This document shows positions 1 through 64,000 of a DNA stretch of 64,000 nucleotides, one piece after another; positions within the stretch are counted from its first letter, which is position 1, and each line of letters begins with the position of its first letter. This stretch comes from a virus. The notes beneath the pieces were generated by a model that was not told where the DNA came from, did not search any database, and worked only from the letters and a program-made list of their open reading frames with translations. The stretch is taken from positions 32,657 through 96,656 of the IMG/VR virus record IMGVR_UViG_3300028746_000014. The stretch is one strand, 5' to 3'. A program made the translations under genes and the position numbers.

Positions 1-1
1 G

Positions 2-1432
2 GTGAACCCACACCTTACCGTTACGAAAGAGATGGCGGGCGACATAGGCGACGTGAATGCTGACGTGATCGTCGGATCGGTCGCTACACTGGGCAACAAG
101 AACTCTGTCCGAGGGGAACGGTTCCCTTGGCACAACATCGACAAGATCATCACGGACGAGGCACACCATGCAACATCTGACACTTATCGGACAGTTTATT
201 CTCTTGCTGATGTTCTTCGTCCTGATACACATAAACTCCATCTTGGAGTTACCGCGACTCCTCAGAGGGCTGACGGCAAAGCTCTCGCAGAGATTTTCAA
301 GCGAATTATTTACGAGTATTCCCTACGCAGGGCGGTTGAAGAGGGCTATCTCGTCGAGCCTCATGGCATCCGAATCAAGACGAACACAAGCCTCTCAGAA
401 GCCAAGTCTTCCAATGGCGATTACTCTGCCAGCTCTCTCGCAGCCATCATCAACAACCCCGAGCGAAATCAACTCGTCGTCAAGGCATGGCTCGACCACG
501 GTCAAAACCGTAGGACAATTGGTTTCACTGCTGACATCCAGCACGCCTTGGATTTGGTGGCGATGTTCAAATACTATGGAGTCAAGGCTGAAGCTATCTG
601 GGGGGATGACCCGGAGAGAAAGGCTAAGATCGCTAGGCACCAGAGTGGCGAGACCACAATCCTTCTCAACTGTGGCGTGCTCACGGAGGGGTACGACGAC
701 CCGGCGATTGGCTGCATTCTACTCGCTCGACCCACAAAATCGGGAGTACTCTACTGTCAAATGGTCGGTCGAGGGACGAGACTATTTATCGGGAAGACCG
801 ATTGCATCGTCATTGACGTGGTTGACTCGACGGCGAAGAACTCGCTTCTCACCCTACCGACACTTCTCGGTCTCTCCACCACACTTGACCTAAAGGGCAG
901 AGGTGTGCTATGGGCCGCACGGCAATTGGAAGAGGCGGCGAAGGACTATCCACAGATCGACTTCTCGAAGCTCGTAGACATCGACTCCATAACATCTCAT
1001 ATCGAGTCTGTCAACCTGTTTGAAGTGAAGTTCCCTGAGGAGGTGCAGACCAACTCAGAGCTTACGTGGTACACGTCACCCACAGGTGGGTACATCCTGA
1101 AGCTGCCGGGTGAGTACTGGCAGAAAGATAAAGTCACCATCGATCAGAATCTACTTGACAAGTGGGAGGTCATCGGTGATATAAAGGGATTGCGTTACCG
1201 TGGTGAGCGCGACACAATGGAGGAAGCCTTCCGTGCCGCAGACAAGCTCATTGACGATAAGATACCTGAAGCGTTGAATCTCCTGAAGCAAAAGGCCGGG
1301 TGGCACGACAGGCCCGCGACCGAGCCTCAGAAGAAAGCCATCAAGCGGTACTACCCCGGAAGGGCTATACCGCACGACCTAACTAACGGCGCGGCCTCCC
1401 GCCTGATTGGACTGGCCAAAGCGAGAAAGTAG
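2..1432 (+). CDS. SF2 DEAH-box DNA helicase (5' end outside window)
   Basis: C-terminal 476 residues of an ATP-dependent superfamily 2 helicase of the RadD/UvsW/restriction-helicase type. Visible motifs: Walker B DEAH at residues 52-55, motif III TAT at 84-86, motif IV around 174, motif V LTEGYDDP around 228 and motif VI QMVGRGTR at 253-260 with both arginine-finger candidates. The Walker A half must lie left of position 1, so the GTG at position 2 is probably internal. After the helicase core comes about 150 residues of unrecognised C-terminal domain. Probably remodels branched DNA during replication or recombination, like phage UvsW. Its TAG stop shares one base with the next GTG start, implying co-translation. 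Confidence 0.9.
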   Translation: MNPHLTVTKEMAGDIGDVNADVIVGSVATLGNKNSVRGERFPWHNIDKIITDEAHHATSDTYRTVYSLADVLRPDTHKLHLGVTATPQRADGKALAEIFKRIIYEYSLRRAVEEGYLVEPHGIRIKTNTSLSEAKSSNGDYSASSLAAIINNPERNQLVVKAWLDHGQNRRTIGFTADIQHALDLVAMFKYYGVKAEAIWGDDPERKAKIARHQSGETTILLNCGVLTEGYDDPAIGCILLARPTKSGVLYCQMVGRGTRLFIGKTDCIVIDVVDSTAKNSLLTLPTLLGLSTTLDLKGRGVLWAARQLEEAAKDYPQIDFSKLVDIDSITSHIESVNLFEVKFPEEVQTNSELTWYTSPTGGYILKLPGEYWQKDKVTIDQNLLDKWEVIGDIKGLRYRGERDTMEEAFRAADKLIDDKIPEALNLLKQKAGWHDRPATEPQKKAIKRYYPGRAIPHDLTNGAASRLIGLAKARK

Positions 1433-1749
1433 TGTCAAAGCCCAAGATTTACGAACTCTCGAAAGAACAGAACGACGCGATGGGCAGTCTTGCTAACGGG
1501 AAGAGTCCGATCAAGATTGCCGTCGAGCCTAACCCTGAGGATGACCAAGAGACAAAAGATCGCTTGACAAAAGTACTCGGACAGTGCGACGATCTAGTCA
1601 AGCTTGGATTCATCAAAGACATCACGAACAAGTACGCAGAGGACGTAGCGATATCGAAGCTCAAGACTGGGCGCGGCATCAAGATGTTCCTCATCACCGA
1701 TGTGGGCTACGATATGTTTCACGGCCCTAAGAACCCCACGATCCACTAA
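1432..1749 (+). CDS. Hypothetical protein, possible winged-helix
   Basis: 105 residues, GTG start overlapping the helicase stop by one base. No family recognised. The C-terminal half (VKLGFIKDIT ... GIKMFLITDVGYDMF) has the spacing of a small winged helix wing (strand, basic turn, then 'T..G'), so a DNA-binding accessory of the helicase is possible but unproven. Followed after 16 nt by the RNA ligase gene. Confidence 0.7.
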   Translation: MSKPKIYELSKEQNDAMGSLANGKSPIKIAVEPNPEDDQETKDRLTKVLGQCDDLVKLGFIKDITNKYAEDVAISKLKTGRGIKMFLITDVGYDMFHGPKNPTIH

Positions 1750-1765
1750 CCTGCAAAGGACGCCC

Positions 1766-3046
1766 ATGATTACGAACCAGTCTGACCTCGACGCCGTACT
1801 TGGAGAAGGTGCATCCAATACCATTCTCGGGTACAACACTATCCTTGACCGCCGCGACATCCCCGAGCCGAAGAAGGCCAACCATCAGGCCAAGATCGTG
1901 AAGATCGAAGCCCTCCTGCCCCACACCAATGCCGACTCCCTCTCCCTCGTTCAGATCGATGGCTTCCAAGTCGTCGTGCGTAAGGGTCAGTTCCATCCGG
2001 GTGATCTGGGCGTCTACATCCAGCCAGACTCCATCGTGCCCCAAACCGAGGCGTTCAAGTTCATCTGGGAAGCGTACGTCGGCCTCGACGGTACGGTGCC
2101 TGAGAACAGACGGCGTATCACGGTACGCAAGTTCCGCAAGGAGTGGAGCGAAGGTCTCTTGCTTCCTCTCACTGACTTCACTGAGCTGACGGACGGCGCG
2201 ACCGGCGCGGTCGATCCTTTCTGGAACGCACCGGGTCTGGACATCTCCGACATCATCGGTGTGACACACTACGATCCCGATGTCGTCGAGAACACACAGG
2301 GAGCCAAGGCGTCGAGTGCCAACTCACCGCGCCGAAAGTTCCGGTACCCACGTACTCTCCGTGGCTGGTTCCATCTCATCAAGCGTATCATCGCTGGGCG
2401 CTCGTTGCGTGAGACGACCAAAGACGTGTCGTTCAGCATCCCCGTCTTCGACGTGGAGGGCTTCAAGAACTACCCGAACACGTTCGAGGAGAACGAGCAG
2501 GTAGTTGTTACTGAGAAGGTCCACGGATCGAATGCGCGGTTCATCGCCATCGATGGTGAAATCTTCGTGGGTTCCCGTAACCAGTGGAAGGCCGACAACG
2601 GTTCGACCGTCTGGCACAAGGTTCTCAAACAGAACGAAGACCTGACGCGCTGGCTGCTTGAGCACCCCGGCCATGCAATCTACGGAGAGGTGACACCTAC
2701 CCAGAAGAACTTCCCGTACGGGCCGAAGGACGATGCTGTGGAGGGTGAGGTTCGGTTCTTTGCCTTCGACATCCTGACCCCGCAACGCGAGTGGATGGAC
2801 TACGGTTCCTTTAGCTTCTCTCTGCTGTCGTACCCCGGCATCGAGATGGCACCCCTCCTGTACCTTGGGCCGTACAACAAAGACAAGATCATGACGCTGG
2901 TGGATGGACCTTCATGGGTCTACCGTGCTAACCACATCCGCGAGGGTGTCGTCATCAAGGCCACCAAGGAGCGCACGGTTCGAGGACTGGGCCGAGCGAT
3001 GCTAAAAATCGTGTCGAACACTTTCTTAGAGGGTGACTCTAAGTAA
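1766..3046 (+). CDS. RNA ligase, Rnl5-like (OB fold + nucleotidyltransferase)
   Basis: 426 residues. ATP-dependent RNA ligase that would seal 3'-OH/5'-phosphate breaks through a lysyl-AMP intermediate. Motif I EKVHGSN gives the nucleotidyl lysine K251; motif III-like GEVTP at 307, IIIa FFAFDIL at 331-337, motif IV REGVVIKA at 392-399, motif V LKIVS at 413-417. The N-terminal ~100 residues look like an OB-fold domain, the order seen in Deinococcus RNA ligase (Rnl5 class) rather than T4 Rnl1/Rnl2. Start ATG 1766 follows an AAAGGA ribosome site; an in-frame ATG at 1700 lies inside the upstream gene and is rejected. Next downstream is a hairpin and tRNA-Trp, fitting a role in tRNA repair or processing (inference). 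Confidence 0.93.
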   Translation: MITNQSDLDAVLGEGASNTILGYNTILDRRDIPEPKKANHQAKIVKIEALLPHTNADSLSLVQIDGFQVVVRKGQFHPGDLGVYIQPDSIVPQTEAFKFIWEAYVGLDGTVPENRRRITVRKFRKEWSEGLLLPLTDFTELTDGATGAVDPFWNAPGLDISDIIGVTHYDPDVVENTQGAKASSANSPRRKFRYPRTLRGWFHLIKRIIAGRSLRETTKDVSFSIPVFDVEGFKNYPNTFEENEQVVVTEKVHGSNARFIAIDGEIFVGSRNQWKADNGSTVWHKVLKQNEDLTRWLLEHPGHAIYGEVTPTQKNFPYGPKDDAVEGEVRFFAFDILTPQREWMDYGSFSFSLLSYPGIEMAPLLYLGPYNKDKIMTLVDGPSWVYRANHIREGVVIKATKERTVRGLGRAMLKIVSNTFLEGDSK

Positions 3047-3058
3047 CGAGATCGTCCT

Positions 3059-3109
3059 CGGGGTAGCAGTCAATAAGCCTTATACAGAATGGATGAAGAC
3101 TGCACCCCG
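3059..3109 (+). promoter_or_regulatory. Long hairpin between RNA ligase and tRNA-Trp
   Basis: CGGGGT-a-GCAGTC (3059-3071) pairs with GACTGC-ACCCCG (3098-3109): 12 base pairs with one bulged A. It starts 12 nt after the ligase stop and ends 10 nt before the tRNA. It lacks a T-tract, so RNA processing or mRNA 3'-end protection is more likely than termination. Confidence 0.6.
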
Positions 3110-3119
3110 CAGGCTCGAT

Positions 3120-3194
3120 GGGCTGATAAGCTAATTGGTAAACTGTCTGCCTCCAAAGCAGAACTTCTTCGTTCGAGTCGAAGTCGGCCCGCCA
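3120..3194 (+). tRNA. tRNA-Trp (CCA)
   Basis: 75 nt including encoded CCA. Acceptor GGGCTGA/TCGGCCC (one G-T), discriminator G, anticodon stem TCTGC/GCAGA with loop CTCCAAA giving anticodon CCA, T-arm CTTCG-TTCGAGT-CGAAG perfect. The D-stem AGCT/AACT contains one C-A mismatch. Encoded CCA means it does not need host CCA addition. Lies between the RNA ligase and a small gene and is co-oriented with both. Confidence 0.92.
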
Positions 3195-3208
3195 TTAGAA
3201 AGGTTCCT

Positions 3209-3535
3209 ATGAGTAAAGCTGAGAGCATCGCCAATTTCGCGGTAGACACCGATGGCAAAGAAGTCCCCATCAGGTACAAGGCCGCCGAGCTTGTCAACCA
3301 TCCTGCACCTACGGGTTACATCTGGCAGCGTCGAAACACTTACGATGAAGGCGCTCAGGAGTACATCAACAAGATCGAGAATGAGAAGGACTTTGGAGAA
3401 GGCTTCAACCCTGAGTCCATCCGCAAGTGGAAGGATCGCATCATTGCCAAACAGCGTAAGTCCTTAGAGGGTTTGAAGAGAGACGACCCGAACAAATACC
3501 ACGCCAGTGATTACTACATCGCGGTGACTCACTAA
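3209..3535 (+). CDS. Hypothetical protein
   Basis: 108 residues, ATG 14 nt after the tRNA-Trp CCA and preceded by GAAAGG. The open frame extends upstream through the tRNA but that part is not credible as coding. Charged and mostly helical in appearance (region 45-85 is rich in E/K), no Cys, no membrane segment. No family recognised. Confidence 0.75.
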   Translation: MSKAESIANFAVDTDGKEVPIRYKAAELVNHPAPTGYIWQRRNTYDEGAQEYINKIENEKDFGEGFNPESIRKWKDRIIAKQRKSLEGLKRDDPNKYHASDYYIAVTH

Positions 3536-3568
3536 CAACTGTGATACACTAACCTGCAAAGGAGTCAC

Positions 3569-3763
3569 ATGAACAACGTATCGTGTACGACCGCCCCCGC
3601 CGACCGTCAGGCCGGTAGCACCGACTGCCAATACATCGAAGAACTCAAAGAGCTGCTGGTAGAGCGCGGTAACTGGATTGCCCGCGCCAAGACGATCTTG
3701 CAGGCTGCCCGAGACAGCGATCTTGTCTGCGTTCCTCAGGGGTTTATCAATGAGTGTCAGTAA
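3569..3763 (+). CDS. Small hypothetical protein
   Basis: 64 residues with four Cys (positions 6, 20, 54 and 63). Strong ribosome site AAAGGAG; its leader ACTAACCTGCAAAGGA is almost identical to that in front of the RNA ligase (from 1743), suggesting a duplicated translation-initiation region. An extended -10 (TGATACACT, 3543-3550) lies just upstream without a clear -35. Overlaps the next gene by 14 nt. Confidence 0.6.
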   Translation: MNNVSCTTAPADRQAGSTDCQYIEELKELLVERGNWIARAKTILQAARDSDLVCVPQGFINECQ

Positions 3764-4832
3764 CCCGGCTACGAGCCTCTACGACCTTTGTGAGCACTGC
3801 GGTCACCTGTATAAGGTCCACTTCGACTCCAAGTGCGGACACCTTCACCATGACGCCGATGAAAACCTGCCCCTCGGCCAGTGTTCTTGCCCCGGCTTCT
3901 CCAAGAAGCAGGAGCTAATGCTGAACCCCTGCGCCGAGATTGACTTGGGTACTGGCTTACCGGTTGAGATAGATGTACCTGAGATGCCGTTTCCTGAGGC
4001 TCCAGAGGGGGTACAAGGCGTCGTTGACCCTGAGACGGGGGTTACCACTATCCCTTTCCCCACAGACGCTTCTATGACCTTTGAGCCTAAGGCCCTGTCT
4101 TGGGAGCAAGACCTTGCCCGGATGTGTATCTGCGGCCACACTAAGGGCAGGCACACTCAGATTTTGACCCACGAAGATGGAAAGGTGACCGGGGGCATCT
4201 GTTGTGCCACAGCGTCCACTAAGGATTATTCTTACTGCCCGTCCAAGTGCCAGAAATTCACCGAAGTGGTCACGCTGGTTATCGAGACGGACCCTAATGG
4301 GGCTGCGAAGATGGCGGCACTGAAAGACAACGCTCCCATCGTGCTGATGAATCAAGGACCGAATGCAGGCAAGTACAAGCATCTCATCATGGACGACGTG
4401 GTGGGGTTCGGGAAGACGACCTCAGGGAAGCCACCGCTGACAAAGGACATACACAAGTCCGTGATGTTCGGTCTGGGCTATGGTAAGTCCTTGACAATGA
4501 GCGACCTAGATTACGGTATGTTTCACGACGAGATGTACCTCTACAACAAGAAGCCGAAGATATTAGAGCACTCCGAAGGACAGTTGGAGGACGTGGCCAA
4601 CTGGCTCTGGAAGGCCGGGGGCATCAAGAAGACGGTGATCCAAGGTCACGACCTACGGGATATATGTATCGCGTACGCTGCTGAGGCGATGCGGGAGATG
4701 ACCGAGAACTTCGACTCCAACGTGGAGAAGGCCGTGCAGAAGCGGATGGCCTTCGAGAAGAAACAACACAAAGACAAGTGCATCCCGTCGTACAAGAAGA
4801 ATGGCCGTAAGTTCCGCGATGACAACGGTTGA
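3750..4832 (+). CDS. Cys/His-cluster (zinc-binding) protein of unknown function
   Basis: 360 residues from ATG 3750, which overlaps the previous stop. Two similar metal-binding clusters are visible: CEHCGHLYKVH...CGHLHH...CSCPGF near residues 14-50 and CICGHTKGRH...CC...CPSKCQKF near 128-170. Each has a C-x-CGH-x-x-x-H core followed by C-x-C-x-x-F/C-x3-C, so they look like tandem zinc knuckles. The C-terminal 150 residues are helical, basic at the very end (KKNGRKFRDDNG). Position just before the primase-helicase hints at a replication or nucleic-acid-binding role; function unknown. Confidence 0.8.
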   Translation: MSVSNPATSLYDLCEHCGHLYKVHFDSKCGHLHHDADENLPLGQCSCPGFSKKQELMLNPCAEIDLGTGLPVEIDVPEMPFPEAPEGVQGVVDPETGVTTIPFPTDASMTFEPKALSWEQDLARMCICGHTKGRHTQILTHEDGKVTGGICCATASTKDYSYCPSKCQKFTEVVTLVIETDPNGAAKMAALKDNAPIVLMNQGPNAGKYKHLIMDDVVGFGKTTSGKPPLTKDIHKSVMFGLGYGKSLTMSDLDYGMFHDEMYLYNKKPKILEHSEGQLEDVANWLWKAGGIKKTVIQGHDLRDICIAYAAEAMREMTENFDSNVEKAVQKRMAFEKKQHKDKCIPSYKKNGRKFRDDNG

Positions 4833-4857
4833 CAACCTAAAGCTTTAGTGTTACACT
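4829..4857 (+). promoter_or_regulatory. Sigma-70-type promoter
   Basis: TTGACA (4829-4834), 17-nt spacer, TACACT (4852-4857), with TGT before the -10 (extended -10). It overlaps the stop of the zinc-cluster gene and would drive the primase-helicase/recA operon. A short CACCC/GGGTG hairpin lies in the leader before the AGGAG at 4911. Confidence 0.75.
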
Positions 4858-4919
4858 AGGTTCATAAGTCATTGGAAGTAAACACCCGTAAGGCGTGGGT
4901 GAATATATACAGGAGTTGA

Positions 4920-6944
4920 GTGAAGATACCGGAAGCGTTCACTGGCTCACAGGCGATGCAGCTTGTGGTCAGTCAGGGTTGGAAGTACAGAGAAGTATCT
5001 AGTCCCAAGATCGAAATCGAGAGATGCCCGTATTGCAAGAAGGACGGGTTCCATTTAGGCATGGAGATTCATGGGGCCGGGAGTGGGCAGACAAACAGGG
5101 ACGGTCTGCATGGGTGCGTACACTGTGGCAAGGGTGGTAACCTTTACACACTGAAGCAGCATTTAGGAATCGTACAGGCGAACATCGAGAGCCGCAGGGA
5201 CTCGGGTAGTTCTGGGGAGAATAAGAAGCAAGAGGAGCTGCCGGATACGGAAGCGTGCCACGAAGCACTGCTGGCCGACGAAGCTGCTCTGGACTATCTG
5301 GTCAACGGTCGTGGCTTCTCGATGGACGTTATCGGGAAGATGAAGCTGGGCCTTGTGGAGAAGAGGTTCTTCCGAGGTGTAGGTGAAGTGCGGGCGCTCG
5401 TGTACCCGTACATGGTCAACGGCAACACAGTGTTCTGCCACTATCGAACGCTGCCGACGATGCCACTGTCTGAGAACTTGGTACCCAAGGCGTTCAGTTC
5501 GCCAACAGGATGGCCGGTTCCGTTGTACAATGGTGAAATCCTCAACGATCAGAATCTCACTGAGGCGACGTTCGTAGAGGGTGAGCCGGACGTAATCTGC
5601 GCGATTGACCACGGCGTAAAGAACATCTGCGGCGTGCCGGGTGCAAACTTCAAGAAGGCCGAGTGGATCGATTCCCTCGACAGACTGGACAAGGTTTATG
5701 TCTGCTACGACAAAGATGCGGTGGGCCAGAAGGCTGCGCAGGAACTCGCTAATCGCATTGGAATCGAGAAGTGCTGGAAGATTATTCTGCCGGACTTTCA
5801 GGTTACGACCGAAAAGGGTGAGCAGCGAAATGGCAAAGACCTGAACGAGTGGTTCACACAAGGCGGAGGAACGCCTGAGGCATTCGAGAAGCTGAAGGAA
5901 GAAGCTCAGCTCTTCGACGTGGCCGGTGTAGCGTCCTCTAAAGACTCCATGCAGGAGTTCTACGACGAACTTGAGGGGAAGACAACATTAGAGCCAAAGT
6001 ACAAGACGCAATGGCCATCGCTGAACAAGCTGGTAGGGTTCGAAGATGGGGACGTGATCGATATCCTAGCACCGGAGAAGATCGGAAAGACTACGTTCGC
6101 CTTGAATCTGATGGACCACATGGTTTCAGCATACGGCGAGGACGGGGTTTTTATCTGCTTGGAGATGACTCGCGCTCGTATGGCACGCAAGTGGGTCTCT
6201 TATCTTGGGCAGGTAGCTGACAACATTCCGAAGTCGGTGGAAGAGGGTGAAGCTCTCAAGGCCGCCTTCATGGAAGCGAGGTCAACTGTACAGGCTATCA
6301 CAGCAGCACGTGAGGGTGATCTGTACTTCTGCTATCCCAAGTACAAGTCGGTCGAGGACATCTACGGTCTGATCCGTGACGTGATCCGCCGCTATGGTGC
6401 GAAGTGGATTTGTATCGACAACATTCATCGTCTGGCAGACTCAACGCCCTACGACAACAGAACGCAGCACCTCTCGCAGATATCGAAGATCACGAGTCAG
6501 ATCGCCAAGGACTACGGTGTGAAGCTGGTACGCATTCTCCAGCCGAACCGCATCAAGGCCGGGGCAATCGTCTCATCGGATAACACGGATGGTTCGTCTC
6601 AGATCGCAAAGGACTGCGACTGCACGATCACCCTTCACCGTACGAAGCTGGGAGAGCTTAGTGCAGACGACTTCGAGAAGATCGGATATGTGGAACAGGA
6701 AGCTGCCTTCGGTGAGGATGTTCTTACTGGCGTGCCTCTATCACGCTATTCGAGTGGCGGCTACTGTACGCTTCACGTCAACGGGGAGACCAGTACGTTT
6801 ATGGAGAAGAACGAGGGCCAGATCGCAAAGATGAAGGCTGACTCCAACAAGAACGTGGGTCACGAAAACCAGTTGGCTAATCTGGGCATCGTCCTCAAGA
6901 AGGACTATACCGGCGAAGTACCGATGGGAGATGTGGTCTTCTAA
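4920..6944 (+). CDS. T7 gp4-like primase-helicase
   Basis: 674 residues, GTG start with AGGAG upstream. Bifunctional replication protein: makes primers and unwinds DNA at the fork as a ring. Zinc ribbon CPYC (36-39) and CVHC (66-69); TOPRIM-like primase with FVEGEPD (E220) and CYDKDAVG (D264/D266), GKDLNEW at 305; helicase domain with Walker A APEKIGKTT at 384-392 (first glycine replaced by A), CLEMTRARM (H1a), WICIDNIH (Walker B, about residue 500) and DGSSQIAKDCD. Length matches the T7/twinkle family. Partner polymerase is probably the family A enzyme at 56183-58879. Overlaps endonuclease VII by one base. Confidence 0.95.
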   Translation: MKIPEAFTGSQAMQLVVSQGWKYREVSSPKIEIERCPYCKKDGFHLGMEIHGAGSGQTNRDGLHGCVHCGKGGNLYTLKQHLGIVQANIESRRDSGSSGENKKQEELPDTEACHEALLADEAALDYLVNGRGFSMDVIGKMKLGLVEKRFFRGVGEVRALVYPYMVNGNTVFCHYRTLPTMPLSENLVPKAFSSPTGWPVPLYNGEILNDQNLTEATFVEGEPDVICAIDHGVKNICGVPGANFKKAEWIDSLDRLDKVYVCYDKDAVGQKAAQELANRIGIEKCWKIILPDFQVTTEKGEQRNGKDLNEWFTQGGGTPEAFEKLKEEAQLFDVAGVASSKDSMQEFYDELEGKTTLEPKYKTQWPSLNKLVGFEDGDVIDILAPEKIGKTTFALNLMDHMVSAYGEDGVFICLEMTRARMARKWVSYLGQVADNIPKSVEEGEALKAAFMEARSTVQAITAAREGDLYFCYPKYKSVEDIYGLIRDVIRRYGAKWICIDNIHRLADSTPYDNRTQHLSQISKITSQIAKDYGVKLVRILQPNRIKAGAIVSSDNTDGSSQIAKDCDCTITLHRTKLGELSADDFEKIGYVEQEAAFGEDVLTGVPLSRYSSGGYCTLHVNGETSTFMEKNEGQIAKMKADSNKNVGHENQLANLGIVLKKDYTGEVPMGDVVF

Positions 6945-7381
6945 TGAAAGCGTACACTGCCCGAGAGAGGGCGAAGGATACCTACCTCCAGAAGCACTAC
7001 TGCATCACTCTGGCAGAGTACAAACGAATCTGGAATCATCAGGGCGGGAAGTGTGCCATGTGCCGCCGCCCTGAATCAGACTTCAGCAAGGGCTTCGCGG
7101 TCGATCACGATCACAAGACCGGGTTGATCCGAGGACTCCTATGCTGGTTGTGCAACAAGAAGCTGGGCAAGTTCCAAGACGATGATGTGTTGGTTCGCTC
7201 CGCTGCTGAGTATGTGACATCGCCACCGGCCACCGCCGTACTGGGTACGCCAAGGCATAGTCATCCGGGCCGAGTAGGATCGGATAAACGAAACAAGCTG
7301 TGTGGGATTACACCCCGCAAAAAGAAGACGAAAGGACGTAGTGGCAGCAAGGGACGAGCGACCAAAGCAGTCAGGAATTGA
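6944..7381 (+). CDS. Recombination endonuclease VII
   Basis: 145 residues. Holliday-junction/branched-DNA resolvase of the T4 gp49 family (PF02945): zinc ligands KCAMC (about 36-40) and LLCWLCNKKLG, catalytic VDHDHKTGLIRG between them. Expected to trim branched replicative DNA before packaging. The last 45 residues are very basic and probably bind DNA. ATG overlaps the helicase stop (TAATG); its 3' end overlaps the next gene by 41 nt. Confidence 0.93.
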   Translation: MKAYTARERAKDTYLQKHYCITLAEYKRIWNHQGGKCAMCRRPESDFSKGFAVDHDHKTGLIRGLLCWLCNKKLGKFQDDDVLVRSAAEYVTSPPATAVLGTPRHSHPGRVGSDKRNKLCGITPRKKKTKGRSGSKGRATKAVRN

Positions 7382-7850
7382 GAAGTACAACGAGGAGTTT
7401 CGGTTCAACAAGAACGCATTTGATGATGTCATGGGTGATCCCTATGCGCTTGAGCCGTCACTAGGCAACTACCAGAAGCTTCAACGGCGCAGCTCGATCC
7501 GAGTAGCCAACAACGAGTTCGACATGGGCAAGGCCACAAAGACACCGGGCCAGCCTAATGTTCAGGACTTCTACTGCGACGTTGACAGATGCATCACGGA
7601 TGTGCTTACGAAGGACGAACAGGTTAGGTTCACTGATACCTACATCTCCGAGTACGGCAACGTCTTCACCCCGAAGGAGCGCATGAGAATTGAGCAGAAG
7701 GTCGGAAAGCTTTTCCGTCTCCGCAAAATCTCACCCGTCTCAAAGTACTTCAACGGCGTCCGACGAGAGTCGGTTCGCGCACAAGAGAGGATGAAACGCA
7801 ATGGCAGCAGCAACACTAGTCGAGCAGGACAACCAGCCCTTAGTCTCTGA
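7341..7850 (+). CDS. Hypothetical protein in replication operon
   Basis: 169 residues from GTG 7341, chosen because AAAGGA lies 4 nt upstream; a longer ATG frame from 7302 overlaps endonuclease VII further. Charged, helical, rich in R/K/E, with a C-terminal basic stretch after residue 125. No motif recognised. Translationally coupled to its neighbours on both sides. Confidence 0.7.
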   Translation: MAARDERPKQSGIEKYNEEFRFNKNAFDDVMGDPYALEPSLGNYQKLQRRSSIRVANNEFDMGKATKTPGQPNVQDFYCDVDRCITDVLTKDEQVRFTDTYISEYGNVFTPKERMRIEQKVGKLFRLRKISPVSKYFNGVRRESVRAQERMKRNGSSNTSRAGQPALSL

Positions 7851-8004
7851 GCTTCGCAGGCAGCTCCGGTACGAGATCAACGGTGAAGACATCACCAACC
7901 CAGAGAAGTTTGCTCTGGAGCAGAAGTTCGGGCTTACTGACCCTGTGTTACTCCAGCGGGAGCGTAACGCTATCTTCGCGGAGGAGGCTCTGGGCAATGA
8001 CTGA
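7801..8004 (+). CDS. Small hypothetical protein
   Basis: 67 acidic residues, ATG 7801 inside the previous gene's end, preceded by GAGAGGA. Pattern of short helices; no family recognised. Stop overlaps the next ATG. Confidence 0.65.
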   Translation: MAAATLVEQDNQPLVSELRRQLRYEINGEDITNPEKFALEQKFGLTDPVLLQRERNAIFAEEALGND

Positions 8005-8440
8005 AGCTCCTGAGGAGGTACGGTTCATCCCCACGCCGAAGCAGTACACGCGGGCCGAGGCCGGGAAGCTCAACCTGAAGAACTTCACCCACAAGCATCA
8101 GACTGTTCCGATGTGTGGGCACAAGTTCATCGCTCAGCGAGAGCCGCGTCACTCGAACTGCGAGGCTTGCTGGTTCGCGTTCTTCAACGTGCATGGTGAG
8201 TTTACCCAAGCCGTCGAGGATGCACACGCCAAGGGCGGCGACGATATGATTATCGCGCTCAAGGGCAGGAAGTTTCTCCAGAGGTTCCTTCGGTTCATGG
8301 GCAGTGTGGCCAAGCTGAAGATGGCACTGGAGGCAAAGGAAAAGAACAATGGGAGCACTCAACCAACTGAAGGGAGTATTAGGCACGGCGAAACCGTCAC
8401 CCAAGGCGACCTCTTCGGTACCACCGCCAGCGGCAGCTAA
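7997..8440 (+). CDS. Hypothetical protein with CGH...CxxC motif
   Basis: 147 residues from ATG 7997 (GGAGG upstream). Residues about 34-52 contain CGHKF...HSNCEACW, a likely single zinc site. The remainder is helical. Sits directly before recA and overlaps it by 92 nt. Function unknown; the conserved-looking zinc site argues that it is a real gene. Confidence 0.75.
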   Translation: MTEAPEEVRFIPTPKQYTRAEAGKLNLKNFTHKHQTVPMCGHKFIAQREPRHSNCEACWFAFFNVHGEFTQAVEDAHAKGGDDMIIALKGRKFLQRFLRFMGSVAKLKMALEAKEKNNGSTQPTEGSIRHGETVTQGDLFGTTASGS

Positions 8441-9485
8441 GGGGCTAAGCAAGAAGGAACGCTTCGCCATGCTGGACGCAGTAGCGGTAACACTCAACAA
8501 GCAGTTCAGCACGGATGAGAACAAGGTCACCACGTCTCTCGTGCGCCTAGACAAAAAGCTGGGTGTACCAATGCCCAGCTTCTCTACCGGCATGATGTCG
8601 GTGGACTACGGAGTCATCGGGTGCGGCGGCGTACCTAAGGGCCGCATCATCGAAATCTTCGGGCCTCCGTCAGCCGGTAAGACTACCATCACTCTGGAGA
8701 TCATTGCCGATGTACAAGCACAGGGGGGAATTGCAGCGTTCGTGGATGCGGAGCACGCTCTCGATCCGAACTACGCTCAGGCGTTGGGAGTCAACGTCAA
8801 AGAACTCATGGTCTCTCAGCCCGACTCAGGGGAACAGGCTCTCGAAACTGCGGAAGCACTTGCGCTATCTGGAGCGGTTGATATCGTCGTGGTAGACTCA
8901 GTGGCCGCGCTCACACCTCAGGCTGAGCTTGATGGTGAGATGGGCGACAGTCACATGGGCCTACAGGCCCGACTGATGTCACAGGCTATGCGTAAGCTGC
9001 GGGGCGCGTGCGCTCGTAACAACGTGACCATCATCTTCATCAACCAGATTCGTGAGAAGATCGGTGTGATGTTCGGCAGTCCTGAGACCACTACAGGAGG
9101 CAAGGCGTTGCCCTTCTACGCCTCTGTACGCCTCGACGTTCGTCGTCTGGGTGGGGATGGGTCAAAGATCACGAGCGGCGGCGTGGAGATCGGTGTAAAG
9201 ACCAAGATCAAAGCCGTGAAGAATAAAGCCGGTGCGCCGTTCCGCCAGACTGAAGTGAACCTCATCTACGGTAAGGGTATCGACAAGTTCGCAGACATGG
9301 TAAAATTTGCCAAGGACTGCGGCGTCATCACTGGTACGAGCTGGCTGAGCTTCAACGGAGAGCAGCTAGGTCAGGGTCTCGACAAAACGGTGTTGACACT
9401 TCGGGACAATCCTGATACAGTGGAGAAGATCAAGAAGGAAATTGCTAAGGCTATACAGGCCCAGCAGGAAGCAGACGCGCAATGA
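8349..9485 (+). CDS. recA: RecA recombinase
   Basis: 378 residues. ATP-dependent strand-exchange protein. Walker A GPPSAGKT at 105-112 (E. coli GPESSGKT; the usual E is P), VDAEHALD, Walker B VVVDSVAAL about 174-182, loop L1/L2 region with INQIREKIGVMFGSPETTTGG, all in canonical order. The first 40 residues are a low-complexity extension; an alternative ATG at 8469 would give a start closer to bacterial RecA and has AAGAAGGA upstream, so the true N-terminus is uncertain. Expected to act with endonuclease VII and the SF2 helicase in recombination-dependent replication. Confidence 0.95.
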   Translation: MGALNQLKGVLGTAKPSPKATSSVPPPAAAKGLSKKERFAMLDAVAVTLNKQFSTDENKVTTSLVRLDKKLGVPMPSFSTGMMSVDYGVIGCGGVPKGRIIEIFGPPSAGKTTITLEIIADVQAQGGIAAFVDAEHALDPNYAQALGVNVKELMVSQPDSGEQALETAEALALSGAVDIVVVDSVAALTPQAELDGEMGDSHMGLQARLMSQAMRKLRGACARNNVTIIFINQIREKIGVMFGSPETTTGGKALPFYASVRLDVRRLGGDGSKITSGGVEIGVKTKIKAVKNKAGAPFRQTEVNLIYGKGIDKFADMVKFAKDCGVITGTSWLSFNGEQLGQGLDKTVLTLRDNPDTVEKIKKEIAKAIQAQQEADAQ

Positions 9486-9634
9486 GTGAACCGGTAACCA
9501 TCAAATGCGGTGAGGTATTCTGCGAACTATGCGGAGACTGCATCGCGTGCTACAGTGAAGACCCCTGCTATGGGGACATGGACGCTGATGGGAATCCGGG
9601 CACTCACTACTATTCTGACCCGGAGGCGGTATGA
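9482..9634 (+). CDS. Cys-rich microprotein
   Basis: 50 residues, ATG overlapping the recA stop (ATGA) and its own stop overlapping the next ATG. Six Cys within residues 9-30 (KCGEVFCELCGDCIACY...CYGD) suggest a metal- or disulfide-bound mini-domain. Acidic C-terminus. Real by its perfect coupling; function unknown. Confidence 0.65.
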   Translation: MSEPVTIKCGEVFCELCGDCIACYSEDPCYGDMDADGNPGTHYYSDPEAV

Positions 9635-9864
9635 GTTATGCAGCACAGAAGTTTCTAGTGGTCTTTGGGTCCATCGCAATCTTGGCATTTGCTCTGTTCG
9701 CGGTGGTCTATGAGAACCAGCAGTGGCAGAAGTACGCCACCGATCACCACTGCGTATCGGTCGGCACCAAGGCTGGTCAGTACGTCTACACCGCCAAGGG
9801 CGGAGGGTGGACTGCGGATCAAACGATCTATCACTGTGACAACGGTGAGGAACAGATTAGGTAA
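9631..9864 (+). CDS. Small membrane-anchored protein
   Basis: 77 residues: one N-terminal transmembrane helix (about 8-27) followed by an extracytoplasmic domain with two Cys (41 and 69) likely forming a disulfide around a GGGWTADQTIYHC segment. This architecture is common in small phage genes of unknown role. Confidence 0.75.
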   Translation: MSYAAQKFLVVFGSIAILAFALFAVVYENQQWQKYATDHHCVSVGTKAGQYVYTAKGGGWTADQTIYHCDNGEEQIR

Positions 9865-9876
9865 CACGGAGGCGTA

Positions 9877-10182
9877 ATGGTCGAAGTAGCCATCAACATG
9901 ATCCCCGGTAACGGAGCACAGCCGTACAAGCTGGGACTGATCCATATCGCCAATGACACAACCGGTGACATGGTAAACGACAACTACGACGTAGCTCTGC
10001 TCGAAGCCCACAAGGGCAAGACTTACGGGAGCGTCATCAACGGTCGCGTGGAGAACTTCTGCCGCCGCGATAAAGGCGTGATGGAGTTGCTGGCTGAAGC
10101 ATTGAAGGCGACACTCGGAAGAGTGGAAGCTTGCCTTGCTGAGCAGAGCATCCATAGCACGGATGGTTACCCTCGATGCTAG
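9877..10182 (+). CDS. Hypothetical protein
   Basis: 101 residues, CGGAGG upstream of ATG. N-terminal half looks beta-rich, C-terminal half helical (RDKGVMELLAEALKATL). No family recognised. Overlaps the next start by 7 nt. Confidence 0.7.
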   Translation: MVEVAINMIPGNGAQPYKLGLIHIANDTTGDMVNDNYDVALLEAHKGKTYGSVINGRVENFCRRDKGVMELLAEALKATLGRVEACLAEQSIHSTDGYPRC

Positions 10183-10850
10183 TCTTCATCTGGACGGCGC
10201 TCGTTTACTTGGCGTTCTCTTTCGTGGCGGCGTATTCGATACTGACCGTCCGAGACTTCTTTCGGCGCTGGTACCAAGAAGGCCCGGAGTTCTTCCTCGT
10301 GAAGATGTTCAAGTACGTTGACATCTTCCGCGATGGCACGACCGACATCTACCTGAGACGGTTCTATATCTACCCGCGCACCGGTCCCACCGAGGACAAC
10401 AAACTGGTACCGCGCCTCTACCTGCACAAGTTCTATCGCGGGGACGAAGACCCACACATGCACGACCATCCGTGGCCGTTCACCAGTCTCATCCTGACCA
10501 AAGGGTACTGGGAGGAGACACCGTGGGACGCGAAGGACGACAAGGACTGGGAGATCGGTGAGACCCGTTACCCATCGTGGGGGCCTGATGAAGGCGACTG
10601 GCGAGAGCGCAAGTTCTACCCTGCCTTGAGCATCCTCCGCCGACCGGCAACGTGGAAGCACCGTGTCATCCTTGAAAAGGGTGGGCAGGCGTGGACGCTT
10701 GTCAAGACTGGTGTGAAGGAACGGAGCTGGGGCTTCTGGGTCAAGGACACTCTCTGCCCGTGGCGTCAGTACAACGACGGCGTTTGCTACTGCACCCCTG
10801 AAGAGAAGGTTGCGGCGACGAACGATCCCAACCACGAGGCGTCCTCATAG
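10176..10850 (+). CDS. Membrane-anchored cupin-like protein
   Basis: 224 residues. N-terminal transmembrane helix (about 3-24), then a cupin-like beta barrel: YLHKFYRGDEDPHMHDHPWPF supplies a His cluster, followed by LTKGYWEE, HRVIL and WTLVKTGVKERSWGFW. HDHPW and the later WKHR would be the metal ligands. Homologous small cupins are widespread in phages without assigned reaction. Start ATG overlaps the upstream stop. Confidence 0.75.
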   Translation: MLVFIWTALVYLAFSFVAAYSILTVRDFFRRWYQEGPEFFLVKMFKYVDIFRDGTTDIYLRRFYIYPRTGPTEDNKLVPRLYLHKFYRGDEDPHMHDHPWPFTSLILTKGYWEETPWDAKDDKDWEIGETRYPSWGPDEGDWRERKFYPALSILRRPATWKHRVILEKGGQAWTLVKTGVKERSWGFWVKDTLCPWRQYNDGVCYCTPEEKVAATNDPNHEASS

Positions 10851-10878
10851 CGTTCGCTGGCATAGAGAAAGAGGTCAA

Positions 10879-11157
10879 ATGACGTTCAACATCACGCAGA
10901 AGCACATCGACGCGGGCGACACCTCTATGGGTTACTGTCCCATTGCTCTGGCAGTCACGGAGGCCCTAGGTGATAACGCCTACGTTCTCGTAGACTACAA
11001 GACAATCTACATCGGAGATTACGGTGAGAGCACGGGACTGAAAAAGGGCAAGTCATACAACCTTCCCAGCTCCGCAATCGCGTGGATCGCAACACATGAC
11101 GCCAAGTTCCCCGGCACCACACCTAAGCCATTCTCGTTCGAACTGGAGATCGCATGA
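10879..11157 (+). CDS. Hypothetical protein
   Basis: 92 residues, start after AGAAAGAGG. Compact alpha/beta-looking sequence, one Cys. No family recognised. Stop overlaps the next ATG (ATGA). Confidence 0.7.
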   Translation: MTFNITQKHIDAGDTSMGYCPIALAVTEALGDNAYVLVDYKTIYIGDYGESTGLKKGKSYNLPSSAIAWIATHDAKFPGTTPKPFSFELEIA

Positions 11158-11384
11158 CATTCACACTCACTACAGAGAACGGATCGGTCTACACGATCAA
11201 CGAAGAAGCGAAGACGTGGCACCGGCTGAAGGAGGCCTCGCACTCTGAGAGTCTGCGCACGATACACGGTACGTTCGACGAGTACTCCATAGAGGACGGT
11301 ACCCTGACGCTGCTGTCACCCGGCCTTGAGTTCGGCACGCGCCTTATACGGACGAGCCGGATCGTGAAGATGGAGACGGCGTAG
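11154..11384 (+). CDS. Small beta-rich hypothetical protein
   Basis: 76 residues, starts with MTFTLTTENGSVYTIN and alternates short strands; resembles small widespread proteins of unknown function that report or bind nothing known. Coupled to the gene before; 12 nt before the lysozyme. Confidence 0.65.
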   Translation: MTFTLTTENGSVYTINEEAKTWHRLKEASHSESLRTIHGTFDEYSIEDGTLTLLSPGLEFGTRLIRTSRIVKMETA

Positions 11385-11396
11385 TAAAGGAGAATC

Positions 11397-11849
11397 ATGA
11401 ACATTAGAATGACCTACGACCCTCAGGGGTTGTACGCAACAGAACGACGCGAGGCACTGAAGCTCGTAGCGTATCAGGACCAAGGTAAGGTCTGGAGCAT
11501 TGGGTACGGACACACTGGGCAGGATGTCTACCCCGGTCAGGTCTGTACGAAGGAACAGGCGGAGAACTGGCTCAACCACGATACCCTAGTGGCCCAGAAC
11601 GCAGTCAACGATTACGTCAACGTACCGCTTACGCAATTACAGTTTGACGCTCTGGTCGATTTCGTGTACAACATAGGAGTAACTGCTTTTCGAACTTCCG
11701 AGATGCTGAAGGCGCTGAACCGTAAGGATTACGTCGAGGCTGATGCCCAGTTCAAACGCTGGGTGTTCGTGAAGGGACAAGTAAACCGTGGCCTTGAGAA
11801 CCGACGCGAGGCTGAGTCAGAAGAGTTTGAAGGTAACCCGAACGCCTAG
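11397..11849 (+). CDS. GH24 phage lysozyme (endolysin)
   Basis: 150 residues. Muramidase cleaving the MurNAc-GlcNAc bond. The catalytic Glu is in REALKLVAY (seven residues before Tyr, as in T4 lysozyme), followed by D in AYQD, then WSIGYGHTG, QFDALVDFVYNIG and GLENRREAE, all family signatures. No signal peptide or SAR helix, so it needs a holin; the 48-residue two-helix protein at 12020 is a candidate. AAAGGAG precedes the ATG. Confidence 0.95.
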   Translation: MNIRMTYDPQGLYATERREALKLVAYQDQGKVWSIGYGHTGQDVYPGQVCTKEQAENWLNHDTLVAQNAVNDYVNVPLTQLQFDALVDFVYNIGVTAFRTSEMLKALNRKDYVEADAQFKRWVFVKGQVNRGLENRREAESEEFEGNPNA

Positions 11850-11857
11850 GAGGGCGA

Positions 11858-12010
11858 TTGGAGAACGAGATCACAATCCGGTACAACACAACTACCGGAC
11901 AATTTGAAGTCAACCTATTCCACGGTCATCGAGAGTTCGAGGCCGTGGCTTCTGTCCTTAGCGAAGCACTCACCGATCTAGCGGAGCAGCTAGAGTCCTA
12001 CGGGTTCTAA
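11858..12010 (+). CDS. Small hypothetical protein (TTG start)
   Basis: 50 residues beginning at TTG 11858 after TAGGAGGGCGA. Acidic, ends in a helix (VLSEALTDLAEQLESYGF). Too short for family assignment; supported by the strong ribosome site and tight packing between lysozyme and the next gene. Confidence 0.55.
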   Translation: MENEITIRYNTTTGQFEVNLFHGHREFEAVASVLSEALTDLAEQLESYGF

Positions 12011-12019
12011 GAGGCTCAA

Positions 12020-12166
12020 ATGTCATTCACACGCATAGTCTGTATCGTTGTGGCCATTGTTCTGGCGGCACTCCTCGTGAGTCCTCAGACGGTGGTCATT
12101 TGTGTTGCAGCCTGCATCATAGCCGAGGGAGCGCACATCTACCTCGTGAAAGGTCACCGTGCCTGA
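12020..12166 (+). CDS. 48-aa two-helix membrane protein, candidate holin
   Basis: Two hydrophobic segments (about residues 6-20 and 23-38) with a basic C-terminus KGHRA. Its place two genes after a signal-less lysozyme is typical of holins, but the size is at the low end, so this is inference. Stop overlaps the next GTG. Confidence 0.5.
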   Translation: MSFTRIVCIVVAIVLAALLVSPQTVVICVAACIIAEGAHIYLVKGHRA

Positions 12167-12326
12167 GTATCGAATCGAAGAAGGATGGGTCTTCCACCGG
12201 GAAGGCCCTAAGAACTGGTCGCGGCGTTACTACCAGAACTGGAGCTGTGTCTACTACCGCGAGGGCTACAAGACCATCTCCGCTGCGCAGAGGGGCACCC
12301 TGAGCGGAGAGCAGCTTGAAGCTTAG
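12159..12326 (+). CDS. Aromatic-rich small protein
   Basis: 55 residues, GTG start after GAAAGG. Rich in Trp/Tyr/Arg (WSRRYYQNWSCVYYREGY). No family. Coupled by overlap to both neighbours. Confidence 0.5.
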   Translation: MPEYRIEEGWVFHREGPKNWSRRYYQNWSCVYYREGYKTISAAQRGTLSGEQLEA

Positions 12327-12792
12327 CGCCAAGTTCCTAGCCGCCTGCGACATCTACCTTGAGTGGGAGAAGTGCTCCTCGCCGTTAGGGGAGCACGCGT
12401 CCCGCAAGGTCAAAGCACCGTGGATGGCGGATTGTATGTCGAAAACGACCGCACAGGAGGCCCTATACGCCTTCGAGACGCATGGGGAGGTATTCTACGT
12501 CCACCCTTTAGAGCTTGAATTGGCGCAGCGTCTCTTCTATGGGAAGGCCAACCGGGACTGGTGGACGAAGGAGATCGGCTGGTGGACCAAGCACGCCGAG
12601 TTCTACCCGGAGGACTTTCTCGTACACCTGACGCCCGAGACCTTCAACCAGCTCTTCCGGCGTTACCCTCGTGTCGATCTAACCCGGCACGTCTACGACA
12701 ACACCTACACCGATGAAGAGCTTGACAGAGACCTGAGGCGGTGGTACCTTGGAATGGAGACAGAACGAGATGACGTTAGGATTACCAGATAG
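12316..12792 (+). CDS. Hypothetical protein
   Basis: 158 residues from TTG 12316 with AGCGGAGAG upstream; the next ATG (12424) would remove 36 residues. Rich in Trp and charged residues, no membrane segment. No family recognised. Confidence 0.65.
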   Translation: MKLSAKFLAACDIYLEWEKCSSPLGEHASRKVKAPWMADCMSKTTAQEALYAFETHGEVFYVHPLELELAQRLFYGKANRDWWTKEIGWWTKHAEFYPEDFLVHLTPETFNQLFRRYPRVDLTRHVYDNTYTDEELDRDLRRWYLGMETERDDVRITR

Positions 12793-12964
12793 GATGACCA
12801 ATCGGGAGTGGATCGCTAGGCGTCTGCTCTGGAGCTTTGGCATCCCGGCCAATCAAGGGCACAAGTTCTACAAGCGCCTGAAGCTGGTGGTTGTAGGCAA
12901 GCTCCACTTCGAGGTTCACAAGTATGACTTCCACAACGAGCGAGAGCCGGTGGAGATCAAATAA
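12770..12964 (+). CDS. Small basic hypothetical protein
   Basis: 64 residues from ATG 12770; ATG 12749 or 12794 are also possible and no start has a strong ribosome site. Basic, with a beta-looking C-terminus. Last gene of the left plus-strand operon, ending 6 nt before the terminator. Confidence 0.6.
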   Translation: MTLGLPDRMTNREWIARRLLWSFGIPANQGHKFYKRLKLVVVGKLHFEVHKYDFHNEREPVEIK

Positions 12965-12969
12965 AAAAG

Positions 12970-13000
12970 GCCCCCACCAGATGATTAGTCTGATGGGGGC
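12970..13000. terminator. Bidirectional intrinsic terminator
   Basis: GCCCCCA-C-CAGA (12970-12981) pairs with TCTG-A-TGGGGGC (12989-13000), loop 7 nt, one C-A mismatch. AAAAAA precedes it (T-tract for minus-strand transcripts) and TTCTT follows it for the plus strand. It separates the convergent left operon and the long late minus-strand operon. Confidence 0.9.
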
Positions 13001-13009
13001 TTCTTCGTG

Positions 13010-13156
13010 TCAAAGTCTTCTGTACAGGTTGATTGGTCTGGTGGGTGGGCGGTGGCAGTATCTAGTCGGAGCTACGTGGAAGTGATCTGGCTGATGACGA
13101 TGTGTGTGCTGCTGTCCAGCCAGCATAATTACTGATAGTGCGATGTCCTTCAGCAT
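13010..13156 (-). CDS. His-rich 48-aa small protein
   Basis: Minus-strand ORF downstream of the reductase with GGGAGG seven nt before ATG 13156. Starts MLKDIALSVIMLAGQQ, then His-rich (HTHRHQPDHFH) and Arg/Pro-rich. Candidate metal-binding peptide; composition is odd and it may be spurious, but the ribosome site is good. Its leader forms a 9-bp hairpin (13058 region described separately). Confidence 0.4.
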   Translation of the reverse strand: MLKDIALSVIMLAGQQHTHRHQPDHFHVAPTRYCHRPPTRPINLYRRL

Positions 13157-13157
13157 G

Positions 13158-13195
13158 GGGCATCCTCCCTGTCAAGTAAGACGTGAAGGATGCCC
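13158..13195 (-). promoter_or_regulatory. Hairpin overlapping a ribosome site
   Basis: On the minus strand GGGCATCCT (13195-13187) pairs perfectly with AGGATGCCC (13166-13158); the 3' strand covers half of the GGGAGG ribosome site and the spacer of the ORF at 13010-13156, so folding would mask its start. The rest of 13001-13228 shows no other feature. Confidence 0.5.
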
Positions 13196-13228
13196 GCTGG
13201 GTTGTCTTAGTCTCGGACTATATCAAAA

Positions 13229-14875
13229 TCATGACCCACACGTACCTCCTTTACCCAGCTCACAGATATCCATAGCTTCCACGAATATCTCGTCCTTGTG
13301 CTTCATGGCCGTCGCCCACTTGACTGCTGTGAGAGGCTGGCCGCCGCGTGCGCCGTCAGGGTAGACTGTCATGCCCCTCAGGAACGGCAGATGCTTCATG
13401 AGCATGTCACCGAACGGCTTCACCGTGTCGGCGTTGTTGTACTTAGTTCCCCACTCGGGGAGGTTGAGGGTTGAGCTGATGGCGTGATCCACATACTGCT
13501 GGAGCCATGCTTGGAAGGCGATACGGCGCTCCGGTTCCTGAGCCAGTGTGTAAGCGTCCTCAATGGCGTCGGGATCAACCTCGCCGGATTCGACGAGTCG
13601 CTTCGCCACAGGGTCTAGGACGTACTGATACTTCCAGACGTTTGCATCGACGTATCGACGTTTGTACGCGGCACAGAACAGAGGCTCGATGCCAGTCGTA
13701 GTTCCCGCAAGGATACCAATGGTTCCTGTGGGTGCAATCGCACGTGTCTTGACAGGTCGGCTAATGCCCCAGATGTCTGCTTGGCGCGCAGCCATTTCAG
13801 TTGACTGCGCGTAGACTCGCAGGTAATCTTCGAGTTCGACTGAGGGTCCATACGGTAGTCCTTTCTTGAGCATCCACTCGTGAAGCCCCATAAGCCCTAG
13901 GCCGAGCCGACGATTCTTGGAGCGTACTTCCCCCACCTTATCGTACGGCAGGTCGCTGTAGACGCTGCCAGCCAGCAAGAAATGGGTTCCTAGGAGGGTG
14001 ACCTCTACCATCTCTCCGACATTTGCGATGTTGGCCATGTTGATCGAGCCAAGGTTGCAGATGTCAGAATCGTCAGCCGAGGTGACTTCGGTACAGGCGT
14101 TGCGTAGGTCTTCGCCAGCGTTCTTCCCAGTGTCAACGGAGAAGCCGGGTTCGGCGGTACGGAGCATACGTTCGACCGTCTGCCAGTACACATCCTGTGC
14201 CCAGAGGTGGCATTCGTTATTCTCGTCCGCGTAAGCTAGGAAGAACTCGTCATCCAGACAGACGGAGATGTTGGTGCCATCCATCGTCGCCGGGAAGTTG
14301 AAGTCCTTGAGCTTCATCGCTCGTACCTCAGGCGTCCAGTCCTTCATGGCGATGAACTTGAAGATGTCCTTGTGAGACCAGTTGAGTCCGGCCCATAGCG
14401 CCGAACGGCGTGAGCCGCCCTGCTTGAGACCGCGACCGCATTCGTTGGTCATCTGCATCAGGGCTAATGGCCCGCTGGCCACGCCGCCTGTGCGCCCGAT
14501 AGGAGAGCCTTCGGGTCTGATGAGTGAGTAGTTGGTGCCTAGGCCCGCGCCGGTACTGAGGCCCATTGCGTGCTTGTGCAAATGATCTGCCCACCCTTCG
14601 CGGCTATCGAGCACGCGCATGAGCAGGCAGTTTTGAGTCTGATGGAAGGGCTTGCCCGAGGCGTAGAGGTACCGGCCTCCGGGGATGAACTTCATTTCAG
14701 TGATGAGTTGGGCTGTGCGCCGGATGGTCTCTTCAGATGCTCCGACCGCGCTGAGCACGTGGTACGCGACTCTGTATGCTATCTCTGGCCACGTTTCCTT
14801 CGAACCGTCGATCTTTGTCTCAGCATACTTCTGAAGCATGATCGTCAGTTGGAACGTATTCATTACGCTATTCAA
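13229..14875 (-). CDS. nrdJ: Class II (adenosylcobalamin-dependent) ribonucleotide reductase
   Basis: 548 residues. Makes deoxyribonucleotides for phage DNA synthesis. Family signs: QNCLLMRV, GLSTGAGLGTNYS, GGSRRSALWAGLNWSHKDI, NACTEV...DICNLGSIN, and TRAIAPTGTIGILAGTTTGIEP, plus the C-terminal Cys pair in CELGKGGTCGS used for re-reduction. No separate R2 subunit gene is seen, as expected for a cobalamin enzyme. Shorter than many bacterial NrdJ proteins. Start is TTG 14875: AAGGAG lies 6 nt upstream, whereas ATG 14863 is 18 nt away. Confidence 0.93.
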   Translation of the reverse strand: MNSVMNTFQLTIMLQKYAETKIDGSKETWPEIAYRVAYHVLSAVGASEETIRRTAQLITEMKFIPGGRYLYASGKPFHQTQNCLLMRVLDSREGWADHLHKHAMGLSTGAGLGTNYSLIRPEGSPIGRTGGVASGPLALMQMTNECGRGLKQGGSRRSALWAGLNWSHKDIFKFIAMKDWTPEVRAMKLKDFNFPATMDGTNISVCLDDEFFLAYADENNECHLWAQDVYWQTVERMLRTAEPGFSVDTGKNAGEDLRNACTEVTSADDSDICNLGSINMANIANVGEMVEVTLLGTHFLLAGSVYSDLPYDKVGEVRSKNRRLGLGLMGLHEWMLKKGLPYGPSVELEDYLRVYAQSTEMAARQADIWGISRPVKTRAIAPTGTIGILAGTTTGIEPLFCAAYKRRYVDANVWKYQYVLDPVAKRLVESGEVDPDAIEDAYTLAQEPERRIAFQAWLQQYVDHAISSTLNLPEWGTKYNNADTVKPFGDMLMKHLPFLRGMTVYPDGARGGQPLTAVKWATAMKHKDEIFVEAMDICELGKGGTCGS

Positions 14876-14885
14876 TTATTGCTCC

Positions 14886-15671
14886 TTACAACAAAGCGTG
14901 GACGACGATCCCTAGGGTTACGCCAACTCCTACGCCAGCTCCGAACAGGAATGCCTTGAGTTTTCCACGTCGAGCTGAAGCCTTTACCGAGGCTACTTCG
15001 GCCTTACATGCTTTCGTCTGGTCTCCCAGTTGAGTGTTCAAAGCTGTGACCTGAGACTTCAGGCCGGTTGTCAGATCGTCAGAGGATGTAAGCTCTGCGT
15101 TCAAGTTGGTGTTCTCTGTCTGCGTGTCAGTTAGGTTCTTCGAGAGCACGGGTACAGATTCGAGTTGGGTAACAGTGGCCAACGCCGCCTGAGGCGATAC
15201 GGTGACCCCTGCGGTTGTGGCAGTCAAGTCGCCCGGTGCTGCCTGAATAAGAGTCGCCCATCGATTGCCAAGAAGCGGCAAGGGGAGATTCTTATCGGTG
15301 GCTACTTGCTGCTGTAGCACGACCGTGCGGGTGTTGACCTGCTGAGTTAGCTGAGCGTTCTGCTGTGTGAGTTGAATCACAAGCGCCTGATACTGCGCCG
15401 TCTGGCCTGCTACCTGAGCGGCGAGGGCTTTGCTGTTCTCGGATGCAACGGCGAGTTGCTGTTGCGCGAGACTAGCGGCGGCCTGATCTTTGGTGGCCTC
15501 GCGGTCGAAGTACTTGCTCACTCCGAAGACGAGAAAGGAAAGCACGAGGACTACGAGGATAAGGCGTTCGTGATTCTGAAGCCACGTCTTCGTCGTAGCA
15601 ACAGTCGTTGCCACAGGGACCACCGGGACTGCTGGTGCAGCCGGGGTTGTCGTTTGGGTTGGTGCTGACAT
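14886..15671 (-). CDS. Two-helix membrane protein with periplasmic-type coiled coil
   Basis: 261 residues: Pro/Thr/Ala-rich N-terminus, transmembrane helix about 36-53, long Gln/Ala/Leu coiled coil about 60-125, a middle domain, a second coiled region, and a C-terminal glycine-rich hydrophobic helix (AFLFGAGVGVGVTLGIVV). Both ends could sit in a membrane, so a spanin-like or envelope-bridging role is conceivable; no lipobox is present, so a classical u-spanin is not supported. Confidence 0.75.
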   Translation of the reverse strand: MSAPTQTTTPAAPAVPVVPVATTVATTKTWLQNHERLILVVLVLSFLVFGVSKYFDREATKDQAAASLAQQQLAVASENSKALAAQVAGQTAQYQALVIQLTQQNAQLTQQVNTRTVVLQQQVATDKNLPLPLLGNRWATLIQAAPGDLTATTAGVTVSPQAALATVTQLESVPVLSKNLTDTQTENTNLNAELTSSDDLTTGLKSQVTALNTQLGDQTKACKAEVASVKASARRGKLKAFLFGAGVGVGVTLGIVVHALL

Positions 15672-15674
15672 ACA

Positions 15675-16163
15675 TTACTCCTCTTTCAAAACATCATTGA
15701 AGTCAAGGAACGCTCCGTACTTGACATAGAGCGGGTGCCACGGTCTGTCTTCGGTTCTACGGACACAGAGAAGGTTGCGACCCTTGATAATTCGCATGAC
15801 CTCTCTGCCCCTATACCGTAGGGAAGGTTTGGTGTGAATAAACGAACCCCACGCACATACCACATCGGCACCTACGGGGATGGATTCGATGACACCATTG
15901 TTGAGCGCCCCAACCACATCCGATGGAGTACTGGTCAATTCTATTGGGTCGGTAGCGCGGTAGGCAAATAGGTTGACTACCATAATAGCTCCGTAACCAT
16001 TGAGCCTTGCGAAGCCAATACACTTTTTGATGGTGGCATCGTCATTCATAGCATCGGCGGTCGATGGATTGAGCATTACCCAGTATAAGACAGGCAAAGA
16101 CGCATCCCACTCACGTGTGAGGGAATAGCGGTACACTCCTTCGATAAATGCGGTTTTGTGCAT
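15675..16163 (-). CDS. DUF1643 protein
   Basis: 162 residues from ATG 16163 (GGAGGA immediately upstream; GTG 16166 is an alternative). Matches DUF1643 (PF07799): RYSLTREWD, YWVMLNPSTADAMNDDATIKKC, GYGAIMVVNLFAYRATDP and VCAWGS. Found in phages and mobile DNA; biochemical role unknown. Lies just downstream of a terminator for the preceding minus-strand genes. Confidence 0.88.
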   Translation of the reverse strand: MHKTAFIEGVYRYSLTREWDASLPVLYWVMLNPSTADAMNDDATIKKCIGFARLNGYGAIMVVNLFAYRATDPIELTSTPSDVVGALNNGVIESIPVGADVVCAWGSFIHTKPSLRYRGREVMRIIKGRNLLCVRRTEDRPWHPLYVKYGAFLDFNDVLKEE

Positions 16164-16179
16164 CACTCCTCCTAGACGG

Positions 16180-16204
16180 AAAAAGGCCCCTCCCGAAGGA
16201 GGGG
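16180..16204 (-). terminator. Intrinsic terminator (leftward)
   Basis: CCCCTCC (16187-16193) and GGAGGGG (16198-16204) form a 7-bp stem with a CGAA/TTCG tetraloop; on the minus strand it is followed by CC and TTTTT. Would end or attenuate transcripts carrying 16220-17869. Confidence 0.88.
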
Positions 16205-16219
16205 TAGCTGCGTCGTCGT

Positions 16220-16408
16220 CTATTCTTCTGGTGTCCAGATAAGGATCACCACGTACAACCCGTTGGAGATTGAGAATCCCTCAAGGCTATATCGATTGGT
16301 TGGGTCTAGGGCCAGCGTATTGAGACGCTGTTCCATCTCCCTTGGCCCACGAAACGTCTCAACAAGTACGGGCTTGAAGTTCGGGTCTCCGAGTGGTGTG
16401 AAGTTCAT
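16220..16408 (-). CDS. Small hypothetical protein
   Basis: 62 residues from ATG 16408; GTG 16417 overlapping the upstream stop (GTGA) and TTG 16423 are alternatives. C-terminus looks like a beta strand pair (GLYVVILIW). No family. Confidence 0.6.
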   Translation of the reverse strand: MNFTPLGDPNFKPVLVETFRGPREMEQRLNTLALDPTNRYSLEGFSISNGLYVVILIWTPEE

Positions 16409-16413
16409 TGGAC

Positions 16414-16632
16414 TCACTCGCAACTCGGGATGGGATTGAATCGGCTAGGCGGAGCGAGAGGGTTGAATTGACTCTCTGGCTTCACGGGATTGAATTTGCT
16501 TGGGACAGTCACGGGATTGAATTGACTGACCGGGGTGACGGGGTTGAACTTTCCGTCTGCTGGCTTGGCGTCGAAGAACTCCTGAAGGACATTACAGTCT
16601 GCGCCTTTGTTGCCCTGCTTCATTGAGTCCAT
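16414..16632 (-). CDS. Tandem FNP-repeat protein
   Basis: 72 residues from ATG 16632, which overlaps the HNH stop (TAATG) and has GGGAGAAG upstream. Residues 28-70 are five 9-residue repeats of the form [K/Q/R]FNP[V/L/I]xPxS, the last truncated. The DNA copies have diverged, so the period is kept at protein level. Possibly an extended Pro-rich linker or phosphorylation/binding scaffold; function unknown. Confidence 0.7.
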   Translation of the reverse strand: MDSMKQGNKGADCNVLQEFFDAKPADGKFNPVTPVSQFNPVTVPSKFNPVKPESQFNPLAPPSRFNPIPSCE

Positions 16633-16925
16633 TAGAACTTCTCCCTCGACTTCTGGTAGCTGGCTGAGCTTACTTTGCCATGCGCCACGTGGTCGATTAC
16701 TTCTAGGTTCGTCCATGCACAGTCGAGCTTGTTCTCGTCCTTGTGATGTACGTCCTCGCCCTGCCTGAGCTTCCGGCCCAGCATTGCTTCTGCGACAAGA
16801 GTGTGGACACGTACGCCCCGATGCGGGCCTGCGCTGATGCGCGGGTATCCTTTCTCATCAATGTACGTTCCGTAGATTTCTCCGTCTTCGCTATTCACGA
16901 AGCGCCCCTTCTCGTCTCTCGGCAT
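16632..16925 (-). CDS. HNH endonuclease
   Basis: 97 residues. HNH_3-type nuclease: N-terminal GYPRISAG strand region, VHTLVAEAM, then VHHKDENKLDCAWTNLEVIDHVAH with the HH/N/H catalytic set. Probable free-standing homing endonuclease, possibly able to nick DNA at a related phage locus. No intron is visible around it. Confidence 0.9.
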   Translation of the reverse strand: MPRDEKGRFVNSEDGEIYGTYIDEKGYPRISAGPHRGVRVHTLVAEAMLGRKLRQGEDVHHKDENKLDCAWTNLEVIDHVAHGKVSSASYQKSREKF

Positions 16926-17489
16926 CTAGCTGTTCCCCTGTGCTGCGTTGTTGATATAGCCCATGCCGACCTGTTGATTCAAGGTGTCGGACTGCAAGGT
17001 GAACTGGTCACGAGCCGCCGCTTGCGCCTTGGCCGCCTGCTCCAGTGTGTGCTTCGCTACGCGCTTAGTCACCCAGTCTTCGAGTTGGTGTGCCACCTCA
17101 GGGAACACACCGGCTGCGCGGTCGTCGATCAGGTTGCCGTTGGCCTGAGCGTCCAATAGGATACCGAGGCACGCACGGGCATGGCCGAGGTGATGCACAC
17201 CAGAGTCTTCTGCTACCTCTTGCTTTTCAGCCCAGCTCTGAAGGTGTCGTAGAGCTGCGTGGATGTAGATATTGGCGACTACGTTCTTCTCTCGCCAGTT
17301 GCGGTACCCGTACTTCAGGTCACCGTCGAGCATTGCACAAGCTTCGTGCGCCATCGCTACCGGGCACACTTGGCCCAGCGGGACTTTCTTACTGCCCTGA
17401 AGGTCTTTCGGATTTGTCGTTGTAGCCTTCGATTGTGCTGCCGTGTAGGGCAGGCAGCTTCCTACCAGACTTAGATTGTTCGCTTGCAA
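16926..17489 (-). CDS. dATP/dGTP diphosphohydrolase-like (DUF5664/PF18909)
   Basis: 187 residues. Family pattern: VCPVAMAHEACAM, KYGYRNWREKNV, IYIHAALRHLQSW, EDSGVHHLGHARACLGIL, DDRA. MazG-like helical all-alpha fold that hydrolyses purine dNTPs; related proteins (MazZ) occur in phages with 2-aminoadenine DNA. No purZ is present in this window. C-terminal 50 residues are a Gln/Ala-rich tail. TTG start 17489 has AGGAG 5 nt upstream, which forces a 101-nt overlap with the gene before it. Confidence 0.78.
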   Translation of the reverse strand: MQANNLSLVGSCLPYTAAQSKATTTNPKDLQGSKKVPLGQVCPVAMAHEACAMLDGDLKYGYRNWREKNVVANIYIHAALRHLQSWAEKQEVAEDSGVHHLGHARACLGILLDAQANGNLIDDRAAGVFPEVAHQLEDWVTKRVAKHTLEQAAKAQAAARDQFTLQSDTLNQQVGMGYINNAAQGNS

Positions 17490-17682
17490 AGCGTCTCCTC
17501 GCTTTTCGTTTCTTGAACCAGTGCTTCAGCTCGTCCCAGAACGTGATCTTCTGCACGTAAGCTTTCCACGGGTCACGGTGTATCAACTGCCACAGGCGCT
17601 TGTCGCCCGCGACCATGAACACGTCTCCAAGCTCGTAGTTCGCAAGAACTGAGCTAGGCTCTACTATTTTTATCTTTGGCAC
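17389..17682 (-). CDS. Hypothetical basic protein
   Basis: 97 residues from GTG 17682, chosen because AAGGAG is 7 nt upstream. Compact N-terminal domain with Trp/Asp (DKRLWQLIHRDPWKAYVQ), then a basic stretch (KHWFKKRKARRRF) and a low-complexity tail that lies in the overlap with the diphosphohydrolase gene. Overlaps its upstream gene by 29 nt. No family. Confidence 0.65.
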   Translation of the reverse strand: MPKIKIVEPSSVLANYELGDVFMVAGDKRLWQLIHRDPWKAYVQKITFWDELKHWFKKRKARRRFASEQSKSGRKLPALHGSTIEGYNDKSERPSGQ

Positions 17683-17869
17683 TGAACAGCTCCTTGGTCT
17701 TACCAACGATCCAATCGACTGCCGCATTGTACCAGTGATATTGGACAACCACCATGTTACGGGCGGTTCTCTTTGTCACTATCCAGCGTGTGCCGTCTGT
17801 GTGGGTGATGATGTCTCCCACCTGATCTTGCCGTACGAGTTCTTCATCTACCACGAAAGGTTCAGACAT
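17654..17869 (-). CDS. Small hypothetical protein
   Basis: 71 residues from ATG 17869 with AGAGGG upstream. Beta-rich (GDIITHTDGTRWIVTKRTARNMVVVQYHW). First gene after the promoter at 17886-17914; very short 5' leader expected. Confidence 0.65.
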   Translation of the reverse strand: MSEPFVVDEELVRQDQVGDIITHTDGTRWIVTKRTARNMVVVQYHWYNAAVDWIVGKTKELFSAKDKNSRA

Positions 17870-17873
17870 AGTG

Positions 17874-17914
17874 CCCTCTAGTGTTACTGTACACCAGAGG
17901 GCCGTGGATGTCAA
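17874..17914 (-). promoter_or_regulatory. Promoter with operator-like palindrome
   Basis: Minus strand TTGACA (17914-17909), 17-nt spacer, TACAGT (17891-17886). The -10 sits in the centre of a dyad: CCCTCT-a-GTGT (17874-17884) versus ACAC-c-AGAGGG (17891-17901), ten pairs with one mismatch. Since transcription starts about 17879, the dyad cannot fold in the mRNA from this promoter, so a repressor-binding operator is the simplest reading. Confidence 0.65.
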
Positions 17915-18099
17915 AGGTTTTTCCACGTGAACCAGATCGCATCCTTAGGGAACTTTTCCTGTCCACTAAGAATTACCAATCGCGCCTCGCTCTCCCTACC
18001 ATTATTGATTAGCATCTGTGCCTGTGTCAGCATCTTGAAGCTTTGGACAGAAGAGAACGTGTACCTAGGTTTGCGAAATAGTCTCCTGAAGATTCCCAT
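17911..18099 (-). CDS. Small hypothetical protein
   Basis: 62 residues, basic N-terminus MGIFRRLFRKPR then a helical repeat-like segment (AQMLINNGRESEARLVILSGQEKFPKD) similar to a single TPR hairpin. ATG shares a base with the phosphoesterase stop. Confidence 0.65.
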   Translation of the reverse strand: MGIFRRLFRKPRYTFSSVQSFKMLTQAQMLINNGRESEARLVILSGQEKFPKDAIWFTWKNL

Positions 18100-19466
18100 C
18101 AGTCGATCTCTGTGTGATAAAATTGAGCCACCAGACCACGGTCTTTGTTCCAGACCAAGGCTTCTGCGACTCGCAGGTTGCCGGTAAAGGTGTTGTCAGA
18201 GTGCCATGCGTCAGGCGGGCAGAGTGCGGAGAAGGTGCGTACACGTACGCCGAACTTCTCATCCAATGCCGTCTTGTGCTTGTGACCCACGTGAATCTCG
18301 CGGAACTTAGTGCGACCGAACTCCTTAGGCCACTTCGATGCAAGCCACATGCCGTAGTCGGCCTGCTTACCTTCGTGCCCGTGGACGAGAACGATGAAGC
18401 ACTCACCCCACTCGACTGTCTTCGCCTTGGTCGGTTCGTTGTCTACGATAACGTCCTCGTAGTCATAGAAGCGACACTCAAGCGAATCACCCATCGTGAA
18501 GGTGCTCAACGTATCGTGGTTGCCGGGGATGAGCTTTACCTCGACCGGCGCGATACGACGAAGCTTCTCGATTGTCTCCACCAGCATCTTACGCACAGTC
18601 TTGTAGACCTTGTGGTAACGGCTGTCGGTGTCCACCTTGGTTCCGCTGTATGTGGTGCCCTGAATGTTGTCGGTCTGAAGCAGGTCGTTGCCGACGCCCA
18701 GAACGATCTTGTCAAAGCTGTACAGTGACGCCTGCGCTAGGAGCGAGTCCAGTGCGCGACGGTAGGTCTCGATGGAGATGTTCAGGTCGTAGTCCGCGTA
18801 CCCAGTCTCCTTCGACCACGCAAGCTTGCCTGCATGGAGGTCGGGGATAAGCAGTTCGAGAATGTTGCCTGTACCGTGTACGCGCTGCTTGGTGTAGCGC
18901 GGTACGAAGCTGGCTCTGCTTTTCAGCTCAGCCTTCAGCTCCTCAATCTCTTCGCGTACCTCTTTGCCGTTCTTCTTTGGCTTGAAGGTCGCCTGTACTT
19001 GCCAGACGGGGGTGATGATGGGGGCCGTGGACTCGCGGTGCCAGTGTCGGCTAGAGCCTACGGTCTTGGGGAACCCGGCCATCGCCCACTGGTTGCACTT
19101 CCAGCGTTCCACTTCCCAGATGTCCAGATCGACATTACAGACATCCAGAAGCTCTTCGAGGGTTCGAATGTTCTTCTCGGACTTCTTGACGATCTTCATC
19201 TTGTCGTCGGCGTACTCTACGCTCTCGACTAACTGACTCTTATCTTGTGGTTGATTCGAATCACCCTTGCTCTCCTTTGGCTTCGGGCCGGAAGGCGTAA
19301 CCAATACGCCAGCCGCCTGTAATGCTGCCCCGTACGATCCAAACACATTTCGAATTTGACGTTCGCTGTATTGTCCGTGTTCGAGGTAGACCGATCTGCT
19401 TGCCCCGCCATGCGCTGCGGCCACTCGCTTTAGGTCTCTTGTAATGTCCTTCTGTGCTCCGGTCAT
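18099..19466 (-). CDS. Calcineurin-like metallophosphoesterase with HNR-type N-terminus
   Basis: 455 residues. C-terminal two-metal phosphoesterase: IPDLHAGK (about 210), GVGNDLLQTDN, PGNHD, LVHGHEG and GHKH in order, as in Mre11/SbcD-like and phage phosphoesterases. N-terminal residues 8-55 (RDLKRVAAAHGGASRSVYLEHGQY then FGSYGAALQAAGV) match the homing-endonuclease-associated repeat, a DNA-binding module, so a DNA-directed nuclease or phosphatase is likely. AGGAGG precedes ATG. Confidence 0.85.
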   Translation of the reverse strand: MTGAQKDITRDLKRVAAAHGGASRSVYLEHGQYSERQIRNVFGSYGAALQAAGVLVTPSGPKPKESKGDSNQPQDKSQLVESVEYADDKMKIVKKSEKNIRTLEELLDVCNVDLDIWEVERWKCNQWAMAGFPKTVGSSRHWHRESTAPIITPVWQVQATFKPKKNGKEVREEIEELKAELKSRASFVPRYTKQRVHGTGNILELLIPDLHAGKLAWSKETGYADYDLNISIETYRRALDSLLAQASLYSFDKIVLGVGNDLLQTDNIQGTTYSGTKVDTDSRYHKVYKTVRKMLVETIEKLRRIAPVEVKLIPGNHDTLSTFTMGDSLECRFYDYEDVIVDNEPTKAKTVEWGECFIVLVHGHEGKQADYGMWLASKWPKEFGRTKFREIHVGHKHKTALDEKFGVRVRTFSALCPPDAWHSDNTFTGNLRVAEALVWNKDRGLVAQFYHTEID

Positions 19467-19508
19467 CTTCCTCCTGTGGTAGATTTGTCTTGCTTAGCCA
19501 TTGTGAAT

Positions 19509-19537
19509 AGTGTACCCTATTCCGCGTCCAGTGTCAA
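19509..19537 (-). promoter_or_regulatory. Sigma-70-type promoter
   Basis: Minus strand TTGACA (19537-19532), 17-nt spacer, TACACT (19514-19509), inside the end of the upstream gene. Drives the phosphoesterase. An ATG at 19501 sits almost at the predicted start site and opens a 12-codon frame whose TGA overlaps the phosphoesterase ATG. Confidence 0.75.
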
Positions 19538-19948
19538 GTCCACCTTGGTGATCTTCTTTTTGACAGGTCGCTTAGTGACTTTGCGTGCTGGCTTGGAGCG
19601 GGCTGGCATCATCTGGGCCACTGGTGAAATGTAGAAGGTTCGGAAGTCCCCTCGCATTTCCTTTAGCTCCGAGACTACCGCTGATGTCTGTGAGTCGAGC
19701 TTTGTCTCCAGCTTCTCACTTAGGTTGTCGATTTTTGCTCCGAGGGATGTGATACCGCTGTTGACGTATCCCACACTTGTGTGCAACTCTGCTAGGTCTT
19801 TCGTTCGTATTTGCTTCACCCAGTCGAATCCTTTATAGGTCGTGATGATGACAGCTACGACGAACGCAATAGACTTCCATTCAGTTGCCAGCCAGTTCAC
19901 GAATTGAATCGCGTTGCTGACGTTATGGGAGTCAAGGGGTAGTTGCAT
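19517..19948 (-). CDS. Membrane-anchored coiled-coil protein
   Basis: 143 residues: one transmembrane helix (about 27-44), coiled coil (about 55-100), basic Lys/Arg/Pro-rich tail. In the small group with the hydrolase and 99-aa membrane protein, so possibly a lysis or injection accessory. Coupled by overlap to the upstream gene. Confidence 0.7.
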   Translation of the reverse strand: MQLPLDSHNVSNAIQFVNWLATEWKSIAFVVAVIITTYKGFDWVKQIRTKDLAELHTSVGYVNSGITSLGAKIDNLSEKLETKLDSQTSAVVSELKEMRGDFRTFYISPVAQMMPARSKPARKVTKRPVKKKITKVDLTLDAE

Positions 19949-20231
19949 CTGGGCCTCCGTCGTTCTTCTTGTTCATTACCTTGTTGACACCGTAAGCGGC
20001 CTGCGCGCTGCCCACTAGTGCTGCTGCGCCCGCAAGATCGGGCATAGCGTGGTTATGGATGACGAGATAGCTGCCCCAGAGGATGACGGCAACGATGATG
20101 AGAAACCCGGATGTACGGCTATAGGAGCCGGACCCATCGGGTTCAGACAGAACCTCGCGTAGAGGAGGCGGCAAGTACTTTTCGTACTTCTCCAGCTTCC
20201 CCACTAGGGATGGAATGAATTTGAAAGCCAT
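19932..20231 (-). CDS. Holin-like two-helix membrane protein
   Basis: 99 residues. Two hydrophobic helices (about 39-56 and 64-83) flanked by a charged, soluble-looking N-terminus and a basic, Asp-containing C-terminus. Sits next to a peptidoglycan-hydrolase-like gene, which supports a holin role by context only. Confidence 0.6.
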   Translation of the reverse strand: MAFKFIPSLVGKLEKYEKYLPPPLREVLSEPDGSGSYSRTSGFLIIVAVILWGSYLVIHNHAMPDLAGAAALVGSAQAAYGVNKVMNKKNDGGPDATTP

Positions 20232-20237
20232 ACGTCC

Positions 20238-20651
20238 TCACTTGAAGCAGGCGAAGGAATTGCTCTCGCATACGCGAGGGTGGCTCTCCTTGTCTGCCAG
20301 AATCTTATTCAGGAAGAACGGCGTGTTCACGCGGCGAAGGTCAGCCCAGTACATAGCGCCTTTTGCGTGATCCATCGTTTGATCGAAGATCGCTTCTACA
20401 TCGTGAAGCAGATGGATGAACCCCGGTTCCCAGATTTGTGGCTTCTCTAGTGGTCGGCCAGCGTCCCCTGCATCTGCAAGGTACTTGGGCATGGTCTCGA
20501 TCACGTCGAGGATGTTGCCCCAGCCGGACTTCACACGGTTCATCAAGCACGACATAATCATGCACGAGACCTGATGGCCGCCGTATTCTTTACCGTAGAG
20601 CCAGCCCTGATATACGAGCTGGCCCTTCAGGTAATCGTCTTGTCTAAGCAT
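20238..20651 (-). CDS. SleB-like cell-wall hydrolase candidate
   Basis: 137 residues with the layout of SleB-type hydrolases: KEYGGHQVSCMIMSCLMNRV (helix that normally follows the catalytic Glu in 'EA.GE'; E17/E18 region here is GKEYGG), ILDVIETM, and GAMYWADLRRVNTPFF near the end. Could be a second endolysin or a virion-associated hydrolase because it directly follows the injected-protein genes. ATG overlaps the stop of the 955-aa gene. Confidence 0.6.
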   Translation of the reverse strand: MLRQDDYLKGQLVYQGWLYGKEYGGHQVSCMIMSCLMNRVKSGWGNILDVIETMPKYLADAGDAGRPLEKPQIWEPGFIHLLHDVEAIFDQTMDHAKGAMYWADLRRVNTPFFLNKILADKESHPRVCESNSFACFK

Positions 20652-23518
20652 TAGCTACTCTTTTTCTTTGGCTTGGGTTTGTCGTCCGTGCCAAGTCCGC
20701 GCATACCGGCCACCGACGAAGGTGGAAGTCCGGGTGCTCGTGGCGTGATCTTCAGGTTGCCCTTGGCATCTGTCTCCATCTTGTTGCTGGAGAGAGGTGT
20801 CTTCTCGATGTCGTCGAGCCACGGCTGTAGGCGGGCCTTTGTTTTGGCATCACCCTGCGTGTACTTCTGGACAATCGTAGCCTGCTTCTCACGTGGGATA
20901 TCGGTCATCGTCTTGCCCTGCTTGCGCAGGCTGTCAACGTCAGAGATATCGAACGCGGAACCGTTCTGAGGATCGGCAGGAATCTTCGCCTGAATGCTAG
21001 GCGGGAGGTTGTTCTGCCACACGTGCGTTAGTTCATGCGCGGTCGTAGACGCCTTGTTGTCGTCGTACGCCTGCTGGTTGTTGATGCGGATGGTGTTGTT
21101 GCCAGCGCCCTGATCTACTTCTGCGACTGAACCGCGACCGTCAACCGCTGTGCCGCCCTGACCTTGTACTATGGTGGGCTGTACGGCGTGCTGCACGTTC
21201 TCTAGGGCCGGTGGTAGGGTTGCCCCCTTAGGGTCACCGTACGTCGGCGCTGAGTCGTTGTTGTCACTAGGGACCGGTTCGTTGAGAGTAGGCTGCTGTG
21301 CGCCCGGAGCTATTGCAGCGTTAGCGCCCGCTTTGATGATGTTCTTAGCACCTGTGCCCGCGTCACGCACGAATGCGCCGGGACCGGCTGTACCAAGATC
21401 ACCCTTCTCAGCAAGCTTACCTGCTGCACGGAATCCTGCCCACGTCTTAGGATGATTCGCAACGAAGTCTATGAGTTCTCGACCGTGCTGGATGCCACCT
21501 ACGCCGCCCTCATGCCCTGCAACGAATGCCAGAAGTGTGGAGAGGCCCGCGCCCGCGACCGGTGAGATCGTACCCGCCGCTGCACCAACTCCGCCGATGA
21601 GTCCGGCACGGTTGAGTAGCTGAAGGTTCTTCACGGTCTTAGCATCGCCTGCCAAACTCTCCATGTAGTCCTTGGGTCCAATCGTCGGTGCGTTAGCTCC
21701 GAAGAAGTTCTCCTTGGTCTCATCAGTGAGCTTGTTCCATAGACCGGTGAACTTGGCCGCGTTGAATTGGCCGTTGTCCGAGGTCTTCTGTAGCAGGTTG
21801 CTGAACACATCCTTGGCGAAGTTACGACTAGCCTCAGGTCCAATGATCTGCTGGAGGTTGTCTAGGTTGAAGTCCTTTGCACCGCCCTTCGGTGCGCCCG
21901 AGGCGCTTTTGTAGCGAAGGAACGCACTGGCTGCTTCGTCTGACTTACCCTCCATCAGTCGCTTGATGATTGGGTTATCGTAGCGCCCGATCTGCTGGCG
22001 GTAGTTATTGCGGAGAGCCTGATAATCATCAAGAGCTTGCGCGGCCTCTGGATGGTCCGAGTTCTCCGCGATGTTCTGGATCGTGTCGTCGATTGCGGAA
22101 CCGCCTGCACCGCCGTTCGCTGAGCCATCCCATAGGAGGGCATTCAACGCACGCTGGTCAGGGCTGCCCGGAACCGAGTCACGTGCGGCTTTGCCAACAG
22201 TCTGGCGGAAGCGCACTAGGTTCTCAATGTTCCAATCCGGCAGGTCTTCCTGCTTTGGCTCTACATCCGGCTGCTCGACGGCCTTACCGTCCGCACCTAG
22301 GATAGTCGGCTTGTTCTTATTCGCTTCTGCGGCGGCCTCTTCAGCCTCTTCCGTGACGGGTGCCTTACCGCTGGCTGCCATCTCAAGTAGAGCGCGAGTC
22401 TTAGGTGAAAGCTTCTCGCCTGAGACTTCCTTAGCGCCCGTGGTCAGAGGGTGATCCTCTGGGTCCGGGTCTTGAAGAAGTTCTTTGGCCTTCTGCGCGA
22501 TTGGCGAGGTCTCGTCGGCGGGAGCTGTTGCGTCTCCTAGTCGCCCTTGCAAGTCCTGAATACCAGTCTCGTAGTTCGCGTGGAGCTTGTCCTTCGCATT
22601 CTGCAATGCACCCTGAATGCGCTGGCCTACTGTGAGGCTGTCCGGCGCTGCGTTGGTTGCGTCCGCGAGGTCTCCTGCGGTTTCACCAACCTTGCCAATA
22701 GCTTTTCCGACTGCCTTCGCCCCTGCTCCCAGTCCTGCACCCACCGTACCGAGTACGCCTGCGGTACCGGCCATCTCTGCACCAGACTTCGCGGCTGCTC
22801 CAAGGTCTCCCCCAGTTCGGTCGAACGTCTGCGCTCCCTGCACTGTGCCTGCGCGTAACGCCTCAGAACCAATGCCGATGAGCTTTGCTATTTTGGGGTA
22901 CTGCTGAACGAGCTGTGCTTCCTCAGGAGAAAGCTCTGCTGCTGCCTTCATGCCTGCGGTGCCCAGTTTGAGAGCGTTCATTAGTCGGGGTGACTGCTCG
23001 ATGACTTTGAAGACCTGCGACATCTTCTGGAGCTTGTCGCCCATCGCTAGGCCCTTGAAGGCTGCTTCGCCGCCAAGGAACTCCATGAGGGTTTCTCCGC
23101 CATAGCCCATCTCGTTGAGACCGGGGTTCTCGCGGTTCTGCTCCTGAAGGCGCTGCTGTCCCTCGTTCAATGAATCTGTAACAGTCTTCGGCACAATATC
23201 GTGACCGACAGTATGCTGTCCAACCTTATTGGCGATTGATGCTGCGCCCTGAAGGGTGCTCGTGAGTCCTTGGCCCATGCCGTTGCCAACTGCTTCTGCG
23301 CGGCTAGTCAAGTCCTGCACACCCTGACCGATGCGGTCATACCAAGGCGCGTTAGGATCGATTCCACCTACGTGGATAGCCGGGGCCTGCTGTGCGTCAT
23401 GTGGTGCGTCGTCAACTGTATATCCCTGTGGCAAAGCCGACCCCTGTGAAGAGGCCGGTGCCGGGGAGTCATCGACTGTGTATCCAGCAGGAAGCTGCTG
23501 GCCGTTTGGCTGACTCAT
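20651..23518 (-). CDS. Large internal/injected virion protein with HExxH motif
   Basis: 955 residues. Gly/Ala-rich helical protein of the type ejected with phage DNA. N-terminus has two copies of LPxGYTVDD (about residues 8 and 29). Hydrophobic Gly/Ala stretches around 255-275 and 640-665 could insert in membranes. Residues 828-835 read HELTHVWQ, preceded by TTA, an HExxH zinc-protease signature like that of DUF4157 toxins; a third ligand is not identified. C-terminus is Pro/Lys-rich. Shares the leading MSQPNGQ with the 818-aa neighbour. Confidence 0.8.
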   Translation of the reverse strand: MSQPNGQQLPAGYTVDDSPAPASSQGSALPQGYTVDDAPHDAQQAPAIHVGGIDPNAPWYDRIGQGVQDLTSRAEAVGNGMGQGLTSTLQGAASIANKVGQHTVGHDIVPKTVTDSLNEGQQRLQEQNRENPGLNEMGYGGETLMEFLGGEAAFKGLAMGDKLQKMSQVFKVIEQSPRLMNALKLGTAGMKAAAELSPEEAQLVQQYPKIAKLIGIGSEALRAGTVQGAQTFDRTGGDLGAAAKSGAEMAGTAGVLGTVGAGLGAGAKAVGKAIGKVGETAGDLADATNAAPDSLTVGQRIQGALQNAKDKLHANYETGIQDLQGRLGDATAPADETSPIAQKAKELLQDPDPEDHPLTTGAKEVSGEKLSPKTRALLEMAASGKAPVTEEAEEAAAEANKNKPTILGADGKAVEQPDVEPKQEDLPDWNIENLVRFRQTVGKAARDSVPGSPDQRALNALLWDGSANGGAGGSAIDDTIQNIAENSDHPEAAQALDDYQALRNNYRQQIGRYDNPIIKRLMEGKSDEAASAFLRYKSASGAPKGGAKDFNLDNLQQIIGPEASRNFAKDVFSNLLQKTSDNGQFNAAKFTGLWNKLTDETKENFFGANAPTIGPKDYMESLAGDAKTVKNLQLLNRAGLIGGVGAAAGTISPVAGAGLSTLLAFVAGHEGGVGGIQHGRELIDFVANHPKTWAGFRAAGKLAEKGDLGTAGPGAFVRDAGTGAKNIIKAGANAAIAPGAQQPTLNEPVPSDNNDSAPTYGDPKGATLPPALENVQHAVQPTIVQGQGGTAVDGRGSVAEVDQGAGNNTIRINNQQAYDDNKASTTAHELTHVWQNNLPPSIQAKIPADPQNGSAFDISDVDSLRKQGKTMTDIPREKQATIVQKYTQGDAKTKARLQPWLDDIEKTPLSSNKMETDAKGNLKITPRAPGLPPSSVAGMRGLGTDDKPKPKKKSS

Positions 23519-23531
23519 GTATTACCTTTCC

Positions 23532-25988
23532 TTAGAAGAGCGTGTTCGCGCCGTTGAGCTGATAGCCCACGACGTTCTTCTGCGCATCGCGGATAGCCTT
23601 AGCGCCATCAGGTAGCTGGCGTGCTGGCTGGCCTGAGTTCTGCCCATAGCCGCCACGAGAGAACGTCTTGTGATCGACGAGGTAGTCCGGTATGTCTTCA
23701 CCCGTCACACGCTTGTACTGCTGAGCGGCATCGACTGAGACTGGCTTCTTACGCTCGATCATCTTTGGCAAAGAGCCGTCGTACTGACGGTAGTTCTCTT
23801 CGATCTTATCCAGTGCTGCGCGGGCTGAGGTCTTCATGCTGTCCGGCACGGTGAGCAATGCCTTCGTAGCACTCTGAGTCTTACCGTCGTCGCCAACTGG
23901 GAAGAAGTCGTGATGGGAGTGCGCAAGTTCTGCCTCGCCCGGTTTGTTACCGTTCGCGTAGAAAGAGGCTGACTCTTCACCGGCCTTGTTCGCCATCGTG
24001 TTGTAAGCACCGCTGTAGCCGTTGACGGCTGCAAGTGGGTTAGCGTGGTATGCGTCCCACGTACGTCCCAAGTGCTCAAGGTACGTCGAGGCTGCTGCGC
24101 TAGTCTTTGCTCCCTTGCCGACGCCCGCGTACTCCTGTGCGGTCTTGGCGTAAGAGTTCATGTCGGTCATGTTGAAGCTTGGATCGTATGCGTGAACATC
24201 GGCGTTGATACTTCCGCCGAACTTCTTCGCACCGGCATACAAGCTCTGGATGTCCTTACCAGATGCAATCGCCTGAATGTACTTCGCACGCTCTGGATCG
24301 ATTTTCGCCAACGCATCCAAGAACGCATGGTTTACACCATCAGGGTTCTTGTAGTTCGCATCAGTGATCGTCGATGCAAGCTCTGGGTGGGTCAGGTTGT
24401 CGATAGCATCCGAACCCGAAGCCTTACCCTTTGCAGGAATCCCGTTCTTGACATTCGTGTCAATAGATGCCTGCGTACGGCTTGCCTCGTCCTTGTAGAC
24501 GGAAGCTGACTTGATGTACGCTGCGGTCTGCTCTTCACGACGCTTCGAAGCTTCCTCAAGAGGAAGGACTGCTGCCTTCTCGGTTACCGCTGCTTGAGCC
24601 TTACGGACTGCCTCATCTGCCGCCGTCTTATCAGCGGATTGCTTGAAGGCATCCTGCGGGATAAGGTTGCGGTACTGTGCGATGACGTTAGGATCAACCT
24701 TGTTCTTCTCCATCATGTCCACAGCCTTGTCGAACGGGACGTTCGAGTACTGGCCGATGATCTTCAATCCGGTAGGAGTGATATCACCTGATGCGAGTGA
24801 CTGGCGAAGGTTTGCATCGAACTGAGTTGCCTCAGCGTCCCCGCCCTTCAACTGTGCGAACTGCTTGTTGATCTGATTCTCTGTGATCTGGTAGCCCTGA
24901 GCAATCGCCATACCGCCAACAACGAGACCCGCCTTGATACCGGCGCTGCCCGTGAAGTTCTTCGGCACTGCGTTGCCCTTGTCGTCCAGAGTGAAGTAGC
25001 CGGGGATACGCATATCCGCGAGAAGCTTGGCCGTCTGCTGTGGAAGCTCGATCTTCTTTTGAGGATCGATGACGGTGTAAGTATTCTCGTAGTGGTCACT
25101 GCCGTCTGGGTTCTTGCCTACCTGAACCACACCGTCAGGGATCGCCATATCCTTCGTCACATGGTACTTGGACAGAAGGTCACTTTCGTGAACGCCGGAT
25201 TCTAGTGCCGCGCCGACTGCATTTACATTTTCAAGGATTGGCTTGGCGACATCCGAGAGCTGCTGATGATACTGCTGCTCCATGACCGACGTGCGTAGTG
25301 CGTTCTGATGTGTCTGGAAGTTGGTCTGGGTGACCTGAGCCTGACGTGCCTGATCCTGAGCTGCCTGAGCCTGCTGCTGGGCATCCTGCTGCTGACGCTG
25401 TGCCATGACCTGCTGAGCACCGCCCGCCGCTGCGCGACCCTCTGCACCCGGTCCCTTTTCGCCTAGGCCGCTGAGTGCGCCGGTAAGAGCCGCGATAGCG
25501 ATGGCTTTCCCGATCTGGCCGTTCGACATCTGGACTGGCGTATCGATACGCTTTCCGGTGTTCGGGTCAAACGTCGTCTGGATACGCGGACCGCCGCCGA
25601 GTGCCTGAGCAATCGAGTGGATGATCCCGCCTGCCTTGACTAGGGGGTGGGTAGCTGGGTTGTTCGGATCGTTGGCCGGAAGGCCCTGAGAGGAACCGGA
25701 TTTATCCGCAGGAGGGGTGTTCGGTCCCACTTGGGGTCCACCCTGATCCTGAGATGCCGGTTGCTGGCCCGCATTGCCACTTCCTTGCCCCTGAGGGGTC
25801 TGGGAGGTAGGGTTGGGTGTTCCGGGGGTATCGGACGCGCCTGAGGCGTTTACTGAGGTTGCGTCCCCGGCGTCAGGGAGGGTAGCTGCCTGATTGGGTG
25901 CCGGGGCCTGTGTGTTGTCACCTGTCCAGTTCTGGTTAGGAGCTGGGATAGGCTGCTGCTGGTCGTTCTGTCCGTTAGGCTGGCTCAT
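23532..25988 (-). CDS. Internal/injected virion protein
   Basis: 818 residues, starts MSQPNGQNDQQQ. First 130 residues are a Pro/Gln/Asn/Gly low-complexity segment; a Gln/Ala coiled coil follows (about 190-235), then a long helical body. No enzymatic motif seen. Context next to the 955-aa and 288-aa proteins suggests the three form the internal core/ejectosome, as gp14-gp15-gp16 do in T7. Confidence 0.8.
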   Translation of the reverse strand: MSQPNGQNDQQQPIPAPNQNWTGDNTQAPAPNQAATLPDAGDATSVNASGASDTPGTPNPTSQTPQGQGSGNAGQQPASQDQGGPQVGPNTPPADKSGSSQGLPANDPNNPATHPLVKAGGIIHSIAQALGGGPRIQTTFDPNTGKRIDTPVQMSNGQIGKAIAIAALTGALSGLGEKGPGAEGRAAAGGAQQVMAQRQQQDAQQQAQAAQDQARQAQVTQTNFQTHQNALRTSVMEQQYHQQLSDVAKPILENVNAVGAALESGVHESDLLSKYHVTKDMAIPDGVVQVGKNPDGSDHYENTYTVIDPQKKIELPQQTAKLLADMRIPGYFTLDDKGNAVPKNFTGSAGIKAGLVVGGMAIAQGYQITENQINKQFAQLKGGDAEATQFDANLRQSLASGDITPTGLKIIGQYSNVPFDKAVDMMEKNKVDPNVIAQYRNLIPQDAFKQSADKTAADEAVRKAQAAVTEKAAVLPLEEASKRREEQTAAYIKSASVYKDEASRTQASIDTNVKNGIPAKGKASGSDAIDNLTHPELASTITDANYKNPDGVNHAFLDALAKIDPERAKYIQAIASGKDIQSLYAGAKKFGGSINADVHAYDPSFNMTDMNSYAKTAQEYAGVGKGAKTSAAASTYLEHLGRTWDAYHANPLAAVNGYSGAYNTMANKAGEESASFYANGNKPGEAELAHSHHDFFPVGDDGKTQSATKALLTVPDSMKTSARAALDKIEENYRQYDGSLPKMIERKKPVSVDAAQQYKRVTGEDIPDYLVDHKTFSRGGYGQNSGQPARQLPDGAKAIRDAQKNVVGYQLNGANTLF

Positions 25989-25998
25989 GATACCTTTC

Positions 25999-26865
25999 TT
26001 AGAATGTCGGCACGGAGCTACCCATGCTGGATACGTTCACTGACGGTGCCGCCGCGCTGCCCGCTGTCATCCAGTTGCCACCCGACAGGGAGTCGGCTAC
26101 ACCTTCACCGGTAAACCCACCCGAGGCTGGGCTGCTGCCGCCGCTGCCCATAAGACTACCTAGACCGCCGCTTACAAGGCTGCCTGCTACACCGCCGAGA
26201 GCACCACTGACCGCCTGCATCCACGAGTTGTTCTGCGTTGCAATCTGGTTGGCAGTACTAGCACTCGCCGCACCCGCACCCGTCGCCGCGCTGCCCGCCG
26301 AAGTCGCCGGGTTGAACGCTTGGTCAGCGCCCGCTAGTCCTTGGACCGCTGCTTGGTAGTTCTGTCGGCCAGTCGCATAGTTGTTCTCTGTGATCTGTCC
26401 GAGTTCGTTGGCCGTATTGTTTGCGCTGGAGACCGCGATGTTCGCGTTGACTCCTGCGTTAGTTCCACTCTGGAGAGCCGCGTTGTTACCGCCGCCCTGC
26501 GCTGCCTCTGCCTCGCCTGCCGCTTCCTTGGCGTTCGTATAAGCTCGACCGTTCTGGGTGATGGCCTGAGAGTTGAGGTCTGATACCTCGCCCGCGCTGA
26601 AGCCCTGCTGACTTGGCCCTGCGGCCACAGTCGGAGCGAAGGTGCTCTGAAGTTGGTTGAAGACGCTGGAGGCGTTGCCGAAGACTTGGCTGGCCTGCTG
26701 TGTCATCTGCTGGTAAGCGGTCGCCTGCTGTGCCTGCACATTGTTCTGTGCCGAGGTAGCCCCACAAAGGAGTTCGACTGTTCCAGTGTACTCGAAAGCG
26801 TCGAAGGTGTCAAGCTTGTACTGGTGTCCGTCCCAGATGTAGTCAAGTCGTGTGTAAATTTTCAT
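25999..26865 (-). CDS. Internal virion protein (small ejection protein)
   Basis: 288 residues from ATG 26865, which overlaps the acetyltransferase stop (TAATG); the longer open frame to 27021 is antiparallel noise over that gene. Starts with a folded KIYTRLDYIWDGHQYKLDTF segment, then a Gln/Ala/Asn/Ser helical region and a glycine-rich hydrophobic stretch (about 213-245), resembling T7 gp14-type proteins. Confidence 0.78.
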   Translation of the reverse strand: MKIYTRLDYIWDGHQYKLDTFDAFEYTGTVELLCGATSAQNNVQAQQATAYQQMTQQASQVFGNASSVFNQLQSTFAPTVAAGPSQQGFSAGEVSDLNSQAITQNGRAYTNAKEAAGEAEAAQGGGNNAALQSGTNAGVNANIAVSSANNTANELGQITENNYATGRQNYQAAVQGLAGADQAFNPATSAGSAATGAGAASASTANQIATQNNSWMQAVSGALGGVAGSLVSGGLGSLMGSGGSSPASGGFTGEGVADSLSGGNWMTAGSAAAPSVNVSSMGSSVPTF

Positions 26866-27248
26866 TAGATGAACTTCCTTAGTTCGCCTTCGCTCTCGAC
26901 AAAACCGAAGCGTTTGATGCAGAAAGCTTTGAGCAGTGGGTTGCTCGTGTTGAAGATGACTTCCTTGAACCCGTTCTCTCGCGCCTTCGCAGCGAGTGGC
27001 GGGAAGCCCTCTGTCATGCACTTGATGTTTCTTCGTGCATCATTGTTGTCTAGGAACTGAATGTCGATCCTGAGCGCCGGGGTTCCTTTGACGAAAAGAA
27101 TTGGCCCGCTCTCGTCTTCGTAGACTTTTGTGGCTGTGCCGGGTTCAATGAAGAACTCTGGTCCTGTCTCGCTATGATACTCATCCTGAGACAAGCTCAG
27201 CTCTAGCAAGGAAAGATCGCTCTCCTCTAACAGTCTGTCCGTTACCAT
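26865..27248 (-). CDS. GNAT-like acetyltransferase
   Basis: 127 residues. The C-terminal half has GNAT features (AARENGFKEVIFNTS, then LLKAFCIKRFGFVESEGELRKFI), similar to the small acetyltransferase-like proteins coded beside internal virion genes of T7-like phages. The acetyl-CoA pyrophosphate loop is not obvious, so it may be structural. Confidence 0.65.
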   Translation of the reverse strand: MVTDRLLEESDLSLLELSLSQDEYHSETGPEFFIEPGTATKVYEDESGPILFVKGTPALRIDIQFLDNNDARRNIKCMTEGFPPLAAKARENGFKEVIFNTSNPLLKAFCIKRFGFVESEGELRKFI

Positions 27249-27260
27249 GATGCCTTTCTA

Positions 27261-27285
27261 AAATTGCGGGGCGATGTTCTGCCCC
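27261..27285 (-). terminator. Weak intrinsic terminator
   Basis: GGGGC (27268-27272) and GCCCC (27281-27285) form a stem with 8-nt loop; the minus strand continues GCAATTTTAG. Lies between the 800-aa fibre gene and the injected-protein genes and could lower expression downstream. Confidence 0.55.
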
Positions 27286-27293
27286 TTGGTTTG

Positions 27294-29696
27294 TTACACG
27301 ATGCCTGTTATAAGTCCGTTGTGTACGGTCACTGTCTTACTGTCCTGACTAACGAACGTGCCACTTGCGCCTTCGTAGATAGTGCCTCCTACGTTTGTCC
27401 AATACGTGTTGCATTGGAAGTCGCCATCGACTGACCAGCGGCCTAGTGACGGTGACAAGTCCAGTTGCCCAGCGTAAGCCACGCGGATGACAGTAACGTC
27501 CTCAGGAGTAGGGTTGCCCGCTACGAATGGATTAGCAACGTATATGACAGCAGTGGCTTGCCCAAGGGGTTGAGGTGCATTACTGAAATACACACCTTGA
27601 CTGTACGGGCCTTGCATCTGTAGGCAAGCCGGTGCGAACAAAGTGTTAGCGGCTACTCCACCGTTTTGGTAGTACGATACGGGGTTCTCGTTGATGAGGT
27701 TGATGTGGGCTGTATTCCCACCGGCCCATCCACCACCGCCAACGGTGAGTTGTATGCCGGAACTACCGTGACTAGAGTTTGAAGGCGTTGTCTGCTGTTT
27801 GGTAAACCAAGCTGCGGTACCTCCAAATACAGGGTAGTGCGGATTCTCTACTAGGTCTCCTGCTGTCCACGGAACGTTGTTCTGCTCAATATGACCGGCT
27901 GGGTTGTAGTAGTCCGGGTTGCTGACAATCTCTGCGCCGGGGTAAACGGTGAACTCAGCTTCCGCAGAGCCGTCGAATGCCCACTGTTCGCTGCCAGCTT
28001 GGGGCAAGTGGTTGAACTGAATACCACCGCCGACCTGAAGGCCGTAGATGAGATTCACGCCGTCCAAAGAACCGAACGCGTAGTAGCTCGAACGCATTCC
28101 AGAGAAAGCAAGGTTAGCTGCCGAACTAATGTACCCACCAGCAACTCCGCCCTTGAATAACGTAACCAAGAAGTTAGGATTACGCAGCAAGCACGTTACA
28201 CGCTGAGTGATATTGGTTCCACTGCCAGTCGTAGTCACGGCTGTCACCACTGACTGTTCTGGATAGTTGCTACCTGCTACTGAGATGTGGTCACCTACAC
28301 TAAAGCCATTGGTGTTCCCGTTGAAGGTTACAAGGGCAACACTGAATGTGCAAGGCACCGGTGAGTCCGTCGTACACTGCTGATTAGGAATACCAAGCCA
28401 GTTGTTCGCACTCTCAAGACCTGCATCTTGCCAGAAGGCAGTACCGCCGATAGCAGGAGTGTTATCGAGGTTTCCATTTCCTGTGGACTGGTAAACGTGA
28501 CCATCAGTGAATAACACAATCTCTCGGTTAGTGTACGTCTCGGCGCTGCTCCAGTTCGGGACAAACTGATACCCGATAGCAGTCGATACAGGAAGTGTTC
28601 CCGTAGTCGTCGGCATTTGGAAAAAATACGTGCTGGTTGGAGTGCCGTTGATCGTAAACACCACATCGGTAGTAGAGCCTGCACAGCGAGTCGTACAGAT
28701 CGGTCGGCTGATGTTCAGCATGAACGCGCCGTCAGTCGTCCAGTTGTTGCCGGACGTTGCTGCGCTCCACACAGGGGCGCGGTCGTTCACTCCTGTTGAG
28801 GAGACAACCGTACCGTGGTAATAGCCGAAGTTCTCATTCAACTCTGACTGCGTACCAGTTACGCCTTCGTCTGACGCCGCTGACACACCGCCGTCCGTGA
28901 ACACATAGCCATACGTGGCCGCTGTGTCACCGGTTGCGTGCTTATGGATGATGTGCGATATGCTCTGGTGGATTCCTCGCACGCCCGAGTTGAACTGGGT
29001 GACGAAGCCCTTACCTACAGTCCATCCCCCCTCGTTGCCGAGGGAGAAACCAGAACCCTGAATAGTCCCATTCAGCGACAGCACGTTCCAGTTCTGGAAG
29101 TAGTTGTAGTCGCTTATGTTCGGATAGAAAGTGCTCGAAGGGAGCGTTACTGGGTGTTGGAACGGGAAGCCAATGGAAAGTGTTCCGGCCCAGAAGGAAT
29201 CATACTGGTCGGATTGGTTAGCATTGTTGAAAGTTGGCGCACTACTGTTAGCTCCGCCCTGAACACTCAAACCATCTGAAGTGTAGAAGGCAAGCTGATT
29301 AGCGGTACCAGCAACTACGCCACCGTCGCCCGGTTCTCCTTGTGGCCCCTGAGCCGCGAACGGTGCCCAAAAAGTTGTATCAGTGGGCACCTCATCCGTG
29401 CTGGCCTGTAGAGCAATAAAGCTTCCGCCGTTATAGAATACGACATCGTTTAGAACGTAAGAGGTACTGCTTGACCACTCACCCTTTGGAAGAATGTTGA
29501 CCTGCCCGCCTCCGCCCGGTTCTACATAGGCGGAGATGTGGCCCATGCTATCCGTCTGCCAGTTGATGTTGACCATTCCCTCTGGCGGGGATGGGAGAGT
29601 ATCACTCAGGCACGTCTGCCCATACTCGCGCAGAAGACGGTTTAGGTCTTTTGTCGGCTGATACTCAAAGAAGTTCTGATGAAGGGGAGCGCCCAT
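27294..29696 (-). CDS. Tail fibre/spike protein
   Basis: 800 residues. N-terminal module (about 15-65: LREYGQTCLSDTLPSPPEG...GHISAYVEPGGGG) is shared with the 270-aa neighbour and may attach to the virion. It is followed by a carbohydrate-binding-like repeat (YVLNDVVFYNGGSFIAL...FWAPF), a short collagen-like GPQGEPGDGG, then beta-rich Ser/Thr/Asn/Gly sequence with a second 'Y.NREIVLF.DGHVYQS..G' module near 395. Likely host receptor-binding protein. Confidence 0.82.
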   Translation of the reverse strand: MGAPLHQNFFEYQPTKDLNRLLREYGQTCLSDTLPSPPEGMVNINWQTDSMGHISAYVEPGGGGQVNILPKGEWSSSTSYVLNDVVFYNGGSFIALQASTDEVPTDTTFWAPFAAQGPQGEPGDGGVVAGTANQLAFYTSDGLSVQGGANSSAPTFNNANQSDQYDSFWAGTLSIGFPFQHPVTLPSSTFYPNISDYNYFQNWNVLSLNGTIQGSGFSLGNEGGWTVGKGFVTQFNSGVRGIHQSISHIIHKHATGDTAATYGYVFTDGGVSAASDEGVTGTQSELNENFGYYHGTVVSSTGVNDRAPVWSAATSGNNWTTDGAFMLNISRPICTTRCAGSTTDVVFTINGTPTSTYFFQMPTTTGTLPVSTAIGYQFVPNWSSAETYTNREIVLFTDGHVYQSTGNGNLDNTPAIGGTAFWQDAGLESANNWLGIPNQQCTTDSPVPCTFSVALVTFNGNTNGFSVGDHISVAGSNYPEQSVVTAVTTTGSGTNITQRVTCLLRNPNFLVTLFKGGVAGGYISSAANLAFSGMRSSYYAFGSLDGVNLIYGLQVGGGIQFNHLPQAGSEQWAFDGSAEAEFTVYPGAEIVSNPDYYNPAGHIEQNNVPWTAGDLVENPHYPVFGGTAAWFTKQQTTPSNSSHGSSGIQLTVGGGGWAGGNTAHINLINENPVSYYQNGGVAANTLFAPACLQMQGPYSQGVYFSNAPQPLGQATAVIYVANPFVAGNPTPEDVTVIRVAYAGQLDLSPSLGRWSVDGDFQCNTYWTNVGGTIYEGASGTFVSQDSKTVTVHNGLITGIV

Positions 29697-29717
29697 TTTA
29701 TTCTCCGATTGCCTTAC

Positions 29718-30530
29718 TTAGTTCGCGTAGTACGGAATCTTTGCGTTCGTACCGTTGATCTGTATATCCAAGTACCCTGCTGGAGTTGCCGGTAGAGCAG
29801 ACGCACCACCCGCCGTAGCACTAGTGGAAGTTGAGTTACCGTTCAGGAACAAACCAACATTCAGAGTAAACCCTGTGCTATTTGTGAAGAACGTCTGGGT
29901 AGGTGTGTCAACGCCGTTGGAACTATTGAACGCAAGATACCCGCCCGACTGCCCTGTACCCAGATTGGAGGATGAAAAAAGCTCTATAGCGTTACTGCCT
30001 TGGGAGAACCAGATAGCACCTATGTTCGAATCAGCAAACGTAGGAGTTCCGGCGTCTGTCAGTGTGATGGCCGATTGTGATATCTCGACTGCTCCGGAAG
30101 CTATGGTAACGACAGGACTGGTGCCACCGATACGGAACTGAAAGTTTCCCTCGCTTAGGGTATCAAAGTAAAAATTAGGGTCTGCGGGAGACGCTACGAA
30201 ACCTTGACGTAAACCATTCGCGTTGTTGCCACTAAGCGTTACACTGGCGTAGGTACTCGACGGTATTTGCTCGGCCAGTAAGTTAGGTACGGCTGTAAAG
30301 TTACCGTCCCCGTCAGTCGTCTGAATAGAGTTTACCGGTCCCGACGCAGTGCCACCCCCGCCACCGCCCTCGGTGTAAGCAGAGATATTTCCGAATTGGT
30401 CGAACTGCCACGTGACGTTAGTCGCGCCCTCTGGGGCTGCGGGGACTGTGTTGGAGAGTACCGTCTGACCGTTCTGAAGCAAGTAGTTATTCAGGGTCAT
30501 AGGGATCGGCTGAAGAATGTTGTTACCCAT
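29718..30530 (-). CDS. Tail fibre-like protein
   Basis: 270 residues. Same N-terminal module as the 800-aa fibre (LLQNGQTVLSNTVPAAPEG...GNISAYTEGGGGG), beta-rich middle, and the C-terminal module ending LPATPAGYLDIQINGTNAKIPYYA that recurs in proteins at 35434 and 35934. Probably a short fibre or adaptor. Confidence 0.78.
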   Translation of the reverse strand: MGNNILQPIPMTLNNYLLQNGQTVLSNTVPAAPEGATNVTWQFDQFGNISAYTEGGGGGGTASGPVNSIQTTDGDGNFTAVPNLLAEQIPSSTYASVTLSGNNANGLRQGFVASPADPNFYFDTLSEGNFQFRIGGTSPVVTIASGAVEISQSAITLTDAGTPTFADSNIGAIWFSQGSNAIELFSSSNLGTGQSGGYLAFNSSNGVDTPTQTFFTNSTGFTLNVGLFLNGNSTSTSATAGGASALPATPAGYLDIQINGTNAKIPYYAN

Positions 30531-30543
30531 TTTGAAATCCTTT

Positions 30544-31332
30544 CTATATGAATCTAAGATACGCCTGTATGATCTGCGTAGTTATCGTGTTGGGACCATT
30601 CCAAGTGAGTGTCACAGTGATCGCGGATGTGGTTGCGATGGTGCTCGTCTGGGCTGGACCGGGAATTACAATACCACCAGAGACCGTGTTCTGGAACAAG
30701 GGAAGTGACACTAGAGAGTTCACGCTTGTCGAGCCGTTATTGTTGACAATACGGAATCCGCCGGAGGCATACCCTGATGTACCAGTTATACCGTTCCATC
30801 CGAGATTGATACTTCCGTTGATAACAAGGTTCCAAAGGTTCGTACCGAATGCGCCAGTACTTCCATCGGCTGTGAATGCAAACTCCAATCCTTTGCCTAC
30901 CGGTACTGTGTTAGCCGCTATGGTAAAGCCGATAATGTTTTGTACCGCTCCGGTTCCGGTAAAAACGCTACCGGGTTGGAAGTTAGTGATAATCGTACTC
31001 GCGCCTGTAGGCGTCGGAGCATTGATCGTCACCGTGCCGCCTGATTCCGTCAGGGTGATGTTTGTTCCCTCCTGAAGGTTCAGAAGAGTTTGTGTGGAGT
31101 TGAGTGTGCCATTGGTTTCTAACGTGGGGCCGCCCGCCGCTGGCGCTGCCAGTGATAACGTCCCTTCAGTAGCGTCGTAGGTCAATACCTCTCCGCCCGT
31201 GGGGAAGCTGACATCCACCGGTACACCTTGGATGCCTTGGACCGTGACTGTAGAGCTGCCTGCTGTGGAAGCTACGTCGCCCTGTAGGGGATAGATCGCT
31301 GCGCCCCCGCCGCCTACTATTTCACGATTCAT
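30544..31332 (-). CDS. Beta-rich tail protein
   Basis: 262 residues, Gly/Thr/Ser/Asn-rich with LQEGTNITLTESGGTVTINAP, a repeat type common in phage fibres and spikes. No catalytic motif. Overlaps the neighbouring gene by one base. Confidence 0.7.
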   Translation of the reverse strand: MNREIVGGGGAAIYPLQGDVASTAGSSTVTVQGIQGVPVDVSFPTGGEVLTYDATEGTLSLAAPAAGGPTLETNGTLNSTQTLLNLQEGTNITLTESGGTVTINAPTPTGASTIITNFQPGSVFTGTGAVQNIIGFTIAANTVPVGKGLEFAFTADGSTGAFGTNLWNLVINGSINLGWNGITGTSGYASGGFRIVNNNGSTSVNSLVSLPLFQNTVSGGIVIPGPAQTSTIATTSAITVTLTWNGPNTITTQIIQAYLRFI

Positions 31333-32033
31333 TATGCCTCGATTGGAACGTATGTCACGTTCACCGTTACTGGGACTGCCGCGTTGCTCAGGTTGGTGAT
31401 GGTGATGTAAGCGTTGGGTGCTTGCGGGCTGTCGCCGTTAGCCCCTATGCGATTCTGGAAGCTCCAACTTAGTGGAGCTGTGTCGAGAGCTACATCGGTC
31501 ACGATGCCCTGTGTGCTGCCCGCAGGAGGTGCCGTATCAAGTGCGCGAGACAAGTCTGCAATCTGCTGGAAGTTCGTTCCATACAGTTCCACACGCGCCG
31601 GTACACTCGATGACACGCTAAGAAGTTGGTAGCTGCGCGAGACCGCGAGTGTGCCTTGAAACTGCGCCCCCGGTCCTAGCACTGTGGTTGTGATCGCAAC
31701 GTTCTTCGCCACGGTCTGAGCTGGAGGAGGATTGCTTCCCCCGCTCGTCTGTGCGACCGTTGTGACTACTGCGTTACCGCCGCTACTGCCGCCCGATATA
31801 CCATTCACGACTGGTGAAAGGAATCGATTCTGAGGAACCTTACCGCCCTGATAGAACTGACGAAGGCTGTCCGGTGCCGCCTGAAAGATAGGAGGCAACG
31901 GACAACGCATCATCGTGCTCATTACGGGTTCGAGTCCCGTTGTGGGAGGTAAGGATGCTTCTGGACTAGCAGGTCTCTGAGCCGGTGTGTAACCGGACAA
32001 GTTACGATTAGTTGCTTCTGCTATCGTTGGCAT
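31332..32033 (-). CDS. Virion-associated hypothetical protein
   Basis: 233 residues: N-terminal Pro-rich segment (PLPPIFQAAPDSLRQFYQGGKVPQNRFL), glycine/serine linker, then a beta-sandwich-like domain from about 105. Position between neck and fibre genes suggests a tail adaptor. The DNA at 31905-31940 contains a tRNA-like T-arm by chance (see rejected items). Confidence 0.65.
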   Translation of the reverse strand: MPTIAEATNRNLSGYTPAQRPASPEASLPPTTGLEPVMSTMMRCPLPPIFQAAPDSLRQFYQGGKVPQNRFLSPVVNGISGGSSGGNAVVTTVAQTSGGSNPPPAQTVAKNVAITTTVLGPGAQFQGTLAVSRSYQLLSVSSSVPARVELYGTNFQQIADLSRALDTAPPAGSTQGIVTDVALDTAPLSWSFQNRIGANGDSPQAPNAYITITNLSNAAVPVTVNVTYVPIEA

Positions 32034-35000
32034 TAGGCCTCCTGTAGGAACCCTCCATAGATCGTCAGAGCGAGTAACTCATTAGCAGCCGACTGGACGC
32101 CGAAGTCCACATTGACCTGCATGTGGCGACATACCGCTGGTTCTTGTTCATCCGTCAGGTAGAACCTCTGCGCGTTGAGTGACTTACTCGGTGCCAACGT
32201 CGGAGGATCATTTACGGAGTGCTTCAAGATTTCGAAAGACCCTGTATAGTACGGGACTGCCTCATCGAGAATTACTCCCAGTACGAGCGGTGTTCCGATT
32301 CGCACTGCTTCCGTCGATATGAAACTAACCTCTGCAATTTGTCCGGGCTGCGCCAAGACTGCGGAGCCGAGGACTGCACTGGCCGGAAACGCTACGCCGT
32401 TGTCGGTGTATGCGTTCAGGTCGCGGTGTAGTATCGGGCCGGAACCGGTTGGTCCAAGGAGCAGATTGTGGATGCCGGGTGACACCTCGATGCTCTGTAT
32501 GGCTTTGACGCCTCCCACGATGTTAGCGAAAGGACACCACGTATAGCCCGTCTCAGGTGCCGGTGTCGGCATAAGGCGGTACCATCCAAACTGACCATCT
32601 CCAATGTACCATGCTTGGTCCTCACCTGTGACCTGCCATGCCACGTAGACGTTTGCCGGATTCCACGAGACGCCCGGTTGTCCGGTGTCCAATCGAATCT
32701 GATCGCCAATTGGGAATGCAGCGTACGTGATACCAGCAGCCGGGTCGATGATACAGAACTGACTGTCGGTCGTGAAGAAGCCAATGATGGAACCGTTGAT
32801 ATCGAGAGCGTTGTAGCTCAAGAGACCGACGCCCTGCATGATCGGTATGCCACTCGTGATCGGGGAAGTTGAGGTGCCGCTTCCTTGGATCAGGTAAACG
32901 TCCGAGACCGTGAAGACCATCAGACCGCTTGTGGTAGGAACGAGTCGCTTGACGAGTGACGGGAAGGTGTCGAAGTTCAAAGGCGGTGTGCCGTTGACTC
33001 CGTTGCCGACCGGTGTATCCGGTCCTGCTGTCCAGTACACGATGTTGCCTATGCTGTACCAGATGCGATTCAGGTGATACGCCAAGTTGATAGCGCCCGA
33101 TGCTGGCGGCGTGTTCTCTCCCTCAAGAGGTGCGGAGATAAGGTTGTTCAAGCCGGTGTCCGGTGTCGTGTCAACGTACCCCGATGTGAGGTAGGTCGAA
33201 AGCGGTACCGTGTACGTCTCGTCTCCGGGTCCGGGGATAAGGAAGGGTGTACTCTGTCCATCCGTCGTTCGGAAGATCGCTACGAAGTCGGCCTGCGGAT
33301 CAATCATAGATGGGTCGAGTCCTGCACCCGGAGCGAACGTCACACCCGCGAAACCGATGTGGTTGCCCGTGGCCGCTGACAGCGGTCCAGCATTTGATAC
33401 CGTGTTGTCCAGCGTGTTGACAAGTGCGATAGCGTACTGCCAGCCGCCATTGAAGGTGCTTAGCGACCCCGGAGGTGGTGACGAAGACGGCCCTTGATTG
33501 ATCCAGATGAGAGGAGGATTATCAAGCGTCAAGCCGTTGAGTGCCGCATTGAATGTCGGTGCTGTCGTCCCGGTGATGCCCGCACGGAAAGGAGCTTCTG
33601 TGTTGCTGGCCGGATCGATGATGGTTGTGTCTGGAAGCGTATAGTTCGTCTTCGCTGTCCAAACGAAGTCTGTGACTGGCCCGATGTTGCTCCATGTGAA
33701 CTGACCCGAGGATTCAACCACGGTAGCATACGCGGGCGCGAACGCCGTGCTGAATGCTGGCCATGCGGGTTCGTTCGTGCCGCTCGTCGGGGTGCCGAAG
33801 GGTATAGGGTTGCCGTTGCACGTGACCTGAAGCTGCATACCTGAGTGGAACCAGTATGCGTAATCGATCTCAAAGCCATAGGTGCCCGCGCTAGGGAAGT
33901 TGACCACAAAGTTATTCGTGGAGAACCCACCCGCCTCGAAGCGGTTGTTATTACCGCCGAACACAGGATAGCCCATGTTCAAGGTCACTGTCTGGTTAGG
34001 GATGATCGGGTTGACATTCGTGCCTGATATAAGCGCAGCGCCGCCGCCGATGCCCCAGAGAACGCCATCGTGTGATGTGATCTGGAAAGCGTACTGTCCT
34101 GCAACAGGAACGTTGAAGGTGCCAAGGATGATGGACTGGAAGTCATGCTGGATCGATGGGAAAGGAACCTGAGTCCCTGTCGTCTCGCCCGCGCCGTTCA
34201 AGTTGTTCCACTGCTCCTGCGCTCCCGAACCTGTCGGGATGCCGGTCATCGACAAGCTTTCCAACGAGGTTGAGCTGGCGATGGCGCTGCCAGTGGTCAC
34301 GGGGTTGTAGAGCTGAATCGTACCGGAGATAGACCCCGCGTTGTACAAGTACTGCGAGACATTACCACTGTTGATGTTTACGGTCTGCCCAGTCGAAAGT
34401 TGAAACAGGCTGTTCGTGCCCGCTGCGTTACCGATGACAAAGTGCCCGTCAGCGTACGCGGTGTGAGCTTCCCATACTAGGGAGGCTGCGGTCTGAATCA
34501 TAGTCCAGACTGCGGTACCATCCGTGGTCGTGCTCCCAACACTGGTTGCCCATGTCGGAGTTGCCGTACCAGACATACCGACTGTGGATACCTGCTGAAG
34601 ATTACCGTTGGTGTCGATGATTACGCCAGCAAGAGAGTACGAGGTGTTGGCTGTCCACGCTACTCGTGACGATCCAACCACGGGTGTAAGCGTGCCCGTA
34701 GGAGCAACAATTCCCCAATTCTCAAGAGGGTTGCCACGATTAGTCCAGACAGTAGTACCATCGGTTGTGAGACCTCCCTGAAAGTTGTTTCCCTCAGCCG
34801 GTACCTGCGGGTTCCATGTGGGCGCGGTGCCCCCGGAGATGCCTGCGGTCGTGAGCTGCTGAATGTTGCCATTAGGGTCGATGAGGAAGGTAGTGTCGAG
34901 CGGGGTGCCGTTGCCGGTCCAGTTCGTGTCGGCTGCCCACACTACGAGAGTCTGAAGCCATTTCTTCTGATCGATACCGTTGCCGAAGTAGAGCGTATTC

Positions 35001-35425
35001 CCTACGCTCTGCATGTACGACTGTCCCGCGTTAGAGCTGGTCTTCGTCCATACAAGGGTCTTTACCCCTTGATACAAAGAGTAGAGAGCCGAGGTCTGAT
35101 CGACCATAATCTTGATCTGCTCATCGGTCTGGCTGAAGAGACGGAAGTTATAAAAACTGTCTACGTCATTCCATCCGTTGTTATCGTAGACAGAGTTGCC
35201 ATAGCGACGGGCTAGGGTAAGCTTGTTAGTTACCTCTACGTTGACACCCGCTATCAGAGCGTCACCATTGGCACCGTAGAACTTCTCTACGATACGAGTG
35301 GTCGCTGCATCACGCAGAGGACTTCGGTTCGTCCAGATACCTGAGGACCAACGACCGGTGTAGATCGGCGCGAAGCGTACTTGTTTTTGAGGCTGTGCGC
35401 CCGCGAGTCCTAGAAGATTAGGCAT
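32033..35425 (-). CDS. Large tail hub/tubular protein with PA14-like domain
   Basis: 1130 residues. N-terminus (VRFAPIYTGRWSSGIWTNRSPLRD...EVTNKLTLARRYGN) and the propeller-like C-terminal half (TSGLMVFTVSDVYLIQG, YNALDINGSIIGFFTTDSQ, IEVSPGIHNLLLGPTGSGPILHRD) resemble podoviral tail tube protein B/hub proteins. Several copies of a 'TAPTWN...TTDGTTVWTNRG' module are inserted between 190 and 310 and near 640. Residues about 425-550 (FNVPVAGQYAFQITSHDG...GTYGFEIDYAYW) look like a PA14 carbohydrate-binding domain. Confidence 0.8.
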   Translation of the reverse strand: MPNLLGLAGAQPQKQVRFAPIYTGRWSSGIWTNRSPLRDAATTRIVEKFYGANGDALIAGVNVEVTNKLTLARRYGNSVYDNNGWNDVDSFYNFRLFSQTDEQIKIMVDQTSALYSLYQGVKTLVWTKTSSNAGQSYMQSVGNTLYFGNGIDQKKWLQTLVVWAADTNWTGNGTPLDTTFLIDPNGNIQQLTTAGISGGTAPTWNPQVPAEGNNFQGGLTTDGTTVWTNRGNPLENWGIVAPTGTLTPVVGSSRVAWTANTSYSLAGVIIDTNGNLQQVSTVGMSGTATPTWATSVGSTTTDGTAVWTMIQTAASLVWEAHTAYADGHFVIGNAAGTNSLFQLSTGQTVNINSGNVSQYLYNAGSISGTIQLYNPVTTGSAIASSTSLESLSMTGIPTGSGAQEQWNNLNGAGETTGTQVPFPSIQHDFQSIILGTFNVPVAGQYAFQITSHDGVLWGIGGGAALISGTNVNPIIPNQTVTLNMGYPVFGGNNNRFEAGGFSTNNFVVNFPSAGTYGFEIDYAYWFHSGMQLQVTCNGNPIPFGTPTSGTNEPAWPAFSTAFAPAYATVVESSGQFTWSNIGPVTDFVWTAKTNYTLPDTTIIDPASNTEAPFRAGITGTTAPTFNAALNGLTLDNPPLIWINQGPSSSPPPGSLSTFNGGWQYAIALVNTLDNTVSNAGPLSAATGNHIGFAGVTFAPGAGLDPSMIDPQADFVAIFRTTDGQSTPFLIPGPGDETYTVPLSTYLTSGYVDTTPDTGLNNLISAPLEGENTPPASGAINLAYHLNRIWYSIGNIVYWTAGPDTPVGNGVNGTPPLNFDTFPSLVKRLVPTTSGLMVFTVSDVYLIQGSGTSTSPITSGIPIMQGVGLLSYNALDINGSIIGFFTTDSQFCIIDPAAGITYAAFPIGDQIRLDTGQPGVSWNPANVYVAWQVTGEDQAWYIGDGQFGWYRLMPTPAPETGYTWCPFANIVGGVKAIQSIEVSPGIHNLLLGPTGSGPILHRDLNAYTDNGVAFPASAVLGSAVLAQPGQIAEVSFISTEAVRIGTPLVLGVILDEAVPYYTGSFEILKHSVNDPPTLAPSKSLNAQRFYLTDEQEPAVCRHMQVNVDFGVQSAANELLALTIYGGFLQEA

Positions 35426-35433
35426 GGTTTCCT

Positions 35434-35925
35434 TTAGACGGCATAGAGAGCTATCTTGTACGACGTGCCGTTGATGAGCACTGGCAAGAACGCCACTGGG
35501 TTAGCGGGCAGCGTCTCAGCCCCACCTGTTGCTGTGGTAGCGAGTGTGGTCCCTGCAATGACGAGCTGCGCTGGTGGTAGCACTGCTATCTGCTGCGGCA
35601 CCCAAGTCCCGATGTTGAATGGGGACGGCGTGCTTATGACTTGCTGTGGGTTCGGTCCCCACACGCGCTGGCCGTCCGCGTTGTAGGCCGTCACGTTATA
35701 GTACGTGTTGGCGGGAAGGAGCACGTCGTTCGGCCATACCTCAGACCCCGCGACAACGTTGCCGCTGCCGTCGAGGTCCACCGTCACCCTGTAACCGGAC
35801 ACGACTTGTGTGGTGTCGTTGACCTGTGCGTCTTGGCTCAACTCAAAGATGAGTGAGCCGCCCGCGAGAGCGTTGCCCAAGGCATCCTGAAAAGCTCCGC
35901 CTGTGATTTCGTTGAGTGATGCCAT
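35434..35925 (-). CDS. Short fibre/adaptor protein
   Basis: 163 residues. N-terminal domain (VTVDLDGSGNV...LPANTYYNVTAYNADGQRV) is paralogous to the whole 114-aa protein at 37335; C-terminal module LPANPVAFLPVLINGTSYKIALYAV matches that of the proteins at 29718 and 35934. Probably a modular fibre component. Confidence 0.72.
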   Translation of the reverse strand: MASLNEITGGAFQDALGNALAGGSLIFELSQDAQVNDTTQVVSGYRVTVDLDGSGNVVAGSEVWPNDVLLPANTYYNVTAYNADGQRVWGPNPQQVISTPSPFNIGTWVPQQIAVLPPAQLVIAGTTLATTATGGAETLPANPVAFLPVLINGTSYKIALYAV

Positions 35926-35933
35926 GTCGCTCC

Positions 35934-37325
35934 TTATACTGCGTAGTACGGAATCTTCACCGTGGTGCCATTGATCGTTGTCTCCCAGAACCCAAGCGGG
36001 TTGGAGGGAAGCGTCTCACTACCTGCGGTGGCAGTTGTCGCTGTGACAGCAGAGTCAAGGTTCAAGTTTGGTACGTGGAACTCAGCATCGCCGGGGGAAC
36101 CATTGTGAAGCAGTGTGAGCTGCGTGGTCGGTGACGTGCCTGTGCCGATGGTGCATGTCCAGTTCCAGTTGTCGGACTGCGATGCACTGCCGTCCCAATA
36201 CTGGTTGGCGTGTCGGAACTCAGGGGCCGCCATGTTGCCGCTAGTGCTGGTTGCACTCACTGCGGTTAGCACTGAGGTGCCTAGCGAGGAGAACCCCGCA
36301 TCAAATTGTGTCCCACCTTGGACCACAAGGGACGCGCCTTGGATGTTTCCTTGAACGCTAATGTTCGGCACTTGAAACTCAAATCCTGAGCCGGATGCAT
36401 TCGTATGCGTAAGGATCAGAGTTGAGGTGGGATTCGCACCCGTCCCAAGATTTACGGCGAACTGCCAGTCGTCCGGCACACTCGCTGAGCCGTTCCAGTA
36501 ATTGCTCTGGAAGATCAGAGGAGCAGCGTTCTGGTTGTTGCTGCCCGTCGCTGTGTTGCTGCTATAGAGGAACGCCTGATTGGAAGCAAATAGGCTTCCA
36601 CAACTTACGTTACCGTTGAAGTCACCATTATTGCCGTTGAAGTCAAGGGCAAAAACATCAGTGGCGTACTGAACGATAGCTGTGCCAGTTGAACCTGTGT
36701 GACTAAAGAACAGAGTACTGGTCGGGTCGGTTCCCGTACCCGGCTGAACCTGTACAGACCAAGTGTCTGGCGCTGATGCAGTGCCATTCCAATATGCACC
36801 CGTCAGTCCAAGCACAGGTGAGTTCTGGTTGTCGCTGCTCGTCGCCGCCGATGCCGTGGAGATTGAAACGTCGGAAGCAGAAGTCCATCCGTCTTCAAAC
36901 GTCTGGGTGGCTGTCCAGTTATTATCAACGTTGAGCAATGCAACGTTGGCTAGGATGTTGACCCATGTGCCGGTCGAGAATACCTGTAGGGTACTCGTCG
37001 CCGTATCCCATACGGTCCACCCGGCGTTGGGAAGGAAAAACTCCCACCCCGGCACCTTGGTGTTATTTCCGCTCTGGGTTATCTCTGTAGACCATACCGC
37101 AATCGCGTTGTGTTGGCCCGTCCACGCGCCCGAGGGGGTTCCCTTGAGTAAATAGGCATCCCCGTTCGACGGAGAGCTTGGCGGGGCTGTGGTGGTCGTG
37201 TTGATGACTGCTCCCAGAAGGAGGGCATCGATAGCACGAAGGAAGGGTCGGAACTGGTCGTAGTACGCTTCCCCGATGTCCGCGTTGATAAGCAAGCCCA
37301 GACGAGGGCCAAGATCGACTGCCAT
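35934..37325 (-). CDS. Tail fibre protein
   Basis: 463 residues. N-terminal ~100 residues resemble the DUF2793-like segment found in phage fibres (GDAYLLKG...WTGQHNAIAVW...GWEFFLPNAGWTVWD). Three imperfect ~85-residue repeats follow (each with 'N.AP.l....YWNGSAS..D.W...v..GTG..PTSTL...HTGS'), then the shared C-terminal LPSNPLGFWETTINGTTVKIPYYAV module. Confidence 0.78.
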   Translation of the reverse strand: MAVDLGPRLGLLINADIGEAYYDQFRPFLRAIDALLLGAVINTTTTAPPSSPSNGDAYLLKGTPSGAWTGQHNAIAVWSTEITQSGNNTKVPGWEFFLPNAGWTVWDTATSTLQVFSTGTWVNILANVALLNVDNNWTATQTFEDGWTSASDVSISTASAATSSDNQNSPVLGLTGAYWNGTASAPDTWSVQVQPGTGTDPTSTLFFSHTGSTGTAIVQYATDVFALDFNGNNGDFNGNVSCGSLFASNQAFLYSSNTATGSNNQNAAPLIFQSNYWNGSASVPDDWQFAVNLGTGANPTSTLILTHTNASGSGFEFQVPNISVQGNIQGASLVVQGGTQFDAGFSSLGTSVLTAVSATSTSGNMAAPEFRHANQYWDGSASQSDNWNWTCTIGTGTSPTTQLTLLHNGSPGDAEFHVPNLNLDSAVTATTATAGSETLPSNPLGFWETTINGTTVKIPYYAV

Positions 37326-37334
37326 TGAAACTCC

Positions 37335-37679
37335 TTAGGATGCAAACTCACTGCCGAAGGCTTCACCGAAGCCCGCTTCCGGGCCGGTACCTTGCACGAC
37401 AATGTAGAGATTGGTTAGAACTTTCTGACCGTCCGCGTTGTACGAGTTCAGAAGGTAGGCCGTCGTGTTGGGTAGCATGGCGTTGTTTCCCCAGAATGTT
37501 GGGGAGCCTTCTACGTTGCCGCCTGAGTCGAGGTCTACTTGGACGACAGCTCCAGCACAGAGCTGGCCGCCGTCCGGGGTTTGTGTGTCTTCAGTTACGC
37601 GGATGATGAGGTAACCGTCAGAGAGTGGCGACCCATCAAGATCAGTAAAGTTGGTGACGGGAAACGGCACTCGTGGCAT
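37335..37679 (-). CDS. Small virion protein, paralogue of 35434 N-terminus
   Basis: 114 residues. Beta-sandwich-like domain with GGQLCAGAVVQVDLDSGGNV and LPNTTAYLLNSYNADGQKV, closely parallel to the first half of the 163-aa protein, implying duplication. Likely a fibre-attachment domain. Confidence 0.68.
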   Translation of the reverse strand: MPRVPFPVTNFTDLDGSPLSDGYLIIRVTEDTQTPDGGQLCAGAVVQVDLDSGGNVEGSPTFWGNNAMLPNTTAYLLNSYNADGQKVLTNLYIVVQGTGPEAGFGEAFGSEFAS

Positions 37680-37680
37680 G

Positions 37681-38601
37681 TTATGACCCCATTGCTTGCG
37701 CGGCCTGCGTGACCTTGATTTGCTCCGCCTGCGGCTGGCCAGTGATAGAGTACCAGTTCTGAAGGAAGATGTTGCGCTGCGTCTCGCTTAGGCCAGTGTT
37801 CGTAGCCAGCAGACTGCTGATGAACTTACCGTTCGCTGTAGTGAAGCGAGGATCGTCCGCGAAGAGCCACATCAGGCTGAGGAAACCCCAGTTATAGATA
37901 TGCGCGTACTCGTCGGGGATCGGTGCCCATGTCTGCTTTGTCTTCGTGAAGAGCGAGGGCTTAGCCTGCATCTGTAGCGTCACAGGGTATGCCTTGTCGG
38001 GTGTCGGCATAAGGCGGAACGTTAGGTTACCGTTGCCGTCATCGAACTGCGCCGACACGTACGTGGGACGGGCAATCTTCTCTTCTACTGATAGATCGAT
38101 CTTGGTCTGAAGCTGCTTCCATATCGGCCCGTTCGAGGTGGTGTCCATGACGGCACCGTTCTCGATCCATGCCATCGTGTATTCGCCTTCGACCTGTGGA
38201 TCACCGATATTGCCCTTGTTGGTCCACGTCACAGAGCCATCAGTCGTAGTGCCTGTGGCTGTGTGATTCCACGTAGGAGAGGAAGAGCCGGTCGTACCCG
38301 CTGTCGTACAGACTTGGGAGTTACCGGCATCATCCACAGTGAACCATCCGAGTTTTACTGCTGCACTCGCGGTGTAGTTGAAGAGGGTGTAGTCCTGCTG
38401 GTTGGCGACGGCGATGAAGCCCGTGACCACGCGGTTCCAACGCCAGATGAAGGGCGCACCAAGCATTGTCTGCTTGACCATGTTGGCCGATGTCTTGGCC
38501 GGTTCGATGAAGTTGCCCGTCGCGCTGTCGCGCATGAAGTTGAGCTTCTTTGCGAACTCGATAGTGTCGAGAAGTCGGATGCTGCTGCTAGGTGCTGACA
38601 T
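37681..38601 (-). CDS. Head-tail connector (tail tube A-like), paralogue 1
   Basis: 306 residues. Starts with helices, then APFIWRWNRVVTGFIAVANQQDY, an inserted 'GSSSPTWNHTATGTTTDGSVTWTNKG' module, and a C-terminal WAPIPDEYAHIYNWGFLSLMWLF...DDPRF helical part typical of podoviral gatekeeper/tail tube A proteins. Paralogous to the gene at 39206. Confidence 0.75.
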   Translation of the reverse strand: MSAPSSSIRLLDTIEFAKKLNFMRDSATGNFIEPAKTSANMVKQTMLGAPFIWRWNRVVTGFIAVANQQDYTLFNYTASAAVKLGWFTVDDAGNSQVCTTAGTTGSSSPTWNHTATGTTTDGSVTWTNKGNIGDPQVEGEYTMAWIENGAVMDTTSNGPIWKQLQTKIDLSVEEKIARPTYVSAQFDDGNGNLTFRLMPTPDKAYPVTLQMQAKPSLFTKTKQTWAPIPDEYAHIYNWGFLSLMWLFADDPRFTTANGKFISSLLATNTGLSETQRNIFLQNWYSITGQPQAEQIKVTQAAQAMGS

Positions 38602-38616
38602 CAGTCGTTACTCCCT

Positions 38617-39177
38617 TTATGCCCTTGCCTTACGTGCTATGGCCTCTAGCTCCCACAGAAAGTGAGTAAGCTTGCCGCTGAGGGCTATGTTCAACCCTAC
38701 GATAGATGGGTTCTTGGCTTTTATGGCCATACCCCAATTGGTCTGAGACAACGACACAAGTATTTTGAACTGCGGTATGAGGTGCTTTACTATACCCGCA
38801 GGATCGCGCATGTCATCGTCAGGAGACTCTATCTTTGACTTTTCAGCTATGTCCTTGATGTCCACCAAAGCCCACCCATAGAGTGTGCGTATAGCCTCAT
38901 CGACTGCGTACTTTTGGTCTATAAGCATCTGCTGTATGAGGTTCAGAAAAGAATGATTCTCATAGAATGCCGGTGTCATTAGGTTCTTACTGAACCCTCC
39001 CACCTGAAGGCACAATGCAGTTATAGACGCTGAAATTTCAGTGAGTCCATCCACTAGCTTTCCGTTTGATCCTGCGTCCTTGTCGTCGTAGTCATTATCT
39101 CCGTTCGACTTTTGTTTGCTAGGCTTGGCGTTGCTATTGCCTAGCGCGTCTCTTAGCGAATCGTACACTGTTGCCAT
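38617..39177 (-). CDS. Hypothetical protein inserted between connector paralogues
   Basis: 186 residues, helical, with an Asn/Asp/Lys-rich segment (about 20-40). Codon use looks more A/T-rich than its neighbours, suggesting later acquisition. No motif recognised. Confidence 0.68.
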   Translation of the reverse strand: MATVYDSLRDALGNSNAKPSKQKSNGDNDYDDKDAGSNGKLVDGLTEISASITALCLQVGGFSKNLMTPAFYENHSFLNLIQQMLIDQKYAVDEAIRTLYGWALVDIKDIAEKSKIESPDDDMRDPAGIVKHLIPQFKILVSLSQTNWGMAIKAKNPSIVGLNIALSGKLTHFLWELEAIARKARA

Positions 39178-39205
39178 GTAATTATAAGTCCTTTCAAGTT
39201 AGTTC

Positions 39206-40312
39206 CTACCAAGGCCCGTAGGGGTTAGCAGGAGAGGTTGGGTTAGTGCCCCATGAACTATCCATGACAGAAGTGCCGGGGTAGAAGCCGTAGTTGTCTT
39301 GTTCGCGGTCGCTCTGACGTACTGCCTTGTCGAGAGCCTGCTCCCATATCTGACGCTCCATCGTGTACTTCGCTCGGACCTTGGGATCAGGGTTACGGCG
39401 ATAGCACTCTGCGAAGAAGCCCTGTTTGAAGGCCCATTCGAAATCGTCAGGGAGTGGTTCTAATGTCTGGCCCACAGAGTAGAAGCGAGGAGCCTTCTTC
39501 TGTCCTTGGCATACGATGACCCACTGAGTACCGTTCTGGGGAGGGATGGGGTTCAGTCGTAGGCCCTGACCTGATGGATTGATTGCCGTCCAGACTACAG
39601 TGCCATCTTGCACGGTCGTTGCCGTGATGTTTGGACTCTTGACCGTTGGATACGCCGGGTTAGTTGGCCAGTCTGGTTGCGTGTTCCCGCAGGTTCCAAA
39701 GGTGGTCAGCGCCCACAGGTTACCGTTCGGGTCTGTGATGCATGTAGTTGCGTTGGTCGGGGTTTGCAGCGTCAGTAACGGCGACGTATAGATTACGCCG
39801 GGGCCGGGGTTCTGAAGGCCGCCGCGCCCAAGCCCGAGAGACGTAGTGTCGCCTGAGGGGTTGTCCGTGGTCGGGCCGAGAGGTGTCTGTCCCCACGTTC
39901 CAGTTTCCAGCATGGAATTTGGGAGCCAGCAGATTTTAGCCGGGTAGCCTGTCTGGTCATAGGTGACCATGAGGTCTTTGTTGACCTCGACGGGCTGTTT
40001 GAATTTTGGGATGGAAGTCTGATTGATCTGCGATGCCCACGCTGCTTCTAGCCAGCCAAGGTTCACCAGTCCGGGGATGAAGTAGTCCTGCTGATAAGAG
40101 ATGGTGCAGAACTGAGGTAGGTTGGCACGATTCCACTTCCAGTTGTACGGCTGTGCAAGCGGGCCGCCGTTGATGAGCGCCTGCATGACATCGTTTGCAA
40201 TTGAAAGGGCTGGGCCTTGGGAAGAACCGCCTGTAGCTAGGGCAGGAGATACGTCTCCAAGAGTTGCTGCGTCGTCCATAACTTCCTGAAGAGTGATCGA
40301 GCTATTAGGCAT
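39206..40312 (-). CDS. Head-tail connector (tail tube A-like), paralogue 2
   Basis: 368 residues. Parallel layout to the 306-aa protein: PYNWKWNRANLPQFCTISYQQDY, an inserted 'TQPDWPTN...VQDGTVVWTAINP' module, and a helical C-terminus (EPLPDDFEWAFKQGFFAECYRRNPDPKVRAKY). Extra N-terminal helices. Likely forms a second ring of the neck/tail tube. Confidence 0.75.
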   Translation of the reverse strand: MPNSSITLQEVMDDAATLGDVSPALATGGSSQGPALSIANDVMQALINGGPLAQPYNWKWNRANLPQFCTISYQQDYFIPGLVNLGWLEAAWASQINQTSIPKFKQPVEVNKDLMVTYDQTGYPAKICWLPNSMLETGTWGQTPLGPTTDNPSGDTTSLGLGRGGLQNPGPGVIYTSPLLTLQTPTNATTCITDPNGNLWALTTFGTCGNTQPDWPTNPAYPTVKSPNITATTVQDGTVVWTAINPSGQGLRLNPIPPQNGTQWVIVCQGQKKAPRFYSVGQTLEPLPDDFEWAFKQGFFAECYRRNPDPKVRAKYTMERQIWEQALDKAVRQSDREQDNYGFYPGTSVMDSSWGTNPTSPANPYGPW

Positions 40313-40373
40313 GTGTTCTCCGAATTGAGCAACCGGCTGTCACGGTGCCTGCTTGATTTTCACAGTCTGCGCC

Positions 40374-41021
40374 TTAGCGCAATGTTGCGTTCTTGGTGTT
40401 CTCACGGTAGAACTCGCCACCGTCAGAGTACTGGAAGATCACGCCCTTTGAAGGAGTGTTCTTCGTTTGGAAGTTGACTGCCTGCTTGTAGATTGCAAGA
40501 GCTGCGTTGTACGATTCCTGAGTCTTGTGATCGGACTTGACTGGGGGCTTCCAAGTCTTACCACAGCGCAGGCATCGCACCCATGTGTCGCCGTTTGCGA
40601 ACGTGTGCATCAGTACTGCGTAGTCAGGTGAGTCACCCTTTCCGCCGACGACGCCGCCAGCTCCGTTGCCACCCTTGTGGTGGTTGCAACGATTCTGTTG
40701 CATCGCTTCGTTCTTGCGAGTGGACTCGATGGTCGCGCCCTTGGTGTACGCCTCTTGGCGAATGTTCGCACGCTTTAGCTCTCGCTCTGCGAGACGATCA
40801 TTGATGTCTTCGAGGTTAGCTTTGCGCTCCTGAAGTTCGAGCTTCTTTAGTTCAAGCTCAAGCTGCTTGCTCTCGATCTCAAGCTCTTCGAGAGTCTTGG
40901 TCGCGGCTGACTTCACCGGGGCCTTGGGTGCTTCCTTTTCCTTTGGTGCGAGAGATGCTAGAACCTGCTCGGCCTTAGCCTTGCTCTCCAATTGAATGTC
41001 ATTCAAAACCTGTTCGCTCAA
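40374..41021 (-). CDS. Coiled-coil protein with zinc motif
   Basis: 215 residues: long charged coiled coil (about 45-105), then CNHHKGG (about 110) and CLRCGKTW (about 147-154) that together form a plausible zinc-binding fold. Located between connector and capsid genes; probably virion assembly related. Confidence 0.7.
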   Translation of the reverse strand: MSEQVLNDIQLESKAKAEQVLASLAPKEKEAPKAPVKSAATKTLEELEIESKQLELELKKLELQERKANLEDINDRLAERELKRANIRQEAYTKGATIESTRKNEAMQQNRCNHHKGGNGAGGVVGGKGDSPDYAVLMHTFANGDTWVRCLRCGKTWKPPVKSDHKTQESYNAALAIYKQAVNFQTKNTPSKGVIFQYSDGGEFYRENTKNATLR

Positions 41022-41044
41022 AACCTATCCTCCTTTAGGATGTA

Positions 41045-41692
41045 CTACTCCTCACCGTGAAGGGTGAGTTTGTTGCCGTTGTTGCGGAACGCTTGAAGCG
41101 ATGCGTTGTAGCGGTGGTAAGCGTCGGTGACCTTAGGCCGACCGAAGAGCTTATTCGCTTTCTCCTCAGTGATGATGCCCTTGAGGATTAGTTGAAGAAG
41201 TGGTGTGCGCCACCCGCGCCGACGCTCGGCCAGTGGTACGCCGTGGTCATCGAAGTTGAGAACCGAAAGCTCCTGCATCCATCCTTGCTGGACCCAGCAC
41301 TGTACGGTCTGCTCTCCGCCCGGAGTGAGCGCGACATAGAGGTCGGCTTTATCTAGGTGGACGTGCTGTCTGTAGTGGCACTCTACACCGGCCTTACGAA
41401 GACGGCTGATAAACTCTGTGTGCGTCATTGGGGTTCCGACACGCGCTTGCGCGTCATCGTACTCCTCTTTCGTCGCCCACTGGTACTGCTCAGAGAGTTC
41501 GTCGTTCATCTCTTTCTGGCGGTGAAGCTCTTCTTTGTTCTCGTTGCTTGCGAAGTTCGAATCGTATACGCGCTCGGCGTACTCCTCTACGGCAAGCTCA
41601 AGCTGCTTCGACATCTTGGTGGACATCTCTGCTGCGTATGTCTCCCAAGGCGCTGCTGTACTTGTGTGCGTGCCGGTAACTGCTGGTTGCAT
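41045..41692 (-). CDS. Hypothetical protein of the capsid region
   Basis: 215 residues. Acidic N-terminal helices, then a mixed domain (FISRLRKAGVECHYRQHVHLDKADLYVAL). The pattern GxxxxxLxLxLKGIITEEKANKLFGRPK near 170 recurs in phage structural operons. The 160 nt upstream (41693-41852) hold only a short ACTCTC/GAGAGT hairpin. Confidence 0.7.
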   Translation of the reverse strand: MQPAVTGTHTSTAAPWETYAAEMSTKMSKQLELAVEEYAERVYDSNFASNENKEELHRQKEMNDELSEQYQWATKEEYDDAQARVGTPMTHTEFISRLRKAGVECHYRQHVHLDKADLYVALTPGGEQTVQCWVQQGWMQELSVLNFDDHGVPLAERRRGWRTPLLQLILKGIITEEKANKLFGRPKVTDAYHRYNASLQAFRNNGNKLTLHGEE

Positions 41693-41852
41693 TCAAGACT
41701 CCCCTCTTGAATCAAAATGTGCCCTCTCGTACGAAGTCGATCACTCTCGTAGGAGAGAGTCGCGGCATCTTCAACTGGCCGGTCGAAGAGCTGCGAGATA
41801 GGCGCGTGAGGTTGCCTAGGGACACTGGGTAATCCACCCTCGTCCCATTGCC

Positions 41853-42182
41853 TCAGTTGCCTGTAGAACTCGTAGTTGCATCGGAATTAGCTGCGGCTTG
41901 CACGCGGTCGTAAGAGGCGATTGCTCTCAGCGCGAAATCAACTAGTTCTTCATAGTTCTCTGGTCGTAGCTCACTACTGAAGCCGCCTTCCCTCCAGAGT
42001 CTTTCCAATGCTACCTCTGCTTCGCTTGGAGCGTCGAACAGCTCCGCGATAACTTCGTCTGCTTCTGCTCGAAGCTGAGCCGACTTGCGTCGGAGAACTG
42101 TATTTACTGCACGCAACACTCGGTTGTTGCGACGGGCCGCGCTATCATAAGCGGGCGAATCGATGTACGCTTCTTTGGACAT
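41853..42182 (-). CDS. Hypothetical protein
   Basis: 109 residues, fully helical in appearance, Arg- and Glu-rich, ending in a Ser/Thr tail. No family recognised. Confidence 0.65.
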   Translation of the reverse strand: MSKEAYIDSPAYDSAARRNNRVLRAVNTVLRRKSAQLRAEADEVIAELFDAPSEAEVALERLWREGGFSSELRPENYEELVDFALRAIASYDRVQAAANSDATTSSTGN

Positions 42183-42221
42183 AATAGGCGGCTCCTCTTC
42201 CGCCTTTCTGTTTGGGTTGAA

Positions 42222-42905
42222 TTACGGTACGACGTTGACAGCCACATCCGCGTAAACCTTCTGCGCAGGAAGTGTCTTTCCAGCCACGACAATCGTCCCG
42301 CCAGCGTTAGCAAACGGATACGATACTTCGACGGTCGATCCACCGGTCACGCCGTTGGCTGAAAGAACGCCAGTGGTGGAAACGGAAACAACCTTGGCTG
42401 TGCTGCCCGCAGGCAGCTCGCCGCCAGTGCCAGAAGTCAGCGAGGCCGCGCCGTCAGCAAAGTACGTGAAACCATTGGTACCGGTCTCCTGTACGGTTGC
42501 TGTTGCTGCGTGGGTCTCAGCGACAGTCGTGGTGCCTGTGTCGATGGTGATGCTGGTCGTGGTGTTCGCGGTCACGATACCGGCTGCGTTGTTCACAGCG
42601 TTGGTGAAGCCTGCGGTCACTGCGGACTTGCCAACAAGGGTGTTCGTTGCTGGTAGGCCGGTGCCGGTGAAGACTCCGTTGGCCGCCGCTGCACTCAGGG
42701 TGTAGACGGTGCCGGGGGTGATTTCGTTGCCGGAAGCATCCTCAAGCGTCGGGTCAAGCTGGAACGTCTCAGGGAAACCATTGCTTCCAGTGATGGAGAT
42801 GGTGACCTGATTGTGTCCGACCTTATTGCTGATTGGGGACTCATTGCCGGGAACTACGACTCGCGCTGGGATGCCGAGGCCGCTAGTTGCTGCTGGATAA
42901 CTCAT
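42222..42905 (-). CDS. Head decoration-like protein with Ig-like repeats
   Basis: 227 residues, Thr/Val/Ala/Gly-rich, almost entirely beta. Segments such as AKVVSVSTTGVLSANGVTGGSTVEVSYP look like a bacterial Ig-like (Big_2) domain. Directly downstream of the capsid gene, as decoration proteins are, and separated from it by a terminator that would set the ratio. Confidence 0.72.
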   Translation of the reverse strand: MSYPAATSGLGIPARVVVPGNESPISNKVGHNQVTISITGSNGFPETFQLDPTLEDASGNEITPGTVYTLSAAAANGVFTGTGLPATNTLVGKSAVTAGFTNAVNNAAGIVTANTTTSITIDTGTTTVAETHAATATVQETGTNGFTYFADGAASLTSGTGGELPAGSTAKVVSVSTTGVLSANGVTGGSTVEVSYPFANAGGTIVVAGKTLPAQKVYADVAVNVVP

Positions 42906-42937
42906 GTTGATGTTTCCTTTCTATTGGTGATCCGATA

Positions 42938-42978
42938 CAAAAAGAAATGGCTCCCGAGGTTTTTAGTCTCAGGAGCCA
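42938..42978 (-). terminator. Intrinsic terminator after the capsid gene
   Basis: TGGCTCC-c-GAG (42948-42958) pairs with CTC-a-GGAGCCA (42968-42978): ten pairs, one C-A mismatch. On the minus strand the stem is followed by TTTCTTTTTG. Likely partial terminator between capsid and decoration genes. Confidence 0.88.
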
Positions 42979-42983
42979 GTGTC

Positions 42984-44015
42984 TTAGCTGATTGCGGAAG
43001 CCGCATCAATCTCACGGATACGGATGGTCGTGTCAGGACCAAGCGAAGTCGTGAAGTGAACGCGGTACGAAGTCCAGCCGGGGATCAGCCCTTCAGGATC
43101 GGCAACAGTTGGCTCAGCGTTCTGCACAATGTTGCACTTGATGTTCTGGTACTCACCATCTCCGAACTCGGTGTCGCCCTGTGCTCCAAGCTTGATGCTG
43201 TAGATGCCATCACGCCCAAAGATGTAGGTACGAAGCGCCGTCAGGCCAGTCACACCCTTGTAGTTCGGGGTGGTGGTAACCTGATTGCTCTGGAAGAAGT
43301 GAACGCCCGAGGACGGAAGTTCGATCATCTCGGTCAAGTCCACCGAAACGAGGTCTTCCATCTTCATCAGCCCGACCGGGGTGTGCTTCAAGATGTCGAT
43401 AGGTGCGTTGTTGCTGACATCCGAAAGTACATCGCCCAATGCGAACGGGTGAATGACGCCGCAGAATGCCTTGCTTGCTTCGTCGAACGGACGTACCGAA
43501 CGGCCAGCAAGAGACTGCACTGCGTTACGAATCTGGTTCAGGCTCAGCGAGGTGAAGGCTGTGGTCGAAGTTGCACCAAGCTGCACAAGCACGCTGGAGT
43601 CAACGCTGGCTGCGCCGTCAGCGGTTGCACGGACGAGACCAGACAAAGACTCGCCAAGACGGTATGCAAGCTCACGGGCGACGTTCTCAACAGTGTTGTC
43701 GATTGCCGTAGCAAGAGACAGACTGGAGAAGTTAGCGTAGTCAGCGTACTCACCGATGGTGGCAGTCGTGGTAAGGACGGAAACGGAGATCGAGCTGCCC
43801 ACGGTTCCTTCGTTGGTCTGCGCGGTGTTCGCAGCCAGAGGAACGTACATGAACATTTCGTACTGGTTACCGGACTTGGTTGGCAGGTCCAGACGCTCGG
43901 AGCAAGCTACGAACGGGGTCTGCGCTTTGAGGTTTTCACGGAACTTCTTGTCATAGAACTTTACCGTGGACTGAGGAAGGTTGCCCTGTAGATTTCCAGC
44001 AGGAGTGTAACCCAT
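42984..44015 (-). CDS. Major capsid protein (N4 gp56-like)
   Basis: 343 residues. HK97-fold capsid of the N4-gp56 type: TVKFYDKKFRENLKAQTPFVACSE near the N-terminus, GNQYEMFMYVPLAANTAQTNEGTVG, then a long helix containing ENVARELAYRLGE, and FCGVIHPFALGDVLSDVS in the A-domain. No scaffold or protease domain in the same chain. Transcribed leftward behind a 200-nt structured leader. Confidence 0.85.
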   Translation of the reverse strand: MGYTPAGNLQGNLPQSTVKFYDKKFRENLKAQTPFVACSERLDLPTKSGNQYEMFMYVPLAANTAQTNEGTVGSSISVSVLTTTATIGEYADYANFSSLSLATAIDNTVENVARELAYRLGESLSGLVRATADGAASVDSSVLVQLGATSTTAFTSLSLNQIRNAVQSLAGRSVRPFDEASKAFCGVIHPFALGDVLSDVSNNAPIDILKHTPVGLMKMEDLVSVDLTEMIELPSSGVHFFQSNQVTTTPNYKGVTGLTALRTYIFGRDGIYSIKLGAQGDTEFGDGEYQNIKCNIVQNAEPTVADPEGLIPGWTSYRVHFTTSLGPDTTIRIREIDAASAIS

Positions 44016-44118
44016 TGTGATTATCCTTTACTTCAAAGACATCACTTACTTCTCGCCTTCTCCTCCCAGAGATGATGAGTAGTGTGTCGCTGCCTTTTAT
44101 GTGAAGACAATCCCTCTG

Positions 44119-44218
44119 CTCGTAATCCGACGAGTGTTTGCGATTGCGCGGTCAAGGTCTCTGACCGGCTTTTCCTCAGCACATATCTAAGGTGTATCGT
44201 TCCCTGTAATCCGACAGG
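44119..44218 (-). promoter_or_regulatory. Capsid mRNA leader: paired hairpins with identical loops
   Basis: On the minus strand two hairpins share the loop CGGATT but have different, compensating stems: CCTGT/ACAGG (44203-44218) and CTCGT/ACGAG (44119-44134). Between them is CGGTCA/TGACCG (44149-44167). A 12-nt palindrome ACTGTACACAGT follows at 44219-44230. No promoter is evident. Everything in 44016-44233 appears non-coding. Confidence 0.6.
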
Positions 44219-44233
44219 ACTGTACACAGTACT

Positions 44234-44656
44234 TCAGACGAAGCGTTTCCGCATGGTCACGCCATGCTGTCGTGCTCCGTAAATGTTTGGTTCAAAGGAA
44301 GCGATGCGATAGCCCTGATCGAAGTAAAGCTTCTGTGCAGGGTTCTCGACTCTACAATGCAGCCAGCCACTTTCGTAGCTCTGCTTGTAGTGCTTCTCAA
44401 ATTCTTGTAGGAGAGTTGTTGCAGCGCCCCGTCTGCGATAGTCAGGGTCTACTGCAACACTCCAGATGTATGGTGTCCCTTTCGAGACTTCCGAGATAAG
44501 GTGCGCCTTGATGCGTTTGTCTACGATGACCCACGCTGGGTTGGAGGCAAGTATCTTGCGCAACTGATGCTTCGGACAGATGTCGTCAGGATACAGTCGC
44601 TCCACTTGATCGACTAGGTAGTCGGTCTCAGATTGCAGCGCCAGCCTGATGTCCAT
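44234..44656 (-). CDS. GNAT N-acetyltransferase
   Basis: 140 residues. Clear GNAT core: WVIVDKRIKAHLI, YIWSVAVDPDYRRRGAATTLLQEF (acetyl-CoA binding R-x-x-G-x-A after VDPDY) and LYFDQGYRIASFEPNIYG. Substrate unknown; lies between scaffold and capsid genes, so virion-protein or host-target modification are both possible. Confidence 0.88.
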   Translation of the reverse strand: MDIRLALQSETDYLVDQVERLYPDDICPKHQLRKILASNPAWVIVDKRIKAHLISEVSKGTPYIWSVAVDPDYRRRGAATTLLQEFEKHYKQSYESGWLHCRVENPAQKLYFDQGYRIASFEPNIYGARQHGVTMRKRFV

Positions 44657-45732
44657 TAGCCCTTCTTCATCAACTTCTCAACCTTAGCGGCGAATCCCTT
44701 CTCGCTCAGCAGACGGCGCTTGTACTCGTCGGGCGGCATCGCGTCGATGGCACGCATACCGGTGAAGGTGCGCGTGGGACCGACTTGATTTCCCTTCTCG
44801 TCATACTGCTTGAACTCGTAAACGATGTCACTTCCTACAGGAGCACTTACGCCCTCACTGCGGGAGTTGCCATTGTTCAGGCCGGTAGGAACCCTTGAGG
44901 CAACAGGCTTAGCCGCGACAGGCGGTTCTGTAGCCAATGCCGGGTGCTCGGTAGGAGCAACGCGCTCGACTGGAAGCTGGTTCTCAATCGGAAGCGTCTC
45001 GACCACGCGGGCCGGTTCGACGTACTCGTTTGGATCGGCAGGAGGCTGCTCGGTGAATCCCACGACATTGCTAGGCGGTGTTACCGGAGAGACGGGAAGT
45101 TCTACGACTTCCAACGACGTAACCAATACGCCCTGATCCAAGAGGAACAGGTAAGCCTTCTCGAAGTTCTCTGCGACCGGCGCGAGGTTGTAACGATCCA
45201 TCCAGCCGATAATGGCCTGCATGTTCTCGGGACAAATTACGTACTCGGGATTGCGACGTTTGAAGATGTCAACTTCTCGCTGAGCCTGTACGTTGTCCAC
45301 CTTGCCCTGAAGGTCAGAGATGACGGTGCGCAGACCTTCGCCAGAGATGCCGTAGGAAGCCTCCACGATGGTCTGTGTGGCCTTGTCGAACGTTTCTGGG
45401 TCTAGGAGCTGCTGGGAAAGTTCTAGGCGCTCTGAGGCGCTTAGCGTGCGCGGATTGAACTGCACACCCGCGACGTTGCGCGGTGCTCTCTCGTCAATAG
45501 ACTGCTGGTCTAGGATTCCCAGACGGTTGTTGCGAGTCTCTGTTCGCAGTTTTCGGATAAGCTCAGTGTTCTGCTTGACGAGCTTATGGTTCAGCTCATC
45601 CTGCGTGCGGTACTTGATGACCTGCTTGCCGCCGATGGGACGGTTGTCTTCGTCAGTCGGCTGATACTCAAAGCGAAGTTCTGGCAGGTCCGAAGGAATG
45701 CCGTTCTCTTGTTCGTTACTCAAAGTGGTCAA
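44656..45732 (-). CDS. Probable scaffold protein
   Basis: 358 residues from TTG 45732 (AGGAGGGG 9 nt upstream; the longer frame includes the ribosome site itself). Helical N-terminal half with coiled coil (DELNHKLVKQNTELIRKLRTE), Pro/Val-rich disordered middle (about 225-285), and basic C-terminal helix (PPDEYKRRLLSEKGFAAKVEKLMKKG), which is the usual capsid-binding end of scaffolds. Position between portal and capsid supports this. Confidence 0.7.
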   Translation of the reverse strand: MTTLSNEQENGIPSDLPELRFEYQPTDEDNRPIGGKQVIKYRTQDELNHKLVKQNTELIRKLRTETRNNRLGILDQQSIDERAPRNVAGVQFNPRTLSASERLELSQQLLDPETFDKATQTIVEASYGISGEGLRTVISDLQGKVDNVQAQREVDIFKRRNPEYVICPENMQAIIGWMDRYNLAPVAENFEKAYLFLLDQGVLVTSLEVVELPVSPVTPPSNVVGFTEQPPADPNEYVEPARVVETLPIENQLPVERVAPTEHPALATEPPVAAKPVASRVPTGLNNGNSRSEGVSAPVGSDIVYEFKQYDEKGNQVGPTRTFTGMRAIDAMPPDEYKRRLLSEKGFAAKVEKLMKKG

Positions 45733-46168
45733 AGATCGTCCCCTCCTCAGAAGACTCAAGTAGATCGTCAGATGTACTTGCTGGCGGCCCCATCTGAAGC
45801 ACGCCGTCTGTTACGTCAGCCTGCACTTCGAGGGCCTTGCGGCTGCCGAGGTACTGACCGACTTCGTTATTGATTCTCTGGACGCCGCCTTCATAGAGCT
45901 GAGCTGCTACCTTGGCGCATCGGTGTTTCTCGATCACGTCCTCTGTATCTTCGGACGGAGTATTGATGGTATCCAATATGAACTTGGTGCATTCATGATC
46001 GAAGATTCGCTGTATATGTCGCCAGCCAGCAGAAGAAATGGTCTGCGTAATCTCCGCCTGCTCATGAGGTGCTAACACAAGGATGGGTACGAAATTTGAA
46101 ATGCTGCGTTCGATCACTAGCCCTCCCCGGCAGTGATATGGAATTTGGCTGTTGGGGTGCTCCCCCAT
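45716..46168 (-). CDS. Hypothetical protein between portal and scaffold
   Basis: 150 residues, acidic C-terminus. Helical segment WRHIQRIFDHECTKFILDT. No family recognised; overlaps the scaffold start. Confidence 0.65.
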   Translation of the reverse strand: MGEHPNSQIPYHCRGGLVIERSISNFVPILVLAPHEQAEITQTISSAGWRHIQRIFDHECTKFILDTINTPSEDTEDVIEKHRCAKVAAQLYEGGVQRINNEVGQYLGSRKALEVQADVTDGVLQMGPPASTSDDLLESSEEGTIFDHFE

Positions 46169-46204
46169 TTACTCTGCTGGTCCAAGCAGACACCGATCCA
46201 TGTC

Positions 46205-48334
46205 TTATGCAACTGTAGGCTGTTGTCCTTCCAACCCGCCAGTGCTCGGCAACCCTTCGGTCGCTTCACTCTGAGCGTTGTCCTTGAACGACTCACGTAC
46301 CAAGTCACGCTTGATGCGATTGTCGTTAGACTGGTCTTCAAGCTGCTGCTTCTGCTGGAACTTCTGTTGGTTGCTCTGTGCAGTAACGGCGGCTTTGGAC
46401 GCGGCCTGCGCCTGCTGCGATGCAGCGGCACGCTTCTGTTTCATTTCCGGCGTCATCTTCTTGATGATGTCGTTCTTGTTCTTCCACTCCGTTGACTCGA
46501 TCCACATCATGACGATTTCCTTCCAGTTGATGTACTCCTCGTTGATGTCAGCGAGAGATTCAACAATCTGGGGGTTCTCAAGAATCTGTGTGATGAGAGT
46601 CATCGACTGCGCCATTGTGCGTTTCGCCGCAAGCGCGGCACCGGCCAGTACTTCGAACTCGATCTTAGCCGCGTGAAACTGGTCAAGGTCTACTTCGTAG
46701 TCGTCGCCCATCTCTTCGCCCAGTACTGCATAAATCTCGGCGTCTGATAGGTATCGCATGACGAGCATGTCGAGGATGTAGAGGAACGGGCTGAACACCT
46801 GTTCGATGAAGTTGTCGAGCGGCCCGTCGAGACGAGTCGCGCTTGCACTTGCGAGGATGCCTGCGCCTCCTGCGGTGCGCCCCATAGAAGAACGGGGGCC
46901 GGATGACGAGCCTTGTACGAGCGCTTGATCTGCGCCCGATGCGGACTCGGTTGCCTTCTCTGACTCGCTTAGGGCCGACCAGATGTCTGGTGGAACCTTA
47001 GGAGTGTCGAGTAGGTGATATGCTTCTTTGGCGATACCGTCCACAGTTAGAATCTTACCGATCCCGGTGCGTATCATTTGCGTCGGCGCGTTTGTGTCGC
47101 GCTGGCGAAGATAGATCGGGTTGATCCCGAACGACAGCATCTTCAGAATTGCGTTGATGGTGCCTTGGTCGACGCGCTGATTCTGTCCGACGATAAGGCC
47201 GAGGCCCATGCCGTAGAATGCCTTGGCGCGGTTCCACCAGTTTGCACTGAGGAACGGGATAACGCCGAACTTGTTCTGTCCGGTGAAGATCACTTTCTTG
47301 CGGTCGATGACAAGAACCTTGCGGTTTCTATCCCAATACTCAAGCACTTCCATCTTCTTGAAGAGCATGTCAGGGGTCACCTGAATGTTCATCTCTTCAG
47401 CATGGTGAACTGCACCGCGCATGTACGCCATTGTGTCGCTGGCGAGTACTGGTGCTACGTTCGTGCCGGATGGTGCGAACCACCACTTGCGAAGCTCGTC
47501 TTCAGACTTCGGCAACTCCCACCCATCTTTGTCCGGGTGATCTTCGGGAAGCTCTTCGAGAGCTGCGCGGATATCGTTGAGCTGGTAGAAGTCCATGTAG
47601 CGAACGTCGATCACGAAGTCTGCTTTGCGGATATCCCCGACATCGCACTTCGGGTCTACGAACACCTTGTTGATCGGGCGCGACTCGAAGAACGGTCGCG
47701 GCACAACACGGGACTTACGCTTCACGTCTGGGGGTACATCCAGAGGAACTTTCTGCGTGACCTGATCCTGTCCTACACCACCAGTGATCGTGGTCGTAGT
47801 GGACTTGCGTTCCCACGTTACCACTTCCTTGTAGTCAACTCCCCACTTCCAGATGCCGGTGCCGAGGCAAGCCATCTGTTCGAGTCCCCACTTGGTTTCG
47901 GTCTTGAATCCACAGTCGTTCAGCAAATAGCTGAAGAGCACGGTCTTGGCATCTATGGTGTCTTGACTCGTGCCTGAGCGCGGTCGGAGTACCATCGGAG
48001 GGTCTGCATAGAACAGGCCCTTGTAGAGAGAGGGTACGACAGAGTTCACTACCTTTGCTACTGTAAATCGTTGTACGTTAGGTTCGAGGACGTATGTGTT
48101 CTCGTACACTGACATCGGGCGCGGCGACTGGTAGAGCAAGTCGGCATCACGCCACAAGAGGTTCCACTGCTTCTCGCTGATGAAAGCTTCGGCTTTGCTG
48201 GCGCTTCCAAGCACGAGTGCTAGGTCAGCGTTTAGGGTCTTGAGGGTTCCACCCTTGCCGTAGTCCAATGGGTCAAGCGTCTCACGTGCTACACCGTCCG
48301 CGACTATCCCCGGAGCTTCATTTAGTTCAGCCAT
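46205..48334 (-). CDS. Portal protein
   Basis: 709 residues, size and layout of podoviral portals. YLLNDCGFKTETKWGLEQMACLGTGIWKWGVDY is a typical portal wing/stem segment; AKAFYGMGLGLIVGQNQRVDQGTINAILKMLSFGINP precedes the crown region; long Gln/Ala-rich C-terminal helix (about 620-690) would form the barrel. Encoded right after large terminase, 8 nt apart. Confidence 0.85.
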   Translation of the reverse strand: MAELNEAPGIVADGVARETLDPLDYGKGGTLKTLNADLALVLGSASKAEAFISEKQWNLLWRDADLLYQSPRPMSVYENTYVLEPNVQRFTVAKVVNSVVPSLYKGLFYADPPMVLRPRSGTSQDTIDAKTVLFSYLLNDCGFKTETKWGLEQMACLGTGIWKWGVDYKEVVTWERKSTTTTITGGVGQDQVTQKVPLDVPPDVKRKSRVVPRPFFESRPINKVFVDPKCDVGDIRKADFVIDVRYMDFYQLNDIRAALEELPEDHPDKDGWELPKSEDELRKWWFAPSGTNVAPVLASDTMAYMRGAVHHAEEMNIQVTPDMLFKKMEVLEYWDRNRKVLVIDRKKVIFTGQNKFGVIPFLSANWWNRAKAFYGMGLGLIVGQNQRVDQGTINAILKMLSFGINPIYLRQRDTNAPTQMIRTGIGKILTVDGIAKEAYHLLDTPKVPPDIWSALSESEKATESASGADQALVQGSSSGPRSSMGRTAGGAGILASASATRLDGPLDNFIEQVFSPFLYILDMLVMRYLSDAEIYAVLGEEMGDDYEVDLDQFHAAKIEFEVLAGAALAAKRTMAQSMTLITQILENPQIVESLADINEEYINWKEIVMMWIESTEWKNKNDIIKKMTPEMKQKRAAASQQAQAASKAAVTAQSNQQKFQQKQQLEDQSNDNRIKRDLVRESFKDNAQSEATEGLPSTGGLEGQQPTVA

Positions 48335-48342
48335 GTTTCTCC

Positions 48343-50379
48343 TTAGTTGAATAGATCGGCAAACGGGTCAGTGCCCATTGGCTCATCGCGGAACATACGG
48401 CTGTTGTCGATCTGGAACGCAGTCACCGGGTTGTCATCATTCACGAGCTGGGCCTTTATGTTCATGTGAGCATACTTGCCAATACCGTGTACGAGTTGAT
48501 GACGTTCGTGGTTCTGTTGATCTGCAACATACTGCGAGTTCACCATGTCCACTTTCGATCCCACATCGGCATAAGAGATGAACTGCTCAACCAATAGGGA
48601 TAGTGCGGAGATAATGTCGTCGTGTGTGTCGTCGCTGGTGCCCGTGAAGGCTTCGAGTTCGTTGTAGAGTTCGTTCAACCCTTCGCAGGAGTTGAGGAAG
48701 AACATACGCTCGTCGCCAAGCAGTCGGAGTACCGGCTTGGCTTTCATCTGTTTCGAGTTAGACTTCTTGCCGAGGCCCAGAGAGCAGTACTCAATCGGAA
48801 TGCTGATTTGCAGCTTGTCCATCTCTCGACGGAGTTCGCGTCCCATCCACTTCACGCCCACCGAGTCTTCGATGGCGATTCGCTTAGGCTTCCATTTGTA
48901 CGCTGTGTTGGCGATAACCGCAGGCAGCTCGATCTCGTTGAATCGTCCGCGCACCATGTTGAGGATGTAGAAACGCCCGCCATATATCAGCGTGGTCAGG
49001 ATAACGGTGTAATCGGCCCATGACTTTGTTGAATACGCTGTGTCTACTGTCGTCACGACGACGCCTTGCGGCGGCAGCATGTTGTGCGGGATAGTGCGCT
49101 TCATCAGAAGGGCACGCTCGAACTTGATACGGTTGATCTTTCTCGGGTTGTTGAGGTACTTGATGGCGAACCCTTCCGGGTCCGTCTTTCTCTCATCATA
49201 CAAAAAGCTAAAAGGCAGACGCTCAGGGAACCAGAGTTCATAGTCTGGACCTTTGGCGTCTACGTCGGTCTTGCCTTCCTTGATCGCTTGATCGGTGAGC
49301 CACATTGCGGCTCGAAGGTAGGTCTTGGTCTTGTACTCGATGTTCAGTCGCCCGGAGTCAACGCTGCCAGTGATGAGGTTCGACAGACCCTCTTCCTTGA
49401 TGAACGTTTCCTGCTGCTTGATCTTCTCGCCGTAGTAGTCCTTCTCGTCGTACCACGTGCCGATTACGTCCATGAATCCGTAAGGGTGAAGCATGGCTCG
49501 ATCAATACTGATCTGCTTAGCGATTTTCTTCAAACGGTCAACGGTTTGACTGTTCTCGTTCGTGATAACGTCGTCCAGCTTCATCACGTCAAAGTGCTTA
49601 CCGACGAGGGCTTGTCCGATGGACGCGGCCTTCACGGTTGGCTCTTTCTGATCGCCCTGCGCTGGGGAGTGATACTCGAACTGAGTGCCTGAGGCTGGAG
49701 GAACACAGTGCTCAGGGAACAACGTTTGGAACATGCTTTCAGACCATTCCTCTGTCTCTTCGTCGAAGAAGAGCTTGGGCACGAGTACCGGCTTGCCGGT
49801 CTTGGTGTCGAGCTTCTGCGACTCTATGAGAGTGAAGTGGTTCTTGACTTCTCCGAGGAAGTCACTGGCGAGGTCGAACACACCCGTCAGGATCAGAATG
49901 GTAATCGCGGGGTAGCAACTCACCCACTGAACCACGTCTGCAATGTCGATAGAAGATTTGAACCCGCCTCGTGGGACTAGCAACATTCGATCCTTGAGGT
50001 CAGTATACTGGTTGGCAAACTTCTCTACTGTTACGAAAGTCGGGTTCTTCTGCACGAAAAACTTGTTGCAAATTTCTTCGTGGGTATTCACGGTGACCTT
50101 GTTGTAGGTTTCCAACAGGTGACACATGAAGAACAGGTTGGTCTGGGCCATGAATCGAGCGATGAGCAATAGCTCACCGGTTGAGTCGTCCAGCGCCTCC
50201 TTGTTCATGTCTAGCGCACGTTTCCATGACGCATAAACCTTCTCGCGCTGACCGTCAGTGAGCTTCGAAAAGCTCTTCTTGGCCAACGCGAGGATATCTT
50301 CGTTACTTGTTTCACGGAACTGATAGTTCGGGTTCGTCTTACACGAGGCGATTAGGTCTCGTAGTTTCTGAAGCTTCAT
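48343..50379 (-). CDS. Terminase large subunit
   Basis: 678 residues. Packaging motor ATPase-nuclease. Walker A-like VPRGGFKSS at 135-143, Walker B VMKLDDVI about 265, then RNase H-like nuclease with VDTAYSTKSWADYT, IAIEDSVGVKW and DDTHDDIISALSLL supplying the acidic residues. N-terminal 125 residues are an additional helical domain. Its ribosome site is buried in an 8-bp hairpin. Confidence 0.92.
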   Translation of the reverse strand: MKLQKLRDLIASCKTNPNYQFRETSNEDILALAKKSFSKLTDGQREKVYASWKRALDMNKEALDDSTGELLLIARFMAQTNLFFMCHLLETYNKVTVNTHEEICNKFFVQKNPTFVTVEKFANQYTDLKDRMLLVPRGGFKSSIDIADVVQWVSCYPAITILILTGVFDLASDFLGEVKNHFTLIESQKLDTKTGKPVLVPKLFFDEETEEWSESMFQTLFPEHCVPPASGTQFEYHSPAQGDQKEPTVKAASIGQALVGKHFDVMKLDDVITNENSQTVDRLKKIAKQISIDRAMLHPYGFMDVIGTWYDEKDYYGEKIKQQETFIKEEGLSNLITGSVDSGRLNIEYKTKTYLRAAMWLTDQAIKEGKTDVDAKGPDYELWFPERLPFSFLYDERKTDPEGFAIKYLNNPRKINRIKFERALLMKRTIPHNMLPPQGVVVTTVDTAYSTKSWADYTVILTTLIYGGRFYILNMVRGRFNEIELPAVIANTAYKWKPKRIAIEDSVGVKWMGRELRREMDKLQISIPIEYCSLGLGKKSNSKQMKAKPVLRLLGDERMFFLNSCEGLNELYNELEAFTGTSDDTHDDIISALSLLVEQFISYADVGSKVDMVNSQYVADQQNHERHQLVHGIGKYAHMNIKAQLVNDDNPVTAFQIDNSRMFRDEPMGTDPFADLFN

Positions 50380-50403
50380 GATCCTCCAATCATGGGGAGG
50401 ATC
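50380..50403 (-). promoter_or_regulatory. Shine-Dalgarno-masking hairpin of terminase
   Basis: Minus strand GATCCTCC (50403-50396) pairs perfectly with GGAGGATC (50387-50380), 8-nt loop; the 3' strand is the terminase ribosome site and abuts its ATG. The upstream gene stops 3 nt before the hairpin, so ribosomes finishing it could open the stem: likely translational coupling. Confidence 0.75.
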
Positions 50404-50406
50404 AGA

Positions 50407-50616
50407 TTAGTGATGCCACCCGTTCATTGTTTCCGCGAATTGTGCCATCTTACGAGTATGTGGATTGTCGCTGTTCTTCGCGCTCTCCAACTTGTCGTGC
50501 GGAATTGTCTTGCCCTCTGGAACGCCAAGAGCGCGGTGCAGGCCGCCCTTGTTCAGATGGGACAACGCTCGATGCAACGAGACGTTGTGCATAGGTTTCT
50601 CTTCGTGATCTGTCAT
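50407..50616 (-). CDS. Small conserved-type protein before terminase
   Basis: 69 residues with NKGGLHRALGVPEGKTIPHDKLESAK, a pattern met in many phage packaging regions (unknown function, helical). Could be a small terminase-related or virion factor. Coupled to the His-rich gene upstream by one-base overlap. Confidence 0.72.
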   Translation of the reverse strand: MTDHEEKPMHNVSLHRALSHLNKGGLHRALGVPEGKTIPHDKLESAKNSDNPHTRKMAQFAETMNGWHH

Positions 50617-50954
50617 TACATGCCTGCCATAGGAGATGCTGCGGGTGCTCCTGAGCCTGCTGCTGGGGGAGCTGCTGCGCCTGCGGCGGGTGCCGCGTTA
50701 GCTGGTGAGCCGGGATCGCTCGTGTCCTCGCCGGGGTTCGGCGTGCCCATAGTGGCCATAGAGTGAGCTGCCAACTCGTCGTCGCCCTTGGTGACGTGCT
50801 CTTCCATCGGGTGATGGCTGGGGTGAGTGTGGTGATGCTCGTGGATTACGTGTCCCGGTGTCGCGCTCTTACGCGAGACAACGTGACTGATCTCTTTCTT
50901 TGGCTTGTCGCCGTCGCCAGCCATATCGTGCGCTACTGCGTGCTTCCAACCCAT
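50616..50954 (-). CDS. His-rich / Ala-Pro-rich protein
   Basis: 112 residues: basic start, His cluster (IHEHHHTHPSHHPMEEH) around 37-55 and a disordered Ala/Pro/Gly tail. Similar composition occurs in genes next to the 69-aa type in other phages. Metal binding is plausible; function unknown. Confidence 0.65.
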   Translation of the reverse strand: MGWKHAVAHDMAGDGDKPKKEISHVVSRKSATPGHVIHEHHHTHPSHHPMEEHVTKGDDELAAHSMATMGTPNPGEDTSDPGSPANAAPAAGAAAPPAAGSGAPAASPMAGM

Positions 50955-50956
50955 CG

Positions 50957-51457
50957 TTATGCCTTTCGTAATTTCTCAGCGAAGTAGTCCCAATGGGTCT
51001 TCGCAAACTGCCGCATACCGATGCCGGGGTCATACTTGGCGTACAGTGTACGGTATATTTTCTCGGAGTGAATGAAATTACCTGCTAGTTCACCTATTGC
51101 TCGTAGGTAGAGCATTGCCGTTGTTGGGCCACGGGAGTGACCCGCGTTACACGCGACCAGAACTTTGTCGCCTGCCGCCAATCGTTTATCGATGAACTCA
51201 AGACCGCGCTCCACCATTTCTTTGGGAATGAAGTGGGGGTCTTGGGGGTCAATGAAGTTCAGTGCCCGTCTGCCGGGTTGATCCACTGACAGGTAATGCG
51301 CCCCTTTGGGTGCTCCGAGAGATTCATAGCCAAGCGTGTCTCTATGACCGCCCGGACCTTCCTTGCAGCAACGAAGGACAGACCAGCCGTCCTTGCCTTT
51401 GATCTTGAGGTAGTCGGAATCGTCACCGACGTACAAGCTGCCGATGACGTTTTCCAT
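50957..51457 (-). CDS. Dual-specificity/tyrosine-type protein phosphatase
   Basis: 166 residues from ATG 51457 (GGAGG upstream). Cys-based phosphatase: P-loop CNAGHSR at 103-109 fits C-x5-R followed by G (VLVACNAGHSRGPTTAM), with ENVIGSLYVGD at the start as in dual-specificity enzymes and D59 as possible general acid. The open frame continues to 51592, but that ATG lies in the tRNA-Leu 3' end, so the long version is rejected. Substrate may be protein or RNA 5' phosphate. Confidence 0.85.
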   Translation of the reverse strand: MENVIGSLYVGDDSDYLKIKGKDGWSVLRCCKEGPGGHRDTLGYESLGAPKGAHYLSVDQPGRRALNFIDPQDPHFIPKEMVERGLEFIDKRLAAGDKVLVACNAGHSRGPTTAMLYLRAIGELAGNFIHSEKIYRTLYAKYDPGIGMRQFAKTHWDYFAEKLRKA

Positions 51458-51581
51458 GCAGCCTCCGAATGGGGTGTACGGTGGAAGTCGAATCCACCAG
51501 AAGACAGCTTCACAGGCTGCTGCTACGGTTCCCAGAGTAGCCACGTACACAGTGTTGCGCCGGAAGTATTCACGGCTGATA

Positions 51582-51666
51582 TGGTACTCCATGAGGGCGT
51601 ATAACCCACACGCCCGAAGGCACCGGCTTCTTAGACCGGCGCGTCTGCCAATTCCGCCAACGGAGC
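51582..51666 (-). tRNA. tRNA-Leu (AAG), atypical T-arm
   Basis: 85 nt with CCA. Acceptor GCTCCGT/ATGGAGT (two G-T pairs), A73, D-stem GCG/CGC with GGCAGA loop, anticodon stem CCGGT/GCCGG, loop CTAAGAA giving anticodon AAG, and a class II variable arm GCC-TTCG-GGC. T-stem GTGGG/CCCTC has a T-T mismatch and loop TTATACG lacks C56, so it may be poorly functional or specialised. Confidence 0.75.
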
Positions 51667-51719
51667 ACTTGAATCTAATGTGTGCCGAGATTCTATGGCT
51701 CTCGGCTGGCCTATCAGTT

Positions 51720-51796
51720 TGGTCTGGGTGGTTCGATTCGAACGAACGGCCTTCCGATTCCAGATCGGAAGCTCTACCAGACTGAGCTACACCCAG
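51720..51796 (-). tRNA. tRNA-Pro (TGG) with C33
   Basis: 77 nt with CCA. Acceptor CTGGGTG/CACCCAG perfect with C1-G72 and A73 (Pro identity), D-stem GCTC/GAGC, anticodon stem TCCGA/TCGGA, T-arm GTTCG-TTCGAAT-CGAAC. Anticodon loop TCTGGAA puts TGG at 34-36 and C at position 33. The stem can extend to eight pairs, shrinking the loop to five. A GCCGAGA/TCTCGGC hairpin lies between this gene and tRNA-Leu. Confidence 0.9.
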
Positions 51797-51801
51797 TTGA
51801 A

Positions 51802-52158
51802 TTAGGCTGGGATGCTCGGGGCGCTCGTAAACAGAATCTCAACGGAGGCGGTGCGTACACCCTTCGCGTTGATGGTCACGGTGATGACGCCAGTGCCAAC
51901 GAGGTTGAGCACGGTGCCATCTGGATCGGTGATCGTGGCTGTTGCGGTGATGTTGGCGGTACCAACGGCTACGGCGGTGACGGTAGCACTGAAGTCAGTG
52001 TTCTCTACCAGCGTTGCGACCGCAGCGTCGTCGATGCTCCAAGAGGCAGCAGTTACGACTCCGAGGGAAGTCTCACCATTTGCCTGAACTCCCTGCACGA
52101 TGGCAAGGACATCATTTGTAGCAACAATGGTTACAGTATTCACAATAGGTGCTGACAT
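51802..52158 (-). CDS. Ig-like domain protein
   Basis: 118 residues from ATG 52158 (GGAG 7 nt upstream). Big_2-like fold: LAIVQGVQANGET, ASWSIDDAAVATLVENTDFSATVTAVAVGTANITATAT. Probably decorates the virion or binds cell surfaces. The frame is open upstream to ATG 52278, adding a transmembrane helix and a basic stretch; whether that form is made is unclear. Confidence 0.72.
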   Translation of the reverse strand: MSAPIVNTVTIVATNDVLAIVQGVQANGETSLGVVTAASWSIDDAAVATLVENTDFSATVTAVAVGTANITATATITDPDGTVLNLVGTGVITVTINAKGVRTASVEILFTSAPSIPA

Positions 52159-52274
52159 GGTTGTTCTCCAAAGTATTTCAATTGCGACGGTTCGTTCTCT
52201 GTCGCGGTGGTGCCTGTTGCGTTTGTGAGTCCTGATGACAAGGCCCACAATGAGCACGAGTATCAGGAGCGCGA

Positions 52275-52379
52275 TCATGCTGTAGTAACCTTCTGGCCGT
52301 CCGGGGTCTCGCCGTACTTCTGGCGGAACTCATCCGCGCTCAAGAAAGCACGATCCCAATTCTTATCAGTCGTTTTCAA
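52275..52379 (-). CDS. 34-aa possible small protein
   Basis: TTG start, sequence KTTDKNWDRAFLSADEFRQKY then a short tail; the TGA overlaps ATG 52278 of the extended Ig-like frame. Only a weak ribosome site, so tentative. Confidence 0.35.
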   Translation of the reverse strand: MKTTDKNWDRAFLSADEFRQKYGETPDGQKVTTA

Positions 52380-52395
52380 CCCTGCTGCTGGGCAG

Positions 52396-52586
52396 CTAAA
52401 TGTTGGCCTTTGATATAGCATATCTCTCCAAATACTCTACACCACTTTTCAATCTTGACAGTTCGTCCTTAGCCATTCCCAGCATTGCGTTGCAGTTGTG
52501 GCAAAGCAGACCTCGCACACACTTGCCACATGAAAATTTACCGGGACAGCACGAATGATCGTGGTCTACTCCAAGCTTCTTACCTT
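52396..52586 (-). pseudogene. Endonuclease VII C-terminal fragment
   Basis: The frame encodes KKLGVDHDHSCCPG...CGKCVRGLLCHNCNAMLG, the catalytic and second zinc half of endonuclease VII. The N-terminal CxxC half expected about 20 residues earlier is absent; upstream, the frame runs backwards through the repeat region of another gene and has no start with a ribosome site. Best read as a decayed second copy (intact copy at 6944-7381). Confidence 0.6.
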
Positions 52587-52904
52587 CTACTGACTCTTTA
52601 CATCTCCTTGTAAAAGTTGCTGACTGCTTCGATAAAACACTTCGCCAGTCGCTTGCGTGTTTGCGAGGGTGGACTGACCGCCTTGGGCGAGGGTGGACTG
52701 ACCGCCTTGGGCGAGGGTGGACTGACCGCCTTGGGCCGACCACGTGATTTGAGGTTGCGGATAGTACGGATACGCTGGCGCAACTTCTGGATACGCTCGT
52801 CCGCAGTGATTACATCGTCCGCATCCGGGGCAGACGGTTGGCTGTTGGTACGGCACATAAGTCACCCCGTTCAAACCCGGTACTTGCGTTACGTCGATGT
52901 TCAT
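52587..52904 (-). CDS. Small repeat protein with CxxC motifs
   Basis: 105 residues, ATG overlapping the preceding stop (TAATG). CPGCGRCNHCG near 25-35 is a compact zinc-type site, followed by a Pro/Tyr-rich stretch and three exact copies of an 8-residue unit GGQSTLAQ. Function unknown; C-terminus ends at the remnant of endonuclease VII. Confidence 0.6.
   Translation of the reverse strand: MNIDVTQVPGLNGVTYVPYQQPTVCPGCGRCNHCGRAYPEVAPAYPYYPQPQITWSAQGGQSTLAQGGQSTLAQGGQSTLANTQATGEVFYRSSQQLLQGDVKSQ
52663..52734. repeat. 3 x 24-bp perfect tandem repeat
   Basis: Three identical 24-bp units (52663-52686, 52687-52710, 52711-52734) inside the 105-aa gene. Being a multiple of three it keeps the frame; copy number probably varies by slippage. 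Confidence 0.95.
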
Positions 52905-53128
52905 TAGTCGGTCAGTGCTACCAGTGGTTTGGCCTTAGCCTCTTCCGCTGCTTTCTGCTTGGCTGCTGACGCCTGTAGCGTCTGCTGCACAAAACTGTTC
53001 AGGACTACGTTGGCGTAGTCGGTGGCGAACTGCATGTGAATATCGTCCATAGGGATTTGAAGTCCCTTGTACGTCCACACCTTTGCGAAGTTCTTCGCGT
53101 CCTCGGGTAGCACCTTGAATGGCTGCAT
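52904..53128 (-). CDS. Hypothetical protein
   Basis: 74 residues, helical, with Ala/Lys-rich C-terminus. Start overlaps the stop of the previous gene. No family. Confidence 0.65.
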   Translation of the reverse strand: MQPFKVLPEDAKNFAKVWTYKGLQIPMDDIHMQFATDYANVVLNSFVQQTLQASAAKQKAAEEAKAKPLVALTD

Positions 53129-53526
53129 TATTCACCGGCCTTTTTAGAAGGGGCAAGCAGTGCTTCGAAGACGGTTCGGATATTCTCCGAAGCCTCAGCC
53201 TCGATCTTGGTAGGTGGCGGAAGTGTCTCTGTGTCTTCGGCGTCTAACCATTGAATGACTTTAGGGTTGCCGAACTGGGTCAACAGGATGCTGTAGAGCA
53301 ATTCCTTGTCCTTGGCCTCTTGTTCGGTCATCGGCACTGCTTTGCCGTTCTTGTTTCCAATTGAGAAGTGCTTGCCCAGCAATGCGGCCAGCAGGCGGCG
53401 GTTACCGCTCAGGCGCTCATCCTTGATGATCGTCGCCAGAACAGTGTTATAGTCCCTGATCCTGACCAGCTTCGGCTGCTTCAGGGCCACTTCGTTTCGT
53501 TTTAGAACTTCGTTTTTCTTCGACAT
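53128..53526 (-). CDS. Hypothetical protein
   Basis: 132 residues. Basic N-terminus (MSKKNEVLKRNEVALKQPKLVRIRDY), helical body, acidic linker and Lys-rich end. Overlaps the JAMM gene by 80 nt in another frame. Confidence 0.65.
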   Translation of the reverse strand: MSKKNEVLKRNEVALKQPKLVRIRDYNTVLATIIKDERLSGNRRLLAALLGKHFSIGNKNGKAVPMTEQEAKDKELLYSILLTQFGNPKVIQWLDAEDTETLPPPTKIEAEASENIRTVFEALLAPSKKAGE

Positions 53527-53935
53527 AGATCACATCACAGGGAAGTGAGCTGTCCATGACCCAGAAGCGTGTCCGCGTCTTGCCCTTGTTGACGGAAGTG
53601 ATCCCGCACAACGGGTGCATATCGCGCACACATCCTTCATAGTCAACCGGAGACATCACCGCGTCCCATTGTGGGTGCGTGTGTATGTAACCAATGACGC
53701 TCTTCCCGCGCTCCTCAGCACGTTCTCTAACTTTGTTATACTCCGTGACGTACCACGAGACCTGCTGCTCTGTCTGCGTGTGGTAATCCTTGGTGTACTC
53801 GAAGCTATCAATGACAATCAAGTCTTTGGCTTTCACCTCACCAACGAGGTAGGCCATGATCTCTTTGTCGGACTTACGAGCCAGCTTGCGGAAATAATCG
53901 AGCTGGCTCTTTTTGAGTTTTACTCGATTCGACAT
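53447..53935 (-). CDS. JAMM/MPN-domain metalloprotease
   Basis: 162 residues from ATG 53935 (GTG 53971 possible; neither has a strong ribosome site). Exact JAMM motif H-x-H-x7-S-x2-D: H85, H87, S95, D98 in GYIHTHPQWDAVMSPVD, with E33 (LVGEVKAK) as candidate catalytic acid. Zinc isopeptidase/protease fold. In phages such domains occur in tail assembly (lambda gpK) and could also remove ubiquitin-like modifiers used by bacterial defences; context does not decide. Confidence 0.87.
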   Translation of the reverse strand: MSNRVKLKKSQLDYFRKLARKSDKEIMAYLVGEVKAKDLIVIDSFEYTKDYHTQTEQQVSWYVTEYNKVRERAEERGKSVIGYIHTHPQWDAVMSPVDYEGCVRDMHPLCGITSVNKGKTRTRFWVMDSSLPCDVIYVEEKRSSKTKRSGPEAAEAGQDQGL

Positions 53936-54021
53936 CGCGTTGTTGGCCCCTAGAAAGGTACCGGCATTCACCGGTATGGTAGCTCTATTAGGCGTCCCGT
54001 AGGACGACGGCTACGCTAATA

Positions 54022-54096
54022 TGGTGGACAAGAAGGGGATTGAACCCTTGACCTTCTGCTTGCAAAGCAGTTGCTCTCCCGCTGAGCTACACGCCC
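54022..54096 (-). tRNA. tRNA-Ala (TGC)
   Basis: 75 nt with CCA. Acceptor GGGCGTG/CTTGTCC retains the G3-U70 alanine identity pair but has a T6-T67 mismatch. D-stem GCTC/GAGC, anticodon loop TTTGCAA (TGC), T-arm AAGGG-TTCAATC-CCCTT. Stem position 27-43 is A-A. Confidence 0.92.
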
Positions 54097-54240
54097 ACTT
54101 GAATCTAATGTCTCCCCGGAGGAGTCTTGCGACCGCGAAGCCGGGGGTTAGCGCCGTAGCGCGAATGTGTGCCCGATTTTTACATCGCAGGCGGGGATGG
54201 ACGGTTGCGCGGAGCGCGTACCGACAGACGTGTTAGAAAA

Positions 54241-54364
54241 TGGCTCACGGGGCTGGGATCGAACCAGCGACCGTTCGGTTACTTTTCGAGATTCCAGAGT
54301 TGCACTGGAGCGTGGCGTTCCACATCTCGCACAGCCGAATGCTCTACCGCTGAGCTACCCGCAA
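54241..54364 (-). tRNA. tRNA-Asn (GTT) interrupted by 49-nt insertion
   Basis: 124 nt with CCA. All other arms are canonical: acceptor TTGCGGG/CCCGTGA with T1-A72, G73; D-stem GCTC/GAGC; anticodon stem TTCGG/CCGAA; T-arm GCTGG-TTCGATC-CCAGC. The anticodon loop reads CTGT, 49 extra nt, TAA. Removing them gives CTGTTAA, exactly the loop of E. coli tRNA-Asn, with anticodon GTT. The 3' TAA and 5' CTGT leave no other sensible junction for G73/T1-A72 identity (Thr GGT is the next option). Confidence 0.88.
54282..54330 (-). other. 49-nt three-way-junction insertion in tRNA-Asn anticodon
   Basis: Between tRNA positions 35 and 36. Minus strand order: G, CGAGAT, hairpin GTGG-AACG-CCAC, GC, hairpin TCCAG-TGCAACT-CTGGA, ATCTCG, AAAAG. 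CGAGAT/ATCTCG closes the element (6 bp), so all 15 pairs are Watson-Crick. With the tRNA anticodon stem it leaves a 5 x 8 internal loop at the two junctions. No group I or hammerhead core is present. Confidence 0.85.
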
Positions 54365-54370
54365 ATGAGC

Positions 54371-54871
54371 TTAGATTTTCTGCCCAGAACGAGTATTGTA
54401 ATTAGCGATCTTCGCTTCGATGTCAGCAACACGAGCTTCAACGTCAGCAGACACGCTAGATACTGCGGTCTTGACGGCTGCAACCGGCTTTGCTGCGGCG
54501 GTCTCAAGAGCCTTGACGCGGGCAATGAGTGCCTCTAGGTCAGTCTTGGATGCGGCCTCAACATGCTGGACAACAGTCTTCACTGCGGTGACCGGCGCTG
54601 CTACTGCGGCTTCAACCTTCACGGCCTCAGTCTTCACATCAGCTTCGACCTTGGCTGCATCAGCCTTGGCTTCAGTCTCAACCTTTGCCACTTCTGCGGT
54701 AGGGTGGATGACGTGCTGTACTGCGGTCTCGACTACCTGACCGACGTGCTTGACTTCTGCTTCGACCTTCTGCGCTACGGTCTGTTGAGCAACGGGAAGT
54801 TTGATCGCGTGCTGGACGGGTACTGGTCTTAGACTTGCGACGGTGTTTCCTGCTGCGGGTGCCTGTGGCAT
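54371..54871 (-). CDS. Ala/Val/Lys-rich coiled-coil protein
   Basis: 166 residues from ATG 54871 (AAGGAG 6 nt upstream). Long heptad-like repeats of VEAEVK/AKVEADVK type, probably an extended trimeric or dimeric coiled coil, with a Pro-rich N-terminus. Could be an abundant scaffold-like or head-associated protein. First gene of the late leftward transcript from the promoter at 55009-55036. Confidence 0.75.
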   Translation of the reverse strand: MPQAPAAGNTVASLRPVPVQHAIKLPVAQQTVAQKVEAEVKHVGQVVETAVQHVIHPTAEVAKVETEAKADAAKVEADVKTEAVKVEAAVAAPVTAVKTVVQHVEAASKTDLEALIARVKALETAAAKPVAAVKTAVSSVSADVEARVADIEAKIANYNTRSGQKI

Positions 54872-55008
54872 TGTATCTCCTTGCTCCTCACGTACTTGAT
54901 ACGCTTTCAAATAACGGCGGTGGGTAGGGCTTTACAGCTCCTAGGAGGAGGCCCACTCGCCTATCTCGTGACTCTTGGAGGGCTTCTTTCCCTCAACTGT
55001 CTAATACC

Positions 55009-55036
55009 AGTGTAGCACCCTTTTTTCGAAAGTCAA
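55009..55036 (-). promoter_or_regulatory. Late-operon promoter
   Basis: Minus strand TTGACT (55036-55031), 16-nt spacer ending TGC, TACACT (55014-55009). Predicted start near 55002; about 130 nt leader to the ATG at 54871. Probably feeds tRNA-Asn, tRNA-Ala and the packaging/structural genes. Confidence 0.7.
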
Positions 55037-55416
55037 TACGTGGGTGTCTCAAGTCATTGATTCTACAGGTGAATAAATCTTCTGTGTTGTAATGCTTGAC
55101 TTTAGTGGGTACACCTCCGGCATATCCCCTGTCCTTACTCCATCTATCACCATCTGGTCTGTGCTATTGCACCTCTACTAGACACTGTGGCGATTTCCAA
55201 TGAAGCTTTGTGGACAATCAGTTGGTATTCCATGCCTAAAACCACACCCAGTCCCCTGCTTGACCCCCTCAAACTTCGAATTGAGTCATTAGTACGCTGT
55301 CTGGATGTGCGCTGTGCTAAGGTTTTTGTTTGTAAGGACTTGTGAAGACTAGGACGTTATGCCGGTAAGATCATGCGAATCATCATGAAATGTGGGATAC
55401 TACCCACCCGTTCCCT

Positions 55417-55498
55417 AGAAAACTGCTTGTTAGCAGAACCCTGTTGCGTTGTTCGTACGTGATGCTGTCTTGACGGTTGTCTCCCGTCGATTGAAACA
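55417..55498 (-). ncRNA. Candidate small RNA
   Basis: About 82 nt from the start predicted by the 55505-55533 promoter to a weak terminator CTGCT-aaca-AGCAG followed by TTTTCT (55417-55436). Contains a GACGG/CCGTC hairpin with 7-nt loop. No ORF with a ribosome site inside. Could instead be just an untranslated leader. Confidence 0.4.
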
Positions 55499-55504
55499 AA
55501 TACT

Positions 55505-55533
55505 AGTGTAGCATGTGGATGACTATCTGTCAA
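55505..55533 (-). promoter_or_regulatory. Sigma-70-type promoter into non-coding region
   Basis: Minus strand TTGACA (55533-55528), 17-nt spacer ending TGC, TACACT (55510-55505): consensus -35, extended -10. It points away from RNase HI into the 54872-55500 gap. Confidence 0.75.
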
Positions 55534-55554
55534 CCCCTTTTATTCCCTTTAGAA

Positions 55555-56034
55555 TCAAAGAGGTGCGTGATTGTGTTCTTTGGACAGATCGTCGCACTCG
55601 GTATTCTGCTCTCGCGGAATCCACGTGTAGTCGATGGAGAGACCCTTCAGGACTTCCAGATCGGCGTGCGCGTTGAACGCCTTACGCCAGAATGGGTAGT
55701 AGAGCTTGTCCTTCTTCGGACTCCAGATGCCGCTCATCATGTTGACAACGAGCTGTGAGTCGCCGTACACTGTCAACGTATCTGGTTCCACACTGCCGGA
55801 CTTGACACGCTGCTCAAGATGCGCTGACAGGTATTCGAGGCCGTAATAGAGCGCGTCGAACTCAGCGACGTTGTTGCTCATCACTGGATTCGTACCAGTT
55901 ACGCCTGAGTTCTTGAAGATCAGGCGAGGGAGCGCGTCGGCGCGGTTGAACTCTTTGAGTACGAAGCCCCACGCGGCGGTGCCACCGGGGTTGGGCCAGC
56001 AAGACCCATCGAAGTGTAAGACGAAATGTGCCAT
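55555..56034 (-). CDS. rnhA: Ribonuclease HI
   Basis: 159 residues. Cleaves RNA in RNA-DNA hybrids, e.g. primers. Catalytic carboxylates in FDGSCWPNPGG (D9), SNNVAEFDAL (E), GDSQLVVN (D) and ECDDLS (D), with the His-free short C-terminus of phage enzymes. ATG lies only about 6 nt from the -10 of its promoter, so the mRNA is nearly leaderless. Confidence 0.93.
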   Translation of the reverse strand: MAHFVLHFDGSCWPNPGGTAAWGFVLKEFNRADALPRLIFKNSGVTGTNPVMSNNVAEFDALYYGLEYLSAHLEQRVKSGSVEPDTLTVYGDSQLVVNMMSGIWSPKKDKLYYPFWRKAFNAHADLEVLKGLSIDYTWIPREQNTECDDLSKEHNHAPL

Positions 56035-56040
56035 GAGTCT

Positions 56041-56069
56041 AATGTATCACAGACCGCTTGACAAGTCAA
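56041..56069 (-). promoter_or_regulatory. Leftward promoter of RNase HI
   Basis: Minus strand TTGACT (56069-56064), 17-nt spacer ending TGA, TACATT (56046-56041). Its -35 abuts the -35 of the rightward promoter. Confidence 0.72.
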
Positions 56070-56086
56070 TGGTTGTTTGCTACACT
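56058..56086 (+). promoter_or_regulatory. Rightward promoter of DNA polymerase
   Basis: TTGACA (56058-56063), 17-nt spacer ending TGC, TACACT (56081-56086). The two divergent -35 boxes join as TTGAC-AA-GTCAA, so RNA polymerase cannot occupy both at once. Confidence 0.78.
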
Positions 56087-56105
56087 ATGAACAGTCGCAA
56101 AGATC

Positions 56106-56155
56106 ACCGGCAGGGATTTAGAAAAACTATACCACTTTTTCTGAACGGGACCGGT
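56106..56155 (+). promoter_or_regulatory. Leader hairpin of DNA polymerase mRNA
   Basis: TTTAGAAAAA (56117-56126) pairs with TTTTTCTGAA (56136-56145), ten pairs including one G-T; outer ACCGG (56106-56110) pairs with CCGGT (56151-56155). No T-tract after it. May affect stability or translation of the polymerase mRNA, whose start is a TTG. Confidence 0.55.
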
Positions 56156-56182
56156 AGGAGCGATGTGAACTGAATTGAAGAA

Positions 56183-58879
56183 TTGCAGCCAATCACCCCG
56201 ATTGACATAGAAACACTCACGCCCCCACTCAAAGTTACTTTCATCCAGAGCCTCGAAGAGCTTGCTTCTCTTCAGGATTTCTTTGCGCGTGTCCAAGCGA
56301 ACGACAAAGGTGTACTCGGATGGGACGTTGAAACGACCCCGTTGAAGGACTACTTCTTCCGGCGCTGCCGTACTGTCCAGTTTGGTAACAACGTCGAGCA
56401 GTACGTGATCGACCTCTTGCCCTTCTGCGACAACGATCCGAACCTACTCTTCTCATGCCAAGGTCAGTACGGCGCGAACCTTCCTCCAAAGCTCAAAGAG
56501 TTGATGCTCATATTGGAGCCTGTGTTGTGCTCTCGAAACTTCCTGAAGGTCGGCGTGAATCTCGGCTTCGAGTACATGACCTTCTACTGGAACTTCGGCC
56601 TGCGCACGTACAACTACTACGATTGCTCGATGGCGGAGAAGTGCATCTGGGCCGGGGCGCACTCGATGAAGGACTACGGCTACTACTCCATGAACGAGAT
56701 GATGGAGCGTTACTTCCGAAAGACTGTGGACAAACAGTATCAGGAATCGTTCACTCTCGACGCAGTGCTTGAGCCGGGTCAGATCAAATACGCCGCACTC
56801 GATACGCGGTTCCCACTGAACATCATGATGGCCCAGAAGGTCGTCGCGTCCGGCATTCGCCTGAAGACTCTCAAAGAGAAGGGCAGCCCGATGGCCAAGT
56901 TCATGGAGAACCTTGAGCCTAAGAACTCCAGCAACGAGCCTATCGTCATGGGCGACAATCTCAACGAGATTGTCCAGATCGAGAATGACGCCATCGGCAT
57001 GTTCGAGGACATGCACATCCACGGTGAGCGCATGGACAAGGAGAAGTGGCGCAAGCGTATCGACGGCAAGATAGCCGAGCTGACCGCGCTCTATAGCGAC
57101 TCGCTCGACCCGTACTTCATCCCTCTCGTCGGCAGCAAGTACGACATAAATACTGATGCTGAGATCGATGCGAAGGAAGCGCAGTGGAAGGCGTTCAACG
57201 TCGTCTCCCCGGCTGAGCTGGAGCTGAAGAAACAGATCGCGGTCTACAAGAAGGCGGGCGACACTGCGGCGATGGCGCACCTCGAAATGCAAAAGGCTCT
57301 GCTTGAGCAACAGCGTAAGGACTTGAAGGAGACGCTGAAGACCGAGCACAGCGACATGAAAAAGAAGCGGACGAAGATCAAAAACCTCGCCGCCAAGTGC
57401 GAAGGCGCAGCACTCATCAACTACAGTAGCGATTCCCAGCTATTAGCGGCCCTACAAGAGATCAAGGGCCTCAAGTCGATGAAGAAGTGCGACGATGACA
57501 CACTGGCGAAGTATGAGGCCAAGGGTTTCGCTATCTGCGGTTCAATCCGTAAGCTTCACACTCTTTCCAAGGAGATCGGGACGTACGGATACCAGTGGGC
57601 TACAGAGTGGACGGGCAAGCCATGCAAAGAGGAAGGGTGGTTGCACCCCGGCGACGGGCGTCTGCATTGCGTCTACAACCAGTACGATGCTGAGACTGGG
57701 CGTTCCTCATCGGAGAAACCTAATGGCCAGAACCTACCGCAGGACGAAGCAGTTCGCTCCTGTTTTATTGCTGATCCTCCTAACGAGTCCATACGTGTTT
57801 CTGATTGCTGCAATGCTGACGCGCCTCCTCGTGAGGGCATCTATGTTGCGGACTTCTCTGTGCCCGGATTTAGGTGCTCCGCCTGCGGAGAGCTTTGTAA
57901 CACCCACGCAGAAGAGTATGTAATCATCACCGCCGATATGTCCGGCGCGGAGCTTCGTATCATCGCGGAGCTGGCACAAGACCCGGTGTGGATCGGTGCT
58001 TTCGGTCGCGGCGAGGACGTTCACTCTGTAGGCACTGAGATTCTGCACGAGCAGGGCTGGGTAGTCCTTACTGAACCCGGCTGCAAGTACTATGCGAAAA
58101 AAGAGAACGGCGAACCGGCGCGGCAGAAGTGCAAATGCAAAGGACACGCTGAGCTGAGGAACGAAAACAAGAGCACGAACTTCCTGCTGGCGTACGGCGG
58201 CGGCCCAAGCAAACTCGCGCAATCAATCGGCAAGACGGTCGAGAAGGCCGCTGAGCTGATGGAGCTGCACTCCAAGAAGTTCCCGCGCATCTGGGCATAC
58301 CTTGAGCAGTCTGGCAAGAATGCCTACATGAAGAAACGCTCGTTCGATATGTACGGTCGGCGTCGTCTCTTCCCAGACCCCACGTGGGATCGTGCGAAGG
58401 AGAAGGCGAAGGTTGACAACGAAGAGAAGCTGAGATTGTCACCTGAAGAGGCACAATTGAAGTACGACCTCTTCGTCAAGAACAACAACCGCAAGCCGGA
58501 CAAAGAAGAGCTGTGGTTCATCGAGCACAACCAGCCGACTCAGAAAGAGATCGGTAAGGCAATGGGCGCGATGTCAGGCTCTATCGAGCGCCAAGGAAAG
58601 AACCACGCCATTCAGGGTACGAACGCCACGATCATCAAGCTGGCGGGCGGTTGTGGGTTCGACAAGGACGGAGTGCCGTACCTGTGGCATACTCTTCCCA
58701 CCTTCCGTGCGCGTCTCATCAAGATGGTGCATGACGAGCTTGTGGTACAATGTCCTAAGCACAAAGCCACTGAGGTAGCAAAGCTGATCGGTGACGCATT
58801 CAAGCGGGCCGCAGCGGTGAAGATGACAGCAGTGGTCATGGAGTTCGATTCGAACATCGCGGAGTGTTGGAAAAAATGA
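56183..58879 (+). CDS. Family A DNA polymerase with 3'-5' exonuclease
   Basis: 898 residues from TTG 56183; a TGA at 56171 limits the frame and no ATG lies near. Exonuclease GWDVETTP at about 47-54 (DxE). Polymerase motif A ADMSGAELR about 582-590 (T7 DASGLELR), motif B KSTNFLLAYGGG about 665, HAIQGTNATIIKLA, motif C VHDELVVQ about 850. Unusual: a zinc-ribbon-like insertion (SDCCNAD...FRCSACGELC, about 540-575) between RSCF and motif A, and a second Cys/His insertion (CKCKGH) before motif B. Works with the T7-like helicase. Confidence 0.95.
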   Translation: MQPITPIDIETLTPPLKVTFIQSLEELASLQDFFARVQANDKGVLGWDVETTPLKDYFFRRCRTVQFGNNVEQYVIDLLPFCDNDPNLLFSCQGQYGANLPPKLKELMLILEPVLCSRNFLKVGVNLGFEYMTFYWNFGLRTYNYYDCSMAEKCIWAGAHSMKDYGYYSMNEMMERYFRKTVDKQYQESFTLDAVLEPGQIKYAALDTRFPLNIMMAQKVVASGIRLKTLKEKGSPMAKFMENLEPKNSSNEPIVMGDNLNEIVQIENDAIGMFEDMHIHGERMDKEKWRKRIDGKIAELTALYSDSLDPYFIPLVGSKYDINTDAEIDAKEAQWKAFNVVSPAELELKKQIAVYKKAGDTAAMAHLEMQKALLEQQRKDLKETLKTEHSDMKKKRTKIKNLAAKCEGAALINYSSDSQLLAALQEIKGLKSMKKCDDDTLAKYEAKGFAICGSIRKLHTLSKEIGTYGYQWATEWTGKPCKEEGWLHPGDGRLHCVYNQYDAETGRSSSEKPNGQNLPQDEAVRSCFIADPPNESIRVSDCCNADAPPREGIYVADFSVPGFRCSACGELCNTHAEEYVIITADMSGAELRIIAELAQDPVWIGAFGRGEDVHSVGTEILHEQGWVVLTEPGCKYYAKKENGEPARQKCKCKGHAELRNENKSTNFLLAYGGGPSKLAQSIGKTVEKAAELMELHSKKFPRIWAYLEQSGKNAYMKKRSFDMYGRRRLFPDPTWDRAKEKAKVDNEEKLRLSPEEAQLKYDLFVKNNNRKPDKEELWFIEHNQPTQKEIGKAMGAMSGSIERQGKNHAIQGTNATIIKLAGGCGFDKDGVPYLWHTLPTFRARLIKMVHDELVVQCPKHKATEVAKLIGDAFKRAAAVKMTAVVMEFDSNIAECWKK

Positions 58880-59028
58880 AGATGCCTCATATCAATCCGC
58901 ACCTTATACCGAACGTCATGATCGCACTTGACTTCGCAGCAGCGGCAGTGTACGCTTCAGATAAGAACTGGAAGCAGACGGTCTACTGGCTACTGTGTGC
59001 AGCCATCGTCTACGTGGTGACATATTGA
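58876..59028 (+). CDS. 50-aa membrane protein
   Basis: ATG overlaps the polymerase stop (ATGA). Hydrophobic helix near residues 14-27 and a second at 37-50 (TVYWLLCAAIVYVVTY). Similar tiny membrane proteins accompany phage polymerase genes. Function unknown. Confidence 0.6.
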   Translation: MKMPHINPHLIPNVMIALDFAAAAVYASDKNWKQTVYWLLCAAIVYVVTY

Positions 59029-59036
59029 TCGAGCGA

Positions 59037-59348
59037 ATGGACAGTCTATGGGAGCGCGGCGAATATCTCCTGTTCAAGGATGTGGGGAAGGCCCGTAAAG
59101 GCGGCACTACCCACGTCTTTGACGTGATGTCTAAGACCGGCGCTGCACTGGGAATCATCAAGTGGTTCCCACACTGGCGGAAGTACACGTTCCACCCCGG
59201 ACCCGAAACAGTTTTCGATCCAAAGTGCTTGACAGAACTATCCGAGTACTGTACACTGAAAACAGTCGAACACAACGCAGGTAAGGGATACCCCAGAGAC
59301 TATAGAGGTTTCTGCAAACCGAAGGTTGACAAGACCGATCAAGTTTGA
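59037..59348 (+). CDS. Hypothetical protein
   Basis: 103 residues from ATG 59037; TTG 59025, overlapping the previous stop, is possible. Compact alpha/beta sequence rich in Gly, Trp and Lys (THVFDVMSKTGAALGIIKWFPHWRKY). No family recognised. Its 3' end contains the tmRNA promoter -35. Confidence 0.7.
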   Translation: MDSLWERGEYLLFKDVGKARKGGTTHVFDVMSKTGAALGIIKWFPHWRKYTFHPGPETVFDPKCLTELSEYCTLKTVEHNAGKGYPRDYRGFCKPKVDKTDQV

Positions 59349-59354
59349 TACAAT
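59326..59354 (+). promoter_or_regulatory. tmRNA promoter
   Basis: TTGACA (59326-59331), 17-nt spacer, TACAAT (59349-59354). Predicted start about 59361, immediately before the acceptor piece of the permuted tmRNA. Confidence 0.85.
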
Positions 59355-59360
59355 TCAAAA

Positions 59361-59700
59361 AGTTACGCATGGTATGAAGCTCCAAAGTCGGTAGACGGAC
59401 GCGAGTTCGACTCTCGCCATCTCCACCAAAACAATCTCGTAAGCGTACCGCATACGGGGATGTCACGGCTTCGACGGATACAGATAGAAGAGTGGACTGT
59501 GCAGGTGCCTAGCGACCTTGACTGCTGGAAAAAAAGAACTGTCACCGAAAGTGTCAGCCACAGCCGTGTCCGTTTCAGCGTTCGCAAGAGCGTTGTTGCA
59601 GCACAGCTACTTGCGGCCTAATAACCGCTGGGGCCTCTTGACGGGCCTAGCAACAGAAGGGGGAGCGATCCCCCAGTCTAAACATTTACGTGGGAAGGCT
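59361..59700 (+). ncRNA. ssrA: Circularly permuted (two-piece) tmRNA
   Basis: Ribosome-rescue RNA. Acceptor piece about 59361-59428: GGAC, then T-arm GCGAG-TTCGACT-CTCGC (59401-59417), CATCTCC (59418-59424), A, CCA (59426-59428). A 27-nt spacer (59429-59455) is followed by the coding piece from 59456: GGGGATG pairs fully with CATCTCC, including G3-U70, then CACGGCTTCGACGG, a pseudoknot-like GCAGGT/ACCT region and an A-rich stretch before the tag frame. Tag ends ...SVVAAQLLAA with tandem TAA TAA (59619-59624) followed by CC as in E. coli; resume codon near 59544. GGGGGA-GCGA-TCCCCC hairpin at 59659-59674. 3' end is approximate. Confidence 0.9.
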
Positions 59701-59774
59701 GACGAATGGATTTTCATGGGGTCGGTCGGCGGGTGATTGGGGTTGTCACTGGCGAGGGTTTATAAAGGAGATGT

Positions 59775-60053
59775 ATGTCTGGACAAGAGCAGTTGGTAAA
59801 AGGCGGCAAGAGTTCGTTTCCGTTCTTCTCTATTTTGACCTTGATTTTTGTCGTCGCTAAACTTGCTGGGTTCTTCCCGCATTCATGGTGGATTGTGTTC
59901 ATACCCCTGTGGGGACCGATATCGGTACTGGTGGCACTGTCGTTGCTGTTTATTCTGGCAGCGTTGATCTTCGCAATAGTGGGTTCCGTTATCGACGAGA
60001 TCGATAAGGTACGCAGCAAGAAAAAGAAAGACGACGGTAAATGGCTCTCCTGA
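59775..60053 (+). CDS. Small two-helix membrane protein
   Basis: 92 residues after AAAGGAG. Two hydrophobic helices (about 18-34 and 45-70), with WWIVFIPLWGP between, and a strongly basic C-terminus (KKKKDDGKW). Resembles the 'transmembrane Fragile-X-F' group seen in phages; role unknown. Confidence 0.75.
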   Translation: MSGQEQLVKGGKSSFPFFSILTLIFVVAKLAGFFPHSWWIVFIPLWGPISVLVALSLLFILAALIFAIVGSVIDEIDKVRSKKKKDDGKWLS

Positions 60054-60181
60054 TTCTGTTACTCGCATTCTTCTTCCTTCTGGTTGGCGCATCTGTTACG
60101 GCGCTGGCGCTGGGATACCTCGCGTATCGAGTGTATCAGTTCTTCTACAAACGTCGAGCGCTCAAGGCGTACGGCTTTTAG
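60041..60181 (+). CDS. 46-aa membrane protein
   Basis: Starts MALLILLLAFFFLLVG, one long transmembrane helix and basic tail (YKRRALKAYGF). Overlaps the previous gene by 13 nt and ends 5 nt before tRNA-Ile. Confidence 0.6.
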   Translation: MALLILLLAFFFLLVGASVTALALGYLAYRVYQFFYKRRALKAYGF

Positions 60182-60186
60182 ATTGT

Positions 60187-60261
60187 TGTGAGGTAGCTCA
60201 ATGGCAGAGCAATCGCTCGATAAGCGAGAGGTTGAAGGTTCAACTCCTTCTCTCACAACCA
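60187..60261 (+). tRNA. tRNA-Ile (GAT) with C33
   Basis: 75 nt with CCA. Acceptor TGTGAGG/TCTCACA, A73; D-stem GCTC/GAGC; T-arm GAAGG-TTCAACT-CCTTC. Anticodon stem has four pairs (27-43 is A-G) and loop TCGATAA, giving anticodon GAT with C at position 33. The stem TCGCT/AGCGA can close the loop to five nt. Confidence 0.88.
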
Positions 60262-60602
60262 AATGCAACTGTGGTCGAGAGTATGTGTACGACCGTGCTA
60301 AGGGGCACAAACGACATATTTGCAATTCCTGCAATGCCAATAGACGTAGGAATGAGATCAAACGGCGTATGGTTGAGTATAAGGGTGGCAAATGTGTCGC
60401 CTGTGGTTACGATAGATGCATCAGGGCTTTAGGATTTCATCACCTTAGTCCTGCCAGCAAAAACTTTGATCTTTGCAGGGCATACACTAAGCCTTGGGAG
60501 ACCGTCAAGACAGAGTTGGATAAGTGTGATCTACTGTGTGCTAATTGTCACATGGAAGAGGAAGACTTACTTACTCGACAAGCCGGGGAGTGGCGCAAAT
60601 AG
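60201..60602 (+). CDS. HNH endonuclease overlapping tRNA-Ile
   Basis: 133 residues. Zinc ribbon CNCG...CNSC (about 22-43), then VEYKGGKCVACGYDRCIRALGFHHLSP, and ELDKCDLLCANCHMEEED: the standard phage HNH with two extra CxxC pairs. The only start before the zinc ribbon is ATG 60201, inside tRNA-Ile; the zinc ribbon itself begins right after the tRNA CCA. Probable homing endonuclease inserted at the tRNA 3' end. Confidence 0.85.
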   Translation: MAEQSLDKREVEGSTPSLTTKCNCGREYVYDRAKGHKRHICNSCNANRRRNEIKRRMVEYKGGKCVACGYDRCIRALGFHHLSPASKNFDLCRAYTKPWETVKTELDKCDLLCANCHMEEEDLLTRQAGEWRK

Positions 60603-60671
60603 ACGCACGGCCCATGGGGGCCGGTATAGTGCAGGTATACCTCGTAAGAGCGAGTCCTGTCTCCCCGACCA
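60584..60671 (+). ncRNA. tRNA-like element with enlarged T-loop
   Basis: Acceptor CGGGGAG/CTCCCCG is perfect with C1-G72, A73 and CCA (proline-like). D-stem GCG/CGC without loop GG; anticodon stem CGGCC/GGCCG with 6-nt loop CATGGG; T-stem GCAGG/CCTGT encloses 20 nt instead of 7 (60636-60655) and includes CTC-GTAA-GAG. Either a decayed or interrupted tRNA-Pro, or a tRNA mimic. Its first 19 nt overlap the HNH gene. Confidence 0.5.
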
Positions 60672-60760
60672 TTTCAAGCTGGCTCAACGTTCTTATCCCC
60701 GTCTTCATGAGCCATCCAAATAAAAGACAGAATGGGGAGCTGACAGCTTGCGTGAAGTTG

Positions 60761-60789
60761 TTGACTTTTTGAAGCATCAGGTTTACAAT
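60761..60789 (+). promoter_or_regulatory. Promoter of tRNA-Met and SPFH gene
   Basis: TTGACT (60761-60766), 17-nt spacer, TACAAT (60784-60789). Start predicted near 60796, 13 nt before tRNA-Met. The stretch 60672-60760 has only a loose GGCTCA/TGAGCC hairpin. Confidence 0.8.
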
Positions 60790-60808
60790 ACGAAAACAAG
60801 ATGCGTTT

Positions 60809-60884
60809 GGCGGGATAGCTCAGTTGGTAGAGCAGCGGACTCATAATCCGAAGGTCGGTGGTTCAAATCCATCTCCCGCAACCA
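60809..60884 (+). tRNA. tRNA-Met (CAT), initiator-like 1-72
   Basis: 76 nt with CCA. GCGGGA/TCCCGC acceptor pairs but G1-A72 do not pair, an initiator-type feature; A73. D-stem GCTC/GAGC is elongator-type. Anticodon loop CTCATAA (CAT); stem CGGA/TCCG with G27-A43 unpaired. T-arm GGTGG-TTCAAAT-CCATC. Initiator, elongator and Ile2 cannot be separated with certainty. Confidence 0.88.
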
Positions 60885-60919
60885 AGTTCTGTAACTAAAC
60901 CGGTAACACAGGGAGATTT

Positions 60920-61738
60920 ATGAAGCGCGGATATATTCTGTTAGCAATTCTGGTACTGGCCTCGTTGGTAACTCTGGCGACTCTGGGATGTAATACTGTG
61001 TCCCCAAACAACGGCTTTGAAGCCGTACTCGTCGAGAAGCCACTGATCTTCGGACACGGCGGTGTAGATGATACGCCTGTGAAGACCGGCCTGACGTTCA
61101 CAGCGCCCACCACCTCAGCCATCTTTGTCAACATGCAGCCCATCGCAGTCACGGAAGACCTGAAGGACTTGATGTCCAGCGACGGCGTGCCTTTGGAGTT
61201 CGATCCACAGCTCATCGTCCAAGTTGATGACTCTGTGAAGCTCATCAAGAACTTTGGTGAGGCGTGGTACCCCAACAACATCCAGCGCCAGTTCCAGAAC
61301 TACGTGCGCCAGTCGGCCAAGAAGTACGACTCTAACGAGACTGCCATCAAGTCGTCAGCCATCGAGGTGATCGAGCAGGAGGTCACGAAGAACCTGAGTG
61401 ACTACATTGTGGCCACCAAGATTCCCGTGCATGTGGTCCGCGTGACCATCGGCAAGGCCAACCCACCTGACCTCATCAAGCACCAGCGTGTAGAGACTGC
61501 TGCGCAAGAGCAGCGCGTCAACACCGAGGCGCAGCGCAAACTGGCTGAGGACTCACGTAAAGCCGCCGAGCTTTCCCGCGCTGAAGCTGACAACGCTTAC
61601 CGAAACCAGATGGGCCTCTCGCCCGATCAGTTCATCCAACTGGAGCGCGTCAAGATGCAGGCTAATGCTTGCGCCAACCCTAACTCCCGCTGTATCTTCA
61701 ACGACGCTAAGGTGCCGTTGATCCTAGAAGGCAAGTAA
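60920..61738 (+). CDS. SPFH/band-7 (prohibitin-like) membrane protein
   Basis: 272 residues. N-terminal signal/anchor (about 5-24) ending LATLGC, a poor lipobox. SPFH-like beta domain (FEAVLVEKPLIFGHGGVDDTPVKTGLTF ... VNMQPIAVTEDL), then YVRQSAKKYDSNE, VHVVRVTIGKANPPDLIKHQRVETAAQEQRVNTEAQRKLAEDSRKAA, the coiled coil typical of the family. In bacteria such proteins (HflKC) modulate membrane proteases; a phage copy might alter host membrane quality control. Confidence 0.85.
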   Translation: MKRGYILLAILVLASLVTLATLGCNTVSPNNGFEAVLVEKPLIFGHGGVDDTPVKTGLTFTAPTTSAIFVNMQPIAVTEDLKDLMSSDGVPLEFDPQLIVQVDDSVKLIKNFGEAWYPNNIQRQFQNYVRQSAKKYDSNETAIKSSAIEVIEQEVTKNLSDYIVATKIPVHVVRVTIGKANPPDLIKHQRVETAAQEQRVNTEAQRKLAEDSRKAAELSRAEADNAYRNQMGLSPDQFIQLERVKMQANACANPNSRCIFNDAKVPLILEGK

Positions 61739-61743
61739 TCGAG

Positions 61744-61821
61744 ATGGGCGGCCACCCTAAAGGTGGACACAGCCGTCACATAGGTGGATACCCTAGCAGG
61801 GTCGCAATGCCACCCGTCCAT
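61744..61821 (+). ncRNA. Structured RNA, three-way junction
   Basis: P1 ATGGGCGG (61744-61751)/CCGTCCAT (61814-61821), 8 pairs with one G-T; P2 CCACC/GGTGG (61752-61766) stacked directly on P1; 17-nt linker; P3 GTGG/CCAC (61784-61787/61810-61813) with inner ACCCT-AGC-AGGGT (61790-61802). Sits 5 nt after the SPFH stop and 46 nt before the next ATG. No known riboswitch consensus recognised, no T-tract. Confidence 0.6.
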
Positions 61822-61867
61822 TTCACACGTGAGCATGAGTCAAATTTAGTAACACAAGGAGCTACAA

Positions 61868-62227
61868 ATGTCTGAAGAGACCGCAGTACAGGACAAGAAC
61901 TACATCGGTGATTTTTCCAGCAAGGAAGACGTACTGAGCAACTTCAACGTGGATGCGTCAGCCCTTGAAGGTGGCGAGATTCTGATGGCGTGGTACGGCT
62001 ACGGCAGCTACGACGGAGAGGCTTTCGTCCTTGTTCGCAAGGACGGCAAGTTCTTCGAAGTCAACGGCGGCCACTGCTCTTGTTACGGCCTTGAGGATCA
62101 GTGGGAACTCGAAGAGACCAGCATCACCGCACTGGCGATGAAGAACTTCGGAGGCTACTCGTACGAAGGTGAAGCGGCAACCACACGGCTGCACGAGATC
62201 GTAGCTGAGAACTCGGCGGCAGCGTAA
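61868..62227 (+). CDS. Conserved-type phage protein
   Basis: 119 residues, CAAGGAG upstream. Acidic; central FFEVNGGHCSCYGLEDQWELEET is a segment met in many phage proteins of unknown function. Stop overlaps the phosphoesterase start (TAATG). Confidence 0.75.
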   Translation: MSEETAVQDKNYIGDFSSKEDVLSNFNVDASALEGGEILMAWYGYGSYDGEAFVLVRKDGKFFEVNGGHCSCYGLEDQWELEETSITALAMKNFGGYSYEGEAATTRLHEIVAENSAAA

Positions 62228-62820
62228 TGGACTTCTTTACCGCAGACGAGCACCACGGGCACGAGAATGCGATGCTAGGCTGGGGGCGTGTGGAGAAGGC
62301 ACGCCCTTGGACTTCTCTCGACGGTATGACCGAGGGATTGATCGAGCGCCACAACGATGTCGTGAAAGATGGCGACACCGTTTGGCACCTTGGCGATATG
62401 TTCTGGAGAACTCTGGGCTACGATAAGGCAGAGTACATCATGAGCCGGTTGAATGGGGCGCATCGATACGTCAAGGGCAACCACGAAGAGCTGTTGGAAT
62501 CTAACGCCTTCATCGCACGGTTGTTCGAGTCAGTAGAAGAGCGCGTGTTCCTGAGGCCCATCAGTCAGAAGCGCATCGTGCTCGATCACTACGCGGGCCG
62601 CGTCTGGAGGGATTCTCATAAGGGATCGATCCAGCTCTACGGACATTCGCACGGTGAGCTTGCATACGCGCCGGACCTTCTGTCGATGGATGTAGGCGTC
62701 GATGCCAACAACTTCACCCCGGTATCACTGGACACTGTGTACGCTCTCATGGAGCGCAAGAACAACGCACGAATTGAGCGGGAACGCCTTCGTCTAGCCG
62801 AGTACAACCTAAAGAGGTAA
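62227..62820 (+). CDS. Calcineurin-like phosphoesterase
   Basis: 197 residues. Two-metal site motifs: FFTADEHHGH, DTVWHLGDMFW, VKGNHE, LDHYAGRVW and YGHSHGEL, then MDVGVDANNFTPVSL. This small type is common in bacteria and phages; substrates unknown (nucleotides or phosphoproteins). Second such enzyme in the window, unrelated in length to that at 18099. Confidence 0.92.
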   Translation: MDFFTADEHHGHENAMLGWGRVEKARPWTSLDGMTEGLIERHNDVVKDGDTVWHLGDMFWRTLGYDKAEYIMSRLNGAHRYVKGNHEELLESNAFIARLFESVEERVFLRPISQKRIVLDHYAGRVWRDSHKGSIQLYGHSHGELAYAPDLLSMDVGVDANNFTPVSLDTVYALMERKNNARIERERLRLAEYNLKR

Positions 62821-62821
62821 C

Positions 62822-64000
62822 GTGGCACAGGCTCTTGCTGACTACACCTTCGTGAAAAAATGGGCCGACCAGTCTGATAAACTGGCCGGTCTTTTATTGC
62901 CGAAGAACGGATACGAATACACGATCACGCCCAACGTCGCAGAGCCGACGACAACGATCCGTGTAACGAAGGCCAATATCTCTGACCCAACCAATCCGTT
63001 GGTTATCGGTCACGCGACGATCAACAATTACGACCTCGCACTTAGCCATCCCGAACAGGTTGTGAATACCATTGCTGAGATCGTCATGCAGATCGTGAAC
63101 AACTGGGAGAAGCATCTAGCGATAATGAATGCGCCCAAATTACCCGACAGCGCGTTTCAAGTACTTCAGCAGCAGACGAGCTTGGCCCAACAGCTCAGTG
63201 GTGCCTACAGTGGTCTGCTAGGTGGCAGTGCAGCACTGTCTGCGATAGGCGCGGGCATCGTTGACAACAGTTTGTCTACACTGGTGGACACAAGTAGCAT
63301 AGCCGGGTTCGACAACGGCATTCAGAGCAAGTACAGCTCCCCTCTCAACGTCAATACCAGCAAACTCCTCGCGGACCAACTCGACAAAGACAAGAAGGAG
63401 ATGGACAAGGCGATAGCAGAGAACGCTCCCAACGCCAAGTACCTAGTCGAGCAGTACTGGATGAAGCTCAAGTCCTTTCAGGCTACGCAGGAGAAGGAGA
63501 AGCTGGCCAGCGAAGAGAAACAAAAGCTGGAGTACATAAAGAAGTATGGTGGCGTCATCCAGAACACCGGAACGATCACTAAGAACGACGGTACTGTGCT
63601 GACGGTCGCGGGCATCAAGCAGGCTGTCCAGTCGTTACAGGGCAAGTCGGTCATGCCCTTGGAACCTAAGTATATACTCGTGCCACCTAACTTTGAGGGT
63701 ATAGAGGACGCTGATTGGGGAGATGGCCCCTCTGCTGCGCAGCTCAAAGCTCTAAAGCCTGAGGCAGCCAAGTACGTCAAGGATCGCGGGGATTTTGGAT
63801 CGCAGGCCGGTCAACGGTTCATCATGAAGCTAGGCGCGATGGGTAACATGCATGTGACATTCAGGGGCAAGATCGCGTACTCTCCGTCGAAGCGTACCAC
63901 GTACACCTTCTTCTGCGACCAGTGTCCTGACACAAAGCTCGATGTCACTACTCCTATAGCCGTCGCCCAGCTCGAAGAATTTGACGCGACCGGGGAGGAT
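62822..64000 (+). CDS. Large hypothetical protein (3' end outside window)
   Basis: At least 393 residues from GTG 62822 (AAAGAGGT upstream), open to the right edge. N-terminal 95 residues alpha/beta (YTITPNVAEPTTTIRVTK), a Gly/Ala hydrophobic stretch around 125-145 (SGLLGGSAALSAIGAGI), a Lys/Glu coiled region about 220-240, and CDQCP near 363. No family recognised. Confidence 0.8.
   Translation, partial: MAQALADYTFVKKWADQSDKLAGLLLPKNGYEYTITPNVAEPTTTIRVTKANISDPTNPLVIGHATINNYDLALSHPEQVVNTIAEIVMQIVNNWEKHLAIMNAPKLPDSAFQVLQQQTSLAQQLSGAYSGLLGGSAALSAIGAGIVDNSLSTLVDTSSIAGFDNGIQSKYSSPLNVNTSKLLADQLDKDKKEMDKAIAENAPNAKYLVEQYWMKLKSFQATQEKEKLASEEKQKLEYIKKYGGVIQNTGTITKNDGTVLTVAGIKQAVQSLQGKSVMPLEPKYILVPPNFEGIEDADWGDGPSAAQLKALKPEAAKYVKDRGDFGSQAGQRFIMKLGAMGNMHVTFRGKIAYSPSKRTTYTFFCDQCPDTKLDVTTPIAVAQLEEFDATGED

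Follow-up and report, generated by a model that had tools for sequence, protein, structure and literature searches.

Group I introns, which measure about 200 nt or more, carry a conserved catalytic core and splice themselves, and bulge-helix-bulge introns are marked at their junctions by two 3-nt bulges separated by a 4-bp helix. In ordinary tRNA maturation, the products of RNase P and RNase Z bear 3'-OH and 5'-phosphate ends, which are not the ends that RtcB needs. RNase Z, which leaves a 3'-OH, cuts after the discriminator or, for some bacterial enzymes, after CCA (PMC7479834), and an RCC motif matters for the cleavage of some RNase P model substrates (PMC12710915). RNA ligases of the T4 Rnl1 type join 3'-OH and 5'-phosphate ends in anticodon loops (PMC3400036). 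Here we analyze a phage tRNA-Asn(GUU) gene interrupted within its anticodon by 49 nt, and propose that these probably constitute a tRNA-like minihelix intron that is cut out by tRNA-end enzymes, the exons being ligated by an Rnl1-type ligase of the phage.

An interrupted tRNA-Asn gene and the anatomy of its insert

The DNA analyzed here (the window, 64,000 nt in length) belongs to a 96,656-bp virus contig from a tailed phage, which encodes a family-A DNA polymerase, an SU10-like portal and a large terminase. The Rfam tRNA model RF00005 matches the window from 54364 to 54244 with 47.1 bits and an internal insertion, at a gene on which ARAGORN made no call; phage tRNA counts obtained with standard finders are therefore incomplete. 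The gene, its exon borders and the parts of its insert are the following:

54241 to 54364, minus strand (5' end at 54364): interrupted tRNA-Asn gene, including the encoded GCCA end (Rfam RF00005 match and sequence)
54331 to 54339, minus strand: end of the 5' exon, with anticodon stem TTCGG and loop CTGT, positions 27-35 (sequence; alignment with uninterrupted relatives)
54282 to 54330, minus strand: 49-nt insert, a putative intron resembling a mini-tRNA, lying between U35 and U36 (an exact gap where alignment A3 sets it against uninterrupted syntenic tRNA-Asn genes; covariance model R1, E = 2e-12)
54324 to 54330, minus strand: acceptor-like 5' strand of the insert, GCGAGAT, G1 to U7 (covarying helix)
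54310 to 54323, minus strand: variable region of the insert, GTGGAACGCCACGC, a lineage-specific hairpin (helix not conserved in relatives)
54293 to 54309, minus strand: T-arm of the insert, TCCAG-TGCAACT-CTGGA (covarying helix; canonical T-loops, e.g. TTCGATT, in relatives)
54286 to 54292, minus strand: acceptor-like 3' strand of the insert, ATCTCGA, with A72 facing G1 (covariation)
54282 to 54285, minus strand: tail of the insert, AAAG, at the N73-C74-C75-A76 position (ACCA in other members)
54274 to 54281, minus strand: start of the 3' exon, with TAA (positions 36-38) and anticodon stem CCGAA (sequence; alignment with uninterrupted relatives)

The outer gene has the features of a tRNA-Asn: a cloverleaf whose acceptor (TTGCGGG/CCCGTGA, with U1-A72) is followed by G73 and an encoded CCA, and an anticodon stem (TTCGG/CCGAA) enclosing a loop made of CTGT, the 49 nt and TAA. 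Removal of the insert leaves a standard 7-nt anticodon loop with the correct anticodon, GUU. Shifted junctions that would give joined anticodons for Thr, His or Ile were ruled out by the alignment with empty sites, together with the Asn-type U1-A72 and G73.

The insert itself is laid out as a mini-tRNA. A 7-nt acceptor strand begins exactly at the 5' junction and leads to a T-arm with its T-loop, and the insert ends exactly 16 nt past that loop, where the CCA of a tRNA would end. The two 7-nt acceptor strands and the 5-bp T-stem are directly stacked and covary, with 11 of these 12 positions paired in the window, where G1 and A72 are mismatched. The T-loop, of 7 nt with consensus UUCRANY, is canonical in most relatives and differs by one change in the window (UGCAACU), and the 3' CCA of a minihelix is absent from the window insert, which ends in AAAG, ACCA being present only in other members. 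The same elements reproduce the layout of an RNase P substrate (a stack of about 12 bp of acceptor and T-stem, U at -1 and G at +1), with 7+5 positions and the junction U35|G1.

Three further features were observed in the window. A phage-encoded permuted tmRNA (RF04321, 71 bits) lies at 59333-59827, with tRNA-Ile and tRNA-Met genes just downstream; a tRNA-Leu at 51582-51666 has the anticodon AAG, A34 being unusual in bacteria; and a protein with a JAB/Mov34-type metalloprotease domain is encoded near the interrupted tRNA (53447-53971, minus strand).

Recurrence, covariation and uninterrupted counterparts

To survey other phages for similar inserts we relied on patterns, the first of which was loose (the ends of the anticodon stem with any 30-60 nt between them) and included chance hits among its matches. 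It retrieved three near-identical relatives as well as the records L011 and L039, which carry a different 51-nt insert at exactly the same site, and additional patterns extended the set to 14 separate lineages with an interrupted tRNA-Asn. Three cultured phages of Sinorhizobium (phiM12, phiM7 and phiM19) were added by a similarity search; their annotation lists the gene as 'tRNA-Thr' or as a pseudo 'tRNA-OTHER'. Agrobacterium phage Atu_ph07 carries an unannotated insert in tRNA-Asn, with A rather than G as its first nucleotide, and a second insert in tRNA-Lys. A scan of 84,980 prokaryote genomes with one Asn pattern gave 5 hits, resembling chance matches or ordinary tRNAs.

In 12 of the 14 lineages the distance from the end of the inner T-loop to the 3' junction is 16 nt, corresponding to a T-stem strand (5), an acceptor strand (7), the discriminator and three more nucleotides (the CCA end); in the other two it is 13 nt, ending at the discriminator. 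This spacing was not fixed by the search patterns that found these members, which left room for about 30 distances. As for CTGTG and TAA in the loop, most patterns already contained these letters, and they are no proof by themselves. On the 5' side, the acceptor strand starts at the junction itself, and the loop that matches TGCAACT of the window is a textbook T-loop in most relatives (TTCGATT, TTCGAAT, TTCAATT). Comparison shows that the insert keeps, in its predicted structure, the geometry of a tRNA, with its first nucleotide at the site where RNase P cuts a tRNA precursor and its last at the CCA position or, in some members, at the discriminator. Among members in which T-loop position 55 is U, most retain GG in the short stretch in the middle (e.g. 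AAAGGTAA), and most UGCAA members lack it; the window does have GG, but within its own hairpin. These few data would fit a possible refinement of the model, as if the contact made by G18-G19 of the D-loop had been kept.

Several neighboring observations were made at these loci. In L259 (1979-2045) a class-1 nested insert occupies a GUU-anticodon tRNA with a long variable arm, beside an ordinary nested tRNA-Asn. HNH endonuclease genes, which are possible homing partners, adjoin both the interrupted tRNA-Asn of phiM12 (L255, 3101-3538) and the uninterrupted tRNA-Asn of Synechococcus phage MA10 (L279, 853-1074).

The structure of the insert was assessed on an alignment (A2) of 11 independent lineages from which the window was excluded. 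In this alignment 94.3% of cells were paired, compared to 63.9% in shuffles (0/500) and 23-50% when the partners were slid; both sides had changed in 13 of the 16 pairs, and double-changed cells numbered 60 vs 17.8. A covariance model built from A2 (R1), and hence from other phages only, matched the window insert with 56.9 bits (E = 2e-12), and when run on 100 other phage loci (0.97 Mb) it returned 12 hits at E < 0.1, 11 of which were known carriers. Folding of the single sequence gave a z-score of -0.69 on the tRNA strand and was therefore rejected as proof of structure; it is the comparative evidence that supports the predicted fold.

A preliminary description, made from this sequence, had reported intact tRNA arms, 49 nt at 35/36, 15 possible pairs that are all Watson-Crick (6+4+5) and a loop restored by removal of the insert, and all of these readings hold, on the minus strand. 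Its three-way-junction fold stands in part: of the three helices, only the closing stem (P1) and the hairpin with TGCAACT (P3) are conserved, and both covary, the GTGG/CCAC hairpin being specific to the lineage of the window. Judged by these alignments, the insert is a tRNA-like minihelix nested in a tRNA and not an arbitrary three-way junction. The same observations bear on a reading of the 49 nt as a small self-splicing or self-cleaving ribozyme, which we regard as extremely unlikely. The RNA is compactly folded with conserved loop nucleotides, and its UGCAA loop presumably resembles those of some small ribozymes, but no ribozyme or group I family is detected at Rfam curated thresholds, and what is conserved corresponds exactly to the elements of tRNA ends, with a T-loop in most members.

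Four relatives (L429, L433, L443 and L449) have an uninterrupted tRNA-Asn(GUU) and the same order of genes (Asn, Ala, Pro and Leu if these occur, and terminase), and a fifth (L448) has Asn alone; these relatives share the terminase, with about 60-74% identity. Their alignment with the window (A3) places a 49-nt gap exactly between U35 and U36. The syntenic uninterrupted genes therefore define the splice sites and the joined product to the nucleotide, and the exactness of the empty sites implies that the element was gained or lost cleanly. Ochrobactrum phage ORM_20 likewise provides the uninterrupted counterpart for phiM12, and a wastewater phage record (L456) that for a tRNA-Glu case (L310), at 36/37. 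Comparison of the aligned genes shows that the predicted intron was gained in, or lost from, an intact syntenic tRNA-Asn.

Inserts in other isoacceptors were sought with two later patterns requiring tRNA geometry, one of which imposed ACCA while the other returned ACCA unimposed. They were found in tRNAs for Lys (L280, L286, L288, L394, L204), Arg (L288), Pro (L291), Glu (L381, L310), Gln (L321), Leu (L396) and Ile (L282), most of the inserts combining an acceptor of 7 perfect base pairs with an ACCA encoded precisely at the junction (L280, L288, L286, L291 and others). Insert length is 43-64 nt in most members, and the clear insertion positions are confined to 34/35, 35/36 and 36/37. In Lys members without CCA (the second copies of L272 and Atu_ph07, and L459), the distance from T-loop to junction, counted from the sequences, is 15. 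The Rfam tRNA model called the inner RNA of L291 a tRNA (6959-7022, 36 bits), and the joined anticodons match distant identity features where these were checked (Pro UGG with C1-G72 in L291; Gln UUG with U1-A72 and G73 in L321). Matches in L281, L283, L285, L289 and others were set aside as chance matches in apparent coding DNA, and those in L293 and L304 as normal tRNAs followed by another T-arm. On the strength of these sequence comparisons, the 49-nt insert almost certainly belongs to a family of nested tRNA-like introns in phages.

Complete, normal-looking tRNA-Ile genes (GAU, with CCA) lie inside the anticodon loop of another tRNA in L196 (at 7334) and L312 (at 4994), with outer loops of 9-10 nt, and perhaps represent an early stage of nested introns. 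Such whole inner genes, and an outer tRNA in L196 that looks partly decayed, would also suit a reading in which the functional product is the inner mini-tRNA, acting for instance as a tRNA fragment or decoy, and the outer tRNA-Asn only carries it; this is very improbable given that most inner RNAs lack an anticodon arm and that the outer tRNAs are well preserved.

Two other arrangements were noted in the course of these searches. A free-standing minihelix tRNA, composed of a 7-bp acceptor, a T-arm, CCA and a short linker and devoid of D and anticodon arms, directly follows a tRNA-Lys in L318 (minus strand, about 7253-7370). Interrupted phage tRNAs of another class, which is unrelated to the first and outnumbers it, carry an insert of 38-58 nt within or beside the 5' strand of the anticodon stem; this insert consists of a hairpin and then a conserved ACHGCAAY and is seen in many isoacceptors. 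The class occurs in L073 (4648 and 4861), L078, L094, L097, L098, L111, L112, L126, L149, L172 and others, as well as in L288 (minus strand, near 5824 and 5966), and is possibly another small intron class.

Predicted removal of the insert and sealing of the exons

Across the 14 lineages, 100% of cells of the outer anticodon stem are paired, with double changes at 5 of 5 pairs, and the outer tRNA is therefore under selection as a whole. This bears on the reading that the insert is never removed, leaving a permanently interrupted tRNA as a decoy, as a molecule proof against anticodon nucleases or as a pseudogene. L011 does encode a second, uninterrupted GUU tRNA, and the interrupted gene of phiM12 is annotated as a pseudo tRNA, but, besides the preserved stem, the legal 7-nt loop created by joining, the fit of the anticodon to distant identity features and the limited set of clear insertion sites render this reading distinctly improbable. 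Removal of the insert, as predicted from these comparisons, would very probably yield a working tRNA-Asn.

The preliminary description had offered either a permanently disguised tRNA or a new minimal intron class removed by a nuclease and the phage RNA ligase. The former is worse supported, and less likely, than the latter, which gains from the recurrence of the insert, its covariation, the exact empty sites and the presence of phage ATP-dependent RNA ligases, but which had missed the tRNA-like nature of the element. That description had also set uninterrupted relatives with a random or non-pairing insertion against its proposals; the relatives do carry an unbroken tRNA-Asn at this site, but the insertion itself forms pairs and is not random. 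Recognition of the insert as a tRNA-like minihelix bearing a T-arm shifts the likely choice from an anticodon nuclease to the tRNA-end enzymes.

In the mechanism that we propose, host RNase P would recognize the stack of inner acceptor and T-arm and cut at U35|G1, leaving a 3'-OH on the 5' exon; an RNase Z-type tRNA 3'-end endonuclease would cut past the inner tail, leaving a 5'-phosphate on U36; and the phage would supply an ATP-dependent, T4 Rnl1-like RNA ligase to seal the anticodon loop, the two halves being kept together by the body of the tRNA. For the 5' cut, the geometry of the junction makes us lean slightly towards RNase P. The assignment of the 3' cut to an RNase Z-like enzyme is more tentative. 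The AAAG tail and the G1-A72 mismatch are common to the window-type subgroup, and the window-type insert is on paper a weak RNase P substrate, because its tail is not RCCA and its G1 faces A72.

These two features, not ideal for RNase P, favor an intron removed by a different nuclease, either one encoded by the phage or a PrrC-like anticodon nuclease of the host that cuts the loop. The ends would then be repaired and joined by Rnl1, and the T-arm would serve only in folding or docking; repair of anticodon-loop breaks by phage Pnkp and Rnl1 is established in T4 (PMC3400036). We nonetheless consider this unlikely, because both ends of the insert coincide at nucleotide resolution with tRNA-end positions, a geometry that an unrelated nuclease would not need, and encoded ACCA ends and whole inner tRNAs are found elsewhere.

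With regard to sealing, the window encodes one candidate enzyme:

1700 to 3046, plus strand: phage RNA ligase of PHA02142 type (Pfam RNA_ligase PF09414, phrog_968), candidate sealing enzyme

Outside the window, the same genome encodes an Rnl1-type ligase of 400 aa with the motif KLDG (G000:28120-29322). Among carrier records of 170 kb or more, 9 of 10 encode Rnl1 (PF09511), vs 4 of 12 tRNA-bearing controls (p = 0.011, uncorrected for relatedness and with a size cut chosen post hoc), and the enrichment at 80 kb or more has p = 0.07. It is present in all three cultured carriers searched and absent from the uninterrupted ORM_20, and some fragmentary carrier records are without it. RNA ligases of any kind showed no significant enrichment (14/25 vs 14/36, p = 0.20), and the L011 family and some other carriers have no Pfam-detectable RNA ligase in incomplete records of 80-131 kb. 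RtcB was rejected as the sealing enzyme, being absent from 39 of 39 carrier records. Ligation by an Rnl1-type enzyme is the probable means by which the tRNA would be sealed. Whether the family as a whole amounts to an unrecognized class of phage tRNA introns, in which a degenerate nested tRNA is excised by ordinary tRNA-end enzymes and rejoined by a phage RNA ligase, seems to us evenly balanced.

Implications and comparison with known systems

If this reading is true, bacteria would have an enzymatic, protein-dependent route of tRNA splicing with an intron built from a tRNA, and Rnl1-type phage RNA ligases would have a normal housekeeping rather than an emergency job. Insertion of a tRNA into a tRNA, followed by decay, would then also offer a plausible model for the origin of protein-spliced tRNA introns. 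The nested-intron reading can be tested in the cultured carriers of Sinorhizobium (phiM12, phiM7) and Agrobacterium (Atu_ph07). No description of nested tRNAs or of small phage tRNA introns of this kind was found in the open-access literature, and the insert family suggests a type of tRNA intron not described before, in a comparison with that literature only.

Like the insert, group I introns interrupt tRNA anticodon loops in bacteria and phages and vary in presence or absence between relatives. They differ from the insert family in size, since its members measure 43-64 nt in most cases, and in its tRNA-like fold, and the window insert has no group I match in Rfam. The introns of archaeal and eukaryotic tRNAs resemble it in being short, in lying in the anticodon loop and in needing protein cutting and ligation. 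In contrast, they are found at 37/38 rather than at 35/36 as in the window, the predicted ends of the insert junctions are 3'-OH and 5'-phosphate, and the carriers are without RtcB. A bulge-helix-bulge is likewise absent from the window junctions, where CUGUG faces AAAAGUAA with no intervening 4-bp helix.

The repair of PrrC damage by T4 Pnkp and Rnl1 involves the same ligase family at the same place of the tRNA, with the anticodon loop held by the tRNA body; it mends damage to an intact tRNA, whereas in the window a genetically encoded insert must first be removed. Minihelix substrates, in which an acceptor stem and T-arm suffice for cutting by RNase P, and artificial constructs in which embedded tRNAs release a neighboring RNA, share with the insert the use of tRNA ends for cleavage, but these are laboratory systems, whereas the phage insert is natural and lies inside another tRNA, the outer pieces of which need to be rejoined. 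By analogy, the proposed scheme would thus resemble T4 tRNA repair at its ligation step and an RNase P minihelix at its cutting step.
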